DNA of 59,871 nucleotides from Clostridiales bacterium (GTDB taxonomy: Bacteria > Bacillota > Clostridia > Lachnospirales > Lachnospiraceae): contig JAMPHY010000018.1 in NCBI GenBank assembly GCA_023663185.1, positions 1 to 59,871 on the forward strand. Reading direction: 5' to 3'. The notes beneath the pieces were generated by a model. That model was not told the DNA's origin, searched no databases, and worked only from the letters and a program-made list of their open reading frames with translations. Below are positions 1 to 59,871 of this stretch, one piece after another. Numbering within the stretch: the first letter of the stretch is position 1; every line of letters starts with the position of its first letter. A program made the position numbers and the translations under genes.

Positions 1-29
1 GGTATCCCTATTTCACTTTTAAAGTGGAA

Positions 30-58
30 AAATCGGCATTAGCCGATTTCCCCTTTTT
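30..58. terminator. Bidirectional intrinsic terminator after the flotillin gene
   Basis: AAATCGGC (30-37) and GCCGATTT (42-49) form a perfect 8-bp stem with a 4-base loop. A CCCCTTTTT tail follows on the plus strand. On the minus strand the stem is preceded by A-rich DNA and followed by TTTTCC, so it can end transcription of the flotillin gene, whose stop lies at 61, and also anything entering from the left edge. Confidence 0.75.
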
Positions 59-60
59 GT

Positions 61-1554
61 CTAGTCCTGAGTTTCCTTTTTCACCACAAGATTTATATCA
101 TCAAGCCCGGTCACATTGACGTTGCGGTTGACTTTAGCGTCGTAGGTGTCAGCTTTGATGATTTCTGACAAATCTATGCCGGTTGCTTCTTTCATGCTCT
201 CAAACAGTTTCGCCATAACGACAGGTACGTTACCGGCAACCTGATTAACACCGTTTCCGTCCCCGTCTCCGCCGATAATAGTGATTTTATCAATCTGTCC
301 TAACGGTTCTGCAATCTTAGCAGCGATGTCGGGCAGCACCTTAATCATCATTTCAGCTACGGCAGCTTTATTGTATTTGGCGTAAGCTTCGGCTTTGCGC
401 TCCATTGCCTCGGCTTCGGCGATACCTTTTGCCTGAATTGCAGAAGCCTCAGCTTCACCGACGGCGCGGATACCCTCCGCTTCCTGTTCTTTTGCGAAAC
501 GGTCAGCCTCTGCCTGCGCTTTTCTTGCTTCTGCTTCGCGCTGCGCTTCAAATTGCTTTGCCTCAGCGTCTTTCTGTCGCTGGTAAAGCGCTGCGTCGGC
601 TTTCTGCTGTGCCGCGTATTTATCCGCCTCAGCCTGTTTTTTGACTTCTGCTTCCAAAGCGCGCTCTTTTACGGCAACCTGTTTCTGTTTAAGTTCGATT
701 TCGCGCTCCTGCCTTGCAATATCGGCGTTGGCGGTAGTAATCTCGATAGTTTTACGCTGTTCCTCTTTCTGAATTTCGTATGCAGCGTCCGCCATAGCTT
801 TTTTGGTATCCGATTCCTGCTGCAATTCGGATTTCTTAATCGATAACTCTGTTTGCTTCTTAGCAATTTCGGTCTGCGAGGAAACGGCGGCGTCATTGGC
901 GTCCTTATCGGCGGCAGCCTGTGCTACTTTGATATCTCTTTCGCTTTCCGCTCTTGCGATGGCAGCAGTCTTTTTGATTTTTACTATATTATCAATACCG
1001 AGGTTCTCTATAACGTCGTTCCCGTCTACGAAGTTCTGTACGTTGAAGCTTATGATATCAAGCCCCATTGCCGCAAGGTCGGGCTCGGCGTTTTCTTTTA
1101 CCAGATTGGCGAATTTCTGTCTGTCGGAAACCATTTCCTCAAGCTTCATTTTACCTACAATCTCACGGACATTTCCTTCTAAGACTTCCCTTGCCACGCC
1201 TGCTATGTATTCCGTATTTTTATTAAGGAAGTTTTCGGCGGCAAGACGGAGTTTATCGGGATCGTTACTTATTTTAATATTAACTGTGGCGTCTACGTTG
1301 ATGTTGATGTAGTCCGCTGTAGGAACCGCATTGCTGGTTTTTACGTCAATAGGAATAAGCCGCAAATTCAGCTTATCCAGACGTTCCAAAAAAGGAATGC
1401 GGATGCTTGCCTTGCCGATTACGATGGTGGACTTCTTCTTAAATCCGGAAATTATATAAGCCATATCCGGCGGCGCCTTCACATATCCGACAGCTAAGAA
1501 AAGAATGAGAAGAATTATTATGGCGATAATTATGATTACTATTAATGCTGGCAT
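61..1554 (-). CDS. Flotillin-like SPFH/band 7 membrane scaffold protein
   Basis: A 497-residue protein with one N-terminal transmembrane helix (about residues 4-24), an SPFH/PHB domain (about 25-185), then a long Ala/Glu/Lys-rich coiled coil with many EAEA-type repeats (about 190-400) and a C-terminal tail rich in Gly and Asp (GGDGDGNG). Length and order match bacterial flotillins such as Bacillus YuaG/FloT (about 500 residues), which organise fluid membrane microdomains and oligomerise through the coiled coil. The ATG at 1554 has GGGAGG eight bases upstream. It is the last gene of a minus-strand run behind the MoxR/DUF58/transglutaminase genes, 83 bp from the last of them, with a hairpin repeat in that gap, so it may be partly co-transcribed. 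The usual NfeD-type partner is not adjacent. Family assignment is secure; the microdomain role is from the family. Confidence 0.93.
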   Translation of the reverse strand: MPALIVIIIIAIIILLILFLAVGYVKAPPDMAYIISGFKKKSTIVIGKASIRIPFLERLDKLNLRLIPIDVKTSNAVPTADYININVDATVNIKISNDPDKLRLAAENFLNKNTEYIAGVAREVLEGNVREIVGKMKLEEMVSDRQKFANLVKENAEPDLAAMGLDIISFNVQNFVDGNDVIENLGIDNIVKIKKTAAIARAESERDIKVAQAAADKDANDAAVSSQTEIAKKQTELSIKKSELQQESDTKKAMADAAYEIQKEEQRKTIEITTANADIARQEREIELKQKQVAVKERALEAEVKKQAEADKYAAQQKADAALYQRQKDAEAKQFEAQREAEARKAQAEADRFAKEQEAEGIRAVGEAEASAIQAKGIAEAEAMERKAEAYAKYNKAAVAEMMIKVLPDIAAKIAEPLGQIDKITIIGGDGDGNGVNQVAGNVPVVMAKLFESMKEATGIDLSEIIKADTYDAKVNRNVNVTGLDDINLVVKKETQD

Positions 1555-1560
1555 GGTGTA

Positions 1561-1622
1561 CCTCCCTTATTTTGTTCCAGATAATTTACGAAGTAAATTT
1601 TCTGTTGTTGGTATAAACTCTG
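1561..1622 (-). repeat. Repeated hairpin element in the flotillin leader (copy 1)
   Basis: Bases 1578-1604 form a near-palindrome (CAGATAATTTAC / GTAAATTTTCTG around GAA). The same 27 bases occur as the exact reverse complement at 14030-14056, before the GH32 gene. Similarity continues outwards on both sides (GAGTnTAnnCCAAnAACAG before, AACAAAA after). Read in the gene direction, both copies have the same orientation and lie in the 5' leader of the next gene. It may be a small mobile palindrome or a conserved RNA hairpin. Confidence 0.7.
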
Positions 1623-1637
1623 GTTACATTTATTCTA

Positions 1638-3995
1638 CTACATATTTCGGCAAAAAGAAACAATTTTGTCAAATTCCGTCTCCGAAATTTCGTTTTGCGA
1701 GAAACCAGCTTTTTCCAATATTTTCACGCAATCGGCGGCTTCTTTTGCGTCCATTTTCCATAAGCCGTTATCGGCTAACCAGTTAATTTGCTCTTCGTAG
1801 TTGAGCATTTTAGCTAATTCTTTGTTCTTTCTTGCAGTTTTGCGGATATAGTTTTGATAACGCATAACCAGTCTGCCGTTTATGTCGGAATTACGGTAAT
1901 GGTAGATAAATACAAGCTTTTTAGCAAGTGGGCGGCATATCAATACAATTATAATAAATGTAGCTATAAGGCAGAATATTCTAATATATAGCAGTCTGGT
2001 CTGTTCGTCTATCACGGTATCTTCTTCGGCGTCGGTGTCTTCGTCGTCCTGAATATCGGAGTCCTGACCGCTTGCAAGGAAATTCACAAGCCGGTCCCAA
2101 AGGCTCTCGCCGGGTTCTTCTTCATATGAAAAAGGAGTTACGTCCGCCACAATCCAGCCGACTTCACTATCGTAGACTTCCACCCAAGCATGAGCATTGG
2201 CGTCAGTCGCTTCTACGGAAACTACCGCATTTGTATTAAGTGGTGAAAAACCGTCATAGTAATTACTGTATTCTTCATCGGTAAGCAGCGTGCCCCTGCC
2301 AGCGATATCGGACGGATCAATGGCGTAACCTTCAACATATTTTGCAGGTATGCCAAGATAACGGAAGATAAGGGTAGCGGCGCTGGCAAAGTGCGCACAG
2401 TATCCACGTTTATTTTCGGCAAGAAAATAGTTGATAAAATCTTTTCTATACGGAGTCATGCCGGGGCGCAGCGTGTAGGGGATATTTTCCTGATAATATT
2501 CTAAAAGCGCCTCGACCGCCATTTGCGGATTGCCATAGCAGGAGATGAGTCCTGCCTTTTCTACAAATTCTTCTATAACTTCCAGATTTTCCTCCGGTAC
2601 ATACAGCCATTCCAAAACTTTCGCGTCTTCTTCCGGCTCATACACATAACGCCCGCCTGTTTGCGAAAAATCTTCGTCCGCACTTTTTAATGCGCCCTCA
2701 TACACCCGCGGATAATAAGTATATTCTTGAGTACGCCCCAGATAGACCGCTTTATCCGTCTCCACGCAGTAGTAGGGCAGATACACGCCGATTGCCGCCG
2801 CCACATTTGTAACCTTGATAACGCCTTTTGCCGAGTAGTCCATGCCATCATCATAGCGCTTTGTAAGGAGTAATGCCGTCTCATCGGGGCTGGTTGCTAT
2901 TGGTTTACTTGAGTCAATAGGACTCCATTTATTGCTGTACGGAGCATAGAGTCTGCCTTCAAAAGTCTTTAAATATACACGTTTATCATCATATGGCGCA
3001 AACTCTACAATTAAGTCTGTTTGCAGGTCGAGCCTGACAGAGCTTACTGCGCCCAGCGTGCCCTGCGTGAGTCCGCCTGTATTTGTGGAAAAATTAAACA
3101 GCCCCATCAAGCCGAGAATGGAGATGTTTTCTACGGTATCCATCGTGCTTTTCTTAATTGCGCTCATAGTATGGGCGCCTTTAAGCTGTTCTTTAGGGAA
3201 AATTATGGAAAAAGCGCCGATTAAGACAGAGCTTATTATTAAGACCGCTGCCACTACTAACGCATTGGTCTGCACAGCATAGGTATATGTAATCTTTTTG
3301 CGCTTATTTTGTAATTCATAGGTATTATTATTCTGTGTCAGAGCATAGTGACCGTTTGCACCAATTATGTAAACCAAAATCAATGCGCTCACATACATTA
3401 CCACATATAGTATATCGGGTTCCATTTCAAGATACATGGGTATCAGCATTATGACGCCGCTTAAAAATGGAAACCGCATTTTACGGGAAACCATAATATT
3501 AGTAGTAATGCAGCATATACAGCCGATAAAGCTCATGGATATAGTAACCGATGCATAACGGTTTCCGACCTGTTCGCTATAATTCCTCATCGCACTTGTA
3601 TCAAAGAATACTGCCGCACGCTCGGATATACTATTTGCTATGGCGTAAAATCCGCTGTTTATATAAGTGCGGAACAGATTGCCGAAGAATAGGACTAAGA
3701 ACAGCAGGAATATATAGCCTATAGTTTCCGAGTGTCTATTATAGTAAAGCATGGAGCAGAACATTGCGCATAAAAAGATTATTACATGGAGAGTAACCGC
3801 GGAATAGTTTATATTAAATGAGGATAAAAAGCAGCCCATAGCGCCCATCACAATTAAATATACGAGCAGTCCTTTAAGGAGCAGCGTATATTTACGTTTC
3901 TCTTCATGGCAAACGCCGTCGCAGTTTATTATAATTCCATTTTCCTGAAAAGCTGTACTTTCTCTTTCCTTTTTATTCCTTTTAACGTTACTCAT
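1638..3995 (-). CDS. Membrane transglutaminase-like protein (TgpA/DUF3488 type)
   Basis: A 785-residue membrane protein. A cluster of hydrophobic helices fills about residues 40-270. A large extracytoplasmic region follows and contains the transglutaminase core: Cys near 533 in RGYCAHFASA, His near 603 in NAHAWVEV, and Asp near 617 in IVADVTPF. One further helix (about 665-690) leads to a cytosolic tail. The order (helices, transglutaminase core, helix, tail) is that of the TgpA/YebA family, normally encoded with MoxR and DUF58 proteins as here. The ATG at 3995 has GGAG seven bases upstream and lies 15 bp after the DUF58 gene. The full Cys-His-Asp triad suggests catalysis, probably amide-bond formation or hydrolysis at the cell surface; substrates are unknown. 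Confidence 0.9.
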   Translation of the reverse strand: MSNVKRNKKERESTAFQENGIIINCDGVCHEEKRKYTLLLKGLLVYLIVMGAMGCFLSSFNINYSAVTLHVIIFLCAMFCSMLYYNRHSETIGYIFLLFLVLFFGNLFRTYINSGFYAIANSISERAAVFFDTSAMRNYSEQVGNRYASVTISMSFIGCICCITTNIMVSRKMRFPFLSGVIMLIPMYLEMEPDILYVVMYVSALILVYIIGANGHYALTQNNNTYELQNKRKKITYTYAVQTNALVVAAVLIISSVLIGAFSIIFPKEQLKGAHTMSAIKKSTMDTVENISILGLMGLFNFSTNTGGLTQGTLGAVSSVRLDLQTDLIVEFAPYDDKRVYLKTFEGRLYAPYSNKWSPIDSSKPIATSPDETALLLTKRYDDGMDYSAKGVIKVTNVAAAIGVYLPYYCVETDKAVYLGRTQEYTYYPRVYEGALKSADEDFSQTGGRYVYEPEEDAKVLEWLYVPEENLEVIEEFVEKAGLISCYGNPQMAVEALLEYYQENIPYTLRPGMTPYRKDFINYFLAENKRGYCAHFASAATLIFRYLGIPAKYVEGYAIDPSDIAGRGTLLTDEEYSNYYDGFSPLNTNAVVSVEATDANAHAWVEVYDSEVGWIVADVTPFSYEEEPGESLWDRLVNFLASGQDSDIQDDEDTDAEEDTVIDEQTRLLYIRIFCLIATFIIIVLICRPLAKKLVFIYHYRNSDINGRLVMRYQNYIRKTARKNKELAKMLNYEEQINWLADNGLWKMDAKEAADCVKILEKAGFSQNEISETEFDKIVSFCRNM

Positions 3996-4010
3996 CTGTG
4001 TCTCCTTCGT

Positions 4011-5066
4011 TTAACCGTTCTCCATCATTACGGCTTGTATTGAACTGTCCTTTAAGCCGATACAAAGATAAACTTTTAAATACGGGAAAAAACTGCCGAT
4101 TAGTCTCAGCCATTCTCCACTCATGCGCGCGGCAAGAGGAAACTTGTATATTTCCGAGTAAGCCCTGACTAATTCGGCGTCTGAACCGCACCTGTACTCA
4201 TTAAAGCAATATTCCGACTGATTCCAACATAAGATACACACCGGAAGTCTTTGACGCATGAACGAAAGGGCGAGGGCATATGTATACATGAGGATATCCT
4301 GCGCCGCCTGCTCGTTTCTTATCAGGTTAGGAAACAATACCATCTCGCTCCCTGACGTTGCGACTCTGTCCTTAACCATTAACTCGTTACATCTTGCCGA
4401 TATTTTCCAATGGATATCTCTGATACGGTCGCCCGGAATATATTCTCGAATATCGCTCACTTCGCTGAAATCGCTGCCTTTATGCGTGCTTTCATCAACC
4501 TCCGCCGCCCCCGCCATGAAATGTGTAATATTCGGCAGCGTATCGGCAGCCAAATTGGGCAGCACATATAACTCGCCTGAAATATCTATCGGTTTTCTTA
4601 TAATAATAAGTCCCATTATATCTTGAAGGGAAAGTGTATCGGCTTCTATAGTAAAACGTCCTAGATTTATGAAACGGAACGATAACTTAAGCGTGCTTTC
4701 TCCATGCGCTTTAATCGGCATTTCTATAACTCTCTGGGCTGTGTTTTCCAGAAAAGTATTTGATAATGATAATTTCATGCTGCTTTGAAGCGCGGGAAAC
4801 CATGCACGATTTTTAAGCCTTATCTCCATCAACACTTCTTCGCCGTAGTTTAACGTGCTTTTGCCTATTCCAAGCTCTGCTTTGAGGTTCTTATATATAT
4901 AGAAGGCTCCTGCTATTGATATAAACGGCGTGGTTGACATAACTATGGCAATAAGTAACAGAAAATAACTGTGAAGGACATAGTAAAGAAAAATATTTAA
5001 ACTAATGGAAATCAGATATCCTATTATCATAATCGGGCGCAGCCTGAAACTCATTTTTTCTTCCAT
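4011..5066 (-). CDS. DUF58 domain protein, MoxR partner
   Basis: A 351-residue protein with two hydrophobic segments at the N-terminus (about residues 10-55), a beta-rich middle, and the DUF58 signature near 190-230 (SDFSEVSDIREYIPGDRIRDIHW). DUF58 proteins are VWA-like partners of MoxR ATPases, and the three-gene order MoxR, DUF58, transglutaminase is a well-known association thought to assist assembly or processing of envelope proteins. I chose the ATG at 5066, behind GAGGTG, over the GTG at 5078, which overlaps that ribosome site. The gap to the upstream ATPase gene is 12 bp, so they are surely co-transcribed. The precise function is not known. Confidence 0.88.
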   Translation of the reverse strand: MEEKMSFRLRPIMIIGYLISISLNIFLYYVLHSYFLLLIAIVMSTTPFISIAGAFYIYKNLKAELGIGKSTLNYGEEVLMEIRLKNRAWFPALQSSMKLSLSNTFLENTAQRVIEMPIKAHGESTLKLSFRFINLGRFTIEADTLSLQDIMGLIIIRKPIDISGELYVLPNLAADTLPNITHFMAGAAEVDESTHKGSDFSEVSDIREYIPGDRIRDIHWKISARCNELMVKDRVATSGSEMVLFPNLIRNEQAAQDILMYTYALALSFMRQRLPVCILCWNQSEYCFNEYRCGSDAELVRAYSEIYKFPLAARMSGEWLRLIGSFFPYLKVYLCIGLKDSSIQAVMMENG

Positions 5067-5078
5067 TAGGCACCTCAC

Positions 5079-6008
5079 TTAACTTTGTGGACTTTTTACG
5101 CTTTGCATAAGCGCCTGCATACACGCCGGCAGGTTTTTGCCTTCGGCGCGCGCTCTTGCGCTTAACTTTACGCGGTGTCCAAGCACGTCTAACAGCACGC
5201 ACTGTACGTCCTGCGCCGTCACGAAATCTCTGCCATCAAGCAGAGCCATTGCCCTTGACATGCGAAGCAGCGCAATTCCCGCACGCGGACTTGCGCCCAT
5301 CATAAAAAGCTCGTTCGTTCTGGTGGCTTCTACCAATGACACTATGTATTCATAAATTGTGTCGTGCACAAAAATTTTCTCTACATTATCGCGAAGCTGT
5401 TTAAATTCATCTACTGAGATAACCGATTTAACAGATGAAAGGTTTTTCCAAACTTCATGTTTAAGCATGGAAATCTCCGAAGCATGTCCGGGATAGCCCA
5501 TAGATAAGCAGATAAGAAATCTGTCAAGCTGGGAATCCGGCAGCATTTGGGTGCCGGACGAACCGGTAGGGTTTTGCGTAGCGATGACGATAAACGGTTC
5601 GTCTAACGCTCTTGTTTCTCCCTCGATACTTACTTGTCTTTCCTCCATAACTTCAAGCAGCGCCGACTGTGTTTTAGGCGAAGTACGGTTTATTTCGTCT
5701 GCAAGAAACAGATTGCAGAAGATAGGGCCCTTATGAAATTCAAAATCCCCGCTTTTATTATTATACATGGAAAAACCTAAGATATCGCTAGGGAGTACGT
5801 CCGGCGTAAACTGCACCCTGCGATAATCTAAAGAGAGCGCCTTTGCAAAGGTAGTTGCAAGAGTGGTTTTGCCGACGCCCGGAATATCTTCCATTAAGAT
5901 ATGTCCGCCGCCAATCATCGCCGCTAATACTTTGCGCACTACATATTCCTTGCCGCGCAGTATACTATTTACTTCGTCCTGAATTGCTTGAAGATTATCC
6001 TGATACAT
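5079..6008 (-). CDS. MoxR-family AAA+ ATPase
   Basis: A 309-residue ATPase with Walker A IPGVGKTT at residues 42-49, Walker B NLFLADEIN near 105, a sensor-1 segment ATQNPTG and a typical C-terminal lid with ASPRAG. MoxR proteins are chaperone-like AAA+ ATPases acting with VWA/DUF58 partners, and its partners follow directly. The frame is open back to 6080, but GGGAGG sits eight bases before the ATG at 6008, and the DNA above it is a palindromic repeat rather than coding sequence, so I place the start at 6008. It is the first gene of the minus-strand operon. Confidence 0.93.
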   Translation of the reverse strand: MYQDNLQAIQDEVNSILRGKEYVVRKVLAAMIGGGHILMEDIPGVGKTTLATTFAKALSLDYRRVQFTPDVLPSDILGFSMYNNKSGDFEFHKGPIFCNLFLADEINRTSPKTQSALLEVMEERQVSIEGETRALDEPFIVIATQNPTGSSGTQMLPDSQLDRFLICLSMGYPGHASEISMLKHEVWKNLSSVKSVISVDEFKQLRDNVEKIFVHDTIYEYIVSLVEATRTNELFMMGASPRAGIALLRMSRAMALLDGRDFVTAQDVQCVLLDVLGHRVKLSARARAEGKNLPACMQALMQSVKSPQS

Positions 6009-6039
6009 TTTGTTTTCCTCCCAATCCCAATCGTATAGA

Positions 6040-6152
6040 CTCGCAAATCCGCGCTTGCAGCGCTTTGTGTCCGATTTCATCGGACATTTGCTCGTTAATG
6101 GCGCAGTAAAAACAAATGTCTGCTGCGCAGACGCTTGTTTTTACTTTGCGCC
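6040..6152. repeat. Cluster of nested palindromes upstream of the MoxR operon
   Basis: Three dyads lie together. TGTCCGAT and ATCGGACA (6068-6086) form a perfect stem around TTC. GTCTGC and GCAGAC (6118-6132) form a stem around TGC. An outer pair, GGCGCAGTAAAAACAA (6100-6115) and TTGTTTTTACTTTGCGCC (6135-6152), encloses the second one with a two-base bulge. No ribosome site or gene-like signal uses the open frame through it. I recall similar palindromes and their spurious translations being dispersed in Lachnospiraceae genomes; this is recollection, not a search result. Confidence 0.65.
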
Positions 6153-6336
6153 TAATTACATCATACACTTTATTGACGAAAAATGACATACTATTTTTAA
6201 ATATAATAAATGCACATTAACGGGGGTGGGAAAAATTTATAAAAAATTATGCAAAAAAATATATGAATATTTGGGAAAATATAGTATGATATAGATACGG
6301 AACTAATTAAAAATCACTCTTGATAGGAGAAGAATT
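6153..6336. other. AT-rich divergent intergenic region
   Basis: This region lies between the minus-strand MoxR operon and the plus-strand HDOD gene. It is very A/T-rich, with runs of A and T. A possible plus-strand -10, TATGAT, lies at 6285-6290, but no good -35 is visible at 16-18 bp, so the promoter call is weak. It must contain start signals for both directions. Confidence 0.4.
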
Positions 6337-7563
6337 ATGCTGGCTACTTTAATACCATTATTTGATGAAAACGTGGCGGTACGTGCCTATTCATTATTTG
6401 CGCAGAAGGAGAATTTCCTCTTGAATCCGAGTCTTCTTGGAACAGGGCGTAATGACGGGGCTGCGAGTATTGCCGGAATTGACATTATCGACAGTATGGG
6501 GATTGAGACTTTATCTGTGGACTGTGACATATTTGTTGAAGTTAATAATATTTCCATCTTTTCAGATATTGACTCTGGCGTCCATGCCTCGCATGACAGA
6601 CTTGTTTTACTGATAGATCCGACGATTAAGCCGGAGGAGATGTATATTAACCGTCTTAAAGAGTTAAAGAAGATGGGATATAAGATAGCGATAAGGAAGC
6701 TTCCGGTCGGCAATTTTGAAGAGTATCAGGAAATTCTTAAGCTTATGGATTATATTCTGTTAGACCATAAGAAAATCAACATACGCAATGCCAAAGTATT
6801 CTTTGGTAAGGTTTATCCTAATATCAAGCTGTGCGCGGTAAATGTGGATTCACAGGAGGATTTTGATAAACTTAAGGCTGATGGCGGATATGATTTGTAT
6901 GAAGGTCTTTTCTTCCGTGTGCCAGTTACAAAAGGGCAGGAAGAGGTAGCGCCTTTAAAGATAAATTATATAGAACTGCTGAATCTGGTAAACGCCAATG
7001 ATTTCGAGCTGACGAAGGCAGCAGACGTAATAGGAAGGGATACTGCGCTTGTTATTTCCTTACTTAAGATGGTAAATAGAATGAGCGTTAATTCCGAGAT
7101 TACTTCAATCAGGCACGCGGCGGCGATGCTTGGACAGAAGGAATTGAAGAAATGGATTAATACCGCGGTCGCTAATGAGATGTGCGCGGATAAGCCGAAT
7201 GAAATCACCAGATTATCGCTTCTGCGCGCTAAGTTTGCAGAAAATATGGCTCCGATATTTGAACTTGCCGGATTTTCACAGGAATTGTTCCTGATGGGGC
7301 TGTTCTCGGTGCTGGATTTGATTCTTGACAAACCTATGGCGGAAGCGCTCAATATGGTTAAGGTATCTAAGAATATCAGGGACGCCTTAGTTGAAGATAA
7401 GGGCGAATTTGCACCCGTGCTGGATTTTATTATCCATTACGAAAGCGCGTCATGGCAGGAAGTATCCAGACAGATGGTATTAAAGAATATTGATATTGAT
7501 GCGGTATATGAAGCCTATATCCAGTCTTTGAAGTGGTATCGGGATTTGTTCTTGGCGGATTAG
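6337..7563 (+). CDS. EAL-like/HDOD signalling protein (YuxH family)
   Basis: A 408-residue protein. The N-terminal half (about 1-200) resembles a worn-down EAL domain: it has a TIM-barrel-like strand pattern and the segment YDLYEGLFF, but no intact EAL catalytic motif. The C-terminal half (about 205-390) is an HDOD domain (NDFELTKAADVIGRD, then IRHAAAMLGQ). This pairing is the YuxH/COG3434 family, non-enzymatic signalling proteins often linked to c-di-GMP or chemotaxis. The ATG at 6337 follows AGGAGAAGA. It stands alone on the plus strand, convergent with the small lipoprotein gene 30 bp downstream. The partner is unknown. Confidence 0.85.
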   Translation: MLATLIPLFDENVAVRAYSLFAQKENFLLNPSLLGTGRNDGAASIAGIDIIDSMGIETLSVDCDIFVEVNNISIFSDIDSGVHASHDRLVLLIDPTIKPEEMYINRLKELKKMGYKIAIRKLPVGNFEEYQEILKLMDYILLDHKKINIRNAKVFFGKVYPNIKLCAVNVDSQEDFDKLKADGGYDLYEGLFFRVPVTKGQEEVAPLKINYIELLNLVNANDFELTKAADVIGRDTALVISLLKMVNRMSVNSEITSIRHAAAMLGQKELKKWINTAVANEMCADKPNEITRLSLLRAKFAENMAPIFELAGFSQELFLMGLFSVLDLILDKPMAEALNMVKVSKNIRDALVEDKGEFAPVLDFIIHYESASWQEVSRQMVLKNIDIDAVYEAYIQSLKWYRDLFLAD

Positions 7564-7593
7564 TCGGGAGAGACATATATCCCCGCAAAGATG

Positions 7594-8193
7594 TTATTTA
7601 GCGTTATAAGTGCAGTTATTTAGAAAATCAATAAGTATGTCCTTAGGCTCGTCGTCAAAATCGCTGCTGCAGGATAGTTCAATGCAGACGGCATTGCTTT
7701 CATACAAGCCAAAAGCCGACGCGCCGCGGGCATACGGATTATTTTCGTTTATATAGCCATAGGTAATGATTGTGTATGTTTGACCATCTAAGTCAATATT
7801 TTCTTCACTTACCACATCATAATTAACTTTTGCCGTAGCAAGCCAGTCGTCCATGTTTTCCTCAGCTTTTGCAGCGCTTACAAATTCTCCGAGTAAAAGA
7901 TAAAGCTGCGCGTCGTACAAATCTATGGTATCGCCTTCGCTGTTTTCATAAGGAATGGCGTCTCCAATCGTCCATGAACAATAGAATAGTCCGTCCGAAG
8001 CGAGCGTGTCTTTGTTATCCAGAAGCGTTAAACGGCTATCGGATTTATTCACTGTAAGAATGTCTCCGACATTAATATAACCGTCTTCATTCCATGCGTC
8101 TGCCTGATTATTCTCCGTATCAGAAGAAAAAGACGCGCAGCCTGTTAATATAATAATGAAAAATATCGAGCAGAGAATTTTTCTAATGTTCAT
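7594..8193 (-). CDS. Small lipoprotein of unknown function
   Basis: A 199-residue protein with a lipoprotein signal: a short basic start, a hydrophobic stretch and the lipobox LTGC with Cys at 19, followed by a Ser/Asp/Asn-rich linker. The mature part is an alpha/beta domain of about 160 residues with no motif I recognise. It should be anchored on the outer face of the membrane. AAAGGA precedes the ATG at 8193 by eight bases. It is the next minus-strand gene after the single-helix protein at 8253 and could be co-transcribed with it. The family is unknown to me. Confidence 0.75.
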   Translation of the reverse strand: MNIRKILCSIFFIIILTGCASFSSDTENNQADAWNEDGYINVGDILTVNKSDSRLTLLDNKDTLASDGLFYCSWTIGDAIPYENSEGDTIDLYDAQLYLLLGEFVSAAKAEENMDDWLATAKVNYDVVSEENIDLDGQTYTIITYGYINENNPYARGASAFGLYESNAVCIELSCSSDFDDEPKDILIDFLNNCTYNAK

Positions 8194-8252
8194 CGTGGTA
8201 TCCTTTCATATTGCTCATTTTGACTGAACTCGTGACTTAAATGACGCTCTCG

Positions 8253-9017
8253 CTATCTGCTATTACATATCGTATCCCACAACTCGCAGTATTCCTCATA
8301 ATTATCCGGAATCTTGCTTTCGATGTAATAACGTCTTCCGATATAAAATTCCGATAGAAACTCCTGACTGTCCATCATTATTGCGTCTCCATAGCCGTAG
8401 GTGGCGTCAAATTCGCCTAGTTCCATATTTGCAAGAATAGGGCAGTCAGCCCATGCAATGACCTTATCATCGATAGAGTAGTCGTCGTCTGCGGGCTCGT
8501 TGCCGTTTAAGTCGGATAATACATGAACCCATTGCTGCAGGCTGGCAGGATTATCTGTCAAGAAAAGGAAGCTGCCACAGGCGGCGATATCGCCAATCAA
8601 TGGGACCTCGTTTCCATATTCATACATCAGGGCGGGGTTTTCTTCGGCTTGTCCGGGCATTGAATATTGGTTTACCTGCACAACAACTTCACCGTCGCCG
8701 TTATAATCGCCCGCAATAGCGGCAAATTCGCGTTCCAGAGCTGATTCCACTTCATCGGGAAGCGTATATTTCCCCAGATATGCAATCTGAAGGTCAGGCT
8801 CTGTCGTCCAAAAGCCTAACAAAGTCCCTATCAAGTGGAATAAGAGGAGTGCGATGACTACGCCGCCGATTACATACCATTTGCGGTAATACCACCAATT
8901 CGACGCTTTCTCGGCTTTTGTCATATTCTCCTCGGGAGAGGACTTGATAAGCTTGGCAAGATTGTCGGCGTCTGCTGTTTTTTCTTTGTCCATATCTTCT
9001 ACGTTACCGATTCGCAT
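8253..9017 (-). CDS. Single-pass membrane protein of unknown function
   Basis: A 254-residue protein: a charged cytosolic start of about 40 residues, the motif WWYYRKWYV just before one transmembrane helix (about residues 50-70), and an extracytoplasmic domain of about 180 residues rich in acidic and aromatic residues. The layout is typical of a family of small Clostridia membrane proteins that I know only as uncharacterised. The ATG at 9017 has CGGAGG eleven bases upstream; a second ATG eight codons in has a weaker site. It begins 21 bp after the LacI-type regulator ends, on the same strand, so it may be read through from the regulator. Confidence 0.75.
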   Translation of the reverse strand: MRIGNVEDMDKEKTADADNLAKLIKSSPEENMTKAEKASNWWYYRKWYVIGGVVIALLLFHLIGTLLGFWTTEPDLQIAYLGKYTLPDEVESALEREFAAIAGDYNGDGEVVVQVNQYSMPGQAEENPALMYEYGNEVPLIGDIAACGSFLFLTDNPASLQQWVHVLSDLNGNEPADDDYSIDDKVIAWADCPILANMELGEFDATYGYGDAIMMDSQEFLSEFYIGRRYYIESKIPDNYEEYCELWDTICNSR

Positions 9018-9038
9018 TATTTATTGTTCCTCCGATTT

Positions 9039-10043
9039 TTATTGATTTTTATTTTTTTCGATTGTGGTGCCGCCGTAAGCATAAGTGACTGGCAGGCATA
9101 CAAGCGGCGGTTTGGTCTGCATATTTTCCTGCAGGAGAAGTTCTACACACATCTTAGCGATTTCGGGGACCGGCTGTACTATCGTGGAGCAGGTATATTC
9201 CATGTTTCCGAAACGCCGCGTGCCGTCAAAGCCTATTACTTGTACGTCTGCGGGGACTTTTATCTTGAGCTTGTTAAGCATCTTGATTACCGAGAAGGCA
9301 AGATTGTCCGTTACGCAGAAAATCCCGTCAAAGTTAAGTTTGCCGCCTGATATATTATCTGTAAGAAATTTCTCAAATTCTTCAAAAGAATCTCCGTCGT
9401 TGAGGATTTTCATTTCATATTTAAGTCCGCGTGAGAGACAGCCGTTTTCAAATCCGGCTTTCCGCTTGTTAGGCTCGTTATTTAAGGAAGAGCCGATTCG
9501 CATAAATGCGACGTTTTTACAGCCTAAATCGGCAAGCGTCTCGGCAGCAAGCTGTCCGCCGGCAAAGTTATCGCAGGCGACGCAGGGGATTGTAGGCCCC
9601 ATTGAGCGATCGATTGATACAAAAGGGGTGTTTGCTTCTACTATAAGATTAGGATTATAAGTCAGTCCTATAATTCCGTCCACTTTATTCTGCTGCGCCA
9701 TTGTAACGTATTCCTGCTCAAGTCCCGGATCATAGTCCGTAGAACAGAGCAGCATACGGTAGTTTCTTTTTAAAAGCACTAGATTTATATGGTAGGTGAG
9801 CGCAGCAAAAAAAGGAGTGTATGTGTTGGGGACAAGAAGGGCGACGGTATAAGTCTTATTTGCCTTAAGTCCTCTTGCATAACTGTTTACATGGTAATTA
9901 AGTTTCTTGATTGCCTCTTCTACCCGTACTTTATAGGCTTCGCCTACCGGCAGCCCGTTGACGACTTTGGATACCGTGCCAAGCGCCACGTCTGCCTCTC
10001 TTGCTACATCTTTCATGGTAGGAGCTGCGTTTTCTTTTTTCAT
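9039..10043 (-). CDS. LacI-family transcriptional regulator of the fructoside operon
   Basis: A 334-residue regulator with the LacI-type helix-turn-helix at the N-terminus (MKDVAREADVALGTVSKVVNG, residues 10-30), hinge helix LNYHVNSYARGLK, then a periplasmic-binding-protein-like sugar domain (about 65-330; TYTVALLVPN, VDGIIGL, IGFDG). It is divergent from the ABC transporter/GH32/fructokinase genes, and two copies of an 11-bp LacI-type operator lie in the 348-bp gap, so it very likely represses that operon and perhaps itself. The inducer is probably a fructoside or its product. GGAG precedes the ATG at 10043. Confidence 0.92.
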   Translation of the reverse strand: MKKENAAPTMKDVAREADVALGTVSKVVNGLPVGEAYKVRVEEAIKKLNYHVNSYARGLKANKTYTVALLVPNTYTPFFAALTYHINLVLLKRNYRMLLCSTDYDPGLEQEYVTMAQQNKVDGIIGLTYNPNLIVEANTPFVSIDRSMGPTIPCVACDNFAGGQLAAETLADLGCKNVAFMRIGSSLNNEPNKRKAGFENGCLSRGLKYEMKILNDGDSFEEFEKFLTDNISGGKLNFDGIFCVTDNLAFSVIKMLNKLKIKVPADVQVIGFDGTRRFGNMEYTCSTIVQPVPEIAKMCVELLLQENMQTKPPLVCLPVTYAYGGTTIEKNKNQ

Positions 10044-10086
10044 ATCAATCTCCGTAGGGTTCGGAAGTCTCGTGCTAATTTATAAG

Positions 10087-10115
10087 ATTATAGTGTCAAA
10101 AATGAACCGAACCAA
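10087..10115 (-). promoter_or_regulatory. Sigma-A-type promoter for the LacI-type regulator
   Basis: Read on the minus strand, TTGGTT (10115-10110) is followed after 17 bases by TATAAT (10092-10087). The perfect -10, correct spacing and position 44 bp before the regulator start make this the likely promoter. Confidence 0.65.
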
Positions 10116-10185
10116 TTCATAATAATTACATATCGCTATTATAATGTAAAGAAAAGGATTTGTAAAGTAATGCGGGCAATGCACA

Positions 10186-10196
10186 TGAAACGTTAT
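10186..10196 (+). promoter_or_regulatory. LacI-type operator, distal copy
   Basis: TGAAACGTTAT, with the central CG typical of LacI-family operators. It is the exact reverse complement of the site at 10360-10370, 174 bp away. It lies upstream of both divergent promoters and could support DNA looping. The rest of the gap (10200-10310) is AT-rich with no other feature I can name. Confidence 0.65.
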
Positions 10197-10314
10197 ATAA
10201 AATATTGCAATAATTTTCAAAATACCAATTAAACATATATAACAAAAAAGCACAAACAAAATTGTATAAAACGACTAAAATTATAAAAAATGACTATATT
10301 TTACAGGTGAAATG

Positions 10315-10343
10315 TTGACTTTATAAAAATATGATGATATATT
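10315..10343 (+). promoter_or_regulatory. Promoter of the fructoside utilisation operon
   Basis: TTGACT (10315-10320), a 17-base spacer and TATATT (10338-10343) make a good sigma-A promoter 49 bp upstream of the first permease gene. The proximal operator starts 16 bases after the -10, so bound repressor would block initiation. Confidence 0.75.
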
Positions 10344-10359
10344 TATAAACACAATATAA

Positions 10360-10370
10360 ATAACGTTTCA
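10360..10370 (+). promoter_or_regulatory. LacI-type operator, proximal copy
   Basis: ATAACGTTTCA, the inverted copy of the distal site, placed just downstream of the expected transcription start. This is a classical repression position. Confidence 0.7.
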
Positions 10371-10391
10371 CGAAAAGAAAGGAGAGAGGTT

Positions 10392-11333
10392 ATGAGTAAG
10401 AACAAGTCGGCGGCTGCCGGACCACAGGTTATGACGGCAAGACCGCTGAAAAGACGTTTAATGGACAACTGGCAGTTGTATGCGATGCTGATTGTTCCGG
10501 TTGTACTAACGATTGTTTATAAGTACATACCTATGTACGGCATACAGATTGCTTTTAGGGATTACAAGGCGAGTCGTGGCTTTTTAGGGAGCGAATGGGT
10601 AGGCTTTGAATGGTTTACACGCTTCTTTAGCGCTCCGACATTCGGACGTATGATGAAAAATACGATTTTGCTGAGCCTTTTTAGTCTGTTGTGGAGCTTT
10701 CCGATTCCGATAATACTTGCGCTGATGTTAAACCAGATGCGCTTCCAGCGTTTTAAGAGAGTTACGCAGACAGTGCTTTATGCGCCGCACTTTATTTCGA
10801 CTATGGTTATCTGCGGTATGATTCGTATTTTCCTTAGTCCCTCTGGCGGCTTGATTAACCTTATCGCAGGAACGAGTATTGATTTTCTTACAGAATCTAG
10901 CGCTTTTCGTACTATTTATATAGCTTCTGGCATATGGCAGGACGCAGGCTGGGGAATCATCGTTTACATGGCTACGCTCTCCAATGTTGATACTTCGCTT
11001 TATGAAGCTGCGAAGGTAGACGGCGCCTCTTTGTTCCAGCGTATTCTCCATATAGATATTCCGGCGCTGACCTCGATTATGGTGCTAAACCTGATTATGA
11101 GCGCGGGCGGTTTGATGAATGTAGGATTTGAAAAAGTCTGGCTGTTACAGACCGATTTGAATAAGGCAACAAGTGACGTTATCGCGGTATATGTTTACCA
11201 ACAGGGTATCGAAAATGCCAAGTACAGTTATTCCACGGCGGTAGGACTGTTTAATACGGCAATCAATATTATTCTGCTTATCATAGTTAATAAGATAGCA
11301 GGCAAGATATCCGAAGATACAAGCTTTATTTAG
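10392..11333 (+). CDS. ABC sugar permease, LplB type
   Basis: A 313-residue integral membrane protein with about six helices and the cytoplasmic EAA loop EAAKVDGASLFQRILHIDIPAL, which docks on the ATPase. The N-terminus (WQLYAMLIVPVVLTIVYKYIPMYGIQIAFRDY) is typical of the LplB/COG4209 group of carbohydrate permeases. First gene of the operon; the ATG at 10392 follows GGAGAGAGG. It works with the next permease and the 562-residue binding lipoprotein. No ATPase gene is present in the operon. Confidence 0.93.
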   Translation: MSKNKSAAAGPQVMTARPLKRRLMDNWQLYAMLIVPVVLTIVYKYIPMYGIQIAFRDYKASRGFLGSEWVGFEWFTRFFSAPTFGRMMKNTILLSLFSLLWSFPIPIILALMLNQMRFQRFKRVTQTVLYAPHFISTMVICGMIRIFLSPSGGLINLIAGTSIDFLTESSAFRTIYIASGIWQDAGWGIIVYMATLSNVDTSLYEAAKVDGASLFQRILHIDIPALTSIMVLNLIMSAGGLMNVGFEKVWLLQTDLNKATSDVIAVYVYQQGIENAKYSYSTAVGLFNTAINIILLIIVNKIAGKISEDTSFI

Positions 11334-11343
11334 GAGGTGCGGT

Positions 11344-12252
11344 ATGAATGCAAAAACAAAATCAGGAAAACTGAGAGGATTTTCCGAAAAGACCAGCGAC
11401 ATAATTCTGGTGGTTATTTGTGCAATATTTTTGTTTATAGTTGCCTATCCGTTATACTATATATTGATTGCTTCAGTATCGAATCCGTATGATGTATATG
11501 CGGGCAAGACTTTCCTTTTGCCGAGTCAGTTTACCTTAGACGGCTATAAGTCGGTATTTGCCGATCCGCAGATTTTGACAGGTCTTTTGAACAGCTTTAA
11601 ATATACTATAATAGGAACAATATTTTCCGTAGTAATGCTTTATCTGTCGGCGTATCCGCTCAGCGTAAAGGACTTGCCGGGCAGGAAATTTATAAGTATT
11701 TTCTTCATAATAACGATGTACTTCGGCGGCGGAATGGTTCCGACATATCTGGTTGTAAAGAATACCGGGCTGATTAATAATATATGGGCGCTCTTTTTAC
11801 CGGGCGGCGTAGCAGTCGGCAATATGATTATTGTAAGGAATTTCTTTGAAAACAGTATTCCGAAGGAAATGATAGAGGCGGCGGAGATAGACGGAGCTTC
11901 CAAATGGACGACGTTCATCAAAATAGTCGTTCCATTAAGCCGTTCCATCATGGCGGTTATGGTGGTATTCAGCATGGTAGCTTACTGGAACGACTGGTTT
12001 ACGGCGATGATTTACCTTCCGTCACCAAACAAGGCTCCGCTTCCGCTTGTACTGCGTAATATTCTGATTAAGAGCTCCGCAAGCGCAAGTCAGGCAAGCA
12101 CCATATCGGGCGGTTTTGCCGAACTGAATAAAATGGTAGAGATGATTAAGTTTTCGTCTATTATTATAGCGGCGCTGCCGATGCTTATTATATATCCGTT
12201 TGTGCAGAAGTATTTTGAAAAAGGCTTTATGGCAGGCGCGGTTAAGGGTTAA
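11344..12252 (+). CDS. ABC sugar permease, YtcP/MalG type
   Basis: A 302-residue permease with about six helices and the EAA loop EAAEIDGASKWTTFIKIVVP. It belongs to the COG0395 group that pairs with LplB-type permeases. GGAGGTGCGGT precedes the ATG at 11344, 10 bp after the previous stop, so the two subunits are translated as a pair. It forms the membrane channel of the importer with the upstream permease. Confidence 0.93.
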   Translation: MNAKTKSGKLRGFSEKTSDIILVVICAIFLFIVAYPLYYILIASVSNPYDVYAGKTFLLPSQFTLDGYKSVFADPQILTGLLNSFKYTIIGTIFSVVMLYLSAYPLSVKDLPGRKFISIFFIITMYFGGGMVPTYLVVKNTGLINNIWALFLPGGVAVGNMIIVRNFFENSIPKEMIEAAEIDGASKWTTFIKIVVPLSRSIMAVMVVFSMVAYWNDWFTAMIYLPSPNKAPLPLVLRNILIKSSASASQASTISGGFAELNKMVEMIKFSSIIIAALPMLIIYPFVQKYFEKGFMAGAVKG

Positions 12253-12263
12253 TGAATGATAGT

Positions 12264-12293
12264 GATAGTTGAAGGGCTTTAACGCCTTCTATC
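12264..12293 (+). other. Intercistronic hairpin before the binding-protein gene
   Basis: GATA..GAAGG (12264-12275) pairs with CCTTCTATC (12285-12293) with a small bulge, in the 63-bp gap between permease and binding-protein genes. It has no T-tract, so it is not a good terminator. Such stem-loops often stabilise a transcript segment and allow uneven subunit levels. Confidence 0.45.
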
Positions 12294-12315
12294 GTATCGG
12301 AAAGGAAATCAAATT

Positions 12316-14004
12316 ATGAGAAAGCATAAAGAATGTAATTATGGAAAAAAGCTTGCGCTTGTCATACTTACGATAGGCGCGGCAATGTCAATAACGGCAT
12401 GTGGAAATAAAGATTACGGACATCATGAAAAAGGCGTTGCCAATACGGATACTTCTCAGACTGAATTTGACATTATGGGCGGACAGAGCGCGCTTAGCAA
12501 AGGCTATGACGACAACGTGGTTTTGAACAAACTCATGGAGGAAACCGGAATCAATATAGAGTGGACCACTATGAGCGAGTCGCTTGGCGAGCAGGTTAAT
12601 ATCCGTATCGCAGGAGATGAGCTTCCGGACGCTTTTATGGGCGTAGGTTTTAGCAATTACGATATCTCACGTTATGGCGATGACGGCACGTTTATCGACT
12701 TGACGCCATATCTGACAGAGGAATATATGCCTAACTTAAGTAAGATTTTAGAGGAAAATCCTGATATAAAAAGCGCGATTACTATGGACGACGGATATAT
12801 TTATGGGCTTCCTTCAGGAGAGCGCATGGGAACGGCAGGTATAGGCGCGCCGGAGGATTACAGTATCTATTCGATTCCTCAGTTTGCCATGATTAATAAG
12901 GCGTGGTTGGACGATTTAGGGCTTGAGATGCCGACTACTTTAGATGAACTTCATGATGTGCTCAAAGCGTTTAAGGATAACGATATGAGCGCGAAATATT
13001 ACGGCAATGCCGCAGGCAGTACTATTCCCATGAGTACGGGCTTCGACCAGTGGTGCTGGGGACAGAATATTTTCTATGCAGGCTTTGGATTTACCAACTG
13101 GCCGAATGACGTCTGCAATGATTTGGTTCTAAATGCTGACGGCAGCGTTGAATTTATGTGTGTTACCGATGAGTACCGCGAAGCGATTACTTATTTTCAT
13201 GACTGGTATGCGGAAGGGCTGATGGACCTTGAAATGTTCAGCCAGTCGGATACGCAGTTGATTTCCAAATGCTCACAAGGCTATGTCGGAGTATCGACAT
13301 GGTGGTATATCGAAGAGTTGATGGGCGATTATGCGGACGACTATGTATTTTTGCCGATTTTGGACGGACCGGACGGCACGCACAATGTCACAATTCGTAC
13401 CGGCGGCGGAATCAGCAGCGGACAGCTCAATATTACTAAAGCTTGTAAGAGTCCGGCTAATCTGCTAAAATTCTATGATAGATGGTATGATCCGGAGATA
13501 GTTATGCAGCTTCAATACGGACCTATTGGCGTATACTTCACCGGACAGGATGAAGATGGAGTATGGCTGAGCATTTCCGATGAGGAGAGCCGTGAGAAAT
13601 ATGGAAAAGGTTCAGGCGAACTTAAAGGCGAACTCGAGGTAGCGGGACCGAAGCTTATCTTAAGCGACTATTATAAGACGACATTTAAAATGGAAGACCG
13701 CGCCATTGAGCGTTTGACGGATCTGTATGATTTTTGGATGCCTTATGTGGACAGCAAGAGCGTTTATCCGGTAGACTGCGTATTTACCGGCAGGGAATTG
13801 GACGATATCGACTGGTATAAGGCGGATTTTGAAAGCGCAGTATCCGAGCAGGAAGGTCTGTGGATTAAGAACGGCGGACCTAACGATGAAGAGTGGGAGG
13901 CTTATATTAAGCATTTGCGGGATAAGTGCGGTATGGATAAGCTGCTTAATGTGTATCAGAATGCGTATAATCGGTATGCGGGAGTGGAAAGTGCGGATAA
14001 TTGA
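12316..14004 (+). CDS. Extracellular solute-binding lipoprotein (LipO/YtcQ type)
   Basis: A 562-residue ABC binding protein. The signal peptide ends at the lipobox ITAC with Cys 29; a Ser/Thr/Asp linker follows, then a large two-lobe binding domain. Length (about 550) and position after LplB- and YtcP-type permeases match the large carbohydrate-binding lipoproteins of this importer class. Acts on the outer membrane face, presumably binding sucrose or fructo-oligosaccharides, judging by the GH32 and fructokinase genes downstream; the ligand cannot be read from sequence. AAAGGA lies ten bases before the ATG at 12316. Confidence 0.92.
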   Translation: MRKHKECNYGKKLALVILTIGAAMSITACGNKDYGHHEKGVANTDTSQTEFDIMGGQSALSKGYDDNVVLNKLMEETGINIEWTTMSESLGEQVNIRIAGDELPDAFMGVGFSNYDISRYGDDGTFIDLTPYLTEEYMPNLSKILEENPDIKSAITMDDGYIYGLPSGERMGTAGIGAPEDYSIYSIPQFAMINKAWLDDLGLEMPTTLDELHDVLKAFKDNDMSAKYYGNAAGSTIPMSTGFDQWCWGQNIFYAGFGFTNWPNDVCNDLVLNADGSVEFMCVTDEYREAITYFHDWYAEGLMDLEMFSQSDTQLISKCSQGYVGVSTWWYIEELMGDYADDYVFLPILDGPDGTHNVTIRTGGGISSGQLNITKACKSPANLLKFYDRWYDPEIVMQLQYGPIGVYFTGQDEDGVWLSISDEESREKYGKGSGELKGELEVAGPKLILSDYYKTTFKMEDRAIERLTDLYDFWMPYVDSKSVYPVDCVFTGRELDDIDWYKADFESAVSEQEGLWIKNGGPNDEEWEAYIKHLRDKCGMDKLLNVYQNAYNRYAGVESADN

Positions 14005-14013
14005 TTGCTTGAC

Positions 14014-14126
14014 GAGTCTAGGCCAAAAACAGAAAATTTACTTCGTAAATTATCTGTAACAAAAACGGGGCTCCATGCCTGAAAAGCGGTAAGTCGCCCC
14101 TTATTTTGTTCATTTAGGCTAGACTC
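14014..14126 (+). repeat. Inverted-repeat element in the GH32 leader (copy 2)
   Basis: A 113-bp element bounded by GAGTCTAGGCC (14014-14024) and GGCTAGACTC (14117-14126). Inside are two hairpins: the 27-base near-palindrome at 14030-14056, shared with the flotillin leader, and GGGGC/GCCCC (14067-14071 and 14096-14100), the latter followed by TTATTTTGTT. The second hairpin could act as a terminator or attenuator between the binding-protein and GH32 genes. The terminal inverted repeats suggest a MITE-like origin. Confidence 0.65.
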
Positions 14127-14149
14127 TGGTGAAAGGGGTATGATTGATT

Positions 14150-15637
14150 ATGACAAGTCAGACTTTGCGTGAGGCAAGAAAATATGAGGAAACTTTTGAA
14201 AAAACAATTTCGCCTGATGAGCGTCCGGAGTTTCATTTATCGGCGCGGACGGGCTGGATGAATGATCCGAACGGATTTTCATACTTTAATGGCAAATATC
14301 ATATGTTCTATCAGTATCACCCCTATGATTCACACTGGGGACCGATGCACTGGGGACACGCGGTAAGCGACGATTTGCTGCATTGGGAATATCTTCCGGC
14401 AGCGCTTGCGCCGGACGAGGCTTGTGATAGAGATGGTTGTTTCTCTGGAAGCGCGGTTACGCTTCCAGACGGCAGACATCTGCTTATGTATACCGGCGTC
14501 TTGCATGAAAGCCAGCATAACGGAGTTCCCCGCGACATACAGACTCAGTGCCTTGCCGTAGGCGATGGAGTAGACTATGAAAAATACGAAGGCAATCCGG
14601 TGCTGACTGAGGGTGACTTGCCAAAAGACGCCAGCCGTTATGATTTTAGGGATCCGAAGCTGTGGCAGAAAGAAGATGGTACATACCGCTGCGTTACCGG
14701 AAACTGCACGATGGACGGAGATGGACAGATACTTTTGTTTGAGAGTCCTGACGGATTCAAGTGGAATTTTAAAAAGGTGCTGGTTAAAAATAACGACCGT
14801 TATGGTAAGATGTGGGAATGTCCGGACTTTTTTAAGCTGGACGGAAAATGGGTGTTGATTACCAGTCCGCAGGATATGCTGCCTTATGAGTTTGAATACC
14901 ATAACGGTAACGGTACGCTCTGCCTTATCGGTGATTATAATGAGGAGACTGACGAATTTAGAGAGCAGCATAATCAGGCGGTGGATTATGGCATTGACTT
15001 CTATGCGCCGCAGACCATGCTCGCACCCGACGGGCGCCGTATTATGATTGGCTGGCTGCAGAATTGGGATACCTGTAATTTCCGTTCGCAGAACATGGCG
15101 TGGTTTGGACAGATGAGCATTCCGCGTGAATTGTCTATTAAGAACGGCAGACTCTATCAGACTCCGATAAGGGAAATAGAGAGTATCCGCACTAATAAGG
15201 TTGAGTATAAAGATGTGGCTTTATCGGGCAATATAAGCCTAGATGGAGTAAAAGGCCGCAAAATTGAGATGGAAATAGAAATCCGCCCTGAAAATAAGGA
15301 CGATATATATCGTAAGTTTGCTCTGCGTCTTGCACAGAATGAGCGGTATTTTACGTCGTTAAGCTTTCACCCGCGGGATTCCATCTTAAAAATCGACAGG
15401 AAGTTTTCCGGCTTTAGAAGGGCGATTATCCATCAGAGGCGGAGTCTGGTGAACAGCGAGGGCGGAGAGCTGAAACTAAGAATTATCCTTGACAGATTCA
15501 GCATGGAAGTGTTTGTGAATGACGGCGAACAGGCGCTTAGCGCAACCCTTTATACCGAGCAGGCAGCGGACGGGATTTCTTTCTTTGCAGACGGGAATGT
15601 GAAGCTTGATGTGGTAAAGTATGATTTGGAGTGCTGA
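14150..15637 (+). CDS. GH32 beta-fructofuranosidase / sucrose hydrolase
   Basis: A 495-residue glycoside hydrolase family 32 enzyme. The three hallmark blocks are present: WMNDPNG with nucleophile Asp 39, FRDP near 166, and WECPDFF with acid/base Glu near 223. The five-bladed propeller is followed by the GH32 C-terminal beta-sandwich (about 350-495). There is no signal peptide, so it acts in the cytosol on imported sucrose or short fructans, releasing fructose for the adjacent fructokinase. Because uptake is by an ABC importer rather than a PTS, the substrate is probably not phosphorylated. The ATG at 14150 sits 11 bases after AAAGGGG; an in-frame TTG lies two codons earlier. Confidence 0.94.
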   Translation: MTSQTLREARKYEETFEKTISPDERPEFHLSARTGWMNDPNGFSYFNGKYHMFYQYHPYDSHWGPMHWGHAVSDDLLHWEYLPAALAPDEACDRDGCFSGSAVTLPDGRHLLMYTGVLHESQHNGVPRDIQTQCLAVGDGVDYEKYEGNPVLTEGDLPKDASRYDFRDPKLWQKEDGTYRCVTGNCTMDGDGQILLFESPDGFKWNFKKVLVKNNDRYGKMWECPDFFKLDGKWVLITSPQDMLPYEFEYHNGNGTLCLIGDYNEETDEFREQHNQAVDYGIDFYAPQTMLAPDGRRIMIGWLQNWDTCNFRSQNMAWFGQMSIPRELSIKNGRLYQTPIREIESIRTNKVEYKDVALSGNISLDGVKGRKIEMEIEIRPENKDDIYRKFALRLAQNERYFTSLSFHPRDSILKIDRKFSGFRRAIIHQRRSLVNSEGGELKLRIILDRFSMEVFVNDGEQALSATLYTEQAADGISFFADGNVKLDVVKYDLEC

Positions 15638-15688
15638 ATGGGAAATACGACGGTTGAGTGAAAGTGACGGGAAAGGAACAGGATTAAC

Positions 15689-16648
15689 ATGAAAAATTTT
15701 GATGTAGTCGCTCTTGGGGAACTGTTGATTGATTTTACCCAGAATGGAACCAGCGCGCAGGGGAATGCGGTGTATGAAGCTAATCCGGGAGGCGCGCCCT
15801 GCAATGTTCTTGCCATGCTTAATAAAATGGGCAGAAGGACCGCCTTTATCGGCAAAGTCGGACGTGATATCTTTGGCAACCGTTTAAAAGCTGTGCTGGA
15901 AGATGTAGGAATTGATACGTCTAACCTTATTATAGCTGATGACGTCCGTACTACGCTTGCCTTTGTGGAAACTTTTCCGGACGGCGACAGGGATTTTTCC
16001 TTCTATCGTAATCCCGGCGCGGATATGATGCTGCGTAAGGAAGAATTGAATATGGAGCTGCTTCGGGATACGAAGATATTCCACTTTGGCACCTTGTCCA
16101 TGACTCATGAAGATGTGCGGCAGGCGACTAAAGCGGCAATAGTAACGGCAAAGGAGAGCGGCGCGCTGATTTCCTTTGATCCGAATCTGCGCCCGCCTCT
16201 GTGGAAGTCTTTGGACGAAGCGAAAGAGCAGTTTGCATACGGCTTTGCACAGTGCGATATCCTGAAAATATCGGATAATGAAATACAGTGGTTTACAGGG
16301 GAAGACGACTTCGATGTGGGGATAAGCAAATTAAAAGAGCGGTATGATATCCCGCTTATCGTGCTTTCGATGGGAAAGGCGGGGAGCCGCGCTTACTATA
16401 AAGATTTGCGCGTGGAGGCTGCACCTTTTCTACAGAGTGGCACAATCGAGACAACCGGCGCGGGTGACACGTTCGGCGCATGCTGCCTGCATTATGTTCT
16501 AGAGTACGGGCTTGATAGTCTGGACGAAGAAAAGCTGGCAAAGATGTTGACATTTGCAAATGCGGCTGCTTCCATCATCACGACCAGAAAGGGTGCGCTT
16601 AGGGTGATGCCTGAGATTAGAGAGGTGGAGGAGCTTATCAGGCGGTGA
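15689..16648 (+). CDS. PfkB-family fructokinase
   Basis: A 319-residue ribokinase-fold sugar kinase: the N-terminal signature is in NPGGAPCNVLAMLNKMG, and the C-terminal TTGAGDTFGA carries the catalytic Asp near 255. It follows the GH32 gene by 51 bp with a GGAAAGGAACAGG ribosome region. By context it converts fructose released by GH32 to fructose 6-phosphate for glycolysis. It is the last gene of the operon. Fructokinase is the best reading; other PfkB substrates cannot be excluded from sequence alone. Confidence 0.92.
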   Translation: MKNFDVVALGELLIDFTQNGTSAQGNAVYEANPGGAPCNVLAMLNKMGRRTAFIGKVGRDIFGNRLKAVLEDVGIDTSNLIIADDVRTTLAFVETFPDGDRDFSFYRNPGADMMLRKEELNMELLRDTKIFHFGTLSMTHEDVRQATKAAIVTAKESGALISFDPNLRPPLWKSLDEAKEQFAYGFAQCDILKISDNEIQWFTGEDDFDVGISKLKERYDIPLIVLSMGKAGSRAYYKDLRVEAAPFLQSGTIETTGAGDTFGACCLHYVLEYGLDSLDEEKLAKMLTFANAAASIITTRKGALRVMPEIREVEELIRR

Positions 16649-16683
16649 GGCACAGCGGTTTAAGCTGGCAAGTAAGACGGGGC

Positions 16684-16712
16684 GGTATTTGAGGTGAGAA
16701 ATGCCTTATTAT
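16684..16712 (+). terminator. Possible terminator after fructokinase
   Basis: GGTATTT (16684-16690) pairs with AAATGCC (16699-16705) around an 8-base loop and is followed by TTATTATATT. The stem is short and the T-tract broken, so this is a weak call. Confidence 0.4.
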
Positions 16713-16829
16713 ATTGGTAACATGTATTTTGAAAAATCTATATACGAAATGTAAATTGGTATCATAAATTGATAATTTGAATATACTATTATACAGTTAA
16801 ACAAATTTTTTTATTTTCCGATAAAATAA

Positions 16830-16860
16830 TTGACTATTTTTATAAAATGTATGTTACAAT
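16830..16860 (+). promoter_or_regulatory. Possible promoter of the Panacea toxin-antitoxin pair
   Basis: TTGACT (16830-16835) and TACAAT (16855-16860), spaced by 19 bases, which is longer than ideal. A second candidate -10, TAGAAT, lies at 16899-16904. The region 16720-16930 is strongly AT-rich with no open frame of note. Confidence 0.4.
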
Positions 16861-16938
16861 GAAACTGTAAAGTGGTTTATATTTGTGAAGTAATATGTTA
16901 GAATAGCCAAACATCGATTTTGAAAGGAGGTTCAATAT

Positions 16939-17406
16939 ATGCAAAATTCAAAATTTGTAGGAAAAGCTTTATATGATATGTATGTATCACGCTTTGGCGA
17001 AAGCATGGATGAAATGAAGATGCATAAATTGATGTATTTTGCTCAGAGAGAGTCATTAATGGATACAGACAACCTTCTTTTTGATGAAGTTTTTTTCGGC
17101 TGGAAATTTGGTCCGGTGTTGATGAGTGTAAGAGAAGAGTACAGAAAGGCTACTCCATATTATGATGTGGCGCAGTCTGTTGATGAATATACCAGTTCGC
17201 TTCTTGAGAGGGTATTAGCCAGATATGCGGAGCGTACTTCGTGGAGCCTTAGCAGGCTTTCACATGATGAGGTGTCATGGAAACATGCACGCGAAGGATT
17301 AGATCCAGAGGATAACGGAAACGTTCCTTTGACAGAGAAAATGATGAGAGTCGATGCAGTCAGAGAAAAGGCTCAAAGAAAATATAATGAAAAGGCGCAG
17401 GTATGA
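16939..17406 (+). CDS. Panacea (DUF4065) domain antitoxin-like protein
   Basis: A 155-residue protein of the Panacea/DUF4065 (SocA-like) family, recognisable by the N-terminal run KLMYFAQRESLM, by FFGWKFGPVLMSVREEY, and by the later LSHDEVSWKHAREG. Panacea domains are antitoxins that neutralise many unrelated toxins encoded next to them. AAAGGAGG stands before the ATG at 16939, and the next gene overlaps by 4 bp (ATGA), which fits translational coupling. Upstream DNA is AT-rich and unlike the neighbouring sugar operon, suggesting separate acquisition. Family call is good; the antitoxin role is inferred from family and gene pairing. Confidence 0.88.
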   Translation: MQNSKFVGKALYDMYVSRFGESMDEMKMHKLMYFAQRESLMDTDNLLFDEVFFGWKFGPVLMSVREEYRKATPYYDVAQSVDEYTSSLLERVLARYAERTSWSLSRLSHDEVSWKHAREGLDPEDNGNVPLTEKMMRVDAVREKAQRKYNEKAQV

Positions 17407-18242
17407 CAATAGATGAGATAAAGTCATACTTTCAAGACAATTTTTATGTGGAGAGATTAACTTCTAAAGCTGAGAATAAAAACTTAATCAAGGCTTTTGA
17501 GGCACCAAAAAAAGGGATTATGCTGGAATGGTATCTCCACCAAAAAGCATGGAACGATGATTTAGAAGGCGAAACGAAGGTTTATTTGATTAAGGATAAA
17601 AATGACTTTTTAGTTGCCTTCTTTTCTATCAAATGTGGTCTTTTGTATGACAGCCATGAGTATGAAAAATTAAAGGGTGATGAGCTTGAATTTGTAAATT
17701 TAGTAATTGAACAGTATGAAATGAATCTTTCTGATAAAGATGATATTATACAGGCTTATTATGTATGCTATGAACAAATCACTGATGAACGGAAAGATAA
17801 GTTATTGGAGATTGCTTACCAGAGATACTATGCTGCAGAGGAAGAGAGAACATCAAATGATGGTCGTTATATTAAAAGAGTGCATGAAACTTTTTCTGCA
17901 ATGGAAATAGCCCATTTTTGTAAGAATATTCATTATAAATATAACATAGATGATATGCAAGGCGTTTCTCTAGGAGCAGGTCTGTTTTGGGAAAAAATCA
18001 TTCCTAAGATTAAGGAAGCAATATGTATAGTGGGCTGTAAGTATTTATATTTGTTTGCAGCAGATAATTCTGATTACGAACAAGTAAGGTCTTTAATAAG
18101 ATATTATAAAGATGATTTTAAATTTGATGAGATTCAAGGCTTAATGATTATTAAGCCCGATTATGATAGTAAATGTCAGGCAATGATTCAAGATGTATCT
18201 GAAATAGAGCGAGATAGCATTGCATTTTGGGCAAGATATTAA
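17403..18242 (+). CDS. Putative toxin partner of the Panacea protein, GNAT-like C-terminus
   Basis: A 279-residue cytosolic protein with no signal or membrane segment. It is more AT-rich and Lys-rich than its surroundings. The end (about 205-270), with CKYLYLFAADN followed by a helix, YYK and a strand segment FDEIQGLMIIKP, looks like the last strands of a GNAT acetyltransferase fold. I do not see a clear acetyl-CoA pyrophosphate loop, so the enzyme call is tentative. It overlaps the Panacea gene by 4 bp. Position as second gene of such a pair predicts a toxin. It could instead be an unrelated accessory factor. Confidence 0.6.
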   Translation: MTIDEIKSYFQDNFYVERLTSKAENKNLIKAFEAPKKGIMLEWYLHQKAWNDDLEGETKVYLIKDKNDFLVAFFSIKCGLLYDSHEYEKLKGDELEFVNLVIEQYEMNLSDKDDIIQAYYVCYEQITDERKDKLLEIAYQRYYAAEEERTSNDGRYIKRVHETFSAMEIAHFCKNIHYKYNIDDMQGVSLGAGLFWEKIIPKIKEAICIVGCKYLYLFAADNSDYEQVRSLIRYYKDDFKFDEIQGLMIIKPDYDSKCQAMIQDVSEIERDSIAFWARY

Positions 18243-18280
18243 GAAAAAGGATTAAATATTACATAGTGTTATTATGATAA

Positions 18281-18317
18281 AAGGCGCATGGTTTATAGTT
18301 TGTAATCTATGCGCCTT
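18281..18317 (+). terminator. Stem-loop terminator after the toxin-antitoxin pair
   Basis: AAGGCGCAT (18281-18289) and ATGCGCCTT (18309-18317) form a perfect 9-bp stem with a 19-base loop, 38 bp after the putative toxin stop. The tail GATTGAATTGTG is not T-rich, so efficiency is uncertain. Confidence 0.55.
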
Positions 18318-18387
18318 GATTGAATTGTGCTTAAGGCATTATTTACATGAAAAGCAATGAATAATTTTCCCCCAAATGAAACACTTT

Positions 18388-18431
18388 TGATACAATTATG
18401 ATGCAACTTTGATGCAATTATCATTTACAAT
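18388..18431 (+). promoter_or_regulatory. Three tandem 11-bp direct repeats abutting a -10: activator-type promoter
   Basis: TGATACAATTA (18388-18398), TGATGCAACTT (18399-18409) and TGATGCAATTA (18410-18420) follow one another without a gap. TACAAT (18426-18431) is a good -10, while the sequence 17 bases upstream of it (GCAACT, 18403-18408) is a poor -35 lying inside the repeats. One repeat per helical turn covering the -35 is the layout of promoters activated by OmpR/PhoB-type regulators. It drives the lipoprotein gene at 18464. The regulator is not in the window. Confidence 0.65.
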
Positions 18432-18463
18432 AATGGTACAAACATCAAAGAGGGGGCAACATT

Positions 18464-19396
18464 ATGTGGAAAAAGAAAAATAAAACGGCAACCGTATGCC
18501 TAAGCCTTGTATCTGCGGCAGTCTGCCTTATGCTTGGCGGCTGCGGGGGCATGGGAGCGCCTAAAGGCTATACGGACTATACCGTGGAAAAGAAACAGTA
18601 TGTGGACGAGTATACGGAGCAGTATGATTATTGGGACGTAATTACTGTGGAATATCCGGTTCTGTCGGGGATTGAGGGAGAGCAGACGGAAGAAATTAAT
18701 AAGGCATTTTATGATACGGCGATGGAAATATCGAACTACTGGCATTTTACGCCGGACGAAACCGTTAAGGAGATTCAAGAAGAATATTCAATTTATTGCA
18801 GCGATGTGTCGTGCGATGTTGACTTTCATAGTCAATATCTTATCAGTGTAGGTTTTAATGAAGCATATGCGCCGATTTCGCCTGTATATTATACGAGAAT
18901 GACGCGGCGTAGCGTCAATCTTAATCTTATGACCGGAGAGCAGTATCAGCTTGCCGACATTTTTAGGATAGATGATGATTTCATCTCGCTCTGGTGCGCA
19001 CAGGTGGAGGAAGATGGAATGTACGATGATTTGGTTGTTGATGACGAAGATACGCGCGATACGTTCCTTGCATGGTTTTTGGGAGAAGACGAGGAATCGG
19101 CGGAATATTATATGTTTATGCCCTTCTTTTACATAGATGAAAATAAGGATTTTGTGATTGGCATTTCATGTAATCCGAAGCCGAGCGGGTTTGGAGCGGG
19201 TACGCCGACGGACGATACTTTTTATGTACATTTTGCGGCAGCGGATTTGGAAGCTTACCGCACGGAGTCGGAATTTTGGGAATTATATGATAAATCGGAG
19301 AATACGGGCGAAGTGATTGATTGTGAACTGACGGAAAACATTTGGTTAGGAGAGGACGCAAGCGTATGGAGTTTTTGGGAAGAGAGAGAATGGTAA
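18464..19396 (+). CDS. DUF3298-like lipoprotein
   Basis: A 310-residue lipoprotein: lipobox LGGC with Cys near 27, then an acidic, Tyr-rich mature domain. The segment NLMTGEQYQLADIF and the preceding YYTRMTRRSVNL match the DUF3298/RsiV-like C-terminal fold found in anti-sigma factors and polysaccharide deacetylases. No enzymatic motif is visible, so it probably binds a ligand or partner at the cell surface. GAGGGGG precedes the ATG at 18464. It is the first gene after the triple-repeat promoter and overlaps the LysM gene start by about 30 bp. Confidence 0.8.
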   Translation: MWKKKNKTATVCLSLVSAAVCLMLGGCGGMGAPKGYTDYTVEKKQYVDEYTEQYDYWDVITVEYPVLSGIEGEQTEEINKAFYDTAMEISNYWHFTPDETVKEIQEEYSIYCSDVSCDVDFHSQYLISVGFNEAYAPISPVYYTRMTRRSVNLNLMTGEQYQLADIFRIDDDFISLWCAQVEEDGMYDDLVVDDEDTRDTFLAWFLGEDEESAEYYMFMPFFYIDENKDFVIGISCNPKPSGFGAGTPTDDTFYVHFAAADLEAYRTESEFWELYDKSENTGEVIDCELTENIWLGEDASVWSFWEEREW

Positions 19397-20433
19397 GGAC
19401 CTCGAAAATTGTGAGGACAGCGAAAGCGGTAAGACAATCGGAAATAATTAAAACCGTGACGCTTGTATGTATTCTGGCATTTGCATACAATAATGAGGCG
19501 CAGGCAAAAGAAGCATATGAAACATACGGAATATATTATGATGTGCCTGCGCAAGAACAGGGGAATTATAATATTCTGACGGAAGATTTGGACGAATACG
19601 AGGTTGACGAAGGGGACTGTCTATGGAGCATTGCAGAACAGCTTTTAGGAAACGGCGGCGATTATATGCAGCTTGTCAGGCAGAATGAAGAAGAAATTGA
19701 AAATCCTGATTTGATTTATCCGGGGCAACGGCTTGAAGTGAAAAGGAATGTCTATGTCAAAAAACGGACGGGAGTAAACGGCATTAGGACGCCGGAATAT
19801 CGACATGGAATGCCTGTGGATTGGGCTTTTGGGGTTCTTGGAGAGGGTGAAGCCTATGCAAACGACGCTTTTTATGATAGACAATCCGATGCGGCGGTAG
19901 TCTGCCTTTTGCATGATAAAGAAAATGCGGGTGTAAAAAGCATGGCGGATTGGGAGAATGTTAAGAAGCTGATTACGGATTATGTGAAAAAGAATTATAA
20001 GACGCAGGTTTCTGATTTGGAATTTCACAAATATAGCGCTAAGAGCGGAACGGATATTTATATGTTTTCGTATTGTTATACTATTGACGGTGTGAAGTAT
20101 GGATATACGGGCAGTTTGGATATTCATGTCTGTCACGCGGTTTGCCAAACCGAGCATATTCAGGCGGAGTTTACGGGATTTCAGACGGACGAAGACATTG
20201 AGGGCGTCGTGCTATATATGGCGGGAAGCTTTGAAGAACTTGTGGAAGAGAAAGATACGGACTTTTCTGTGAATGACTATAATGTTGTGGTGACGCCTTC
20301 GGAAGAGTGGACGGTTAAAGGAATCCACAATCCGTTTGCATGGATTGAAAATTATTATGATGGTATTTTCAGGCAGGCGTCAAATCAGCCGGAAGAAAAG
20401 AAGAGTGCAAAAGAGCGGATTTTGGGCAGATAA
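19366..20433 (+). CDS. Secreted LysM-domain protein
   Basis: A 355-residue protein: basic N-terminus, a hydrophobic segment (about residues 27-43) ending in an AQA-type cleavage region, a linker, then one LysM domain (about 70-125; YEVDEGDCLWSIAEQLLG ... NPDLIYPGQRLEV). The remaining 230 residues form an unrecognised alpha/beta domain. LysM binds peptidoglycan glycans, so the protein should sit in the cell wall. I chose the ATG at 19366, which has TAGGAGAGG ten bases upstream; other starts at 19342 (TTG) and 19390 are possible. It overlaps the lipoprotein gene end, so the two are coupled. Confidence 0.8.
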   Translation: MEFLGRERMVRTSKIVRTAKAVRQSEIIKTVTLVCILAFAYNNEAQAKEAYETYGIYYDVPAQEQGNYNILTEDLDEYEVDEGDCLWSIAEQLLGNGGDYMQLVRQNEEEIENPDLIYPGQRLEVKRNVYVKKRTGVNGIRTPEYRHGMPVDWAFGVLGEGEAYANDAFYDRQSDAAVVCLLHDKENAGVKSMADWENVKKLITDYVKKNYKTQVSDLEFHKYSAKSGTDIYMFSYCYTIDGVKYGYTGSLDIHVCHAVCQTEHIQAEFTGFQTDEDIEGVVLYMAGSFEELVEEKDTDFSVNDYNVVVTPSEEWTVKGIHNPFAWIENYYDGIFRQASNQPEEKKSAKERILGR

Positions 20434-20440
20434 GTATACA

Positions 20441-20478
20441 AAGGCAGATTGTAAGTTTTCTATCTGCCTTGATTTTTA
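20441..20478 (+). terminator. Intrinsic terminator after the LysM gene
   Basis: AAGGCAGA (20441-20448) and TCTGCCTT (20463-20470) form an 8-bp stem followed by GATTTTTA. Confidence 0.7.
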
Positions 20479-20526
20479 TATTAAAAAAGTGTAATATTCG
20501 TATATAAAATATAGGGAGGCAACAAT

Positions 20527-21591
20527 ATGTATTCTACTTTTAAACAACAGCGGCATTTTGCAATCCGTAAATGGCTTTATAGTTTTATTTTGGTACTCGC
20601 ATTGTCGCTTCAAGTAAGTATCTCGGCACACGCCGTAGAGTTTACGGTCACTGAAGCAAGCGCTGTAATCTATACTGCGGTTGACTCCGGCTGTTATCTC
20701 GAACCCGATGCGTCGTCTGCGCTGGTTGCTGCGCTGCCTGCCGGTACGCCTGTGCAAGTCACGGGTATCACTTCTAATGGCTGGCTCCGTATCGAAGCTG
20801 GCGGCGTTTTCTACATATCGGGCGACGCTATGGCGCAGAATGCCGGAACAACGCCTGCGCCAAGTACTGTAACTGTTCCTACCCCGCAGTATAAGGACAG
20901 CGTGGAATATACAGTTACTTCAATGGAAAGCGCCAATGCAGCGCGCGCTGATGCAATCTCTAAGCATGCGTCTCGTATTGTGCTGCATAATAAAGGAGTT
21001 GACAATAACGCGCTTCTTAACTTATTTTACGGCGTTCCGGCTGAGCCTGTTGGTGATTATTCTATGGCAAATATTTATGGGGTAAGTATCAGTTATAACT
21101 CAAAGGATGCTACAATCAATTATAGGTATCTGAGTACCATTGAGGAAGAGCTATATACAGACGCAACTGTTGCGCAGCTTGTCCCACAGTTTAATACTGG
21201 CTCTACCTATGATAAAATCAAGGCTGTACATGATTACATATGTAATACGGTATCATATTCCTATGAGACTGCAGCCGGAACCGCATATTTTCAATCCGCA
21301 TACGACGCATTGTATTATAAGACCACTGTCTGTACGGGATATGCGCTGCTTTTTCAGAAATTCATGGACTACATGGGGATTCCCTGTTATGTAGCAAGCG
21401 GAACTGTGAATGGAGTTGGACACGCATGGAATATTGTCAACATTGACGGTCAGTGGTATTATATTGACTGCACTAATGACGATCAGGACTACGGAATCTC
21501 TCGCCACAACTTCCTCAAAGGAGCTTCATGGGCAGGGGGAAGCTCGGAGTGGGGTGGCGTTCCCATCAGCGCCTCTGATTATAAGCGTTGA
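20527..21591 (+). CDS. Secreted SH3-like / transglutaminase-like protein
   Basis: A 354-residue secreted protein: signal peptide (about 1-38, ending SAHA), a bacterial SH3-type domain (about 40-100; AVIYTAVDSGCYLEPDASS), a Thr/Pro linker, then a transglutaminase-like domain (about 130-350) with Cys in TTVCTGYALLF, His in GVGHAWNIV and Asp in YYIDCTNDD. The intact triad suggests a cysteine peptidase or cross-linking enzyme working in the wall. GGGAGG precedes the ATG at 20527, and it is separated from the LysM gene by a terminator, so it should have its own promoter. Confidence 0.88.
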   Translation: MYSTFKQQRHFAIRKWLYSFILVLALSLQVSISAHAVEFTVTEASAVIYTAVDSGCYLEPDASSALVAALPAGTPVQVTGITSNGWLRIEAGGVFYISGDAMAQNAGTTPAPSTVTVPTPQYKDSVEYTVTSMESANAARADAISKHASRIVLHNKGVDNNALLNLFYGVPAEPVGDYSMANIYGVSISYNSKDATINYRYLSTIEEELYTDATVAQLVPQFNTGSTYDKIKAVHDYICNTVSYSYETAAGTAYFQSAYDALYYKTTVCTGYALLFQKFMDYMGIPCYVASGTVNGVGHAWNIVNIDGQWYYIDCTNDDQDYGISRHNFLKGASWAGGSSEWGGVPISASDYKR

Positions 21592-21635
21592 TAAGGCACC
21601 TATATCTTGTTAAAAAATAAATATTGAGACAATAT

Positions 21636-21675
21636 GCCAGCTTCTTTCTAATTCGTTAGGAGCCGGCTATATTTT
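21636..21675 (+). terminator. Terminator after the SH3/transglutaminase gene
   Basis: GCCAGCT (21636-21642) pairs with AGCCGGC (21661-21667), one mismatch, around a smaller CTAA/TTAG stem. TATATTTT follows. Confidence 0.55.
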
Positions 21676-21688
21676 ACTCCTTTTTATC

Positions 21689-21724
21689 TTTACATGGAAA
21701 ATATTTCTATGGTAATATAGAAAT
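21689..21724 (+). promoter_or_regulatory. glgC promoter overlapped by an 8-6-8 dyad
   Basis: TTTACA (21689-21694), an 18-base spacer and TAATAT (21713-21718). A perfect inverted repeat, ATTTCTAT (21703-21710) and ATAGAAAT (21717-21724) spaced by 6 bases, overlaps the -10. It could be an operator; the cognate regulator is unknown. A second TATAAT lies at 21730-21735. Confidence 0.5.
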
Positions 21725-21754
21725 ATGAGTATAATAAATTAAGGGGGTAAAACT

Positions 21755-22963
21755 ATGGCAAAGGAAATGATTGCAATGCTTCTTGCAGGCGGACAAGGTT
21801 CACGTCTGTACGCGCTGACAGAGAAGCTTGCGAAACCGGCAGTTCCGTTTGGCGGTAAATACCGTATTATCGATTTTCCGCTTTCTAACTGCGTGAATTC
21901 CGGTATTGATACGGTGGGTATTCTGACTCAGTATCAGCCGTTAGTGTTGAATGAGTATATCGGAAACGGACAACCGTGGGATTTGGACCGTCTTTATGGG
22001 GGAGTACGGGTTCTGCCGCCTTATCAGAAGGCTGAAAAGTCAGACTGGTATAAGGGTACGGCAAATGCAATTTACCAAAATCTATCATTTATCGAGAGAT
22101 ATGATCCTGAGTATGTGATTATTCTTTCGGGAGACCAGATATGCAAGCAGGATTACAGCGATTTTCTTCGTTTCCATAAGGAAAAGAACGCGGAGTTCAG
22201 CGTAGCCGTTATGGAGGTTCCGTGGGAAGAGGCTTCACGTTTCGGCTTGATGGTAGCGGACGAAGACGACAGAATTACAGAATTTCAGGAGAAACCAAAG
22301 GAGCCTAAGTCGAATCTTGCTTCAATGGGTATATATATTTTTAATTGGGATATTTTAAAGAAATATCTTGAAGAGGACGAAGCGGATCCTAATTCGGAGA
22401 ACGATTTCGGTAATAATATCATTCCTAATCTTTTAAGGGACAATAGAAGAATGTACGCATACCATTTCAGCGGCTATTGGAAGGACGTCGGAACTATCTC
22501 GTCTTTGTGGGAAGCAAATATGGAGGTTCTCGATCCGGAACACAGCGGAATCAACCTGTTTGATGAAGACTGGAAGATTTATAGCCGCAAGAGCGCGCTG
22601 CCGGGACAGAAGGTGAGTGCGGGAGCGGAAGTCGAGAATTCAATGGTTACGGACGGCTGCCGCATAAAAGGTACGGTAAGGCATTCCATTCTGTTTGAAG
22701 GCGTCAGAGTAGAAAAAGGCGCATTGATTGAAGACGCGGTTGTTATGGGTAACACCGTAATTAAGGCGGGCGCGGTGGTACGCCACTGTATAGTTGCGGA
22801 AAATGTAACAATCGGCGAGAATGCGATAGTAGGAGCCATGCCGTCGGGAGAAAGTAACGATGTTGCAACAATCGGCGCGGGCATTACGATTGGAGACAAT
22901 GCGGTGGTAGGTCCGAAGGCTATGGTAAATAAAGATGTGAAAGGCGGTGAAGAAGTATGCTGA
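21755..22963 (+). CDS. glgC: Glucose-1-phosphate adenylyltransferase, catalytic subunit
   Basis: A 402-residue ADP-glucose pyrophosphorylase: nucleotidyltransferase domain (about 1-260) with the pyrophosphorylase signature [14 protein letters not shown] and [15 protein letters not shown], substrate segment [10 protein letters not shown], then a left-handed beta-helix (about 290-400) with hexapeptide repeats. Makes ADP-glucose from ATP and glucose 1-phosphate, the committed step of glycogen synthesis, in the cytosol. AAGGGGG precedes the ATG at 21755. It overlaps glgD by 7 bp, as in Bacillus and Clostridia, where the two form a heteromer. Confidence 0.97.
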
Positions 22964-24099
22964 ATTCAGATATGAGCGCTCTCGGTATTATTTTCCCAAA
23001 CAGTTATGATGCATTGGTTCCGGAGCTTGTCAATGTCAGGCTGATGGCATCGATTCCTTTCGCTAGCCGTTATCGTATGATAGATTTTATCTTATCCAGC
23101 ATGACGCACTGTAATATAGGAAATGTTTCCATCATGGTAAATAACAACTATCATTCGCTTATGGACCATCTTGGCTCAGGCAGGGAGTGGGATTTAGTGC
23201 GTAAAAACGGGGGCTTAAACATATTCCCGCCCTTTGCGGAGAAGACTTCCAAGCCGTATATCGGACGTGTTGAAGCGTTAGCGGGTATCCTGAATTTCTT
23301 AAAGGACCAGAAGGAAAAATATGTGATTATGACGGATACCAATATAGCCGTTAATTTCGATTTTAAGGCGATGATACAGGCGCATATCGACAGCGGGGCG
23401 GACGTTACAATCGCGTATAATGAGCAGGAGCTGCCGCTTGGCTTTGTTACGGCACAATTAGATGACAAGTGTTATTATTACACTTTTGAAATTGAGAATG
23501 ACAGAGTCACGAAAATATATGTTAATCCGCAGGATTTAGGGGTACAAAATTTCTCCATGAATATATATGTAATAGAACGCGAGCTTTTAATTGATATGAT
23601 TAATACGGCGTTTATACATGGACAGCATTATTTTGAGCGTGATGTACTGCTTCCGCTGCTTAGTAAGCTTAATGTCCATGCTTACAGGTATGACGGATAT
23701 GTGGCGCGTATCAGCGATATGAAGAGTTATTTTGATGAAAATATGAAGCTTTTGGACGAGTATAATCTGGACGCACTGTTTTCAGGGGCGCCGATTTATA
23801 CGAAGCTTCACGGCGGCGATCCGACCAGATATATCGATGGATCGAAGGTACAGGAGGTTATGGCTGCCGACGGCTGCGTTATTGAGGGCGAGGTAGAGAA
23901 CAGCGTGCTGTTCCGTGGAGTAAAAATCGCCAAAGGCGCGAAGGTTAAGAACTGCGTGCTTATGCAGGGCACGGAAGTAGGAGCGGGCGCGAATATTGAA
24001 TATCTTGTTACTGATAAGAATGTCATTATTTCAGCCGGCAAGGAAATGAAGGGAACTGATACATTCCCTGTTTATATCGGTAAGTCGCAGACGGTATAG
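22957..24099 (+). CDS. glgD: GlgD, regulatory subunit of ADP-glucose pyrophosphorylase
   Basis: A 380-residue paralogue of GlgC with the same two domains, but the glycine-rich pyrophosphorylase signature is replaced ([15 protein letters not shown]), as expected of the non-catalytic GlgD. It raises GlgC activity in a GlgC/GlgD complex. Its start overlaps the glgC stop by 7 bp, giving coupled translation. No glgA, glgB or glgP lies in the window, so the rest of the pathway is elsewhere. Confidence 0.95.
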
Positions 24100-24113
24100 A
24101 AAACGGATTTCAC

Positions 24114-24147
24114 ACAGGGGGCATTTCCGTAAGGATTTGTCCCCTGT
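24114..24147 (+). other. Hairpin between glgD and the Gre-factor gene
   Basis: ACAGGGG (24114-24120) pairs with CCCCTGT (24141-24147). The following bases are ATTTGAG, so there is no good T-tract. It could be a weak terminator or a leader hairpin; the ribosome site for the next gene begins a few bases downstream. Confidence 0.45.
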
Positions 24148-24167
24148 ATTTGAGAAGGGGTGCATCT

Positions 24168-24671
24168 ATGAATAATGAATTAACTAAGCAGGATATCGAG
24201 AAGATGCAGAAAGAAATAGAATACAGAAAGCTTGTGGTTCGCAAGGAAGCGCTTGAAGATGTGAAAGCAGCACGTGCGCATGGGGATTTGAGCGAGAATT
24301 TTGAGTACCATGCAGCTAAGAAGGTGAAGAACCAAAACGAGAGCAGAATCCGCTACCTTGAAAAAATGATAAAAACAGCCGTTATTGTATCCGATGAATC
24401 CGCTGAGGACGAGGTCGGAATGAATAATACGGTAGAGGTGTTTTTTGAAGAAGATGGAATATCTGAGAAGTATAAGCTTGTGACGACCGTAAGGGCAGAT
24501 TCACTTAATAGTCTTATCAGTACGGAATCGCCGCTGGGAAAAGCTTTGCTTGGACATAAAGTTGGGGACAGGGTGTATATAAAGGTAAATGACAGTTACG
24601 GATATTATGTTATAATAAAATCAATAGAGAATACGGTGGACGATGGAAGCGATAAGCTGAGAAGTTTTTAG
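24168..24671 (+). CDS. GreA/GreB-family transcript cleavage factor
   Basis: A 167-residue protein: N-terminal coiled-coil hairpin (about 1-80) with the tip motif HGDLSENFEYHAAK carrying the acidic Asp/Glu pair that chelates metal in the polymerase channel, and a C-terminal FKBP-like domain (about 85-160; SPLGKALLGHKVGDRVYI). Gre factors rescue backtracked RNA polymerase by stimulating RNA cleavage. It is slightly longer and more divergent than standard 158-residue GreA, so it may be a paralogue. The ATG at 24168 has AAGGGG eight bases upstream. Confidence 0.88.
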   Translation: MNNELTKQDIEKMQKEIEYRKLVVRKEALEDVKAARAHGDLSENFEYHAAKKVKNQNESRIRYLEKMIKTAVIVSDESAEDEVGMNNTVEVFFEEDGISEKYKLVTTVRADSLNSLISTESPLGKALLGHKVGDRVYIKVNDSYGYYVIIKSIENTVDDGSDKLRSF

Positions 24672-24742
24672 GTGACAGTTCATTCATCTGAGTGTTGAGT
24701 TGTTATGTCTTCGGGATAAGTTATGAAAGGAGCAGGTCTTTT

Positions 24743-25231
24743 ATGGTAATACCACAGGGAAATATAAGGATATCAAAATGCGATACTTATCTGAACTGTG
24801 CGGAGGCTTTTGCCTATAGAAGCACGTGCATAAAGCGTAAGTACGGGGCGGTAATAGTAAAAGACGACGCCGTTATTTCCACAGGATACAACGGCTCCCC
24901 GCGGGGCTTTGAAAATTGCTGCGATATCGGCGAATGCCCGCGTATCCCCTTGAATATGCACCAAGGCGAAGGCTACGGAATATGCCGTGCCATTCATGCA
25001 GAGGCGAATGCTTTGTTAAACTGCTCAAGGGAGCAGACTATGGGAGCCGATTTATATTTAGCGGGCGTCAATCCGGAGGACTGTTCTGTGCATAGGGCGA
25101 AGCCCTGTCCGCTATGCGCCAGAATGATTATTCAGGCGGGAATAAATAATGTGATATTAAGGATAGGAGAGGGCGCGGACAACTATACAACAATACCGGC
25201 GAAGGAATTAGAGTGGTATCAATCAAAATAG
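24743..25231 (+). CDS. Deoxycytidylate (dCMP) deaminase family protein
   Basis: A 162-residue zinc-dependent cytidine/dCMP deaminase: CKRKYGAVIVKD-type start (IKRKYGAVIVKD), substrate loop GYNGSPRGFENC, zinc and proton-shuttle motif HAEANALL, and second zinc motif PCPLCARM. The family (ComEB/Dcd-like) converts dCMP to dUMP for thymidylate synthesis in the cytosol. I chose the ATG at 24743 behind AAAGGAG rather than an upstream GTG at 24692. It follows the Gre gene by 71 bp and may share its transcript. Confidence 0.93.
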   Translation: MVIPQGNIRISKCDTYLNCAEAFAYRSTCIKRKYGAVIVKDDAVISTGYNGSPRGFENCCDIGECPRIPLNMHQGEGYGICRAIHAEANALLNCSREQTMGADLYLAGVNPEDCSVHRAKPCPLCARMIIQAGINNVILRIGEGADNYTTIPAKELEWYQSK

Positions 25232-25285
25232 GGCGTGTAAGCGCGGTTTGCAAGTAGATTAACAAGGACGAGAGAGGTATACAGT

Positions 25286-26215
25286 ATGAAGTATAATGAA
25301 GTTCCTTTTGACAAGAGAATCAATGAGAATATCAGAAATTATGCGATGGATAATCTGTATCCGGTGGGTTCGCTTACCGCACATCTTAAAGCGCTTGCGG
25401 CGGTAACGGGCGCAGAGATTTTACTCACGGACAGACACGGGGAAAAGGTAGTCTCGGTGGGCAATTTTGCGGGTTTTACGCCCGATGTCGTAGGAGAACC
25501 CGGAAGAAAGGTGCGCATATATAATAGAACAGTGGCGCATCTGTATGCTAAGACGGACGCGGTAGACGCAGACAGGCTGGAAGATGTGGAAAGAATGTTA
25601 GATACGACGGTTATTATGTTTTCATATATGGGTGAGAAAGCATATCTACACCGGGAATCTTCTATATATATGGACGAACTTGAGGAGAAATTGAACGAGC
25701 GCCATGCAAATGCGGCGTCCGGCGGTAATGAGGACGTTCTTACAGGAGTATACCATAAGTTTTACTTTGAGGAGCGTATGCGTGCTATTGATAACTCCGG
25801 AGTTGTTCCGGTAGCGGTGATTAACGCCAATATCAATGACTGGAAATATGTGAACGATAATTACGGCGACGAGGAAAGCGACCGTCTGATAAAGACAATT
25901 GCGGATATATTGAAAAAGGAAGCTAAGTCCGACTATCTTATAGGGCGCATAGACGGCGATGTGTTCATCATTCTGATACCTATAGCGGAGGACAATGAAG
26001 CCGAAGATTATTGCCGCAGGGTGCAGAAAGCCTGCATGGAATATGAAGACGATATTATTGCACCGTCCGTTGCATGCGGCATAGTATATAAGACCAATGT
26101 AGAAGAAAAAATAGAAGATGTGCTTCCAGACGCGGAATACGAGATGTTTAATAATAAACTTGCAATTAAAAACGCTCCGGGGTACAGGGCACGTCTGGAA
26201 AAGGTGAAATTATAA
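25286..26215 (+). CDS. Degenerate GGDEF-domain protein
   Basis: A 309-residue cytosolic protein. The N-terminal 130 residues look like a small ligand-binding or GAF-like domain. The C-terminal part (about 145-300) is a GGDEF fold (DVLTGVYHKFYFEERM ... VINANINDWKYVNDNYGDEESD). At the active-site loop the sequence is GRIDGDVF where RxGGDEF is expected, so the first Gly and the catalytic Glu are gone. It should not make c-di-GMP; it may bind nucleotide or act as a scaffold. GAGAGG precedes the ATG at 25286. Confidence 0.85.
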   Translation: MKYNEVPFDKRINENIRNYAMDNLYPVGSLTAHLKALAAVTGAEILLTDRHGEKVVSVGNFAGFTPDVVGEPGRKVRIYNRTVAHLYAKTDAVDADRLEDVERMLDTTVIMFSYMGEKAYLHRESSIYMDELEEKLNERHANAASGGNEDVLTGVYHKFYFEERMRAIDNSGVVPVAVINANINDWKYVNDNYGDEESDRLIKTIADILKKEAKSDYLIGRIDGDVFIILIPIAEDNEAEDYCRRVQKACMEYEDDIIAPSVACGIVYKTNVEEKIEDVLPDAEYEMFNNKLAIKNAPGYRARLEKVKL

Positions 26216-26323
26216 AAAAAGTATTAAATCCCATTTTTTGAGAAATGATAAGAAAATAATAGAAAAATTAAGAAAACAAGAGATAAAATGAGATAATACC
26301 CAGAAAAACGTTTCTGCTTACAG

Positions 26324-26352
26324 TTGCAAAGTAAATGTAGGCTGAGTAATAT
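26324..26352 (+). promoter_or_regulatory. groESL promoter
   Basis: TTGCAA (26324-26329), 17 bases, TAATAT (26347-26352). A sigma-A promoter directly upstream of CIRCE. Confidence 0.78.
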
Positions 26353-26363
26353 ATGTTTAATGA

Positions 26364-26390
26364 TTAGCACTCAACATAAATGAGTGCTAA
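26364..26390 (+). promoter_or_regulatory. CIRCE operator (HrcA binding site)
   Basis: TTAGCACTC (26364-26372), a 9-base spacer and GAGTGCTAA (26382-26390): an exact consensus CIRCE. It lies at and just after the expected transcription start, so HrcA represses groESL until heat or misfolded protein draws away GroEL-dependent HrcA activity. hrcA itself is not in the window. Confidence 0.97.
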
Positions 26391-26471
26391 CAAATAGATA
26401 AAATAGCAGTCGTTATGAATAAAGCGCGGCTGTAAAAGGAAAAGATTTATTATATTCAAGGAGGCAGAGAT

Positions 26472-26759
26472 ATGAAATTAGTACCATTGGGCGACAGAGT
26501 AGTATTGAAACAGTTAGAGGCTGAAGAAACAACCAAATCCGGCATCGTTCTTCCCGGACAGAGTAAAGAAAAACCGCAGCAGGCGGAAGTTATTGCAGTA
26601 GGACCAGGCGGCGTTGTAGACGGTAAAGAAGTTAAAATGGAAGTAAAGGTTGGAGAAGAGGTTATCTATTCCAAATACGCAGGAACAGAAGTAAAGCTCG
26701 GCGACGACGAGTATATTATCGTAAGACAGAGCGATATTCTGGCAATTCTTTCAAAATAG
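26472..26759 (+). CDS. groES: Co-chaperonin GroES
   Basis: A 95-residue co-chaperonin of normal length: start LVPLGDRVVLKQ, mobile loop EETTKSGIVLPGQSKEKPQ, and the closing strand GDDEYIIVRQSDILAIL. The heptameric ring caps GroEL and drives cytosolic protein folding. AAGGAGGC precedes the ATG at 26472. Controlled by the CIRCE site upstream and followed by groEL after 59 bp. Confidence 0.98.
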   Translation: MKLVPLGDRVVLKQLEAEETTKSGIVLPGQSKEKPQQAEVIAVGPGGVVDGKEVKMEVKVGEEVIYSKYAGTEVKLGDDEYIIVRQSDILAILSK

Positions 26760-26815
26760 CAGATGTTATTGATTAGGTTAAATTAAAAGTTAAATGTAGA
26801 TTTAGGAGGCAATGA

Positions 26816-28444
<1,629 letters not shown>

Positions 28445-28466
28445 GACGTTCATTAAAATTATTGAT

Positions 28467-28498
28467 TAAAAGGCATGGGGTTGACCTGTGCCTTTTTT
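28467..28498 (+). terminator. Terminator of groESL
   Basis: AAAAGGCA and TGCCTTTTTT form a stem around TGGGGTTGACCTG, itself partly paired, ending in a T-tract. Confidence 0.8.
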
Positions 28499-28538
28499 GC
28501 TGGATTTTTTTCTTTTTTGCTGGTTTTGTTAAAATATT

Positions 28539-28598
28539 TTGACTTACATAACTTTTGATATTATAATACATTGTAAATGTTATAATACATTGTGAATG
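28539..28598 (+). promoter_or_regulatory. relA promoter with a tandemly duplicated -10 segment
   Basis: TTGACT (28539-28544), a 17-base spacer and TATAAT (28562-28567) give a near-consensus promoter. The 19-bp unit TTATAATACATTGTAAATG (28561-28579) is repeated immediately with one change (28580-28598), creating a second TATAAT at 28581-28586. A third, diverged ATTATAATGCA follows. Start would be near 28574, leaving a leader of about 120 bases. Confidence 0.7.
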
Positions 28599-28692
28599 TG
28601 AACATTATAATGCACAGTAAAGTAATATAACATATTATAAAGTGGGATAATAAATTAGTAATAGGCGAAGATAAAGCGGCTGGGAGAAGAGA

Positions 28693-31005
28693 ATGGCGGA
28701 AGAAGAAAAAAGAGAAGTTGTTATTGATGATGGAAGAATTGAATCGATTGAGGAGTTTCAGTCTCCTGAGACATTATATCAGGAGCTTATTGCGCGTGTG
28801 CGCAAATATCACCCGTCCGACGACATTTCTTTAATCGAAAATGCCTATCATGTCGCTTATGAGGCACATAAAGAGCAGGTTCGCAAATCAGGCGAGCCCT
28901 ATATTATCCACCCGCTATGTGTGGCTATTATTCTGGCGGATTTGGAACTTGATAAAGAAACCGTTATCGCCGGACTGCTCCATGACGTAGTGGAAGATAC
29001 TCCGATAACGGACGAAGAAATTGAAGAGAAATTCGGCGCGGACGTGGCGCTTATAGTAGACGGCGTGACGAAACTGGATAAAATGAGTTTTCATGGAAGC
29101 AATGACGGGGATAAGAACGCCGAAAAATTGGAGCGACAGGCGGAAAACCTTCGTAAGATGTTTCTTGCCATGGCAAAGGATATTCGCGTAATTCTAATTA
29201 AACTTGCCGACAGGCTTCACAATATGCGTACCTTGCAATATAGAAATCCGGAGAAGCAGCAGGAAGTTGCAAGAGAGACTTTGGATATATATTCTCCTAT
29301 TGCGCAGAGACTTGGTATTTCCAAGATAAAGGTAGAGTTAGACGATTTATCGCTTAAGTATCTGGAGCCGGAGGCTTATTATGATTTGGTGGATAAGATT
29401 GCGATTCGTAAAAACGTGCGCGAAAAATATATTCAGACAATAGTGGACGAAGTCAGCGAGCATATTGAACATGCGGGGATTAAGGCGCATATCGACGGAC
29501 GTATCAAACACTTTTTCAGTATATACAAGAAAATGGTAAATCAAAATAAGACTATCGATCAGATATATGATTTGTTTGCGGTCCGGATAATCGTGGATAC
29601 GGTAAAGGACTGTTACGCAGCACTCGGCGTTATACATGAGATGTATAAACCTATCCCCGGACGTTTTAAGGACTATATCGCCATGCCGAAGGCAAATATG
29701 TATCAATCTTTGCATACAACGCTCGTAGGTACAAGCGGACAGCCGTTTGAAATACAGATTCGCACCTATGAAATGCACAAGGCGGCTGAATACGGTATCG
29801 CTGCCCACTGGAAATATAAAGAAGCGTCCGACGGTAAGAAAGTAGAGACGCAGGAAGAAGAGAAGCTTGCATGGTTAAGGCAGATTTTAGAGTGGCAGCA
29901 GACAGAAGAGGATAACAGGGAGTTTATGCAGCTTTTAAAGAGCGATTTGAATCTCTTTTCCGATCAAGTCTATTGTTTCACGCCTACGGGAGATGTTAAG
30001 AACTTACCGGCAGGCAGCACGCCGATTGACTTTGCTTATAGTATCCATAGCGCAGTCGGCAATACGATGATTGGCGCGAGGGTAAACGGTAAACTCGTTA
30101 CCATCGATTATGAGATAAAAAATGGAGACCGTATAGAGATAATGACCTCCCAGAACTCTAAAGGGCCCAGCCGCGATTGGCTGAGTGTGGTAAAAAGCAC
30201 TCAGGCTAAGAATAAAATCAACCAGTGGTTCAAGCACCAGCTTAAAGAGGACAATATCGTAAAAGGCAGGGAACTTCTTCTGAATTACTGTAAGGCGAAA
30301 GGCATTAATACACTGGATATATTGACGCCCAAGTATGAAGAAGCGGTTATGCGCAAATATGGTTTTCAGGATTGGGATTCGGTGCTTGCGGCCGTAGGGC
30401 ATGGCGGTCTGAAAGAAGGACAGATTATAAATCGTATGCAGGAGCTGTATGATGGCGAGCATCAAAAGGTTATGTCCAATGAAGACGTACTGGCTGAAAT
30501 ACAGGAAAATGCGCAATTTAGCAGAATGCGCGATAAGAAGAGTTCAAGCGGTATCACGGTAAAAGGCATTCATGACGTGGCTGTCAGATTTTCCAAGTGC
30601 TGCAGTCCCGTGCCGGGAGACGAGATTGTCGGTTTTGTCACGAGGGGAAGAGGCGTTTCCATTCATAGAACGGACTGTATCAATATCATGAACCTGCCGG
30701 AACTAGACCGCGTAAGGCTGATTGATGCGGAATGGCAAAGCGGCGTTGAGAGCGAAGGCAATGAGAAATATGCCGCGGAGATTACGATTTACGCCAATAA
30801 TAGAAACGGTCTTCTTGCGGATATCTCTAAAGCATTGACGGAGAAAGACATAGACATTCTGGCGCTTAATACCAGAGTAAGCAAAAAGGGAACGGCGACG
30901 ATGGCGGTCAGCTTTGAGATAAAGAGCAGGGACGAACTGGACCGTATTATTGATAAGATACGCACAATCGAGAGTGTGTTGGATATAGAGAGGACGACGA
31001 GTTAA
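28693..31005 (+). CDS. Bifunctional (p)ppGpp synthetase/hydrolase, RelA/SpoT family
   Basis: A 770-residue Rel protein: HD hydrolase domain (about 45-200; SGEPYIIHP, LLHDVVEDT), synthetase domain (about 240-370; GRIKHFFSIYKKM, YDLFAVRI, YQSLHTTLVG), TGS domain (about 420-480; YCFTPTGDVKNLPAGSTPIDFAY cut into strands), a helical and zinc-finger-like region with CCSPVPGD, and a C-terminal ACT domain (about 695-770). Both catalytic domains look intact, as in the single long Rel of Firmicutes, which makes and degrades the stringent alarmone. GGGAG precedes the ATG at 28693. The MBL hydrolase gene follows after 14 bp, a common pairing in Clostridia. Confidence 0.97.
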   Translation: MAEEEKREVVIDDGRIESIEEFQSPETLYQELIARVRKYHPSDDISLIENAYHVAYEAHKEQVRKSGEPYIIHPLCVAIILADLELDKETVIAGLLHDVVEDTPITDEEIEEKFGADVALIVDGVTKLDKMSFHGSNDGDKNAEKLERQAENLRKMFLAMAKDIRVILIKLADRLHNMRTLQYRNPEKQQEVARETLDIYSPIAQRLGISKIKVELDDLSLKYLEPEAYYDLVDKIAIRKNVREKYIQTIVDEVSEHIEHAGIKAHIDGRIKHFFSIYKKMVNQNKTIDQIYDLFAVRIIVDTVKDCYAALGVIHEMYKPIPGRFKDYIAMPKANMYQSLHTTLVGTSGQPFEIQIRTYEMHKAAEYGIAAHWKYKEASDGKKVETQEEEKLAWLRQILEWQQTEEDNREFMQLLKSDLNLFSDQVYCFTPTGDVKNLPAGSTPIDFAYSIHSAVGNTMIGARVNGKLVTIDYEIKNGDRIEIMTSQNSKGPSRDWLSVVKSTQAKNKINQWFKHQLKEDNIVKGRELLLNYCKAKGINTLDILTPKYEEAVMRKYGFQDWDSVLAAVGHGGLKEGQIINRMQELYDGEHQKVMSNEDVLAEIQENAQFSRMRDKKSSSGITVKGIHDVAVRFSKCCSPVPGDEIVGFVTRGRGVSIHRTDCINIMNLPELDRVRLIDAEWQSGVESEGNEKYAAEITIYANNRNGLLADISKALTEKDIDILALNTRVSKKGTATMAVSFEIKSRDELDRIIDKIRTIESVLDIERTTS

Positions 31006-31019
31006 AGGAGTGGGTTAAG

Positions 31020-31649
31020 ATGGCGGATTTAAAGATAGGCAGGCTTATGCTGGGTATATGCCAGACCAACTGTTATTTTGTATATAAGGAAGGGACGAAG
31101 GACGTTATATTTTTCGATCCTGCTGATAAAGGAGATTATATATACGACACTCTTAAGGAAAAAGGTTTTAGCGTAGCGGGAATACTGCTTACGCACGGGC
31201 ATTTCGATCATATCTGGGGAACCAATAAATTAAGGGAGCTTTCCGGCGCGCCTATTTACGCTTATGAGGAAGAAAAGGCGTTATGCGAAGACGCGGTGAC
31301 AAATGTGTCGGAAAATGCAGGAAGAGCGTATACCGTAGTCCCTGATAGATATTTAAAGGACGGCGAAGAGATTACGATTGCGGATATGACATGTAAGCTG
31401 ATTGCGACGCCGGGGCATACCATTGGAAGCTGCTGTTATTATTTTGAAGACGATAAGATTTTGATAAGCGGGGACACTCTGTTTCAGGAGTCGATTGGAA
31501 GAACGGACTTGCCAACAGGAAGCATGAGCGCGCTGGTACGTTCTGTTAAGGAGAGGATTTTCGTGCTGCCGGACGATGTTAAGGTGTATCCAGGACATGG
31601 CGCGAGTACGGATATTGGGCATGAGAAGAATTTTAATCCGTTTTTTTGA
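31020..31649 (+). CDS. Metallo-beta-lactamase-fold hydrolase (glyoxalase II-like)
   Basis: A 209-residue MBL-fold protein with zinc motif THGHFDHIWG (HxHxDH), a later His in TPGHTIGS, bridging Asp in ISGDTLF and final His in YPGHGAST. This set matches hydroxyacylglutathione-hydrolase-like YcbL/GloB-type thioester hydrolases. It overlaps the transcript of the Rel gene (14 bp gap, AAGGAG ribosome site), which is the usual neighbour in Clostridia. The substrate is not known; detoxification of a thiol adduct is one guess. Confidence 0.92.
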   Translation: MADLKIGRLMLGICQTNCYFVYKEGTKDVIFFDPADKGDYIYDTLKEKGFSVAGILLTHGHFDHIWGTNKLRELSGAPIYAYEEEKALCEDAVTNVSENAGRAYTVVPDRYLKDGEEITIADMTCKLIATPGHTIGSCCYYFEDDKILISGDTLFQESIGRTDLPTGSMSALVRSVKERIFVLPDDVKVYPGHGASTDIGHEKNFNPFF

Positions 31650-31663
31650 AGAATTGGGTGGAG

Positions 31664-31815
31664 GCGACATGAACTCATATATATCCACTTGAGGTACGCT
31701 CTCGCTCCGTGTAAAATCGCAGCGGTACTAAGTTCAAAAGCTTAAAAAGCAGCTTTTTCACTAAGTACCGGCGTTTTACAAGGACCTCAAGAGGAAATAT
31801 ATGAGTCCATGTCGC
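31664..31815. repeat. 152-bp imperfect palindrome before the VWA/AAA cassette
   Basis: The left arm from GCGACATG (31664) through CTTGAGGT matches the reverse complement of the right arm ending CATGTCGC (31815) at about 28 of the outer 31 positions. The match continues with gaps through GTGTAAAA.CGC and CGGTAC to a loop rich in A and T with a small inner AAAAGC/GCTTTTT stem. As RNA it would fold into one long hairpin; as DNA it resembles a MITE. It begins 14 bp after the MBL gene and ends 13 bp before the VWA frame opens. Confidence 0.8.
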
Positions 31816-31850
31816 TTAATGGCTGTGAATGATAACAAAAACGAGAATGG
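31799..31850 (+). repeat. Leader repeat, copy 1 (before the VWA gene)
   Basis: ATATGAGTCCATG, then a short variable stretch, GGCTGTGAAT and RRTAACA. The same blocks, same order and near-same spacing recur at 34691-34740, before the LRR gene. The first part coincides with the right arm of the 152-bp palindrome. Confidence 0.7.
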
Positions 31851-33181
31851 GCAAAGGAATGGACAAAACAGTAGTTACAGATAGAGAGATGCGTATATCG
31901 GAGCTTGCTCGTGAGATTATTAAATTGGCGCATGATGGGATTTTGATTAATATGCGTTTTTTGGACGTGGCGTTATCTAAATTGGGGCTGGAAGAACGTT
32001 TGGGAATGGGGGATTTTGCTTATGATGGCAGAACCCTTTATTATGATTCGGTGTTGCTACTTGAAAAATACCGCAATGAGCCGAACTATGCGGTAAGGCT
32101 TTATCTGCATGTGCTGCTGCACTGTATTTTTTACCACGCTTTTCAGGCTGATAAGCTGGAAAGAGAGTATTGGAACCTTGCAACCGACATTGCCGTGGAA
32201 AACACGATTTTGGAGCTTAATCTGCATTTGGCAGCTATGAACTCGGATGCGGTATTAAGAGATAAGCTGGATATTCTTAAGAAGCAGGCGGGCGGTCTTA
32301 GCGCAGAAAAGATATACAGGTATTTCAGAGTCGAGCCGCCGTCTATGAAAGCTATGAAGGAATGGCGCAGTCTGTGTCGTTATGACGAGCATATATATTG
32401 GGATAGGAAGGAAGAACTTGAGCTTTCGGGGGAAGAATGGCGCAAGGTGAGCGAGCGGATTAAGGCAGATTTAAGAAGTTTCTCCAAAGATAAGAATGAA
32501 GCGCAGAGTATGGAAGAAAATCTTAAAGAGGCGGTAAGGGAGAGATATGATTATACAGATTTCCTGAAGCGGTTTATGGTTATGGGCGAGACTGTGCAGG
32601 TGAATGACGACGAGTTCGACTATATTTATTATACTTATGGACTGTCGCATTATGGAAATATGCCGCTGGTGGAGCCGCTTGAATACAAGGACGCTAATAA
32701 AGTCAGGGATTTTGTGATTGCGATTGATACTTCTGCGTCGTGCAGGGGCGAGCTTGTGCGGGCATTTCTTAATAAAACATATCAGATTATTCAGGATAGG
32801 GAAAATTTTTTCAGAAAGATTAATGTGCATATTATACAGTGCGATAATGAAGTGCAAAGCGATATAAAGATAACATGCAGGGAAGATTTTGATAGATTTA
32901 TGAAAAGCGGGAAGTTGCGAGGATTCGGCTCTACCGATTTCAGACCGGTTTTTCAGTATGTTGAGAAGCTTAAGGGCGAGGGCGAGTTCGATAATCTAAA
33001 GGGGCTTATTTATTTTACGGACGGATACGGAATATATCCGGAGCATATGCCGGATTATGATACTGCGTTCGTGTTTTTAAGTGACGATGGGGAAGCGCCG
33101 GCGGTGCCGCCGTGGGCGATAAAGGTTGTGCTGGAAGGGGAACAAATCAATGAATATAAAACAGGCGAAGGAGTATATTAA
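31829..33181 (+). CDS. VWA-like protein with DUF2201-type peptidase-like N-terminus
   Basis: A 450-residue protein. The N-terminal half (about 20-260) resembles the DUF2201 putative metallopeptidase domain, but the zinc motif reads HVLLHCIFYH: the spacing of HxxxH is kept and the Glu of HEXXH is missing. The C-terminal half (about 300-440) is a VWA-like domain with DTSAS as the MIDAS, GSTDF supplying Thr and YFTDG supplying Asp. Such proteins pair with MoxR-type ATPases, and one follows with a 32-bp overlap. The start is uncertain: 31829, 31847 and 31859 are all possible and none has a good ribosome site; the earliest lies inside a repeated leader sequence, which argues for a later one. Confidence 0.82.
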   Translation: MITKTRMGKGMDKTVVTDREMRISELAREIIKLAHDGILINMRFLDVALSKLGLEERLGMGDFAYDGRTLYYDSVLLLEKYRNEPNYAVRLYLHVLLHCIFYHAFQADKLEREYWNLATDIAVENTILELNLHLAAMNSDAVLRDKLDILKKQAGGLSAEKIYRYFRVEPPSMKAMKEWRSLCRYDEHIYWDRKEELELSGEEWRKVSERIKADLRSFSKDKNEAQSMEENLKEAVRERYDYTDFLKRFMVMGETVQVNDDEFDYIYYTYGLSHYGNMPLVEPLEYKDANKVRDFVIAIDTSASCRGELVRAFLNKTYQIIQDRENFFRKINVHIIQCDNEVQSDIKITCREDFDRFMKSGKLRGFGSTDFRPVFQYVEKLKGEGEFDNLKGLIYFTDGYGIYPEHMPDYDTAFVFLSDDGEAPAVPPWAIKVVLEGEQINEYKTGEGVY

Positions 33182-34685
33182 GGACTCAGTGAAGATATAT
33201 TTGAAGAAGGACGAGGACGGGGAGTACAGGATTCCGGTGGTAAGACAGCGTCCTATTTTTCTGCTGGGAGCTCCGGGTATCGGTAAGACGGCGGTTATGG
33301 AGCAGATAGCGCAGGAGCTGGGGATTGCGATTGTCTCATATTCCATGACGCACCATACCAGACAGTCGGCGCTGGGGCTGCCTTTTATTGCGCATAAGGA
33401 ATATGAAGGGATTAGCTATGATGTGTCGGAATATACCATGAGTGAGATTATTGCGTCTATTTATGATGTGATGAGGGAGAGCGGAATCAAGGAGGGAATC
33501 TTGTTTTTGGACGAGATTAACTGCGTATCGGAGACGCTTGCGCCTTCCATGCTGCAATTTTTGCAATATAAGGTGTTCGGGCGGCACAGGGTTCCGGACG
33601 GTTGGGTGATAGTTACGGCGGGCAATCCGCCGGAATATAACAAGTCTGTTAGAGAGTTTGACGTCGTTACGCTGGACAGAATGAAGATTTTAGAAGTCGA
33701 GGCGGATTACGGAGTTTGGAAGGAATATGCGAAGGAGAGAAATCTTCATACGGCAATAGTGAATTATCTGGATATAAAAAAGGAAGACTTTTATTTGGTG
33801 GAGACGACGGTTAAAGGAAAAAGCTATGTGACGGCAAGGGGCTGGGAGGATTTGTCCGTCATGCTGACACTCTATGAAGAGGAAGGGATTAAGGTAGAGG
33901 ATTCTCTTGTCGGACAGTATATCAGAAATGAGCGTGTGGTTAAGGAATTTAGCGCCTATTATGACCTGTATCTGAAATATAGAAAAGACTACAATATTGA
34001 AGATATATTGCGCGGTCAGGTATCAGAGCAGATAAAGGCAAAAGTGGGAAAAGCGGATTTTGACGAAAGGCTCTCGCTTATGGGAATGCTGATTGACTGC
34101 GTGCAGTGCGCAATACGGGAAAATATGGAGAAGCTTGACTATATAAGCAATGTGCTCAATCACTTAAAAGCGGTAAAGAATAGTGTGGAGAGTGGAAAAG
34201 ATAGTACGGAGTGTGGAAAAGCAGTTGACGTATATGCCATGATAGACGCACAGGCAGAAGGCAGAAAGAAAGGTATGGAGTCGCTTTTAAAAGCGGGTTC
34301 TCTTTCCGAACGGGAGAAGCGCAAGCAGCGCAGCGTCATACGCTTTTTGCAGGAATGTGCAAGGAGTCTGCGGCTTGAGGGCATAACGGAAGGCGGGCAA
34401 GCGTTTTCATTCTTAAAGGGGCGTTATGAAACAGAAATGCTCTCTTATAAGCAGGAGACGAAAGAAACAGGAGATATGCTGCATTATCTGTTTGCCTTTG
34501 TGGAGGGCGCGTTTGGGGACGGCAACGAGATGCTTGTGCTGCTTACGGAGTGTACGGTGAATAAGGATAGCGCGAAATTTATTGCCCTCTATGGTTGTGA
34601 GGACTATAAGCGACATAATGAAGAAATGATGATTTCTGAACGACAGGACGTATTGGTGAGGCAGATAGAGGAGTTGGGGCTTTAG
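33150..34685 (+). CDS. MoxR-type AAA+ ATPase paired with the VWA protein
   Basis: A 511-residue ATPase: Walker A GAPGIGKT at 40-47, a conserved SMTHHTRQSALGLPF loop, Walker B ILFLDEIN near 118, sensor VTAGNPPEYN, and a long helical C-terminal half (about 260-511) that I do not recognise. It is an AAA+ ATPase of the MoxR group that works with VWA proteins, as RavA does with ViaA. AAGGGG lies about ten bases before the ATG at 33150, inside the end of the VWA gene, so the two are translationally coupled. Confidence 0.88.
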   Translation: MNIKQAKEYIKDSVKIYLKKDEDGEYRIPVVRQRPIFLLGAPGIGKTAVMEQIAQELGIAIVSYSMTHHTRQSALGLPFIAHKEYEGISYDVSEYTMSEIIASIYDVMRESGIKEGILFLDEINCVSETLAPSMLQFLQYKVFGRHRVPDGWVIVTAGNPPEYNKSVREFDVVTLDRMKILEVEADYGVWKEYAKERNLHTAIVNYLDIKKEDFYLVETTVKGKSYVTARGWEDLSVMLTLYEEEGIKVEDSLVGQYIRNERVVKEFSAYYDLYLKYRKDYNIEDILRGQVSEQIKAKVGKADFDERLSLMGMLIDCVQCAIRENMEKLDYISNVLNHLKAVKNSVESGKDSTECGKAVDVYAMIDAQAEGRKKGMESLLKAGSLSEREKRKQRSVIRFLQECARSLRLEGITEGGQAFSFLKGRYETEMLSYKQETKETGDMLHYLFAFVEGAFGDGNEMLVLLTECTVNKDSAKFIALYGCEDYKRHNEEMMISERQDVLVRQIEELGL

Positions 34686-34690
34686 GAAGC

Positions 34691-34740
34691 ATATGAGTCC
34701 ATGCCGCCGGAGGCTGTGAATAGTAACAGTTAGAATGAGG
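34691..34740 (+). repeat. Leader repeat, copy 2 (before the LRR gene)
   Basis: A second copy of the blocks at 31799-31850: ATATGAGTCCATG, GGCTGTGAAT, AGTAACA. It fills the gap between the AAA gene and the LRR gene and ends at the ribosome site of the latter. Only one arm of the palindrome is present here. Confidence 0.7.
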
Positions 34741-34749
34741 GTATATATA

Positions 34750-35679
34750 ATGAAGGAGTATGAATGGGAAACTGAATACGGCGTTTTAAAGTATAATGTT
34801 CTGGATAATGAAGTTATGGTGACTGAATATAAGGGGAAGGACATATCTTTGATAATACCGGACATACTTGCGGATATGCCGGTGACGATAATCGGTAAAA
34901 AGGCGTTTCTTGGCGCTAAGAGTCTGCGCAGCCTAATATTGTCTGAGAGTCTCATGCAGATACAAGAGTGGGCGTTTGCCTCATGCAGTAATTTGGAGAC
35001 GATTTTTTTGCCATGTAGAAAGATTACGGTGGGGCTTGGTATCTTTAAGGACTGTAACAGCCTGCAGAAAATTATTCCGACTAAGAATGAAGAAGTGGGC
35101 GTTGCGCCTGAAAATGCGGCTGTGTCGGAATGTGTTCCGCGTTTGCTTGCCGCTGCTGTAACAGTGCTGGACGCCTTTTATCTGTTTGATTTATCTGCGG
35201 CTGGAAATGCGGAATGGTTTAAACAGTGGGACGCGCGCATGATGTCGCTTATAGAGCAGGAAGATATGGAAGGCTTCTCCAAAATGCTGTTATGCGGTGA
35301 GGAGGACTACGGTAGCAAGGAGAACAATCTGGATTATTATGTCGAGCAGCGAAAGAGGTTTAAAGTAAGGCTTGCAATGTTAAGGCTTATGTATGACGTC
35401 AGGCTTGATACGGAAATAAGAGCTAAGCTTATTTCTTATCTGCAACTACATAAGAAGGGCGGAGAGTCGGAAGAAACTTGGAAGGTGGTTTTAGAAGAGC
35501 ACGGAGACGAGAAGGAGTATTATCAGTTTTTGTTGGATTTCGACTGTATTGATAGAGATAACTTTGAGGCGGTGCTTTCTGATATGGGAGAAAAGCATAC
35601 AGAAATGAAATCGTTTCTTATGAACTGCTGTGAGCGGTGGGTGGATATGGATAATGTGTTTGCAGGATTGGAATTGTAA
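34750..35679 (+). CDS. Leucine-rich-repeat (BspA-like) protein, third member of the cassette
   Basis: A 309-residue cytosolic protein without signal peptide. The first half (about 1-110) has BspA/LRR_5-type repeats (VTIIGKKAFLGAKSLRSLIL, then IQEWAFASCSNLETIFLP). The second half (about 130-309) is all-helical, acidic and unrecognised. Leucine-rich repeats usually bind partners, so this is a plausible substrate or target selector for the AAA/VWA pair. I chose the ATG at 34750 behind GAGGG; another ATG at 34735 has no ribosome site. It lies 64 bp after the AAA gene. Confidence 0.78.
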   Translation: MKEYEWETEYGVLKYNVLDNEVMVTEYKGKDISLIIPDILADMPVTIIGKKAFLGAKSLRSLILSESLMQIQEWAFASCSNLETIFLPCRKITVGLGIFKDCNSLQKIIPTKNEEVGVAPENAAVSECVPRLLAAAVTVLDAFYLFDLSAAGNAEWFKQWDARMMSLIEQEDMEGFSKMLLCGEEDYGSKENNLDYYVEQRKRFKVRLAMLRLMYDVRLDTEIRAKLISYLQLHKKGGESEETWKVVLEEHGDEKEYYQFLLDFDCIDRDNFEAVLSDMGEKHTEMKSFLMNCCERWVDMDNVFAGLEL

Positions 35680-35752
35680 CGGTTTTTGGAAGAAAGAGCG
35701 CTGTAATATTTAATTGAAAGTTAAATTATGTTTGAAAAAGAGGATTTTTTGG

Positions 35753-35758
35753 TATAAT
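35753..35758 (+). promoter_or_regulatory. Possible -10 upstream of the broken Rpn gene
   Basis: TATAAT with a weak TTTGAA 16 bases upstream (35731-35736). It may be the relic promoter of the Rpn pseudogene. Confidence 0.4.
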
Positions 35759-35822
35759 AAAATCACGGCGGGGCTGAACAATCTTAATAACTATATATTA
35801 TAGGGAAGATGGGCAAACGTCG

Positions 35823-36247
35823 TTGAAAACAGATACAATAACGAAAGATTATGTAAAAGATACAGGAATATTTGCGGATATTTTTATCTATTATATTTAT
35901 GATGGTAGACAGGTTATTCGTCCTGAGCAGCTTATTGAACGGCATACCGCCAAAATAGCGCCGGCGCAGATGTCAGATGATGAAATAATGAAATTTCAGT
36001 CCAGTTTAAGAGAAGTTCTGCTTTTTATCAAATACTCTAAGGATAAGGAAAATCTAAGCAGGGTATTAAGGAGATGCGGGAAGAAGAAAGGCTTATAGGG
36101 AAGCAGGCTGGTAAACAAGAAAGCGAGTTAAATAAGGCTAAAGAAGTATCCAGAAGTTTTTATGAGCTTGGCGTAGATATTGAAAAGATAGCTCAGGGCG
36201 TAGGGTATAATGTAGAGACAGTAAAAGGCTGGATTGATATTGAATAA
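35823..36247 (+). pseudogene. Broken Rpn-family PD-(D/E)XK nuclease/transposase gene
   Basis: The first frame (35823-36098, 91 residues) carries a family-like block, FADIFIYYIYDGRQVIRPEQL, then jumps to a helical KYSKDKENL segment. The family C-terminus, with its YELGVDIEKIAQGVGYNVETVKGWI end, continues in another frame from 36074 to the stop at 36245-36247. The catalytic core is therefore deleted and the tail frameshifted. An intact relative stands 290 bp downstream. Confidence 0.72.
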
Positions 36248-36288
36248 CGGCTGGGGAATATGATTACTTAATGAAAGTTACAGAGAAC

Positions 36289-36317
36289 CGGAATGGCTTA
36301 GACTGTTCCGATTTTTT
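36289..36317 (+). terminator. Terminator after the Rpn pseudogene
   Basis: CGGAA (36289-36293) and TTCCG (36306-36310) followed by ATTTTTT. Confidence 0.6.
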
Positions 36318-36357
36318 ACGTGGGGAGAAATTTTTATATAAAATTTCAGAATTGGTA

Positions 36358-36387
36358 TTGCATTTCTGGACACAAATATGCTATACT
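36358..36387 (+). promoter_or_regulatory. Promoter of the intact Rpn nuclease gene
   Basis: TTGCAT (36358-36363), an 18-base spacer and TATACT (36382-36387). The leader to 36537 is about 145 bases and holds a small GCAGG/CCTGC hairpin (36493-36518) near the ribosome site. Confidence 0.55.
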
Positions 36388-36536
36388 ACGTTTATCAGTT
36401 ATTTTCTATATACAGAGCGGTAAATACTCTGTATTCATGATGGATTCTCTTTTAGAAATCCCATGCTAATAACACGACACAACATAACAGAAGCAGGGGT
36501 TTCAAGTTAGACTCCTGCAAGAAACAGGAGGAAACT

Positions 36537-37460
36537 ATGGAGAAACAAAGAAAGAAGTACGAGGAACTTACGATTGTTGACGATTTTATGTTCGGGAAAG
36601 TAATGCGCAACCCGAAACATTGTAAAAAGCTGCTGGAAATAGTTCTGGATATGAAAATTCGCGAACTGGTATTTGTAGATGAACAGCAGTCGGTTGCGCC
36701 TGACTACATAGCAAAAGGCGTGCGTATTGACGTATACGCCGATGATGATGCGAATACCGTCTACGCGGTGGAAATGCAGGCGCGGAACACCGGAGTGCTT
36801 CCGGAAAGGAGCCGATATTACCAAGCGGTAATCGATGTCAACATGATAGCGAAGGGTGCAGAATATGACCAGCTGGGCAAGAACTACATAATCTTTATCT
36901 GTACCTTTGATTTATTTGGCAAAGGGCGGCATATATACCATTTTGAAAATCTGTGCCTGGAAGATACCACAATCCGCCTTAATGACGGGACGGAGAAAAT
37001 CTTCTTAAACACAAAAGGAACAATGAATGATGTAGACAAGGAGCTCATCAATCTGCTAAAATATTTTGACAGTATGGAACCGCAGGACGCCTTTACGGAA
37101 GAACTCGATAAGGAAGTACTAAAGGCGAGGCGGCATGAGGAATGGAGGCAGGAGTATATGAAGCTTGAGGCAATGATGTGGGACAGTAGGCGTGAAGGAA
37201 AAGAAGAAGGTCTTGCAGAAGGCAAGGCTGAGGGAAGAGAATCAGCGAAAATATACTTAATCTGCCGCAAACTTGCAAAAGGTAAGACGCCCGAAACAAT
37301 CACAGAAGAATTAGAAGAGGATAATATAGACGCCGTTCAACGTATCTGCGACATAGCAAAGAAATACGCCCCCAATTATGATGTGGAGAGCATACTTAAA
37401 GAATATATGTCATTTTTGACAATCTATGATAAAATGGCAGAAAATGACGAAAGAAAGTAG
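36537..37460 (+). CDS. Rpn-family recombination-promoting nuclease / putative transposase
   Basis: A 307-residue PD-(D/E)XK-type protein of the Rpn/PF12784 group: start YEELTIVDDFMFGKVM, catalytic Asp in GVRIDVYAD and the E-x-Q motif in YAVEMQ, followed by a helical, charged, repeat-rich C-terminus (EGKEEGLAEGKAEGRE, then a second helical block). These proteins nick or cut DNA and promote recombination; their C-termini vary quickly. AGGAGG stands before the ATG at 36537. No terminal inverted repeats were seen around it, so it is not a classical IS. It appears intact. Confidence 0.9.
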   Translation: MEKQRKKYEELTIVDDFMFGKVMRNPKHCKKLLEIVLDMKIRELVFVDEQQSVAPDYIAKGVRIDVYADDDANTVYAVEMQARNTGVLPERSRYYQAVIDVNMIAKGAEYDQLGKNYIIFICTFDLFGKGRHIYHFENLCLEDTTIRLNDGTEKIFLNTKGTMNDVDKELINLLKYFDSMEPQDAFTEELDKEVLKARRHEEWRQEYMKLEAMMWDSRREGKEEGLAEGKAEGRESAKIYLICRKLAKGKTPETITEELEEDNIDAVQRICDIAKKYAPNYDVESILKEYMSFLTIYDKMAENDERK

Positions 37461-37488
37461 TGAATGATATGCAGATAGCGATATATTG

Positions 37489-37506
37489 TAACGATTTCAA
37501 TCGTTA
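37489..37506. other. Hairpin between convergent Rpn genes
   Basis: TAACGAT (37489-37495) and ATCGTTA (37500-37506) around TTCA. It lies between the intact plus-strand gene and the minus-strand remnant and may be a relic terminator, though it lacks a T-tract on either side. Confidence 0.4.
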
Positions 37507-37525
37507 AAGCGACAGCCCCTTAAGT

Positions 37526-38025
37526 TTAATTAATTCCTGCTAGTTGAAGCTGCTTCTGTAAACTCTGGTTCTCTGCCATCAACTTGGCGTTTTCTTCCAT
37601 TTGCTTGGCAATCTCATTCTCCTGTATAGCGTTTTTCTCCTATAATCACGATACTGTAGCTGTGTAAGATTGCCTGTAGATACTTCTTCCTCTAAAATTA
37701 ATATAACCTCCTTCAAATGCTCTGTCAATTCTTTTTTGGTAAATTTCTTGCGGTTTTTTGTATACGGAAACGAAGTATTGTATAGGGCAGAAACAAGGTC
37801 AAATGCTTATTCCTGATTTCGTCCAAAGAATAACTCTGGATTTTGACAGTCGGAATCTTAAGCGTTATCTCTCCGGTATCACTATTCATGTTTTTCGCAT
37901 GGGTGATTGCGAAATGCACGTCATAGGCAAACATACGTATCACCATTTCATGATCGTTCTCCATCTAGCATTCCAGATGATAATAATCTGTGCCGCCTAC
38001 CAGAAGCGCAATTCCCTGTCGTAAG
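37526..38025 (-). pseudogene. Decayed Rpn/PD-(D/E)XK nuclease gene with nonsense and frameshift mutations
   Basis: On the minus strand a frame reads DLYSLRQGIALLVGG then TDYYHLEC and a TAG codon where relatives have the Gln of the E-C-Q active-site motif. It continues in frame with MENDHEMVIRMFAYDVHFAI and further family-like sequence to a stop near 37725. After that come KKELTEHLKEVILILEEE and, one frame over, a coiled-coil end (KQMEENAKLMAENQSLQKQ) stopping at 37526-37528. So there is at least one nonsense codon, one further stop and one frameshift. The N-terminal part is missing. Confidence 0.75.
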
Positions 38026-38046
38026 CTGTATAAATCGTGCCTTACG

Positions 38047-38082
38047 ACAAAATTAACATAATTGGAAACAAAATTAACATAA
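38047..38082 (+). promoter_or_regulatory. Tandem LytTR-like boxes upstream of the LytTR regulator
   Basis: The 15-mer ACAAAATTAACATAA occurs at 38047-38061 and again, unchanged, at 38068-38082, a 21-bp period. On the other strand each contains TATGTTAAT, which fits the LytTR half-site consensus (WMMGTTNRK) at 8 of 9 positions. Two such half-sites 21-22 bp apart are what LytTR domains bind. They end near the place of the -35 for the -10 at 38103, an activator position. Confidence 0.7.
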
Positions 38083-38102
38083 CGAAAAAGAAGAAATCAT
38101 AC

Positions 38103-38108
38103 TATAAT
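38103..38108 (+). promoter_or_regulatory. -10 element of the signalling operon
   Basis: A perfect TATAAT with no recognisable -35 (TAACGA at 38080-38085). Lack of a -35 and the adjoining LytTR-like boxes suggest activator-dependent initiation about 90 bp before the regulator gene. Confidence 0.6.
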
Positions 38109-38200
38109 GAATTATTGTAGATAACTATGCTTATTAGTTTATTAATAAATTTTTACGTTTATATTTAATGTTTATAAGTCTGTGCGAAGGAGGGATACCT

Positions 38201-38902
38201 ATGCGGATAGCGGTCTGCGACGACTGTGCTGAAGATGCGTTGTTTCTTAAAAAATGTCTGTCGGGGCATGAGGTCAGCGTGTATTCGGGTGCGGACGGTC
38301 TTTTGGCAGACATGGACAAGACGCCATATGACTTATACCTGCTGGACATTTTTATGGGGGACTCTATGGACGGGATTGAACTTGCCAAGAGGCTGCGGGA
38401 AGCCAATGAAGATGCGGCAATCTGCTTTACTTCCAGCAGTAATGAATTTTACAGGGAAGCTTATGATTTATATGCCATACAATATCTGATTAAACCCGTA
38501 CAGGAGGAAGATTTGAATAAACTTCTTCTTAAGGTGCAGAAAAACCTTGAGCATGAAGGTGGGAAGAAGCTCTCATACTCATGGCGTGGGAAGGTCGGTT
38601 CGGTTCCCTATGGGAAAATCCGCTATATCAGCAGCAGGGGGCACACTCTGTCTATATACTGTACGGACGGGAGTATTAAGGAAAGCGCGGGAAAGTTGAG
38701 TGATTTGGAGAAACAGGCGTGCGGGGAAATCCTTATGCGGTGCCACCAGAGCTTTATCGTCAACTTAAACCGTGTGGAAGGTTTGGACGGTACGGATTTG
38801 ATAATAGCAGGAGAGAGAATACCGATATCCAGACGCTACTATGATGAGGTTAGAAAAAGATATCGGGAAACCTTGTTTGATAAGGTATTTGAGAAACGAT
38901 AA
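38201..38902 (+). CDS. LytTR-family response regulator
   Basis: A 233-residue regulator: receiver domain (1-120) with acidic pocket Asp 7/Asp 8, phospho-acceptor Asp 49 in YLLDIF, Thr in CFTSSS and Lys in YLIKPV; then a LytTR DNA-binding domain (about 135-233; GKIRYISSRGHTLSIYC, MRCHQSFIVNL, IPISRRYY). No histidine kinase is adjacent, so it is an orphan. It starts the operon that continues with a chemoreceptor, and the two LytTR-like boxes upstream suggest it activates its own operon. AAGGAGGG precedes the ATG at 38201; an ATG at 38168 lacks a site. Confidence 0.93.
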   Translation: MRIAVCDDCAEDALFLKKCLSGHEVSVYSGADGLLADMDKTPYDLYLLDIFMGDSMDGIELAKRLREANEDAAICFTSSSNEFYREAYDLYAIQYLIKPVQEEDLNKLLLKVQKNLEHEGGKKLSYSWRGKVGSVPYGKIRYISSRGHTLSIYCTDGSIKESAGKLSDLEKQACGEILMRCHQSFIVNLNRVEGLDGTDLIIAGERIPISRRYYDEVRKRYRETLFDKVFEKR

Positions 38903-38916
38903 GGAGATAAAAATTC

Positions 38917-40920
38917 ATGGACAATAAAGATGGACAGAAGAAAATCATAACGTTTGGAATCCGTACAAAATTAATCGTGGTCATTATTCCTATTGTGCTG
39001 GTTATTATTATAACGTTTTTCGGACTTTCACGAAAAATGATTACAAGTATTTCAGAGCAGAATCTTGCCGCTAATGCAAAAGTCTGTGCAGGTGATATTT
39101 ACGCATGGACAGATCGGATCTTTGGCGAGCTTCAGGTCTATAAGGATACGATTGAAGAAGGCGGATTTGCTAACGATGAAGAGGTGCTTGCATTTATGGA
39201 GACTTCTTTTGAAAAGAGTGATGCTTATCCGGTGGGATTGTATATGGGTGATGACCGGGGAGTGTATTTAGATGCGTCAGGTTGGGTGCCGGGTGACGAC
39301 TGGGTTTTGACGGAACGGGATTGGTATCTTGACGGAAAGGAAAATGAGGAGATTGCTTTTGGGGAGCCGTATTACGATTCACAGACAGGCGATATCTGCG
39401 TCAGCGCTGCTGTGCGCATGGGAAATACTGATGCAGTCAGGGTACTTGCCGTAGACGTATATCTGAATTATCTTTCTGAGGTTGTATCGAATATTGAGGG
39501 AAGCGGCGGAATCAGCTCGTTCTTAGTGACAAAGGAAAGCCGGACGATTATTGCGCACCCGAATACCGATATGATAGCGCGCACGCTTTCTGATTCGGAC
39601 TTGAATGAATTGTATGCAGCTATCGGGAAGGAAATTGGAAATCAGAAAGCCGGTGCAGATGATTTCTTTTCTGTGCAGGGTTATTTTGTATGTTTGAATG
39701 AAATTGACGGGACGGATTGGGTTTTAGTCAGCTATATGTCCAGAAGCGAGGCACTTGCGGGATTACATCGGCTGGAGATAATTATGATAGTGATTGCTGC
39801 GGCTGCTGCGGCAGTGCTGATTTTTGCGACATTTAACTTGATGAACCGCGTTGTAAAACCGGTAGGGCGCATTACAGATGTCATACAGAATGTAGCGCAA
39901 GGTGATTTTTCACAGACGGTTGAAGTTAAAGGAAAAGATGAGATTGCTGTTATGAGTGCGCATATGCAGGAATTTTTGACACAGATGCGCACGACGATAT
40001 CCGATATTATCGGTATCGCGCAATGGCTGGAGCGTCAGTCGGTGGAGAATGGCCATGTGTCAGGCTCACTGACCGGTTCTTCTAAAAGCCAGTCGGAAGC
40101 AATGGAAGCTCTTGGACAGATTGTAAAAGAACTGTCTGAAGCGGCTAGGGGAGTATCCGAACAGATGGAGATGCTTTCCGAAGTTATCAAAGAGGCGGAC
40201 TCAGAGGGCAGGCGCGCAGGTTTAGTTATGCGTCAGACGGTGGATATCTCGGCGAACGGAAGAGAAGCGGCGGAGCGTGTCAGCGAAAGTATGCGCCATA
40301 TTGAAGAAAGCATATCTTCCCTTGCGGAGCAGATGATGAAGACGGATACTGCGATGGAGCAGATTGGCAGTATGGTGGAGATGATTGTCAATGTTGCGGA
40401 GGAAACGAATCTTCTGTCTTTAAATGCTTCTATTGAGGCGGCACGTGCGGGTGAGGCAGGAAAAGGATTTGCGGTTGTAGCGGACCAGATTGGAAAACTT
40501 GCAGCAAATAGCGGTGACGCGGCAGATGATATTTCCAGATTGACGTCGGAGATTAAGGAGGCTATGCAGCGCGCCATTGCCAAGACGAAGGAAAGTGTTG
40601 TGGAGGTAAAGACAAGCGCGGAGCTGGTCGGCGCGAACAGGGAAACTTTTGATATGGTGTACGAAAAGGTGGGAGAGACGGATACTGCGGTGGAGCGCAT
40701 GGTGCAATTGGTCGGAAGGACAGAAGAAGTTGCAGGAAATATGCACAAAATCGCTGATTATCAAGTGCAGGAAATGGAGCGGATTACTCAGTCGGCGCAG
40801 GAACTGGAAGGTTATACCGAAACGGTAACTCAGGACAGTGATATTGTAGCCCGTAACGCGAAGGAATTAGAGCGGGAAGCAAAGAAACTGATGGAGAGAA
40901 TGAGGGTGTTCAGGATATAG
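38917..40920 (+). CDS. Methyl-accepting chemotaxis protein with dCache-type sensor
   Basis: A 667-residue chemoreceptor: transmembrane helix (about 17-40), an extracytoplasmic sensor of about 240 residues with Cache-type signatures ([45 protein letters not shown]), second helix (about 288-310), HAMP (about 310-365), and a cytoplasmic signalling bundle with hairpin tip [18 protein letters not shown]. Cache domains bind small molecules such as amino acids directly. AAGGAG lies before the ATG at 38917, 15 bp after the LytTR gene. Its position among a transporter and partner-switch proteins suggests it senses the same solute. Whether it feeds flagellar chemotaxis is not shown here. Confidence 0.94.
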
Positions 40921-40935
40921 GAGGTTATAGGGAAA

Positions 40936-43671
40936 ATGAGACAAAAAAGAATGAAGAAGGCGGCATGGCTAATCGGGCTTATGCTGTTTGTTGTCATGGT
41001 TTTTACAGGCTGTGCCGGCAGCGAAAAGGAAACAGAGGTTTACCGGTCGTTCTCAGATTTTAACGGGAAAACTATTGGCGTTCTTACGGGCTCGCTCTAT
41101 GACCAAGTGCTAGGAGATAAGTTTGAAAATCTTAACTACAATTACTATGACGACCTTACGACGCAGCTTGAGGCGTTGAAAAAAGGTGATGTGGAGGCGC
41201 TTGCCTTAGACAGTCCGGTGGCGCAGATGGCTGCGGCACAAAGACCAGATGAGTTTGCAATATTTCCGGAGATTATATCAAGTGATGCGTATAGCATGAT
41301 GTTGAAAAAGGGGAGTGCGCTGACTGATAAGGTATCCGGCGTTATCCGTGAGATTAAGGCAGAGGGAGTCATTGACAAACTGGCGGACAAATGGCTGGGC
41401 GGCGACGAGGAAGCCATGCAGATTGACTGGACGCAGTATAACTTATCTAAGCGTGCGAATGGGACGCTGCGCTTTGCCTTTGACGGAACGAATATGCCGA
41501 TGTTGTACATAGGCAGCGACGGCAACCCGTCCGGCTTTGAGACGGAGCTTGTGCTTATAATTGCGGACAGGCTTGATATGGGCGTGGAGTTGATTGAGAC
41601 GAAATTCGCCTCGCTTGTTCCATTTATACAGCAGGATAAGGCGGATATTGCGGCATGTTGTATCATTGTAACTGCGGAACGCGCCGAGAGCGTGGATTTC
41701 TGTGAGTCTTATTATTCGGGGGGCACGGTTTTTTTATGCAGAACCGAAAGCTTAGAGGGCGTATCAGGGACGCTTGACTTAAACAGCACTTCGGCAACGA
41801 TTGCCGTGGAGACGGGCGCGAGTGCTGGAAAGGGTATTTTTGCAGGAATAGCGCAGAGCTTTGAAAAGACCTTTGTGCGTGAAAACCGTTGGAAGCTGAT
41901 TGTGGACGGACTTTTAGTTACGCTTGAGATTACTGTGCTTGCTGGAATTTTCGGGACGGTTCTGGGATTTTTACTCTGTCTGTGGCTGCGCTGTAAGAAC
42001 CGCTTCCTTGCGGGGCTTGCAAGGGTGATATGCAGGCTGATGGAGGGTATACCAAGTCTTGTTGTGCTGATGATTATTTATTTTGTAGTGTTTGCTTCGG
42101 TTAAGATTGAGCCTGTGACGGTCGGGATTATCTCTTTTTCCCTGATTTTTGCAGTGGCAGTCGCGGGGATTTTGAATACCGGCATAGAGACGGTAGATGC
42201 AGGGCAGTGGGAGGCAGCTACGGCGCTTGGTTTTAGCAGGGGTAAAACTTTTATCCGTATTATTCTGCCGCAGGCGGTAAGGAGTGTTCTTCCTATTTAC
42301 AGGGGTGAGTTCGTCACCATGTTGAAGCTGACTTCTATCGTGGGATATATTTCGATTGAGGATTTGACGAAGGCGGGGGATATTATCCGCAGTCGTACCT
42401 ATGAGGCGTTTTTCCCGTTGCTTGCGACTGCTGCGATATATTTTTTGATTTCCGTAATTTTCGCCTTTTTAATTGGAAGGGTTGAGCTTAAGCTTGACGT
42501 GAAACGGAAGCCGAGGGCGTACCCTAAAGGCGTAGATGTGATGTCAGTATATGTGGAAAAAGAGGAAACCGCGTCGTATGAGGCGTCTGAGCTGATTACG
42601 GTAGAGCATTTAAAGAAGGAATTTATAGGCGCAACTCCGTTAAAAGATGTAAATGCGCAGATTAAGCGGGGAGAGGTCATTACCATTATCGGTCCCTCCG
42701 GTACGGGAAAGTCTACTTTTCTGCGCTGCCTGAACCGGCTCGAAGAGCCGACGGGCGGTAAGGTTTGTGTATTCGGCGAGGACATGGGGAGAAAGGAAAC
42801 GAACCTGAACGCTTTAAGAGAGCGAATGGGTATGGTATTCCAGAGCTTTAACCTTTTCCCACATTTGACAGTTATTGAGAATATCATGCTGGCGCCAACG
42901 CTCTTAAAGGGCGAGGGACGGCAGGAAGCGTATGAATATGGAATGTATCTGTTGAAAACGGTAGGACTGGCGGAGAAAGCCCTTTCTTATCCGGACGAGC
43001 TTTCCGGCGGGCAGAAGCAGAGGGTGGCTATTGCAAGGACACTTGCCATGAGACCGGAAATTGTGCTGTTTGACGAGCCAACGAGCGCGTTAGATCCGAC
43101 GATGGTAGGCGAGGTTCTCTCCGTTATCAGACAACTGGCGGCAGGCGGGCTTACCATGATGATTGTTACCCATGAAATGCAGTTTGCAAGAGACGTCAGC
43201 ACGCGAATTTTTTATATGGATCAGGGTGAAATATATGAGGAAGGCACGCCGGAGGAAATTTTTGATTCACCGCAGCGGGAGCAGACGAGGGCATTTGTGA
43301 AGCGCTTAAAAGCGTTGACGTTTACGATTTCTTCTCCTGAATATGATTTCATCGCCATGAGCGAGCAGCTAAGAAGCTTTGGAGAAAAGCAGTTCCTAAG
43401 CCAGCGGCAGACGGAAAACTTAAGGCGTGTGTTTGAGGAGGTTTGTGCGCTTAATATCATTCCGAACCGAAAAGGGAATTATATGCTGGAGATATCCGTA
43501 CAGTATTACGAGGCGGACGGCGCGCTGACTATGAGCTTTGTCTGGGGCGGCGCACCGTACAATCCTTTAGAAAGCGGCGACGAGATTTCGATTAAGCTGG
43601 TAATGGCAGCAATCAAGGAAAGCCGTTATGGGTACGAGAGGGGTAAGAACCGCTTAGAGATTTCTTTATAG
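40936..43671 (+). CDS. One-piece ABC importer (binding lobes + permease + ATPase) with degenerate HATPase tail
   Basis: A 911-residue polyprotein. Order: lipoprotein signal with lipobox FTGC (Cys 26); a first SBP_bac_3 segment (about 35-160) that matches the second lobe of such proteins (FNGKTIGVLTGS, GDVEALALDSPVA); a second segment (about 175-275) that matches the first lobe (NPSGFETELVLIIADRL, TAERAESVDF); a polar-amino-acid-type permease (about 305-520) with EAA loop WEAATALGFSRGKTFIRIILP; an ATPase (about 560-795) with GPSGTGKST, LSGGQKQR, LFDEPTSALDP and THEMQ; and a 115-residue tail (about 797-911). The tail follows the pattern of RsbW-type HATPases, including APYNP where GEPFEP is expected, but lacks the Asp and Gly residues needed for ATP. 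Ligand probably a polar amino acid. GGAGG precedes the ATG at 40936. Confidence 0.88.
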   Translation: MRQKRMKKAAWLIGLMLFVVMVFTGCAGSEKETEVYRSFSDFNGKTIGVLTGSLYDQVLGDKFENLNYNYYDDLTTQLEALKKGDVEALALDSPVAQMAAAQRPDEFAIFPEIISSDAYSMMLKKGSALTDKVSGVIREIKAEGVIDKLADKWLGGDEEAMQIDWTQYNLSKRANGTLRFAFDGTNMPMLYIGSDGNPSGFETELVLIIADRLDMGVELIETKFASLVPFIQQDKADIAACCIIVTAERAESVDFCESYYSGGTVFLCRTESLEGVSGTLDLNSTSATIAVETGASAGKGIFAGIAQSFEKTFVRENRWKLIVDGLLVTLEITVLAGIFGTVLGFLLCLWLRCKNRFLAGLARVICRLMEGIPSLVVLMIIYFVVFASVKIEPVTVGIISFSLIFAVAVAGILNTGIETVDAGQWEAATALGFSRGKTFIRIILPQAVRSVLPIYRGEFVTMLKLTSIVGYISIEDLTKAGDIIRSRTYEAFFPLLATAAIYFLISVIFAFLIGRVELKLDVKRKPRAYPKGVDVMSVYVEKEETASYEASELITVEHLKKEFIGATPLKDVNAQIKRGEVITIIGPSGTGKSTFLRCLNRLEEPTGGKVCVFGEDMGRKETNLNALRERMGMVFQSFNLFPHLTVIENIMLAPTLLKGEGRQEAYEYGMYLLKTVGLAEKALSYPDELSGGQKQRVAIARTLAMRPEIVLFDEPTSALDPTMVGEVLSVIRQLAAGGLTMMIVTHEMQFARDVSTRIFYMDQGEIYEEGTPEEIFDSPQREQTRAFVKRLKALTFTISSPEYDFIAMSEQLRSFGEKQFLSQRQTENLRRVFEEVCALNIIPNRKGNYMLEISVQYYEADGALTMSFVWGGAPYNPLESGDEISIKLVMAAIKESRYGYERGKNRLEISL

Positions 43672-43698
43672 AATACAAATATGGAAGAGGGACAGAAG

Positions 43699-45384
43699 AT
43701 GAGCAAAAAAAAGAAGCTATCTATATTGTGTATATGTGCGGCTGTTCTATTGGCAGTCGGGCTGTCAGCCTTTTTTGGCAGCACACGAAGGGAAGAAAAC
43801 AGTAATATATATATCCTTTATACCAATGACGTCCATTGTGCTGTGGACGGGAATATGGGGTACGCCGAGCTTACAGCTTACAGAGAATCGCTTGAGGAGA
43901 GCTCGCCTTATGTGACGCTGGTGGATTGCGGCGACGCCATTCAGGGAGATGCTCTTGGCACCGTGTCGGACGGGGAATATCCGGTGGAACTTATGAATAA
44001 GGTCGGCTACGACTATGCGGTGCTAGGCAACCATGAGTTTGACTATGGCATGGAGCAGCTTGCCAAATTGCTGGAGTTTTCAGAAGCAGAGTATCTTGGC
44101 TGTAATATCACTTATTCCGGAACCGGAGAAAATAAGCTCTCCGTGGTAAAACCCTATGCCATTCAGAAATATGGGAATGTGGAAGTAGCATTTATCGGGG
44201 TGTCTACGCCGGAGACTATTCTTTCATCGACGCCCTCTGTATTTATGGACGAGAACGGTGAGTATGTATATGGCTTTAGCGCAGAAGATGAAGAGACATT
44301 TTATGCCACAGTGCAGGAAAGCATTGACGACTGCTTAAAAGAAGGCGCCGATTATGTGGTTTTACTTACGCATCTGGGAACGGACGAGGTCTCTAAGCCC
44401 TTCCGTTCGGTTGATTTGATTATGGGAACTACGGGCGTGGATGCCGTGTTAGACGGACATTCCCATAGCACGATTCCCTGTGAATATGTGAAAAACAAGG
44501 AAGAAGAGTTAGTACTTTTATCTTCCACCGGAGAAAAGCTTGACGCAATCGGACAGCTTATGATTACGCCTAAAGGACAAATAGTGTCCACCTTGATTAC
44601 GGGCTATCCGCAAGAAGATGATGAAATGGCTTCCTGTGTGGAGGATATTCAGTTAAGATATGAAGCTACGCTTAACGAGATTATAGGCAGCAGCGGCGTG
44701 GCGCTGACGATTGTAGGTTCAGATGGCGTGCGGCTTGTTCGCAGCAGGGAAACAAATCTGGGAGATTTCTGCACAGATGCGTACAGGGAGGTTGCCGGAG
44801 CGGATATTGCCTTTATCAATGGCGGCGGTATCAGGGCGGATATTGAGGCAGGCGATATCACTTATGGAGACATTATTGCGGTACACCCGTATGGGAATAC
44901 GCTTTGCATGGTATGGGCAAGCGGACAGGAGATATTAGATTGTCTGGAAATGTCATGTTCACAGATGATGGCTGAGGTTTCAGAGGCAGGGAACGCCATC
45001 GGAGAAAACGGCGGCTTTCAGCAGGTGTCGGGGCTGCGCTTCATGGTTGATTTATCGGTAGAGTCCTCTGTTATAACAGACGAAAACGGTATGTTTGTAT
45101 CGGTGGAAGGAGAACGGCGCGTAAAAGATGTGGAAGTGCTTCAGAAAGATGGAAGCTATCAGGCAATCGAGCCTGATAAGATGTATAAAGTGGCGTCTCA
45201 CAACTATCTGTTGAAGGAAGGTGGGGACGGCTTGAATATGTTTACAGATAATCAGTTCATAATTGATGAGGGAATGTCAGATTATCAGGTTTTAAGCACA
45301 TACATAAGGGAGCATTTAGGCGGAACAATCGGGGACGAATATAGCAAAGAACAGGGACGTATTAAAGTGTTATCCGACAAGTAA
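43699..45384 (+). CDS. Cell-surface 5'-nucleotidase / UDP-sugar hydrolase family
   Basis: A 561-residue bifunctional metallophosphatase: signal or anchor helix (about 6-28), calcineurin-like domain (about 35-310) with YTNDVHC, DCGDAIQGD, LGNHEFDYG and the later GHSHS, and 5'-nucleotidase C-terminal domain (about 350-530) with LGDFCTDAYR and INGGGIRADIEAG for base stacking. It should act outside the membrane, removing phosphate from nucleotides or related compounds. I chose the ATG at 43699 with GAGGG upstream. It sits 27 bp after the ABC polyprotein, inside the signalling operon, so its product may supply the transporter or modify the signal. Confidence 0.92.
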   Translation: MSKKKKLSILCICAAVLLAVGLSAFFGSTRREENSNIYILYTNDVHCAVDGNMGYAELTAYRESLEESSPYVTLVDCGDAIQGDALGTVSDGEYPVELMNKVGYDYAVLGNHEFDYGMEQLAKLLEFSEAEYLGCNITYSGTGENKLSVVKPYAIQKYGNVEVAFIGVSTPETILSSTPSVFMDENGEYVYGFSAEDEETFYATVQESIDDCLKEGADYVVLLTHLGTDEVSKPFRSVDLIMGTTGVDAVLDGHSHSTIPCEYVKNKEEELVLLSSTGEKLDAIGQLMITPKGQIVSTLITGYPQEDDEMASCVEDIQLRYEATLNEIIGSSGVALTIVGSDGVRLVRSRETNLGDFCTDAYREVAGADIAFINGGGIRADIEAGDITYGDIIAVHPYGNTLCMVWASGQEILDCLEMSCSQMMAEVSEAGNAIGENGGFQQVSGLRFMVDLSVESSVITDENGMFVSVEGERRVKDVEVLQKDGSYQAIEPDKMYKVASHNYLLKEGGDGLNMFTDNQFIIDEGMSDYQVLSTYIREHLGGTIGDEYSKEQGRIKVLSDK

Positions 45385-45413
45385 AGATAGTGTCAAAAAT
45401 GGAGGAGAAGAAA

Positions 45414-45713
45414 ATGACGATTACAAAAACGACTGCTGGAAATGAAATGACCATCAAGACGGTGGGAAGGCTGGACACGACAACGGCTCCTGAACTGGAT
45501 GCGGAATTAAAGAAATCACTTGAAGGAGTGAAAAAGCTGATTATGGATTTTTCAGAATTAGAGTATATTTCTTCCGCAGGACTCCGCGTAATATTTTCTG
45601 CGCAGAAGGTCATGGACAGACAGGGGGAAATGGTAATCAGGGGCGCAAATGAAGATGTGCTGGAAGTATTCGATGTGACAGGCTCCCTTGATATACTGAC
45701 ACTTGAGCAGTAA
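45414..45713 (+). CDS. STAS-domain anti-sigma-factor antagonist (RsbV/SpoIIAA-like)
   Basis: A 99-residue single STAS domain: GRLDTTTAPELDAEL, then YISSAGLRVI with Ser 54 at the position phosphorylated in RsbV and SpoIIAA. In partner switching a kinase of the RsbW type phosphorylates this Ser and a PP2C phosphatase removes it; the next gene encodes both activities in one protein. GGAGGAG lies six bases before the ATG at 45414; an upstream GTG at 45390 overlaps that site. No sigma factor lies nearby, so its target is open. Confidence 0.93.
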   Translation: MTITKTTAGNEMTIKTVGRLDTTTAPELDAELKKSLEGVKKLIMDFSELEYISSAGLRVIFSAQKVMDRQGEMVIRGANEDVLEVFDVTGSLDILTLEQ

Positions 45714-45737
45714 TGGCGGCGGGAGGAAGATAAAATT

Positions 45738-47504
45738 ATGGAGAAGCATACAGGACAAGCGGCAGATTACAATCTGTTCCTTGAGAATGAGTGGGAAGCG
45801 AACAGGTATGCTGCCAGATGTATCGGAATCGTTTCGCTGGTTGCCATACTGTGCTGGATTTTGGATATTGTGGGGATTTTTATCACGCCAAAAGTAATCA
45901 TGAATACGGCGATGCCCATATTTTTAGCGTTTTCCATTCTGCCCGCTTTCATTTGCAGGTTAGATAAGGCATGGGTAAAATATGCGGTCATGTGCTGTTC
46001 GATTAGCGGAATATTCATACTGTCCTGTGCAATTTCAAAGCATATGGTGGTTGCGTGGATGCTGCCGCTTATTTTAAGCTGTCATTATTATTCCAAAAAG
46101 CTGACGCGGTTTGTATTGATTCTGTCAGTGGTATTGTTTTCTGCCTCAATCTATATAGCTATGTACTTCGGAGAGTGGGATCAGACGCTTTTAGATATGC
46201 CTTATTATTCCGGCGAGCGTGTTATTACGGGCAGGCTTTTATTAGAGAATACCTTGTTTTTTGTCCTTCCAAGAACCTTGATTTTAATCGGTGCACACGC
46301 TGTTTGTATGACGATTGCAGGACGGACGAGGAATCTTTTGGAGAAACAGGCAAAGGACAATGAGGAACGTCAGCGCACAGCGGCGGAGCTTGATGTGGCA
46401 ACCCGCATACAGACGTCTATGCTGCCCTGTATTTTCCCTGCTTTTCCGGAACGGCAGGAGTTTGATATTTATGCGTCGATGACGCCGGCAAAGGAGGTAG
46501 GCGGTGATTTTTATGATTTCTTTCTGGTGGACGAAACGCGGCTTGCGATTGTGATAGCAGATGTATCAGGTAAGGGGGTTCCGGCTGCGCTGTTTATGAT
46601 GGTGGCGAAAAATCTGTTAAATAACGCTGCACAGGCGGGGCTTTCACCTGATAAGGCGTTAGAAAAGGTGAATAACCAGTTGTGTGAGAATAATGATGCG
46701 GAAATGTTTGTAACCTGCTTTATGGGGATTGCGGATATAAAGGAAGGAAAGCTCTTTTTTGCGAACGCAGGACACAATCCGCCGCTGCTTCGTCATAATG
46801 GCGGGAAATTTGAATTTTTGAAGTTTAAACCCGGCTTTGTACTCGGAGAGTTCGGCAATCTTCATTATCGCATAGGGGAGACGGATTTTGTGCCGGGTGA
46901 TGAAATTTTTCTGTATACGGACGGAGTTACGGAAGCGACTAATGCAAGGCAGCAGATGTATGGCAATGAAAGGCTTCTTACGGTACTAAATTGCTCTAAG
47001 GGGAAAGCTGCGAAGGAACTGTGTACTGACGTGAAAGCGGACGTAGATGGATTTGTGGGGGACGCGCCGCAGTTCGACGATATGACGATGCTTCATTTGA
47101 AGCTGCTTTTTATAAACTCTGTTACGGTCGCTCCCACGCTGGAGAGCATGGCGGAGGTTTCCGCTTTTGTAGAAGACGTTTTGCAAAAAAACCATGTGCC
47201 GCACAAAATTATTATCAAGCTGAATATTGCGGTGGACGAGATTTTTTCCAATATTGTACGTTACAGCAAGGCAAAAAGCGCAGAAGTGGCGTGTAATGTG
47301 GAAGAAAGTCAGGTGTGCCTTACGTTTACGGATAACGGCGAGCCTTTCGAACCGACAAAGAAAGCCGCTCCGGACGCGGCAGTCATAGAAAATTCCCGCG
47401 AAGAAGGCGGCATGGGCATCTATATTGTAAAAAATTTTATGGACGCGGTGGAGTATGTTTATGAAGGCGGTCATAATGTTTTAAAGCTTACGAAAAAACT
47501 ATAA
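45738..47504 (+). CDS. Membrane PP2C (SpoIIE/RsbU-type) phosphatase fused to an RsbW-like HATPase
   Basis: A 588-residue protein: a membrane domain of about six helices (about 28-200), a short coiled coil, a SpoIIE-type PP2C phosphatase (about 220-440) with EVGGDFYDFF, IADVSGKGVPAALFM, ANAGHNPPLL, LYTDGVTEA and FDDMTML, so all metal ligands are present, and a C-terminal HATPase (about 450-588) with N box AVDEIFSNIVRY, G1 DNGEPFEP and G2 GGMGIYIVKNF. It can in principle both phosphorylate and dephosphorylate the STAS protein encoded 24 bp upstream. GGGAGGAAG precedes the ATG at 45738. The membrane domain may receive a signal from the transporter or a ligand. Confidence 0.93.
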   Translation: MEKHTGQAADYNLFLENEWEANRYAARCIGIVSLVAILCWILDIVGIFITPKVIMNTAMPIFLAFSILPAFICRLDKAWVKYAVMCCSISGIFILSCAISKHMVVAWMLPLILSCHYYSKKLTRFVLILSVVLFSASIYIAMYFGEWDQTLLDMPYYSGERVITGRLLLENTLFFVLPRTLILIGAHAVCMTIAGRTRNLLEKQAKDNEERQRTAAELDVATRIQTSMLPCIFPAFPERQEFDIYASMTPAKEVGGDFYDFFLVDETRLAIVIADVSGKGVPAALFMMVAKNLLNNAAQAGLSPDKALEKVNNQLCENNDAEMFVTCFMGIADIKEGKLFFANAGHNPPLLRHNGGKFEFLKFKPGFVLGEFGNLHYRIGETDFVPGDEIFLYTDGVTEATNARQQMYGNERLLTVLNCSKGKAAKELCTDVKADVDGFVGDAPQFDDMTMLHLKLLFINSVTVAPTLESMAEVSAFVEDVLQKNHVPHKIIIKLNIAVDEIFSNIVRYSKAKSAEVACNVEESQVCLTFTDNGEPFEPTKKAAPDAAVIENSREEGGMGIYIVKNFMDAVEYVYEGGHNVLKLTKKL

Positions 47505-47526
47505 CGATTGCGAGGAGTAAAATAAA

Positions 47527-48654
47527 ATGAAAAGAAAATTATTTAGCGTTTTATTAAGTCTTATCTTGGCGGCAGCTTTATTGGCAGGCTGCGGCTCTGA
47601 TGGCGGTACTACGACAGACAGTGCGGGAAAAATCGGTATTTCCATGCCGACACAATCTCTGGAGCGTTGGAATCGTGACGGCGCATATCTTAACGACAAG
47701 TTCAAGGCGGCGGGTTATGAAACTATTCTTACTTTCTCAGACAATGATTCCGCAAGACAGGTAAATGATATCCAGAATATGCTTGCAGACGACGTTGATT
47801 TGCTTATTGTTGCCGCTATAGACGGCGAGGCGTTAAATACCGTCATGAATGAAGCTGCGCAGGCAGATGTTCCGGTTATCTCTTACGACCGTCTGATTTT
47901 GAACGATGCGGTTTCCTATTATGTATCTTTCGATAATTATACGGTTGGCAGACTTCAGGGGCAATTCGTGGTAGATACGCTCGACCTTGCTAATGCGGGA
48001 GATAAAGTCTACAATATAGAATTTACCGCAGGCGATCCTGCCGATAACAACGCAGGATATTTCTATAACGGCGCTATGGATACACTAAAACCCTATATCG
48101 ACCAAGGGACTTTAAATGTTGTTTCCGGACAGACGGACTTTGATACGGTTGCTACGGCACAATGGAATACCGATACGGCTCTTGAAAGGGCGCAGAACGT
48201 GCTTTCTTCCTATTATGCAGACGGAACACAGCTTGACGTATGGGTTTGCTCTAACGACTCTACCGCACTAGGCGTTGCGCAGGCTATTACCTCCGACTAT
48301 GCAGGTTCTAACTCCGTACTTATTACAGGTCAGGACGGTGATGAGGCTAATCTGAAAAATATTGTTGACGGTATTCAGACAATGACTGTTTATAAGAACG
48401 TTAGTAATGAGGCGGTTGTTACATTGGCTCTCGCGCAGGCTATTATCGCAGGCGATACTATCGATGCAGCTTTAATTGATACTCTGGAAATTGAATGCGC
48501 ATACGATACGGACTCCTATGAAACATCGGCAGGACACAAATGTCCTTCTTTCCTGCTTGTACCGAATGTAATTACCAAAGATAACTTGCAGGATTTAGTT
48601 GACACAGGCTTATACACAATGGGCGCTGATGGGTATCTGTCCGCCACTGACTAG
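47527..48654 (+). CDS. chvE: Sugar-binding lipoprotein, ChvE/multiple-monosaccharide type
   Basis: A 375-residue periplasmic-binding-protein-family lipoprotein: lipobox LAGC with Cys near 22, then a two-lobe sugar-binding fold (KIGISMPTQSLERW, DVDLLIVAAIDGEAL, VPVISYDRLI, VLITGQDGDEANL). It matches the ChvE-like proteins that bind several monosaccharides (arabinose, glucose, galactose) and feed MmsA/MmsB-type transporters. GCGAGGAG precedes the ATG at 47527. Only 22 bp separate it from the phosphatase gene, so it may belong to the same transcript. Exact sugar unknown. Confidence 0.88.
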   Translation: MKRKLFSVLLSLILAAALLAGCGSDGGTTTDSAGKIGISMPTQSLERWNRDGAYLNDKFKAAGYETILTFSDNDSARQVNDIQNMLADDVDLLIVAAIDGEALNTVMNEAAQADVPVISYDRLILNDAVSYYVSFDNYTVGRLQGQFVVDTLDLANAGDKVYNIEFTAGDPADNNAGYFYNGAMDTLKPYIDQGTLNVVSGQTDFDTVATAQWNTDTALERAQNVLSSYYADGTQLDVWVCSNDSTALGVAQAITSDYAGSNSVLITGQDGDEANLKNIVDGIQTMTVYKNVSNEAVVTLALAQAIIAGDTIDAALIDTLEIECAYDTDSYETSAGHKCPSFLLVPNVITKDNLQDLVDTGLYTMGADGYLSATD

Positions 48655-48667
48655 GAGGAGATTTCTT

Positions 48668-50203
48668 TTGGCAGATATTATTTTGGAAATGAAATCTATT
48701 ACTAAAGAGTTTTCGGGAGTAAAAGCGCTGGACAATGTAAGCATGAGCGTGGAACGGGGAGAAATCCACGCCTTAATCGGTGAAAATGGTGCAGGAAAAT
48801 CTACGCTGATGAATGTGCTGTCGGGCACCTATCCGTATGGCTCTTATATGGGAGAAATATATTATAATGGGGAATTATGCCGCTTTAAGACGCTTAGGGA
48901 CAGCGAGGCAAAGGGCATTGTCATTATTCATCAGGAGCTTGCCTTAATTCCGCTTCTTACAATCGGCGAGAATATGTTTTTAGGAAATGAGAAAAAGAAT
49001 AAACTTGGAATTATAGACTGGGACTTAACTTATAACGAAGCGGAAAAGCATATGCGGCAGGTCGGGTTAAACGACTCTGCCCAGACTTTAATCAAAGACA
49101 TAGGTACAGGTAAGCAGCAGCTTGTAGAAATTGCAAAGGCATTTTCCAAAAATGTAAAACTGCTGATTTTAGATGAACCGACTTCTTCACTAAACGACGA
49201 AGACGCGGGAATGCTTCTGGATTTATTAATGGAATTTAAGAAAAACGGACTGACTTCCATTATTATTACCCATAAATTAAATGAAATTATTTATTGCGCA
49301 GATAAGGCAACCATCATTCGAGACGGCGCCTGTATTGAAACTCTTGTAAAGGGCGTTGATGAATTTAGCGAAGACCGCATTATAAAAGGAATGGTGGGAC
49401 GTCCGATGAACGACCGCTATCCGAAGCGTGAACATAGAGAGTGTAAAGAAATTGGTCTTGAGGTGAAAAACTGGACAGTCCATCACCCGCTTTATCATGA
49501 AAAAATTGCCGTTAAAAATGTTTCTTTTAAAGTGCATAAAGGTGAAGTTGTAGGTTTCTTTGGCTTACAGGGCGCAGGACGTACAGAGCTTGCTATGTCG
49601 ATTTTCGGCAAGAGTTATGGCGGCAATATCATAGGCGAATTATATTTAGACGGCAAAAAGGTTGATTTAAAAAATCCGCAGCAGGCAATTTCCCATAAAC
49701 TAGCCTATGTAACAGAAGATAGAAAAGTCAATGGACTCATTCTTACTAAATCTGTCCGTTTCAACACAACACTTGCGAACTTGAATAAAGTCTGCTCAAA
49801 AGGCATTATCGATACAACTGCCGAGCAGAACGCCGCGGAAAATATGACAGAGGCGATGGGAACTAAAACGCCGTCAATCGAACAGGAAGTCGGTAACTTA
49901 TCCGGCGGCAATCAACAAAAGGCTCTGCTTGGCAAGTGGCTGTTTACGGAGCCGGATATTTTAATTTTGGACGAACCCACCCGCGGTATTGACGTCGGCG
50001 CCAAATATGATATTTACTGCCTGATTAATAAAATGGTAGAAGACGGTAAAGCGGTAATTATGATTTCCTCTGAAATGCCGGAATTAATCGGTATGTGCGA
50101 CCGTATCTATGTTATGAACGAAGGAGAGCTCTGCGGGGAGCTTGCTGCTAAAGACGCTACACAGGAAAAAATCATGGGTTATATCATAAACGCAAAAGAT
50201 TAA
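48668..50203 (+). CDS. mmsA: Sugar ABC transporter ATPase with two ATP-binding cassettes
   Basis: A 511-residue tandem ATPase of the RbsA/XylG/MmsA type. First cassette: Walker A GENGAGKST and Walker B ILDEPTSSL near 165. Second cassette: GLQGAGRTEL at the Walker A position, with the Lys replaced as is usual in this family, and LSGGNQQK plus ILDEPTRGID. Energises sugar import with the neighbouring binding protein and permease. I place the start at TTG 48668, nine bases after AGGAGGAG; upstream codons overlap the previous gene and have no site. Confidence 0.93.
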   Translation: MADIILEMKSITKEFSGVKALDNVSMSVERGEIHALIGENGAGKSTLMNVLSGTYPYGSYMGEIYYNGELCRFKTLRDSEAKGIVIIHQELALIPLLTIGENMFLGNEKKNKLGIIDWDLTYNEAEKHMRQVGLNDSAQTLIKDIGTGKQQLVEIAKAFSKNVKLLILDEPTSSLNDEDAGMLLDLLMEFKKNGLTSIIITHKLNEIIYCADKATIIRDGACIETLVKGVDEFSEDRIIKGMVGRPMNDRYPKREHRECKEIGLEVKNWTVHHPLYHEKIAVKNVSFKVHKGEVVGFFGLQGAGRTELAMSIFGKSYGGNIIGELYLDGKKVDLKNPQQAISHKLAYVTEDRKVNGLILTKSVRFNTTLANLNKVCSKGIIDTTAEQNAAENMTEAMGTKTPSIEQEVGNLSGGNQQKALLGKWLFTEPDILILDEPTRGIDVGAKYDIYCLINKMVEDGKAVIMISSEMPELIGMCDRIYVMNEGELCGELAAKDATQEKIMGYIINAKD

Positions 50204-50223
50204 TGGAGAGGAGACTTATTATA

Positions 50224-51417
50224 ATGTCAGCTAACAAAGAAACTACGGGCGGGCGCCAATTTAACTTAGGAGCATTTTTAACAAAAAATAGTATGGTTAT
50301 CGCCCTTATTATTGTATTTATTCTATTTTATTTCCTGACGGGCGGACGCCTTTTATATGCGCAGAATATGTCCAATCTGCTGCTTCAAAATGGTTATGTA
50401 TTAGTTATGGCGTGCGGTATGCTGCTTTGTATCTTAACCGGCGGCAACATTGACCTTTCTGTCGGCTCGGTTATCTGTATGGTCGGGGGTATTGCCGCAG
50501 TTTTAATTACCAACTACGGTGTTGGCATTTTCCTGACAATCCCACTCTGTATCCTTGTAGGTCTTTTGGCTGGCGTATGGCAGGGGTATTTAATCGGCTA
50601 TGTACGTATCCCGCCCTTTATTACTACGCTCGGCGGTATGTTTATCTTCCGTGGTTTTGGCCGTCTGATACTGGACAGTAAGACGGTAGCCGTTCAGGAT
50701 ACGGCATTTTTAAATATTTTTACTGCCTATATTAAAATTCCCATACTGGATACGGATACACATATTTTGTCTCCGCTTATAATTGGCGCGTTGGCGGCTG
50801 CCTTTATTTTCTACAGCACAGTTTCTTCCCGTAAAAATAAGGCAAAAAAAGGCTATAAGCAAAACAGCGCCCTTGCTGATTTTGGACGAAGCACGATTAT
50901 TTCCGTGGCTTTGTTATTTTACTGTTATTTACTCTGCCAGTATAAAGGCATTTCCGTGATGCTGGTATGGGTTGTGGCGATTTGCCTGATTTATCACTTT
51001 ATTACTTCTAAAACTGCATTCGGGCGTTATTTCTATGCGGTAGGCGGTAATGAGAAAGCGGCACAGCTTTCCGGTATTAATACGAACAAGGTTTATTTTA
51101 TAGCCTATGCAAATATGGGGCTTCTCGCCGGTTTATGCGGTCTGCTCTGTCTTGCTAGGGTAGGCTCGGTGAACGGCGCTACCGGAAGTTCTTTTGAAAT
51201 GGACGCCATCGGCGCCTGCTTTATCGGCGGCGCGTCTGCATACGGCGGCAGCGGTACGATTCCCGGCGTTATCATTGGTGCGCTTTTACTTGGCGTTATC
51301 AATATGGGTATGTCTATCATGGGTATCGGTGATTCATGGCAGTATGTCGTAAAGGGCGGCGTTCTGCTGCTTGCCGTCATCTTCGATGTAGTATCTCATC
51401 GTAAGAGTGGAAAATAG
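50224..51417 (+). CDS. mmsB: Sugar ABC transporter permease
   Basis: A 397-residue membrane protein with about ten helices of the RbsC/XylH/MmsB type. Marks are LTGGNIDLSVGSV, IPPFITTLGGMFIFRGFGRL and the C-terminal GACFIGGASAYGGSGTIPGVIIGAL. The spacing of helices with a long central cytoplasmic loop fits the multiple-monosaccharide subgroup. GGAGAGGAG stands before the ATG at 50224; the ATG at 50203 overlaps the mmsA stop but has no ribosome site. Last gene of the transporter operon. Confidence 0.93.
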   Translation: MSANKETTGGRQFNLGAFLTKNSMVIALIIVFILFYFLTGGRLLYAQNMSNLLLQNGYVLVMACGMLLCILTGGNIDLSVGSVICMVGGIAAVLITNYGVGIFLTIPLCILVGLLAGVWQGYLIGYVRIPPFITTLGGMFIFRGFGRLILDSKTVAVQDTAFLNIFTAYIKIPILDTDTHILSPLIIGALAAAFIFYSTVSSRKNKAKKGYKQNSALADFGRSTIISVALLFYCYLLCQYKGISVMLVWVVAICLIYHFITSKTAFGRYFYAVGGNEKAAQLSGINTNKVYFIAYANMGLLAGLCGLLCLARVGSVNGATGSSFEMDAIGACFIGGASAYGGSGTIPGVIIGALLLGVINMGMSIMGIGDSWQYVVKGGVLLLAVIFDVVSHRKSGK

Positions 51418-51438
51418 TAACACATATAAAAATTTTAC

Positions 51439-51467
51439 TTGCATACCGCGCGTATCTGTGTTAAACT
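51439..51467 (+). promoter_or_regulatory. Probable secG promoter
   Basis: TTGCAT (51439-51444), 17 bases, TAAACT (51462-51467), 39 bp before the secG start. Confidence 0.5.
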
Positions 51468-51505
51468 AAAATCTGCTTGATGTAGTGAAAGGAGTATATT
51501 TTGAA

Positions 51506-51745
51506 ATGGGAACGTTAAGAATCATATTGACCGTTATATATATTATACTTTGTATTGCGCTGGTGGTACTGGTGCTGATGCAGGAGGGCAAGACCGCAGG
51601 CTTAGGTTCTGTAAGCGGCGCCGCAGAAACATATTGGGGGAAGAATAAAGGCAGGTCTATGGAAGGAAAGCTCGTTAAGATAACGACGTGGCTGGCGGTA
51701 GGATTTATGCTGATTGCAGTTATTTTGAACCTGAATATCTTTTAG
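51506..51745 (+). CDS. secG: Preprotein translocase subunit SecG
   Basis: A 79-residue protein with two transmembrane helices (about 4-24 and 56-75) flanking the conserved loop VLMQEGKTAGLGSVSG, the hallmark of SecG, which assists SecYE in protein export. AAAGGAG precedes the ATG at 51506; a GTG at 51485 is upstream of that site. secG before rnr and smpB is the standard Firmicutes order. Confidence 0.95.
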   Translation: MGTLRIILTVIYIILCIALVVLVLMQEGKTAGLGSVSGAAETYWGKNKGRSMEGKLVKITTWLAVGFMLIAVILNLNIF

Positions 51746-51754
51746 ATAATGCGA

Positions 51755-51780
51755 AGCACTCCTTATGGGAGTGCTTTTTT
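51755..51780 (+). terminator. Terminator between secG and rnr
   Basis: AGCACTCC (51755-51762) and GGAGTGCT around TTATG, followed by TTTTTT. The rnr gene starts 47 bp later, so either read-through or an unseen promoter supplies rnr. Confidence 0.8.
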
Positions 51781-51826
51781 ACAATAGGAATGGCGCGTGG
51801 TGCGCGGCAGAAACGGGGACTAAGAT

Positions 51827-53953
51827 ATGGATAGAGAATTATTTGAAAAAAGGAAAAAGTTAATATGTGAGCTTGTGGAAGATGATTTATATGTGCCGAT
51901 GAAGGAAAAGGAGCTTGCGGCGTTTATGCAGGTCTCCGGGGACGACAGGGAAGAGTTCCGCAGGGTGCTGAGCGTTCTTTTGCAAGAGGGCAGGCTGCAG
52001 CTTACGTCTAAGGGCAGATATATGAAGGCTGACGAGCGTTTTCTTACGGGGACATTTATCAGTAATTCTAAAGGCTTCGGCTTTGTCGAGATAGAAGGCA
52101 GGGAAGAAGATTTATATATTCCCGAAGATATGGTGAACAATGCTTTTCACAAGGATAAGGTGCAGGTGGAGTTATTGCCCGGCAAACGCGGTAAAAGGCA
52201 GGAAGCCGTAGTGCGTAAAATTTTAGAGCATGGGATAAAGCAGGTAGTGGGGACTTACGAGCAGTCTAATAATTTCGGTTTCGTGATTCCGGATAACGCT
52301 AAGATAGGCGTGGATATTTTTGTGCCTAAGGAATGTTCTAAGAAAGCTATGGACGGGCATAAAGTAGTAGTGGAGCTGACAAGTTATGGAGATGAGAGAC
52401 ATAAGCCGGAAGGAAAAGTAGTGGAAATCTTAGGGCGCATGGGTGAGCCCGGCGTGGATATTATGTCGATAGTAAGGGATTTTGACTTACCGGTGGAGTT
52501 TGGGGAAAAGGTCTTGAATCAGGCGCAGCGCATTCCCGATGAAATCTCGGAAGCGGATATGGCGGGGCGTATGGATTTGCGCGATGTGCAGATGGTGACG
52601 ATAGACGGTGAGGACGCTAAGGACTTGGACGATGCTGTCAGCGTGTCTAAAGAGGGTGCATTTTATAAGCTGGGCGTCCATATCGCAGACGTCTCCAACT
52701 ATGTACAGGAGAACTCTGCGTTAGATTGGGAAGCGCTTGAGAGAGGCACAAGCGTATATCTGGTAGACCGCGTGATTCCTATGCTGCCTCCGAAGCTTTC
52801 CAACGGAATCTGTTCGCTTAATCAGGGGGTGGACAGGCTCAGTTTAAGCTGTCTGATGACGATTGACAGTAAAGGCAACGTCGTGGATTATCAGCTTGTG
52901 GAGAGTGTTATACGCGTTGACAGAAGAATGACTTATACAAGTGTGAAGAAAATTCTGGAAGATAATGACGAAGCCGAGCGTAAGGAATATGAAGAATTTG
53001 TTCCGATGTTTGAGTTGATGGCTGAACTGGCGGCGATTCTTAGGAAAAAGAGGCACGCCAGAGGTTCGATTGACTTCGATTTTCCGGAGAGCAAAATAAT
53101 ACTTGATGAAGAAGGACGCCCGCTGGAAATCAAGCCGTATGAGCGGAATGTGGCGACGAAGATAATAGAGGACTTTATGCTTATTGCCAATGAGACAGTG
53201 GCGCAGCATTTCTTCTGGCTGGAGCTTCCGTTTGTATATCGGACGCATGACAATCCGGACGCGGAGAAAATTATGAAGCTCTCCACTTTCCTTAATAATT
53301 ACGGCTATCATATTAAGATGGCGCAGGACGAGGTACACCCTAAGGAGATACAGAAATTATTGGATAAAATAGAGGGGACTCCCGAAGAAATGCTGATAAA
53401 CAGACTGACGTTAAGAAGTCTTAAGCGGGCTAAATACACGACGGAGTGTACGGGACATTTCGGGCTTGCCTGTAAATATTACTGTCATTTTACATCACCG
53501 ATAAGACGGTATCCGGATTTGCAGATACACCGTATTATTAAGGAGCAGCTCCGCGGACGCTTGAAAGATAAGCGGATAGAGCATTATCAGGCGAAACTGC
53601 CGGAGGTGGCTAAGCATTCGTCGGATACCGAGCGCCGTGCAGACGAGGCGGAGCGTGAGACGGATAAATTAAAGAAGTCGGAATATATGAGTAATCATAT
53701 CGGAGAAGTATATGATGGGGTTATTTCAGGGATTACGGCATGGGGAGTCTATGTGGAGCTGCCAAATACCGTGGAAGGCATGATACATGTGTCAAAACTG
53801 CCGGGCGACTATTTCTATTATGATGAAAATGCCTACGAAATGGTAGGGCAGGATAGCGGTAAAAAGTATATGCTCGGAGAGCAGATAAAAATAAGGGTTG
53901 ACGGCGTGGACGAATATACAGGAAGCGTGGATTTCTCCGTGTATGAAGGGTAG
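51827..53953 (+). CDS. rnr: Ribonuclease R
   Basis: A 708-residue RNase II-family exoribonuclease: N-terminal helix-turn-helix-like region, cold-shock OB domains (about 65-220), the RNB catalytic domain (about 250-580) with the metal-binding segment DAKDLDDAVSV and AHFTSPIRRYPDL-type end (CHFTSPIRRYPDL), and a C-terminal S1 domain (about 620-705). Degrades structured RNA 3' to 5' and, with tmRNA/SmpB, removes faulty mRNA. The lysine-rich tail seen in some homologues is absent. smpB begins 9 bp after its stop. Confidence 0.97.
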   Translation: MDRELFEKRKKLICELVEDDLYVPMKEKELAAFMQVSGDDREEFRRVLSVLLQEGRLQLTSKGRYMKADERFLTGTFISNSKGFGFVEIEGREEDLYIPEDMVNNAFHKDKVQVELLPGKRGKRQEAVVRKILEHGIKQVVGTYEQSNNFGFVIPDNAKIGVDIFVPKECSKKAMDGHKVVVELTSYGDERHKPEGKVVEILGRMGEPGVDIMSIVRDFDLPVEFGEKVLNQAQRIPDEISEADMAGRMDLRDVQMVTIDGEDAKDLDDAVSVSKEGAFYKLGVHIADVSNYVQENSALDWEALERGTSVYLVDRVIPMLPPKLSNGICSLNQGVDRLSLSCLMTIDSKGNVVDYQLVESVIRVDRRMTYTSVKKILEDNDEAERKEYEEFVPMFELMAELAAILRKKRHARGSIDFDFPESKIILDEEGRPLEIKPYERNVATKIIEDFMLIANETVAQHFFWLELPFVYRTHDNPDAEKIMKLSTFLNNYGYHIKMAQDEVHPKEIQKLLDKIEGTPEEMLINRLTLRSLKRAKYTTECTGHFGLACKYYCHFTSPIRRYPDLQIHRIIKEQLRGRLKDKRIEHYQAKLPEVAKHSSDTERRADEAERETDKLKKSEYMSNHIGEVYDGVISGITAWGVYVELPNTVEGMIHVSKLPGDYFYYDENAYEMVGQDSGKKYMLGEQIKIRVDGVDEYTGSVDFSVYEG

Positions 53954-53962
53954 GTGATTAGC

Positions 53963-54430
53963 ATGTCTGAGAAAGAAGCGATGAAGTTAGTCGCGAATAA
54001 TAAAAAAGCTTATCATGATTTTTTTATAGAAGAGAAATTTGAAGCAGGTATCGCGCTGCACGGTACGGAGGTTAAGTCGATGAGACTTGGCAAATGCAGT
54101 ATCAAGGAAGGTTATATCCGTATCGAAAACGGCGAGGCTTACTGCTATGGAATGAATATCAGCCCGTATGAGAAGGGGAATATTTTTAATAAAGATCCGC
54201 TGAGGATAAAGAAACTGCTTCTGCATAAGGGAGAGATACACAGGCTGGAAGGCAAGATTGCGGAACAGGGCTATACCATCGTGCCGCTGCAGGTTTATTT
54301 TAAGAGTGGCAGGGCAAAAATGGAAATAGGTCTTGCAAAGGGTAAAAAGCTCTATGATAAGAGGCAGGATATCGCTAAAAAGGATCAGAGAAGGGAGCAT
54401 GAGAGGGATTTTAAGATAAAAAATTTATAA
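53963..54430 (+). CDS. smpB: SsrA-binding protein SmpB
   Basis: A 155-residue protein with the SmpB beta-barrel (AYHDFFIEEKFEAGIALHGTEVKSMR) and the basic C-terminal tail (KGKKLYDKRQDIAKKDQRRE) that enters the empty mRNA channel. It carries tmRNA to stalled ribosomes. The start is ATG 53963, behind GGGTAGG; an in-frame GTG at 53954 is too close to the rnr stop to have a site. The tmRNA gene follows after 64 bp. Confidence 0.97.
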   Translation: MSEKEAMKLVANNKKAYHDFFIEEKFEAGIALHGTEVKSMRLGKCSIKEGYIRIENGEAYCYGMNISPYEKGNIFNKDPLRIKKLLLHKGEIHRLEGKIAEQGYTIVPLQVYFKSGRAKMEIGLAKGKKLYDKRQDIAKKDQRREHERDFKIKNL

Positions 54431-54470
54431 ATTGTAATTTAAAAAATATTTTTATTTAAAAAATAGTAAA

Positions 54471-54478
54471 TGTATGAT
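54471..54478 (+). promoter_or_regulatory. Extended -10 promoter of the tmRNA gene
   Basis: TGTATGAT: a TATGAT -10 (54473-54478) with an adjoining TG. The -35 region is only T-rich. Start would fall near 54485, ten bases before the mature 5' end. Confidence 0.55.
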
Positions 54479-54494
54479 ATTATAGTAATAATAA

Positions 54495-54841
54495 GGGCCA
54501 GTCATGGTTTCGACAGGGGCTTTGCAGCTGGAGAAGCTATCCGCAGGTGATGCGTCAAATCACAAAACTAAATATAAACGCTGAAGATAATTTAGCATAC
54601 GCTGCCTAGTGGCAGCTGTCCGCCTTAGTGCACCTGCACATTAAGAACCGGGCATCGACTATGCAGGAAACGGCACAGGCAAAGCTTTGAGCCTGTGGAC
54701 GTATTATGAAGCTACTAAGCGTATCGGGGTGTCTGCTTCCTGATACGTAAGGGAATGAGGAGCAATCCGCAATAACAGACTATGATAGTAGAAGGACAGG
54801 GAATGGGCTTTTGGACACGGGTTCGACTCCCGTCTGGTCCA
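54495..54841 (+). ncRNA. ssrA: tmRNA
   Basis: The 5' end GGGCCAG pairs with CTGGTCC at 54834-54840, giving the tRNA-like acceptor stem. The 3' part has GGTTCGACTCC as T arm, and the 5' part has the TGGTTTCGACAGGGG motif typical of tmRNA. The tag frame begins at about 54580 with GCT and reads AEDNLAYAA, ending at the TAG at 54607-54609, much like clostridial tags. The terminal CCA is not encoded (ACT follows). Lies directly after smpB. Rescues stalled ribosomes by adding the proteolysis tag. Confidence 0.96.
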
Positions 54842-54885
54842 CTTAAACCACAACTAAATACAATACAATTAAGGAAGGTACACAT

Positions 54886-56610
54886 ATGGACCAAAGCAAA
54901 CAAAGCAAGCAGAAACGAGTTCCTTTTTTCAAGTCTATCAGGGGTAAAGTGACAGTATCAATGGATTTGTTTATTTTTATTCCTGTGATGGTATTGATTC
55001 TATTAATTCTTCCCAATATGAGAGACACTATGAAAGAACAGACGCAGAATTATCTGTATGATATTACCGTGGCAACCGGTGAAAAGCTGGATTTGGCGGC
55101 GGCAGTCAGCGTCGATATAAATAATATGCTGCAGCCGGAGGCTTTACAGTATATGGTGGGCAGCGTAGGTATCACAGGTATGGAGTCAAGCTACGCCTAT
55201 GTGGTATCAGCCGACGGAACCATGTTATACCACCCTACCGAATCTAAAATCGGGCAGCCGGTTGAAAATGTGGTGGTAACGGGAGTCGTCAATGAGATTA
55301 AAGCGGGAAAGAAAAATATCGAACCGCAGATAATAGAATATGATTTTAAGGGCGTAAAAAAGTATGCGGCTTATTATGTGAATGCTAATTCCGATTACAT
55401 ATTAGTTATATCGGCAGACGAAGACGAAGTGCTGGAATCGGTTACAAGGATTACGTCTATCAGCGCGGTAGTAGGTTTTTGTATAATCGTACTCTTTGGC
55501 GTTACGGGATATTTTATAGTATTGTCGCTGACTTCTCCGCTTGTTAAGGTGAACGAGATAGTCAATAAGCTTGCCGATATGGACTTTACGGAGAATGAGA
55601 TTCAGAAGAAGCTAAACAGACGTAAAGACGAGACGGGAGAGATGAGCCGTGCCGTCGGCGTGCTTCGTACTAAATTGATAGAAGTAGTAAGCGGGCTGAA
55701 AACCCAGAGCGATAACATATTAGAAGCGTCGGATTCTTTGAAGGTGAATGCAGAAGAAACGGCTGCAACGGTAGAGCAGGTGGAGAAAGCCGTATCGGAT
55801 ATTTCCGCGGGCGCAACCTCACAGGCAGATGAGACGCAGAAAGCGACTGAGAACGTTATTTTAATAGGAAACATGGTAGTTGATACTTCCAAGGAAGTTG
55901 AAAATCTGATTGTCAACGCTACGTCAATGAAGGAGTCCGGCGATAAGGCGACTTCGACGCTTTTGCAGCTTGAGAAGATTAACAAGCATGCTCAGGAAGC
56001 GATTGATATTATTTATGAACAGACCAATACGACCAATGAATCGGCTATGAAAATCAGAGAGGCTACATCGCTTATTACTTCGATTGCAGAAGAGACAAAC
56101 CTTTTATCTTTGAATGCAAGTATCGAGGCGGCAAGAGCCGGAGAGCAGGGAAGAGGCTTTGCGGTAGTTGCGTCACAAATTCAGAAGCTTGCCGAGCAGT
56201 CCAATGAATCTGCGCAGCAGATTGAAAATATTACGGATTCGTTGATTGCCGACTCAGAGAAGGCTGTAAAGACGATGGGTGAAGTCAAAGAAGTCATGAA
56301 CGAGCAGATTGAACATGTTACTAAGACTGACGCAATCTTTGCAGAGGTTAAGTCCGGAATCGACAGCTCCATAGACGGAGTAAACAGAATAGCGGAAAAG
56401 ACTAAGAAGATGGACGAAGCAAGGATTAATGTAGTTGACGTGGTACAGAATCTGACGGCAATAGCGCAGGAGAATGCAGCGAGTACGGAAGAAACTTCGT
56501 CTTCGGTTACGGAAGTCAGCAGCATTGTATATAATATTTCCGAAAATGCGTCGAGAATGAAGAACGTTGCGGACGAATTAGAGCAGAATATGAATGTATT
56601 CAAGCTGTGA
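54886..56610 (+). CDS. Methyl-accepting chemotaxis protein
   Basis: A 574-residue chemoreceptor: N-terminal helix (about 24-46), an extracytoplasmic Cache-like sensor of about 140 residues ([23 protein letters not shown]), a second helix (about 190-212), HAMP (about 212-265), and the signalling bundle with tip [23 protein letters not shown]. Shorter sensor than the receptor at 38917. AAGGAAGG precedes the ATG at 54886, 45 bp after the tmRNA gene. Stands alone between housekeeping genes. Ligand unknown. Confidence 0.94.
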
Positions 56611-56625
56611 TATGTAGATTATGCG

Positions 56626-56656
56626 AAGGCATATTCCGGTTCGGGTATGCCTTTTA
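56626..56656 (+). terminator. Terminator after the second chemoreceptor
   Basis: AAGGCATA (56626-56633) and TATGCCTT (56646-56653) around a 12-base loop, then TTA. Confidence 0.7.
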
Positions 56657-56699
56657 TAATGCACGCTAATCATACGGGCTTAAGAAAGAGGCGGCAGAG

Positions 56700-58559
56700 A
56701 TGGCAAAATGGCTGATTGCGGCTAAAAAAGCGGACTTTAAAGAAATCGCACAAAAATATGGCATAGACCAAGTATTAGCGCGTATTATAAGAAACAGGGG
56801 CGTCTGCGGCGATGTGCAGATAGATAAGTTTCTAAATGGTACGCCTGAGGATTTTTATTCTCCGAGGCTGCTCTATGATATGGATAAAGCCGTTCAGTTC
56901 ATATTGGCTAAGATAGAAGAAAATGCCGCGATAAGAATAATAGGGGATTACGATATCGACGGTATCTGCGCTTCATATATTCTGCTTAAGGGGCTTAAAT
57001 CCTGCGGGGCGGTGGTTGATACCGTGATACCGCACCGCATAAAAGACGGTTACGGGCTTAATGATAACCTGATTAAAGAGGCTTATGACGACGGAATAGA
57101 TACGATTATTACCTGTGATAACGGAATAGCGGCGGCGCCTCAGGTAGAGTATGCTAAAGAACTCGGAATGAACGTAATTATAACGGACCATCATGAAGTG
57201 CCGTATGAAACTATGGCTGATGGAAGCAGGCGGGAATTACTGCCGGACGCGCAGGCGGTTATAGATCCGAAGCAGGAAAGATGTACTTATCCGTTTAAGG
57301 ACATATGCGGGGCGGTTGTCGCATATAAGTTTGTACAAGTATTAGTTGAAGAATATGAGAAAGCGCAAGGAAATGACATATATGGGAATAAGAGTTGCAT
57401 AGATAAGAGTGATGGCAATGGGTTAGGCAGTATTAGACTTGAGCATGACGGCGGCAGGCAGCAGATGTTAGAAGAACTTATGGAGTTTGCCGCTTTTGCC
57501 ACGGTGGGCGACGTGATGGAGCTTACCGATGAAAACCGTATTCTTGTCAAGTATGGTTTAAAGAAGATGGAACATACGAAAAATAACGGACTTAAGGCAT
57601 TAATCGAGGTCAACGGGCTGCAAGGAAAGGAGTTGTCGGCTTATCATATCGGCTTTATACTAGGCCCATGCCTTAATGCCACAGGCAGACTCGATACTGC
57701 AAAGAAGGCGCTTGCAATGCTGACAAGCGACGACTTTGCGCAGGCGGTTACGCTTGCGGCGCAGCTTAAGGAATTGAACGACAGCAGGAAGGAAATGACA
57801 AGGAAGGGAACGGAGCGCGCAGTAGAGATTATAGAGGGCAGCGCGCTTAAAGAAGATAAGGTATTGGTAGTTTATCTTGAGGACTGTCATGAAAGCCTTG
57901 CCGGAATCATTGCGGGCAGGATTAAGGAGAAATACCATAAACCTGTATTCGTATTGACGGATACGGACGAAGGGTTAAAGGGTTCAGGACGCTCGATAGA
58001 AAGTTATAATATGTATGAGCAGATGAGCCTTTGTAAGAACCTTTTTACCAAATACGGCGGACATAAGATGGCGGCGGGGCTGTCAATGCCTAAAGAAAAT
58101 CTGGAAGAATTTAGAAAAAGCCTTAATATGAACTGCGATTTATCAGATGATGATTTTGAAGAAAAAATATTAATAGACGTACCGATGCCGTTATCCTATG
58201 TAAGTATGGAGTTAGTAAAGCAGTTTAAGCTGTTGGAGCCTTTTGGCAACGGTAATCCTAAACCTGTATTTGCACAGAAAGACATACAGGTATTGCGGGG
58301 GAGAATACTTGGTAAAAATCAAAATGTAGGTAAATATGTTATCAAGGATTCTTCCGGCGGGGAATATGATATGATATATTTTGGAAATTTGGATAATTGG
58401 CATGATTTTTTGCAGGAAAGCTTTGGAAATGAGGAAATTGAAAAACTCTACCATAAAGGGAGCGTTTCTATTGTGATTCAGATAATTTACTATCCTGATA
58501 TAAATGTCTATCAAGGTAGGGAGAGTTTACAGATTGTTATGCAGGGATATAGGGTGTAG
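56700..58559 (+). CDS. recJ: Single-stranded-DNA exonuclease RecJ
   Basis: A 619-residue DHH-family nuclease: motif I DYDIDGICASY, motif with DNGIAA, motif III ITDHHEVP, then the DHHA1 segment (CLNATGRLDTA ... GSGRSIESYNMYEQM ... KYGGHKMAAGLSM) and a C-terminal OB-like domain (about 480-619; LLEPFGNGNPKPVFA). RecJ degrades 5'-ended single strands in recombination and repair. The length is slightly above that of short RecJ forms. Start ATG at 56700. It precedes the sugar kinase gene by 47 bp. Confidence 0.95.
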   Translation: MAKWLIAAKKADFKEIAQKYGIDQVLARIIRNRGVCGDVQIDKFLNGTPEDFYSPRLLYDMDKAVQFILAKIEENAAIRIIGDYDIDGICASYILLKGLKSCGAVVDTVIPHRIKDGYGLNDNLIKEAYDDGIDTIITCDNGIAAAPQVEYAKELGMNVIITDHHEVPYETMADGSRRELLPDAQAVIDPKQERCTYPFKDICGAVVAYKFVQVLVEEYEKAQGNDIYGNKSCIDKSDGNGLGSIRLEHDGGRQQMLEELMEFAAFATVGDVMELTDENRILVKYGLKKMEHTKNNGLKALIEVNGLQGKELSAYHIGFILGPCLNATGRLDTAKKALAMLTSDDFAQAVTLAAQLKELNDSRKEMTRKGTERAVEIIEGSALKEDKVLVVYLEDCHESLAGIIAGRIKEKYHKPVFVLTDTDEGLKGSGRSIESYNMYEQMSLCKNLFTKYGGHKMAAGLSMPKENLEEFRKSLNMNCDLSDDDFEEKILIDVPMPLSYVSMELVKQFKLLEPFGNGNPKPVFAQKDIQVLRGRILGKNQNVGKYVIKDSSGGEYDMIYFGNLDNWHDFLQESFGNEEIEKLYHKGSVSIVIQIIYYPDINVYQGRESLQIVMQGYRV

Positions 58560-58606
58560 AGAATATACCATATCCGCTACATATAGAGATGAGAGGGGCA
58601 AAAATT

Positions 58607-59536
58607 ATGATACTTACGGTAACATTGAATCCTGCGGTGGATAAAACGTACACATCGGGAGAACTGATTACGGGGCATGTGAACAGAATGCGCACGGTGA
58701 TGTCCATTGCGGGCGGCAAGGGAATAAACGTAACTAAGGTACTCAGGCAGTACGATTATCCGGTCTGCGCTACGGGTTTCCTGGGCGGCTATGCGGGAAA
58801 ATTTATCGAGGATTATCTTAGGAGTATTCAGGTGGATTGCCGTTTCATACATTTAGAGGCGGAGACCAGAAGCAATATGAATATTTTGGCGGATAACGGT
58901 TATGTGACGGAAATATTGGAGCCGGGACCTAAAATAAGCGAAGACCAGCTTAAGAGATTTCTTGTGCGATATGAGGAATTATTATCGGAGAGCGAAATAG
59001 TGATAATGTCCGGCAGTATAGCGCAGGGGCTGCCCGACGATATTTATGCGGTATTGATAGAAAAAGCCCGTATGCGCGGCATTAAAACTATGCTTGATAC
59101 CAGCGGGGAAAGTCTTAAGAAAGGAATCGAGGCTAAACCTTATATGATTAAACCCAATCAGAAGGAATTAGAATATATCGTAGGGCATAAACTTTCAAAT
59201 AGGGACTCGGTGGCGGACGCGGCGCTTAGCATACACAAATCAGGAGTGGCTCATGTGCTGGCGTCGATGGGAAAAAAGGGCTTGCTCTCAGCGGACGGCG
59301 GTAAAGTTTTCTTTGCCAAAGCTGCGACGGTTAAGGCGGTGAACACGGTAGGCTGCGGGGACTGCGTAGTAGCCTCTTACGCCATGTCGGTTATGAACAG
59401 GGAACGTAATGAGAACGCATTGAAAAGAGCGGTAGCGATTGCGGCGGCTAACGCCACTACGCTTGTGAGTGCGGATATTCCTAAAGATACGGCGCAAGAG
59501 TTACTTGAGAGCGCTACGGCGGAGCAGATAAGATAA
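58607..59536 (+). CDS. 1-phosphofructokinase-type PfkB kinase
   Basis: A 309-residue kinase of the FruK/LacC branch: ILTVTLNPAVDKTY at the start, GGKGINVTKVLRQ, and the catalytic block NTVGCGDCVVAS with the Asp kept but Ala and Ser of the usual GAGDS replaced by Cys. It should phosphorylate a sugar phosphate such as fructose 1-phosphate or tagatose 6-phosphate. There is no PTS or DeoR regulator beside it, so its pathway is not clear. GAGGGG precedes the ATG at 58607; an ATG at 58589 overlaps that site. Confidence 0.9.
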   Translation: MILTVTLNPAVDKTYTSGELITGHVNRMRTVMSIAGGKGINVTKVLRQYDYPVCATGFLGGYAGKFIEDYLRSIQVDCRFIHLEAETRSNMNILADNGYVTEILEPGPKISEDQLKRFLVRYEELLSESEIVIMSGSIAQGLPDDIYAVLIEKARMRGIKTMLDTSGESLKKGIEAKPYMIKPNQKELEYIVGHKLSNRDSVADAALSIHKSGVAHVLASMGKKGLLSADGGKVFFAKAATVKAVNTVGCGDCVVASYAMSVMNRERNENALKRAVAIAAANATTLVSADIPKDTAQELLESATAEQIR

Positions 59537-59586
59537 GGCGGATATGATAAGCAGCTTGTCAGATAAACTAAACAGAAAACTACGCA

Positions 59587-59625
59587 GAAAAAGCCTGAGC
59601 AGTCTCAGACTTTTTCGCATTTTCT
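59587..59625 (+). terminator. Terminator after the PfkB kinase
   Basis: GAAAAAGCCTGAG (59587-59599) pairs with CTCAGACTTTTTC around CAGT with one mismatch; GCATTTTCTT follows. The long A/T part suggests it may work in both directions. Confidence 0.75.
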
Positions 59626-59871
59626 TATGAGGGGGGAGATAGTTTGATTTCAACTATCTATGTTATTATGATATGGGGGAAATGTGTCTAAAGTGTGTTT
59701 TCTTTATTATAAAAATATAAATTTCTCTAAAAAATTTGTTATACAAAGGTCAAGTGGGCGTGTTTACATGCACATTTGACCTACAAACACAGTATGAAAA
59801 TCTCTGATTTTCATGCTCAGCCCTGAAAGGAAAAAATAATTCGCACTAATATTGCAGAAAACAAGCCTCTT
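59626..59871. other. Non-coding end of the window with two hairpins
   Basis: No gene is visible here. AGGTCAA (59747-59753) and TTGACCT (59776-59782) bracket a GTGTTTACATGCAC core. ATGAAAATC (59794-59802) and GATTTTCAT (59806-59814) form a perfect 9-bp stem around TCT. GAAAGGA at 59825-59831 could be the ribosome site of a gene beyond the edge, but no start follows in the remaining bases. Bases 59640-59740 are AT-rich and featureless. Confidence 0.5.

Follow-up and report, generated by a model that had tools for sequence, protein, structure and literature searches.

A kinase-like domain on a one-piece ABC importer suggests a partner switch acting on solute transport in Clostridia

In a 59,871-nucleotide stretch of a Lachnospiraceae genome (contig JAMPHY010000018.1, hereafter the window), we identified a partner-switch gene set whose output is probably solute transport. 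Partner switching is textbook sigma-factor control. Here, an importer encoded beside a STAS gene carries a kinase-like domain, and related bacteria have domains of the same family on transporters of two further classes; this suggests a protein switch directed at transport instead of at a sigma factor. The first-pass annotation had proposed a partner-switch module lacking a sigma gene, and this part of its proposal held: no such gene was found in the window, the transporter carries the kinase-like domain, and the parts co-occur above controls. We filed the system as one that works like a SpoIIE/STAS/RsbW switch and did not class it as a sigma switch.

The genes form a co-directional run of nine on the forward strand (38168-51417). 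The run had been described as six genes stopping at 47504, and all six families were recovered as full ORFs with Pfam domains. These are a LytTR response regulator, the first gene of the run (38168..38902; Response_reg 3.4e-13, LytTR 3e-16), a dCache-HAMP chemoreceptor (38917..40920; dCache_1, HAMP, MCPsignal), a 911-residue one-piece ABC importer of the polar amino acid type with substrate-binding, permease and ATPase parts and a pseudokinase tail (40936..43671), a 5'-nucleotidase of the UshA/Nt5e type (43681..45384; 5_nucleotid_C 1.8e-35, Metallophos 3.9e-11), a single-domain STAS protein presumed to be the phosphorylation switch (45390..45713; STAS 5.2e-15, TIGR00377 above cut-off), and a protein joining a SpoIIE-type PP2C phosphatase (PF07228 1.5e-54, residues 266-455) to an HATPase_c_2 kinase domain (1.5e-22, residues 465-586; 45738..47504). 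By eye, the N-terminus of the nucleotidase carries a hydrophobic segment, and the N-terminal part of the SpoIIE-HATPase protein is hydrophobic. The gaps between these genes, given earlier as 15-30 bp, measured 14, 15, 9, 5 and 24 bp. Beginning 22 bp 3' of the SpoIIE gene, a sugar importer (47527-51417) completes the run, with a ChvE-type binding protein (47527..48654; NCBIfam ChvE 2.1e-98, below cut-off), a GguA-type ATPase (48599..50203; 1.4e-236, 786 bits, cut-off 810; its true start probably lies further in, near 48680) and a GguB-type permease (50203..51417; 3.2e-127, 425 bits, cut-off 450). A consensus pattern scan, which is no evidence on function, found no terminator-like site in the gaps of 38168-51417. 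The reported absence of a histidine kinase was confirmed for the 20 window ORFs run on Pfam, those neighbouring the LytTR gene included.

The importer contains SBP_bac_3 (residues 178-273), BPD_transp_1 (340-519) and ABC_tran (569-717) domains. The top models for its ATPase part were TcyN and GlnQ, with scores below their cut-offs, and a fold search returned ArtP, 4yms and HisP as similar structures; the combination of SBP_bac_3, BPD_transp_1 and a GlnQ/HisP-type ATPase is that of the polar amino acid ABC importers. Judged from sequence profiles, the last ~120 residues (793-911; 43312..43668, forward strand) are an RsbW/SpoIIAB-type (HATPase_c_2) domain. An hhalign comparison of 63 ABC tails with 14 intact kinase domains gave E 3.6e-11, and 24 of the 63 had a PF13581 match at E ≤ 1 (best 3.1e-7), compared with 4 for the family that came second. 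The homology claim rests on such comparisons. The profile with which tails were called in the neighbourhoods is no basis for it, because its iterations went on until true kinases were taken in. The earlier statement that the transporter ends in a domain resembling the partner-switch kinase is thus upheld through the profiles of relatives, whereas Pfam gave no match for the tail of the window importer by itself, and its ATP motifs are gone. A PDB sequence search with the tail profile returned five rows, at E 0.093 and up, all of them unrelated proteins; the same search with the intact-kinase profile found RsbW (6m36). A fold search with the ATPase and tail together was filled by ABC ATPases and is therefore uninformative on the tail.

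Among the matches listed, none of 66 tails kept all three ATP motifs (N, G1 and G2 boxes) and 62 kept none, a G2 box being scored as lost when fewer than two of its three glycines were present. The G1 aspartate was found in 0/66 tails and the N-box asparagine in 4/66; the 66 include one tail broken by a frame change (L027) and one second tail (L028:3-689). By comparison, all three motifs were kept in 15 of 17 single-domain kinases and in 5/5 SpoIIE-fused domains, that of the window included. The two single-domain exceptions were a cut-off ABC tail (L030:3) and a degenerate single domain (L012:9608). Without ATP-binding motifs, the tail should therefore not phosphorylate STAS, and the SpoIIE-HATPase protein is, by its motifs, the intact candidate for this reaction. 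The circuit first proposed, in which STAS phosphorylation would follow the transport state or nucleosides, is accordingly not supported.

The other parts of a partner switch are also present in the window, namely a conserved STAS serine, an HATPase_c_2 domain with N, G1 and G2 boxes and a SpoIIE-type PP2C phosphatase. The STAS serine is Ser62 counted from the annotated GTG (codon 45573..45575, forward strand); the number given earlier, Ser 54, applies only when counting from an ATG eight codons downstream. Serine occupied this position in the alignment in all 33 STAS proteins shorter than 160 residues and in 12/12 longer ones, and we take it to be the position of the SpoIIAA phospho-serine. 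The Bacillus switches SpoIIAA/SpoIIAB/SpoIIE and RsbV/RsbW/RsbU use the same three families. The window system differs from them in that the search of the window turned up no sigma-like gene, kinase and phosphatase form one polypeptide, and a second, ATP-motif-less RsbW-like domain sits on transporters. Mycobacterium tuberculosis Rv1364c (3ke6) likewise joins a phosphatase and an RsbW-type domain in one chain, as in the 45738-47504 protein; Rv1364c is linked to sigma factor control and is not known to involve a transporter.

An ordinary sigma switch acting in trans, in which STAS targets SpoIIAB/SigF or an unrecognised sigma factor and the importer is merely co-transcribed, appears highly improbable. 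The genome encodes two PF01740 STAS proteins (by PF01740 alone; genome 94.8% complete), and the one outside the run lies beside SpoIIAB and an adjoining sigma-like gene. This pair offers such a reading a target, but it has its own STAS beside it. No sigma-like ORF was detected in the window with a small home-made sigma profile, in agreement with the first-pass annotation, and the RsbW-like domain of the importer would be left unexplained. Sigma genes near the related loci were sporadic; at one of them (L067) a sigma gene adjoins an RsbW-like gene, and some modules may therefore still control a sigma factor.

We compared gene neighbourhoods in two samples. In the first, the best-scoring 80 loci among the matches listed (64 tailed, 16 tail-less), which are window-like, a STAS, SpoIIE, kinase or other transporter-HATPase fusion gene lay within 10 kb of 34/64 tailed loci and of 0/16 tail-less loci (Fisher P = 4e-5). 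For the independent draw, 32 places were fetched and two were excluded, one cut by a contig end (L131) and one with its tail out of frame with the ATPase (L150). The resulting 30 tailed loci and 21 tail-less paralogue loci covered up to about 10 kb on each side, some being cut by contig ends and several of the 30 being short contigs. The samples overlap, as L119, L120, L122 and L129 repeat the places of L018, L013, L039 and L019. STAS, SpoIIE or RsbW-like genes were found near 12/30 tailed loci and 0/21 tail-less paralogues in the draw (P = 6e-4), while 18/30 tailed loci had no switch part in the fetched stretch. For these 18 loci, the partner would therefore have to act in trans, and both genomes of this kind that we followed (L154, L155) have switch modules elsewhere.

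As to whether the six genes rarely co-occur, the core of STAS, SpoIIE and tailed ABC importer recurs, whereas the six in that order were seen in no tabulated locus. STAS genes lie directly beside fused transporters at L011, L015, L062 and L086 and beside MATE fusions at L028, L032 and L063, and one locus (L014) carries on one strand an SDF fusion, STAS, a tailed ABC importer and a nucleotidase. The 5'-nucleotidase gene recurs to some extent: it was near 9/64 tailed loci and 0/16 controls among the best-scoring 80, and near 4/30 tailed and 1/21 tail-less loci in the independent draw (P = 0.39). ChvE was near only 2/64 tailed loci of the best-scoring 80, on the opposite strand, and the sugar importer is therefore probably local to this operon and not a shared component of the system.

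Related domains were also found on transporters of other classes, fused to the N-terminus of SDF (sodium:dicarboxylate) symporters and to the C-terminus of MATE exporters, and most of these are degenerate. The SDF fusions were near 15/64 and the MATE fusions near 8/64 tailed loci of the best-scoring 80; in the independent draw both were much scarcer, each being near 1/30 tailed loci, which weighs against the transport-switch reading. MATE genes in the control loci (5/16 loci in the first sample, 4/21 in the independent draw) carried no HATPase-type domain. Among 391 genomes, 9 encode an SDF fusion and 15 an ABC tail, and 6 encode both (hypergeometric P = 8e-8, uncorrected for kinship). G335, with a broken frame, and G489, with a frame of 143 residues, were left out of the SDF fusions, and G303, truncated at a contig end, was included among the ABC tails. 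G288, G491 and G382 belong to one genus. PF13581 matched only 3 of 17 SDF domains at E ≤ 1 (best 0.016). The predicted structure of the SDF domain (mean pLDDT 87.9) found its best matches among solved structures in the anti-sigma kinases SpoIIAB/RsbW, so that in the model this domain has the SpoIIAB/RsbW fold; the model of the ABC tail follows the element order of the SDF version except for one four-residue helix.

The tail could instead be merely structural or dimer-forming, with the nearby STAS and SpoIIE genes serving other targets, which we judge quite unlikely. RsbW-like domains dimerise, and the loss of ATP motifs agrees with such a role, as does the lack of a switch gene near 18 of the 30 tailed loci drawn independently. 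Tail and ATPase distances correlate (r = 0.81), as is also to be expected of a domain with a purely structural role. A test for co-evolution of STAS with the tail, over and above the ATPase, was negative (partial Mantel test, n = 28, partial r = 0.04, P = 0.35), and this also counts against the transport-switch reading. Against a structural role stand the 0/21 tail-less paralogues with switch genes nearby and the presence of same-family domains on other transporters, N-terminal in symporters and also on MATE exporters, several of them in the same loci as STAS. Symporters and MATE exporters differ in oligomeric state.

In the mechanism that we favour, a partner switch directed at transport, the SpoIIE domain of the 45738-47504 protein would dephosphorylate STAS at Ser62 and the intact RsbW-like domain of the same protein would phosphorylate it. 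Unphosphorylated STAS would be released from this kinase domain and bind instead to its catalytically dead RsbW-like counterpart at the end of the importer ATPase, by analogy with SpoIIAA on SpoIIAB, and the docked STAS may then change importer activity or assembly, as proposed here by analogy with MlaB bound to MlaF. Because symporters and MATE exporters of relatives carry domains of the same family, mostly dead, one STAS protein could set several transporters together. In its broadest form, which we give about an even chance, the proposal makes partner switching a general means of gating transport. In Clostridia and some relatives, ABC amino acid importers, SDF symporters, MATE exporters and perhaps a TauE-like membrane protein would each have gained an RsbW-like domain separately, in most cases a dead one, and one phosphorylatable STAS, set by a SpoIIE/RsbW pair, would switch unrelated transporters together, fast and without transcription.

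The same geometry could run in the opposite direction, the one taken by the first-pass annotation, with the transporter as sensor: the tail would be a STAS sink whose affinity follows the transport cycle, so that import titrates STAS and sets another output. BceAB-BceS modules sense flux in this way, and a one-piece importer, a chemoreceptor and a LytTR regulator do share one operon here. Yet the loci have no output protein in common. Chemoreceptors lie within 10 kb of only 2/64 tailed loci of the best-scoring 80, one directly adjoining the tailed importer (L061), and the sigma genes near them follow no regular pattern; the chemoreceptor or gene output first suggested is not supported. In relatives, several PP2C proteins come with sensor domains, dCache or 5TMR-LYT for instance, so that an input already exists. 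Three unrelated transporter classes would also fit common targets better than a common sensor, and we consider the sensor reading unlikely.

Three known arrangements bear on control of transport by the proposed switch. MlaB, a STAS protein, binds and may control the ABC ATPase MlaF of the MlaFEDB lipid transporter, and its authors proposed phospho-control at Thr52 without demonstrating it; that transporter is of another class, STAS binds the ATPase subunit directly, and the excerpted text mentions no RsbW-like tail, cognate kinase or phosphatase (PMC7367683). CapK/CapS and VapK/VapS/VapC pair a GHKL kinase with a STAS substrate whose phosphorylation breaks the STAS complex, and they share a non-sigma output with the window system; instead of transporters, however, their outputs comprise a promoter and a PIN RNase, ssDNA activates the kinase, and no target pseudokinase is mentioned in the excerpt (PMC13373217). 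In SulP/SLC26 transporters, as excerpted in PMC8256260, a partner-switch domain is also part of the transporter, but there it is the STAS half that is fused, whereas in the window system it is the RsbW half, with STAS as a separate protein. In titles and abstract starts of open-licence PMC papers, we found no description of an HATPase_c_2/RsbW domain joined to an SDF or MATE transporter or to an ABC transporter for amino acids.

Partner switches without a known target include SypA and RbaV (PMC8256260, excerpt), and MlaB raises the question of whether control of an ABC transporter by STAS depends on phosphorylation (PMC7367683, excerpt). Loci with the kinase-like half on three kinds of transporter would provide a directly testable system for both questions; the domains are small enough for bench work, and cultured carriers exist, such as Blautia schinkii (L012). 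If true, the proposed switch would suggest a role for sensor-bearing SpoIIE-type phosphatases outside sporulation.

Analysis of the window with ORF calls and Pfam and NCBIfam profiles revealed nine co-directional genes at 38168-51417, in the order LytTR response regulator, dCache chemoreceptor, 911-residue ABC importer, 5'-nucleotidase, STAS, SpoIIE-HATPase, ChvE, GguA and GguB. The intergenic gaps from the first gene to ChvE were 14, 15, 9, 5, 24 and 22 bp; past that point the ChvE, GguA and GguB genes overlap rather than leaving gaps, and this sugar importer (47527-51417) lies in the same run of genes as the switch. A consensus scan of 38168-51417 placed every terminator-like site within genes and none in the gaps. 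The run is preceded by a PD-(D/E)XK transposase-like gene and an LRR protein and followed by RNase R-like, SmpB and tmRNA genes, with a second chemoreceptor gene (54886-56610) directly after the tmRNA. A home-made sigma profile detected no sigma-like ORFs in the window. In two loci fetched from relatives' genomes, L014 and L015, ChvE was also observed near tailed importers, on the opposite strand.

The ABC importer ends in about 120 residues past its ATPase. The window tail on its own gave no match to Pfam. A profile of 63 tails aligned with one built from 14 intact kinase domains (hhalign E 3.6e-11), and 24 of the 63 tails matched HATPase_c_2 singly at E ≤ 1 (best 3.1e-7; next family, 4). Modelling of the ATPase together with the tail (pLDDT 91.7, pTM 0.68) gave the latter the order strand-helix-helix-strand-strand-helix-strand-strand, equal to that in the modelled N-terminal HATPase_c_2-like domain of the sodium:dicarboxylate symporter fusions, save one additional four-residue helix in the symporter version. 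The first N-box glutamate was present in 65/66 tails, the N-box asparagine in 4/66, and the G1 aspartate and last G2 glycine in 0/66. All three ATP motifs were missing in 62/66 tails; all three were present in the window's SpoIIE-HATPase, four other PP2C-fused domains and 15/17 single-domain kinases. We therefore read the tail as a conserved domain that is a pseudokinase by its sequence and probably binds no ATP.

Neighbourhoods were counted within 10 kb, with flanks used as found, for 64 tailed loci from the best-scoring 80 of the first scan and for 16 loci with tail-less members of this ABC family. STAS was found near 24 tailed loci, SpoIIE near 19, a kinase near 19, a symporter fusion near 15 and a MATE exporter fusion near 8. 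At least one such switch part accompanied 34/64 tailed vs 0/16 tail-less loci (Fisher P = 4e-5), and 22/36 vs 0/11 among loci with at least 5 kb on either side (Fisher P = 3e-4). To escape first-scan bias, evenly drawn genomes were searched for tails. Clear ABC tails occurred in 10/200 genomes drawn from the family and 15/391 from the class; in the phylum draw, 7/299 genomes had any tail match at 1e-6. Stretches around 32 places were fetched and 30 used, with 21 tail-less paralogues as controls: 20 tailed genomes were searched, 18 of them giving one control each, and the window's genome supplied the other three. Switch parts lay near 12/30 tailed loci vs 0/21 controls (P = 6e-4), comprising STAS in 8/30 (P = 0.015), SpoIIE in 8/30 (P = 0.015), kinase in 7/30 (P = 0.033), and symporter and MATE fusions in 1/30 each, all vs 0/21; the other 18/30 had none nearby. 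Among the 391 class-draw genomes, 9 carried a symporter fusion, 15 an ABC tail and 6 both (P = 8e-8, uncorrected for kinship).

In relatives, STAS directly adjoins a fused transporter in L014, L015, L011, L062, L086, L028, L032 and L063. L014 encodes symporter fusion, STAS, tailed ABC and nucleotidase on one strand, with a 5-bp STAS-ABC gap; L062 has the order ABC, STAS, SpoIIE, kinase, and L028, L032 and L063 place STAS beside MATE fusions. Near tailed importers, STAS is fused to an APH-type phosphotransferase (L012:13515-14702, L033:2596-3801, L072:7911-9095, L130:14820-16043); all four tested long proteins with the STAS domain in front contained the APH-type kinase. One STAS-APH-HATPase protein was found (L118:1486-3090), and some SpoIIE proteins carry dCache, 5TMR-LYT or HAMP input domains. 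In L156:3626-4879 (417 residues) and L072:18109-19464 (451 residues), the STAS domain is C-terminal and the N-terminal parts had no Pfam match at 0.01. Proteins of about 300 residues at L102:970-1875 and L117:895-1866 have a weak, sub-cut-off TauE match and finish with the same HATPase-like domain, possibly representing a fourth transporter class with such a domain.

The window's genome (94.8% complete) contains two STAS proteins by PF01740 search, the second adjoining SpoIIAB and a sigma-like gene taken, by position and likeness, to be SigF. Strong HATPase_c_2 matches were the window SpoIIE-HATPase (84 bits) and SpoIIAB (79 bits), whereas eight further matches reached at most 28.3 bits. SpoIIE matches comprised the window's own, one with a partial SpoIIE_N domain and one weak. 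On these matches, therefore, the window STAS has one evident kinase/phosphatase, and the importer tail stands out as its one evident spare partner of RsbW-like type. A same-genus genome has a tailed importer and, on a different contig, a switch in which STAS, RsbW-like kinase, hybrid histidine kinase (weak Hpt match), lone receiver and SpoIIE phosphatase form a single cluster (L154:2228-7312), by sequence a two-component/partner-switch hybrid. In another genome, a cluster including a MATE fusion likewise lies on a different contig (L155).

Most likely, the SpoIIE-HATPase would set phosphorylation of STAS Ser62, a position occupied by serine in 45/45 STAS sequences compared, and unphosphorylated STAS would dock on the pseudokinase tail, altering the importer. 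MlaB-MlaF offers a precedent for STAS acting on an ABC ATPase: the STAS protein binds and may control it, with phospho-control proposed rather than shown (PMC7367683). CapK/CapS and VapKSC are STAS/GHKL pairs that set a precedent for outputs other than sigma (PMC13373217). Against transport as the output stand the many tails without a nearby switch gene, the scarcity of symporter and MATE fusions close to the tailed loci of the independent draw, a negative co-evolution test, and L067, where a sigma gene 8 bp from an RsbW-like kinase gene lies in one row with a short ORF (292-1981), just upstream of nucleotidase and tailed importer. Also against it, sigma-like genes occur at a distance in five further places (L077, L038, L039 = L122, L069, L138). 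A rival explanation, that the transporter itself is the sensor, seems to us less probable than transport as the output. The parts and partner switching itself are already known; we found no account of transport output via a grafted pseudokinase in the open-licence PMC papers searched, and this output would be the new element relative to known partner switching.
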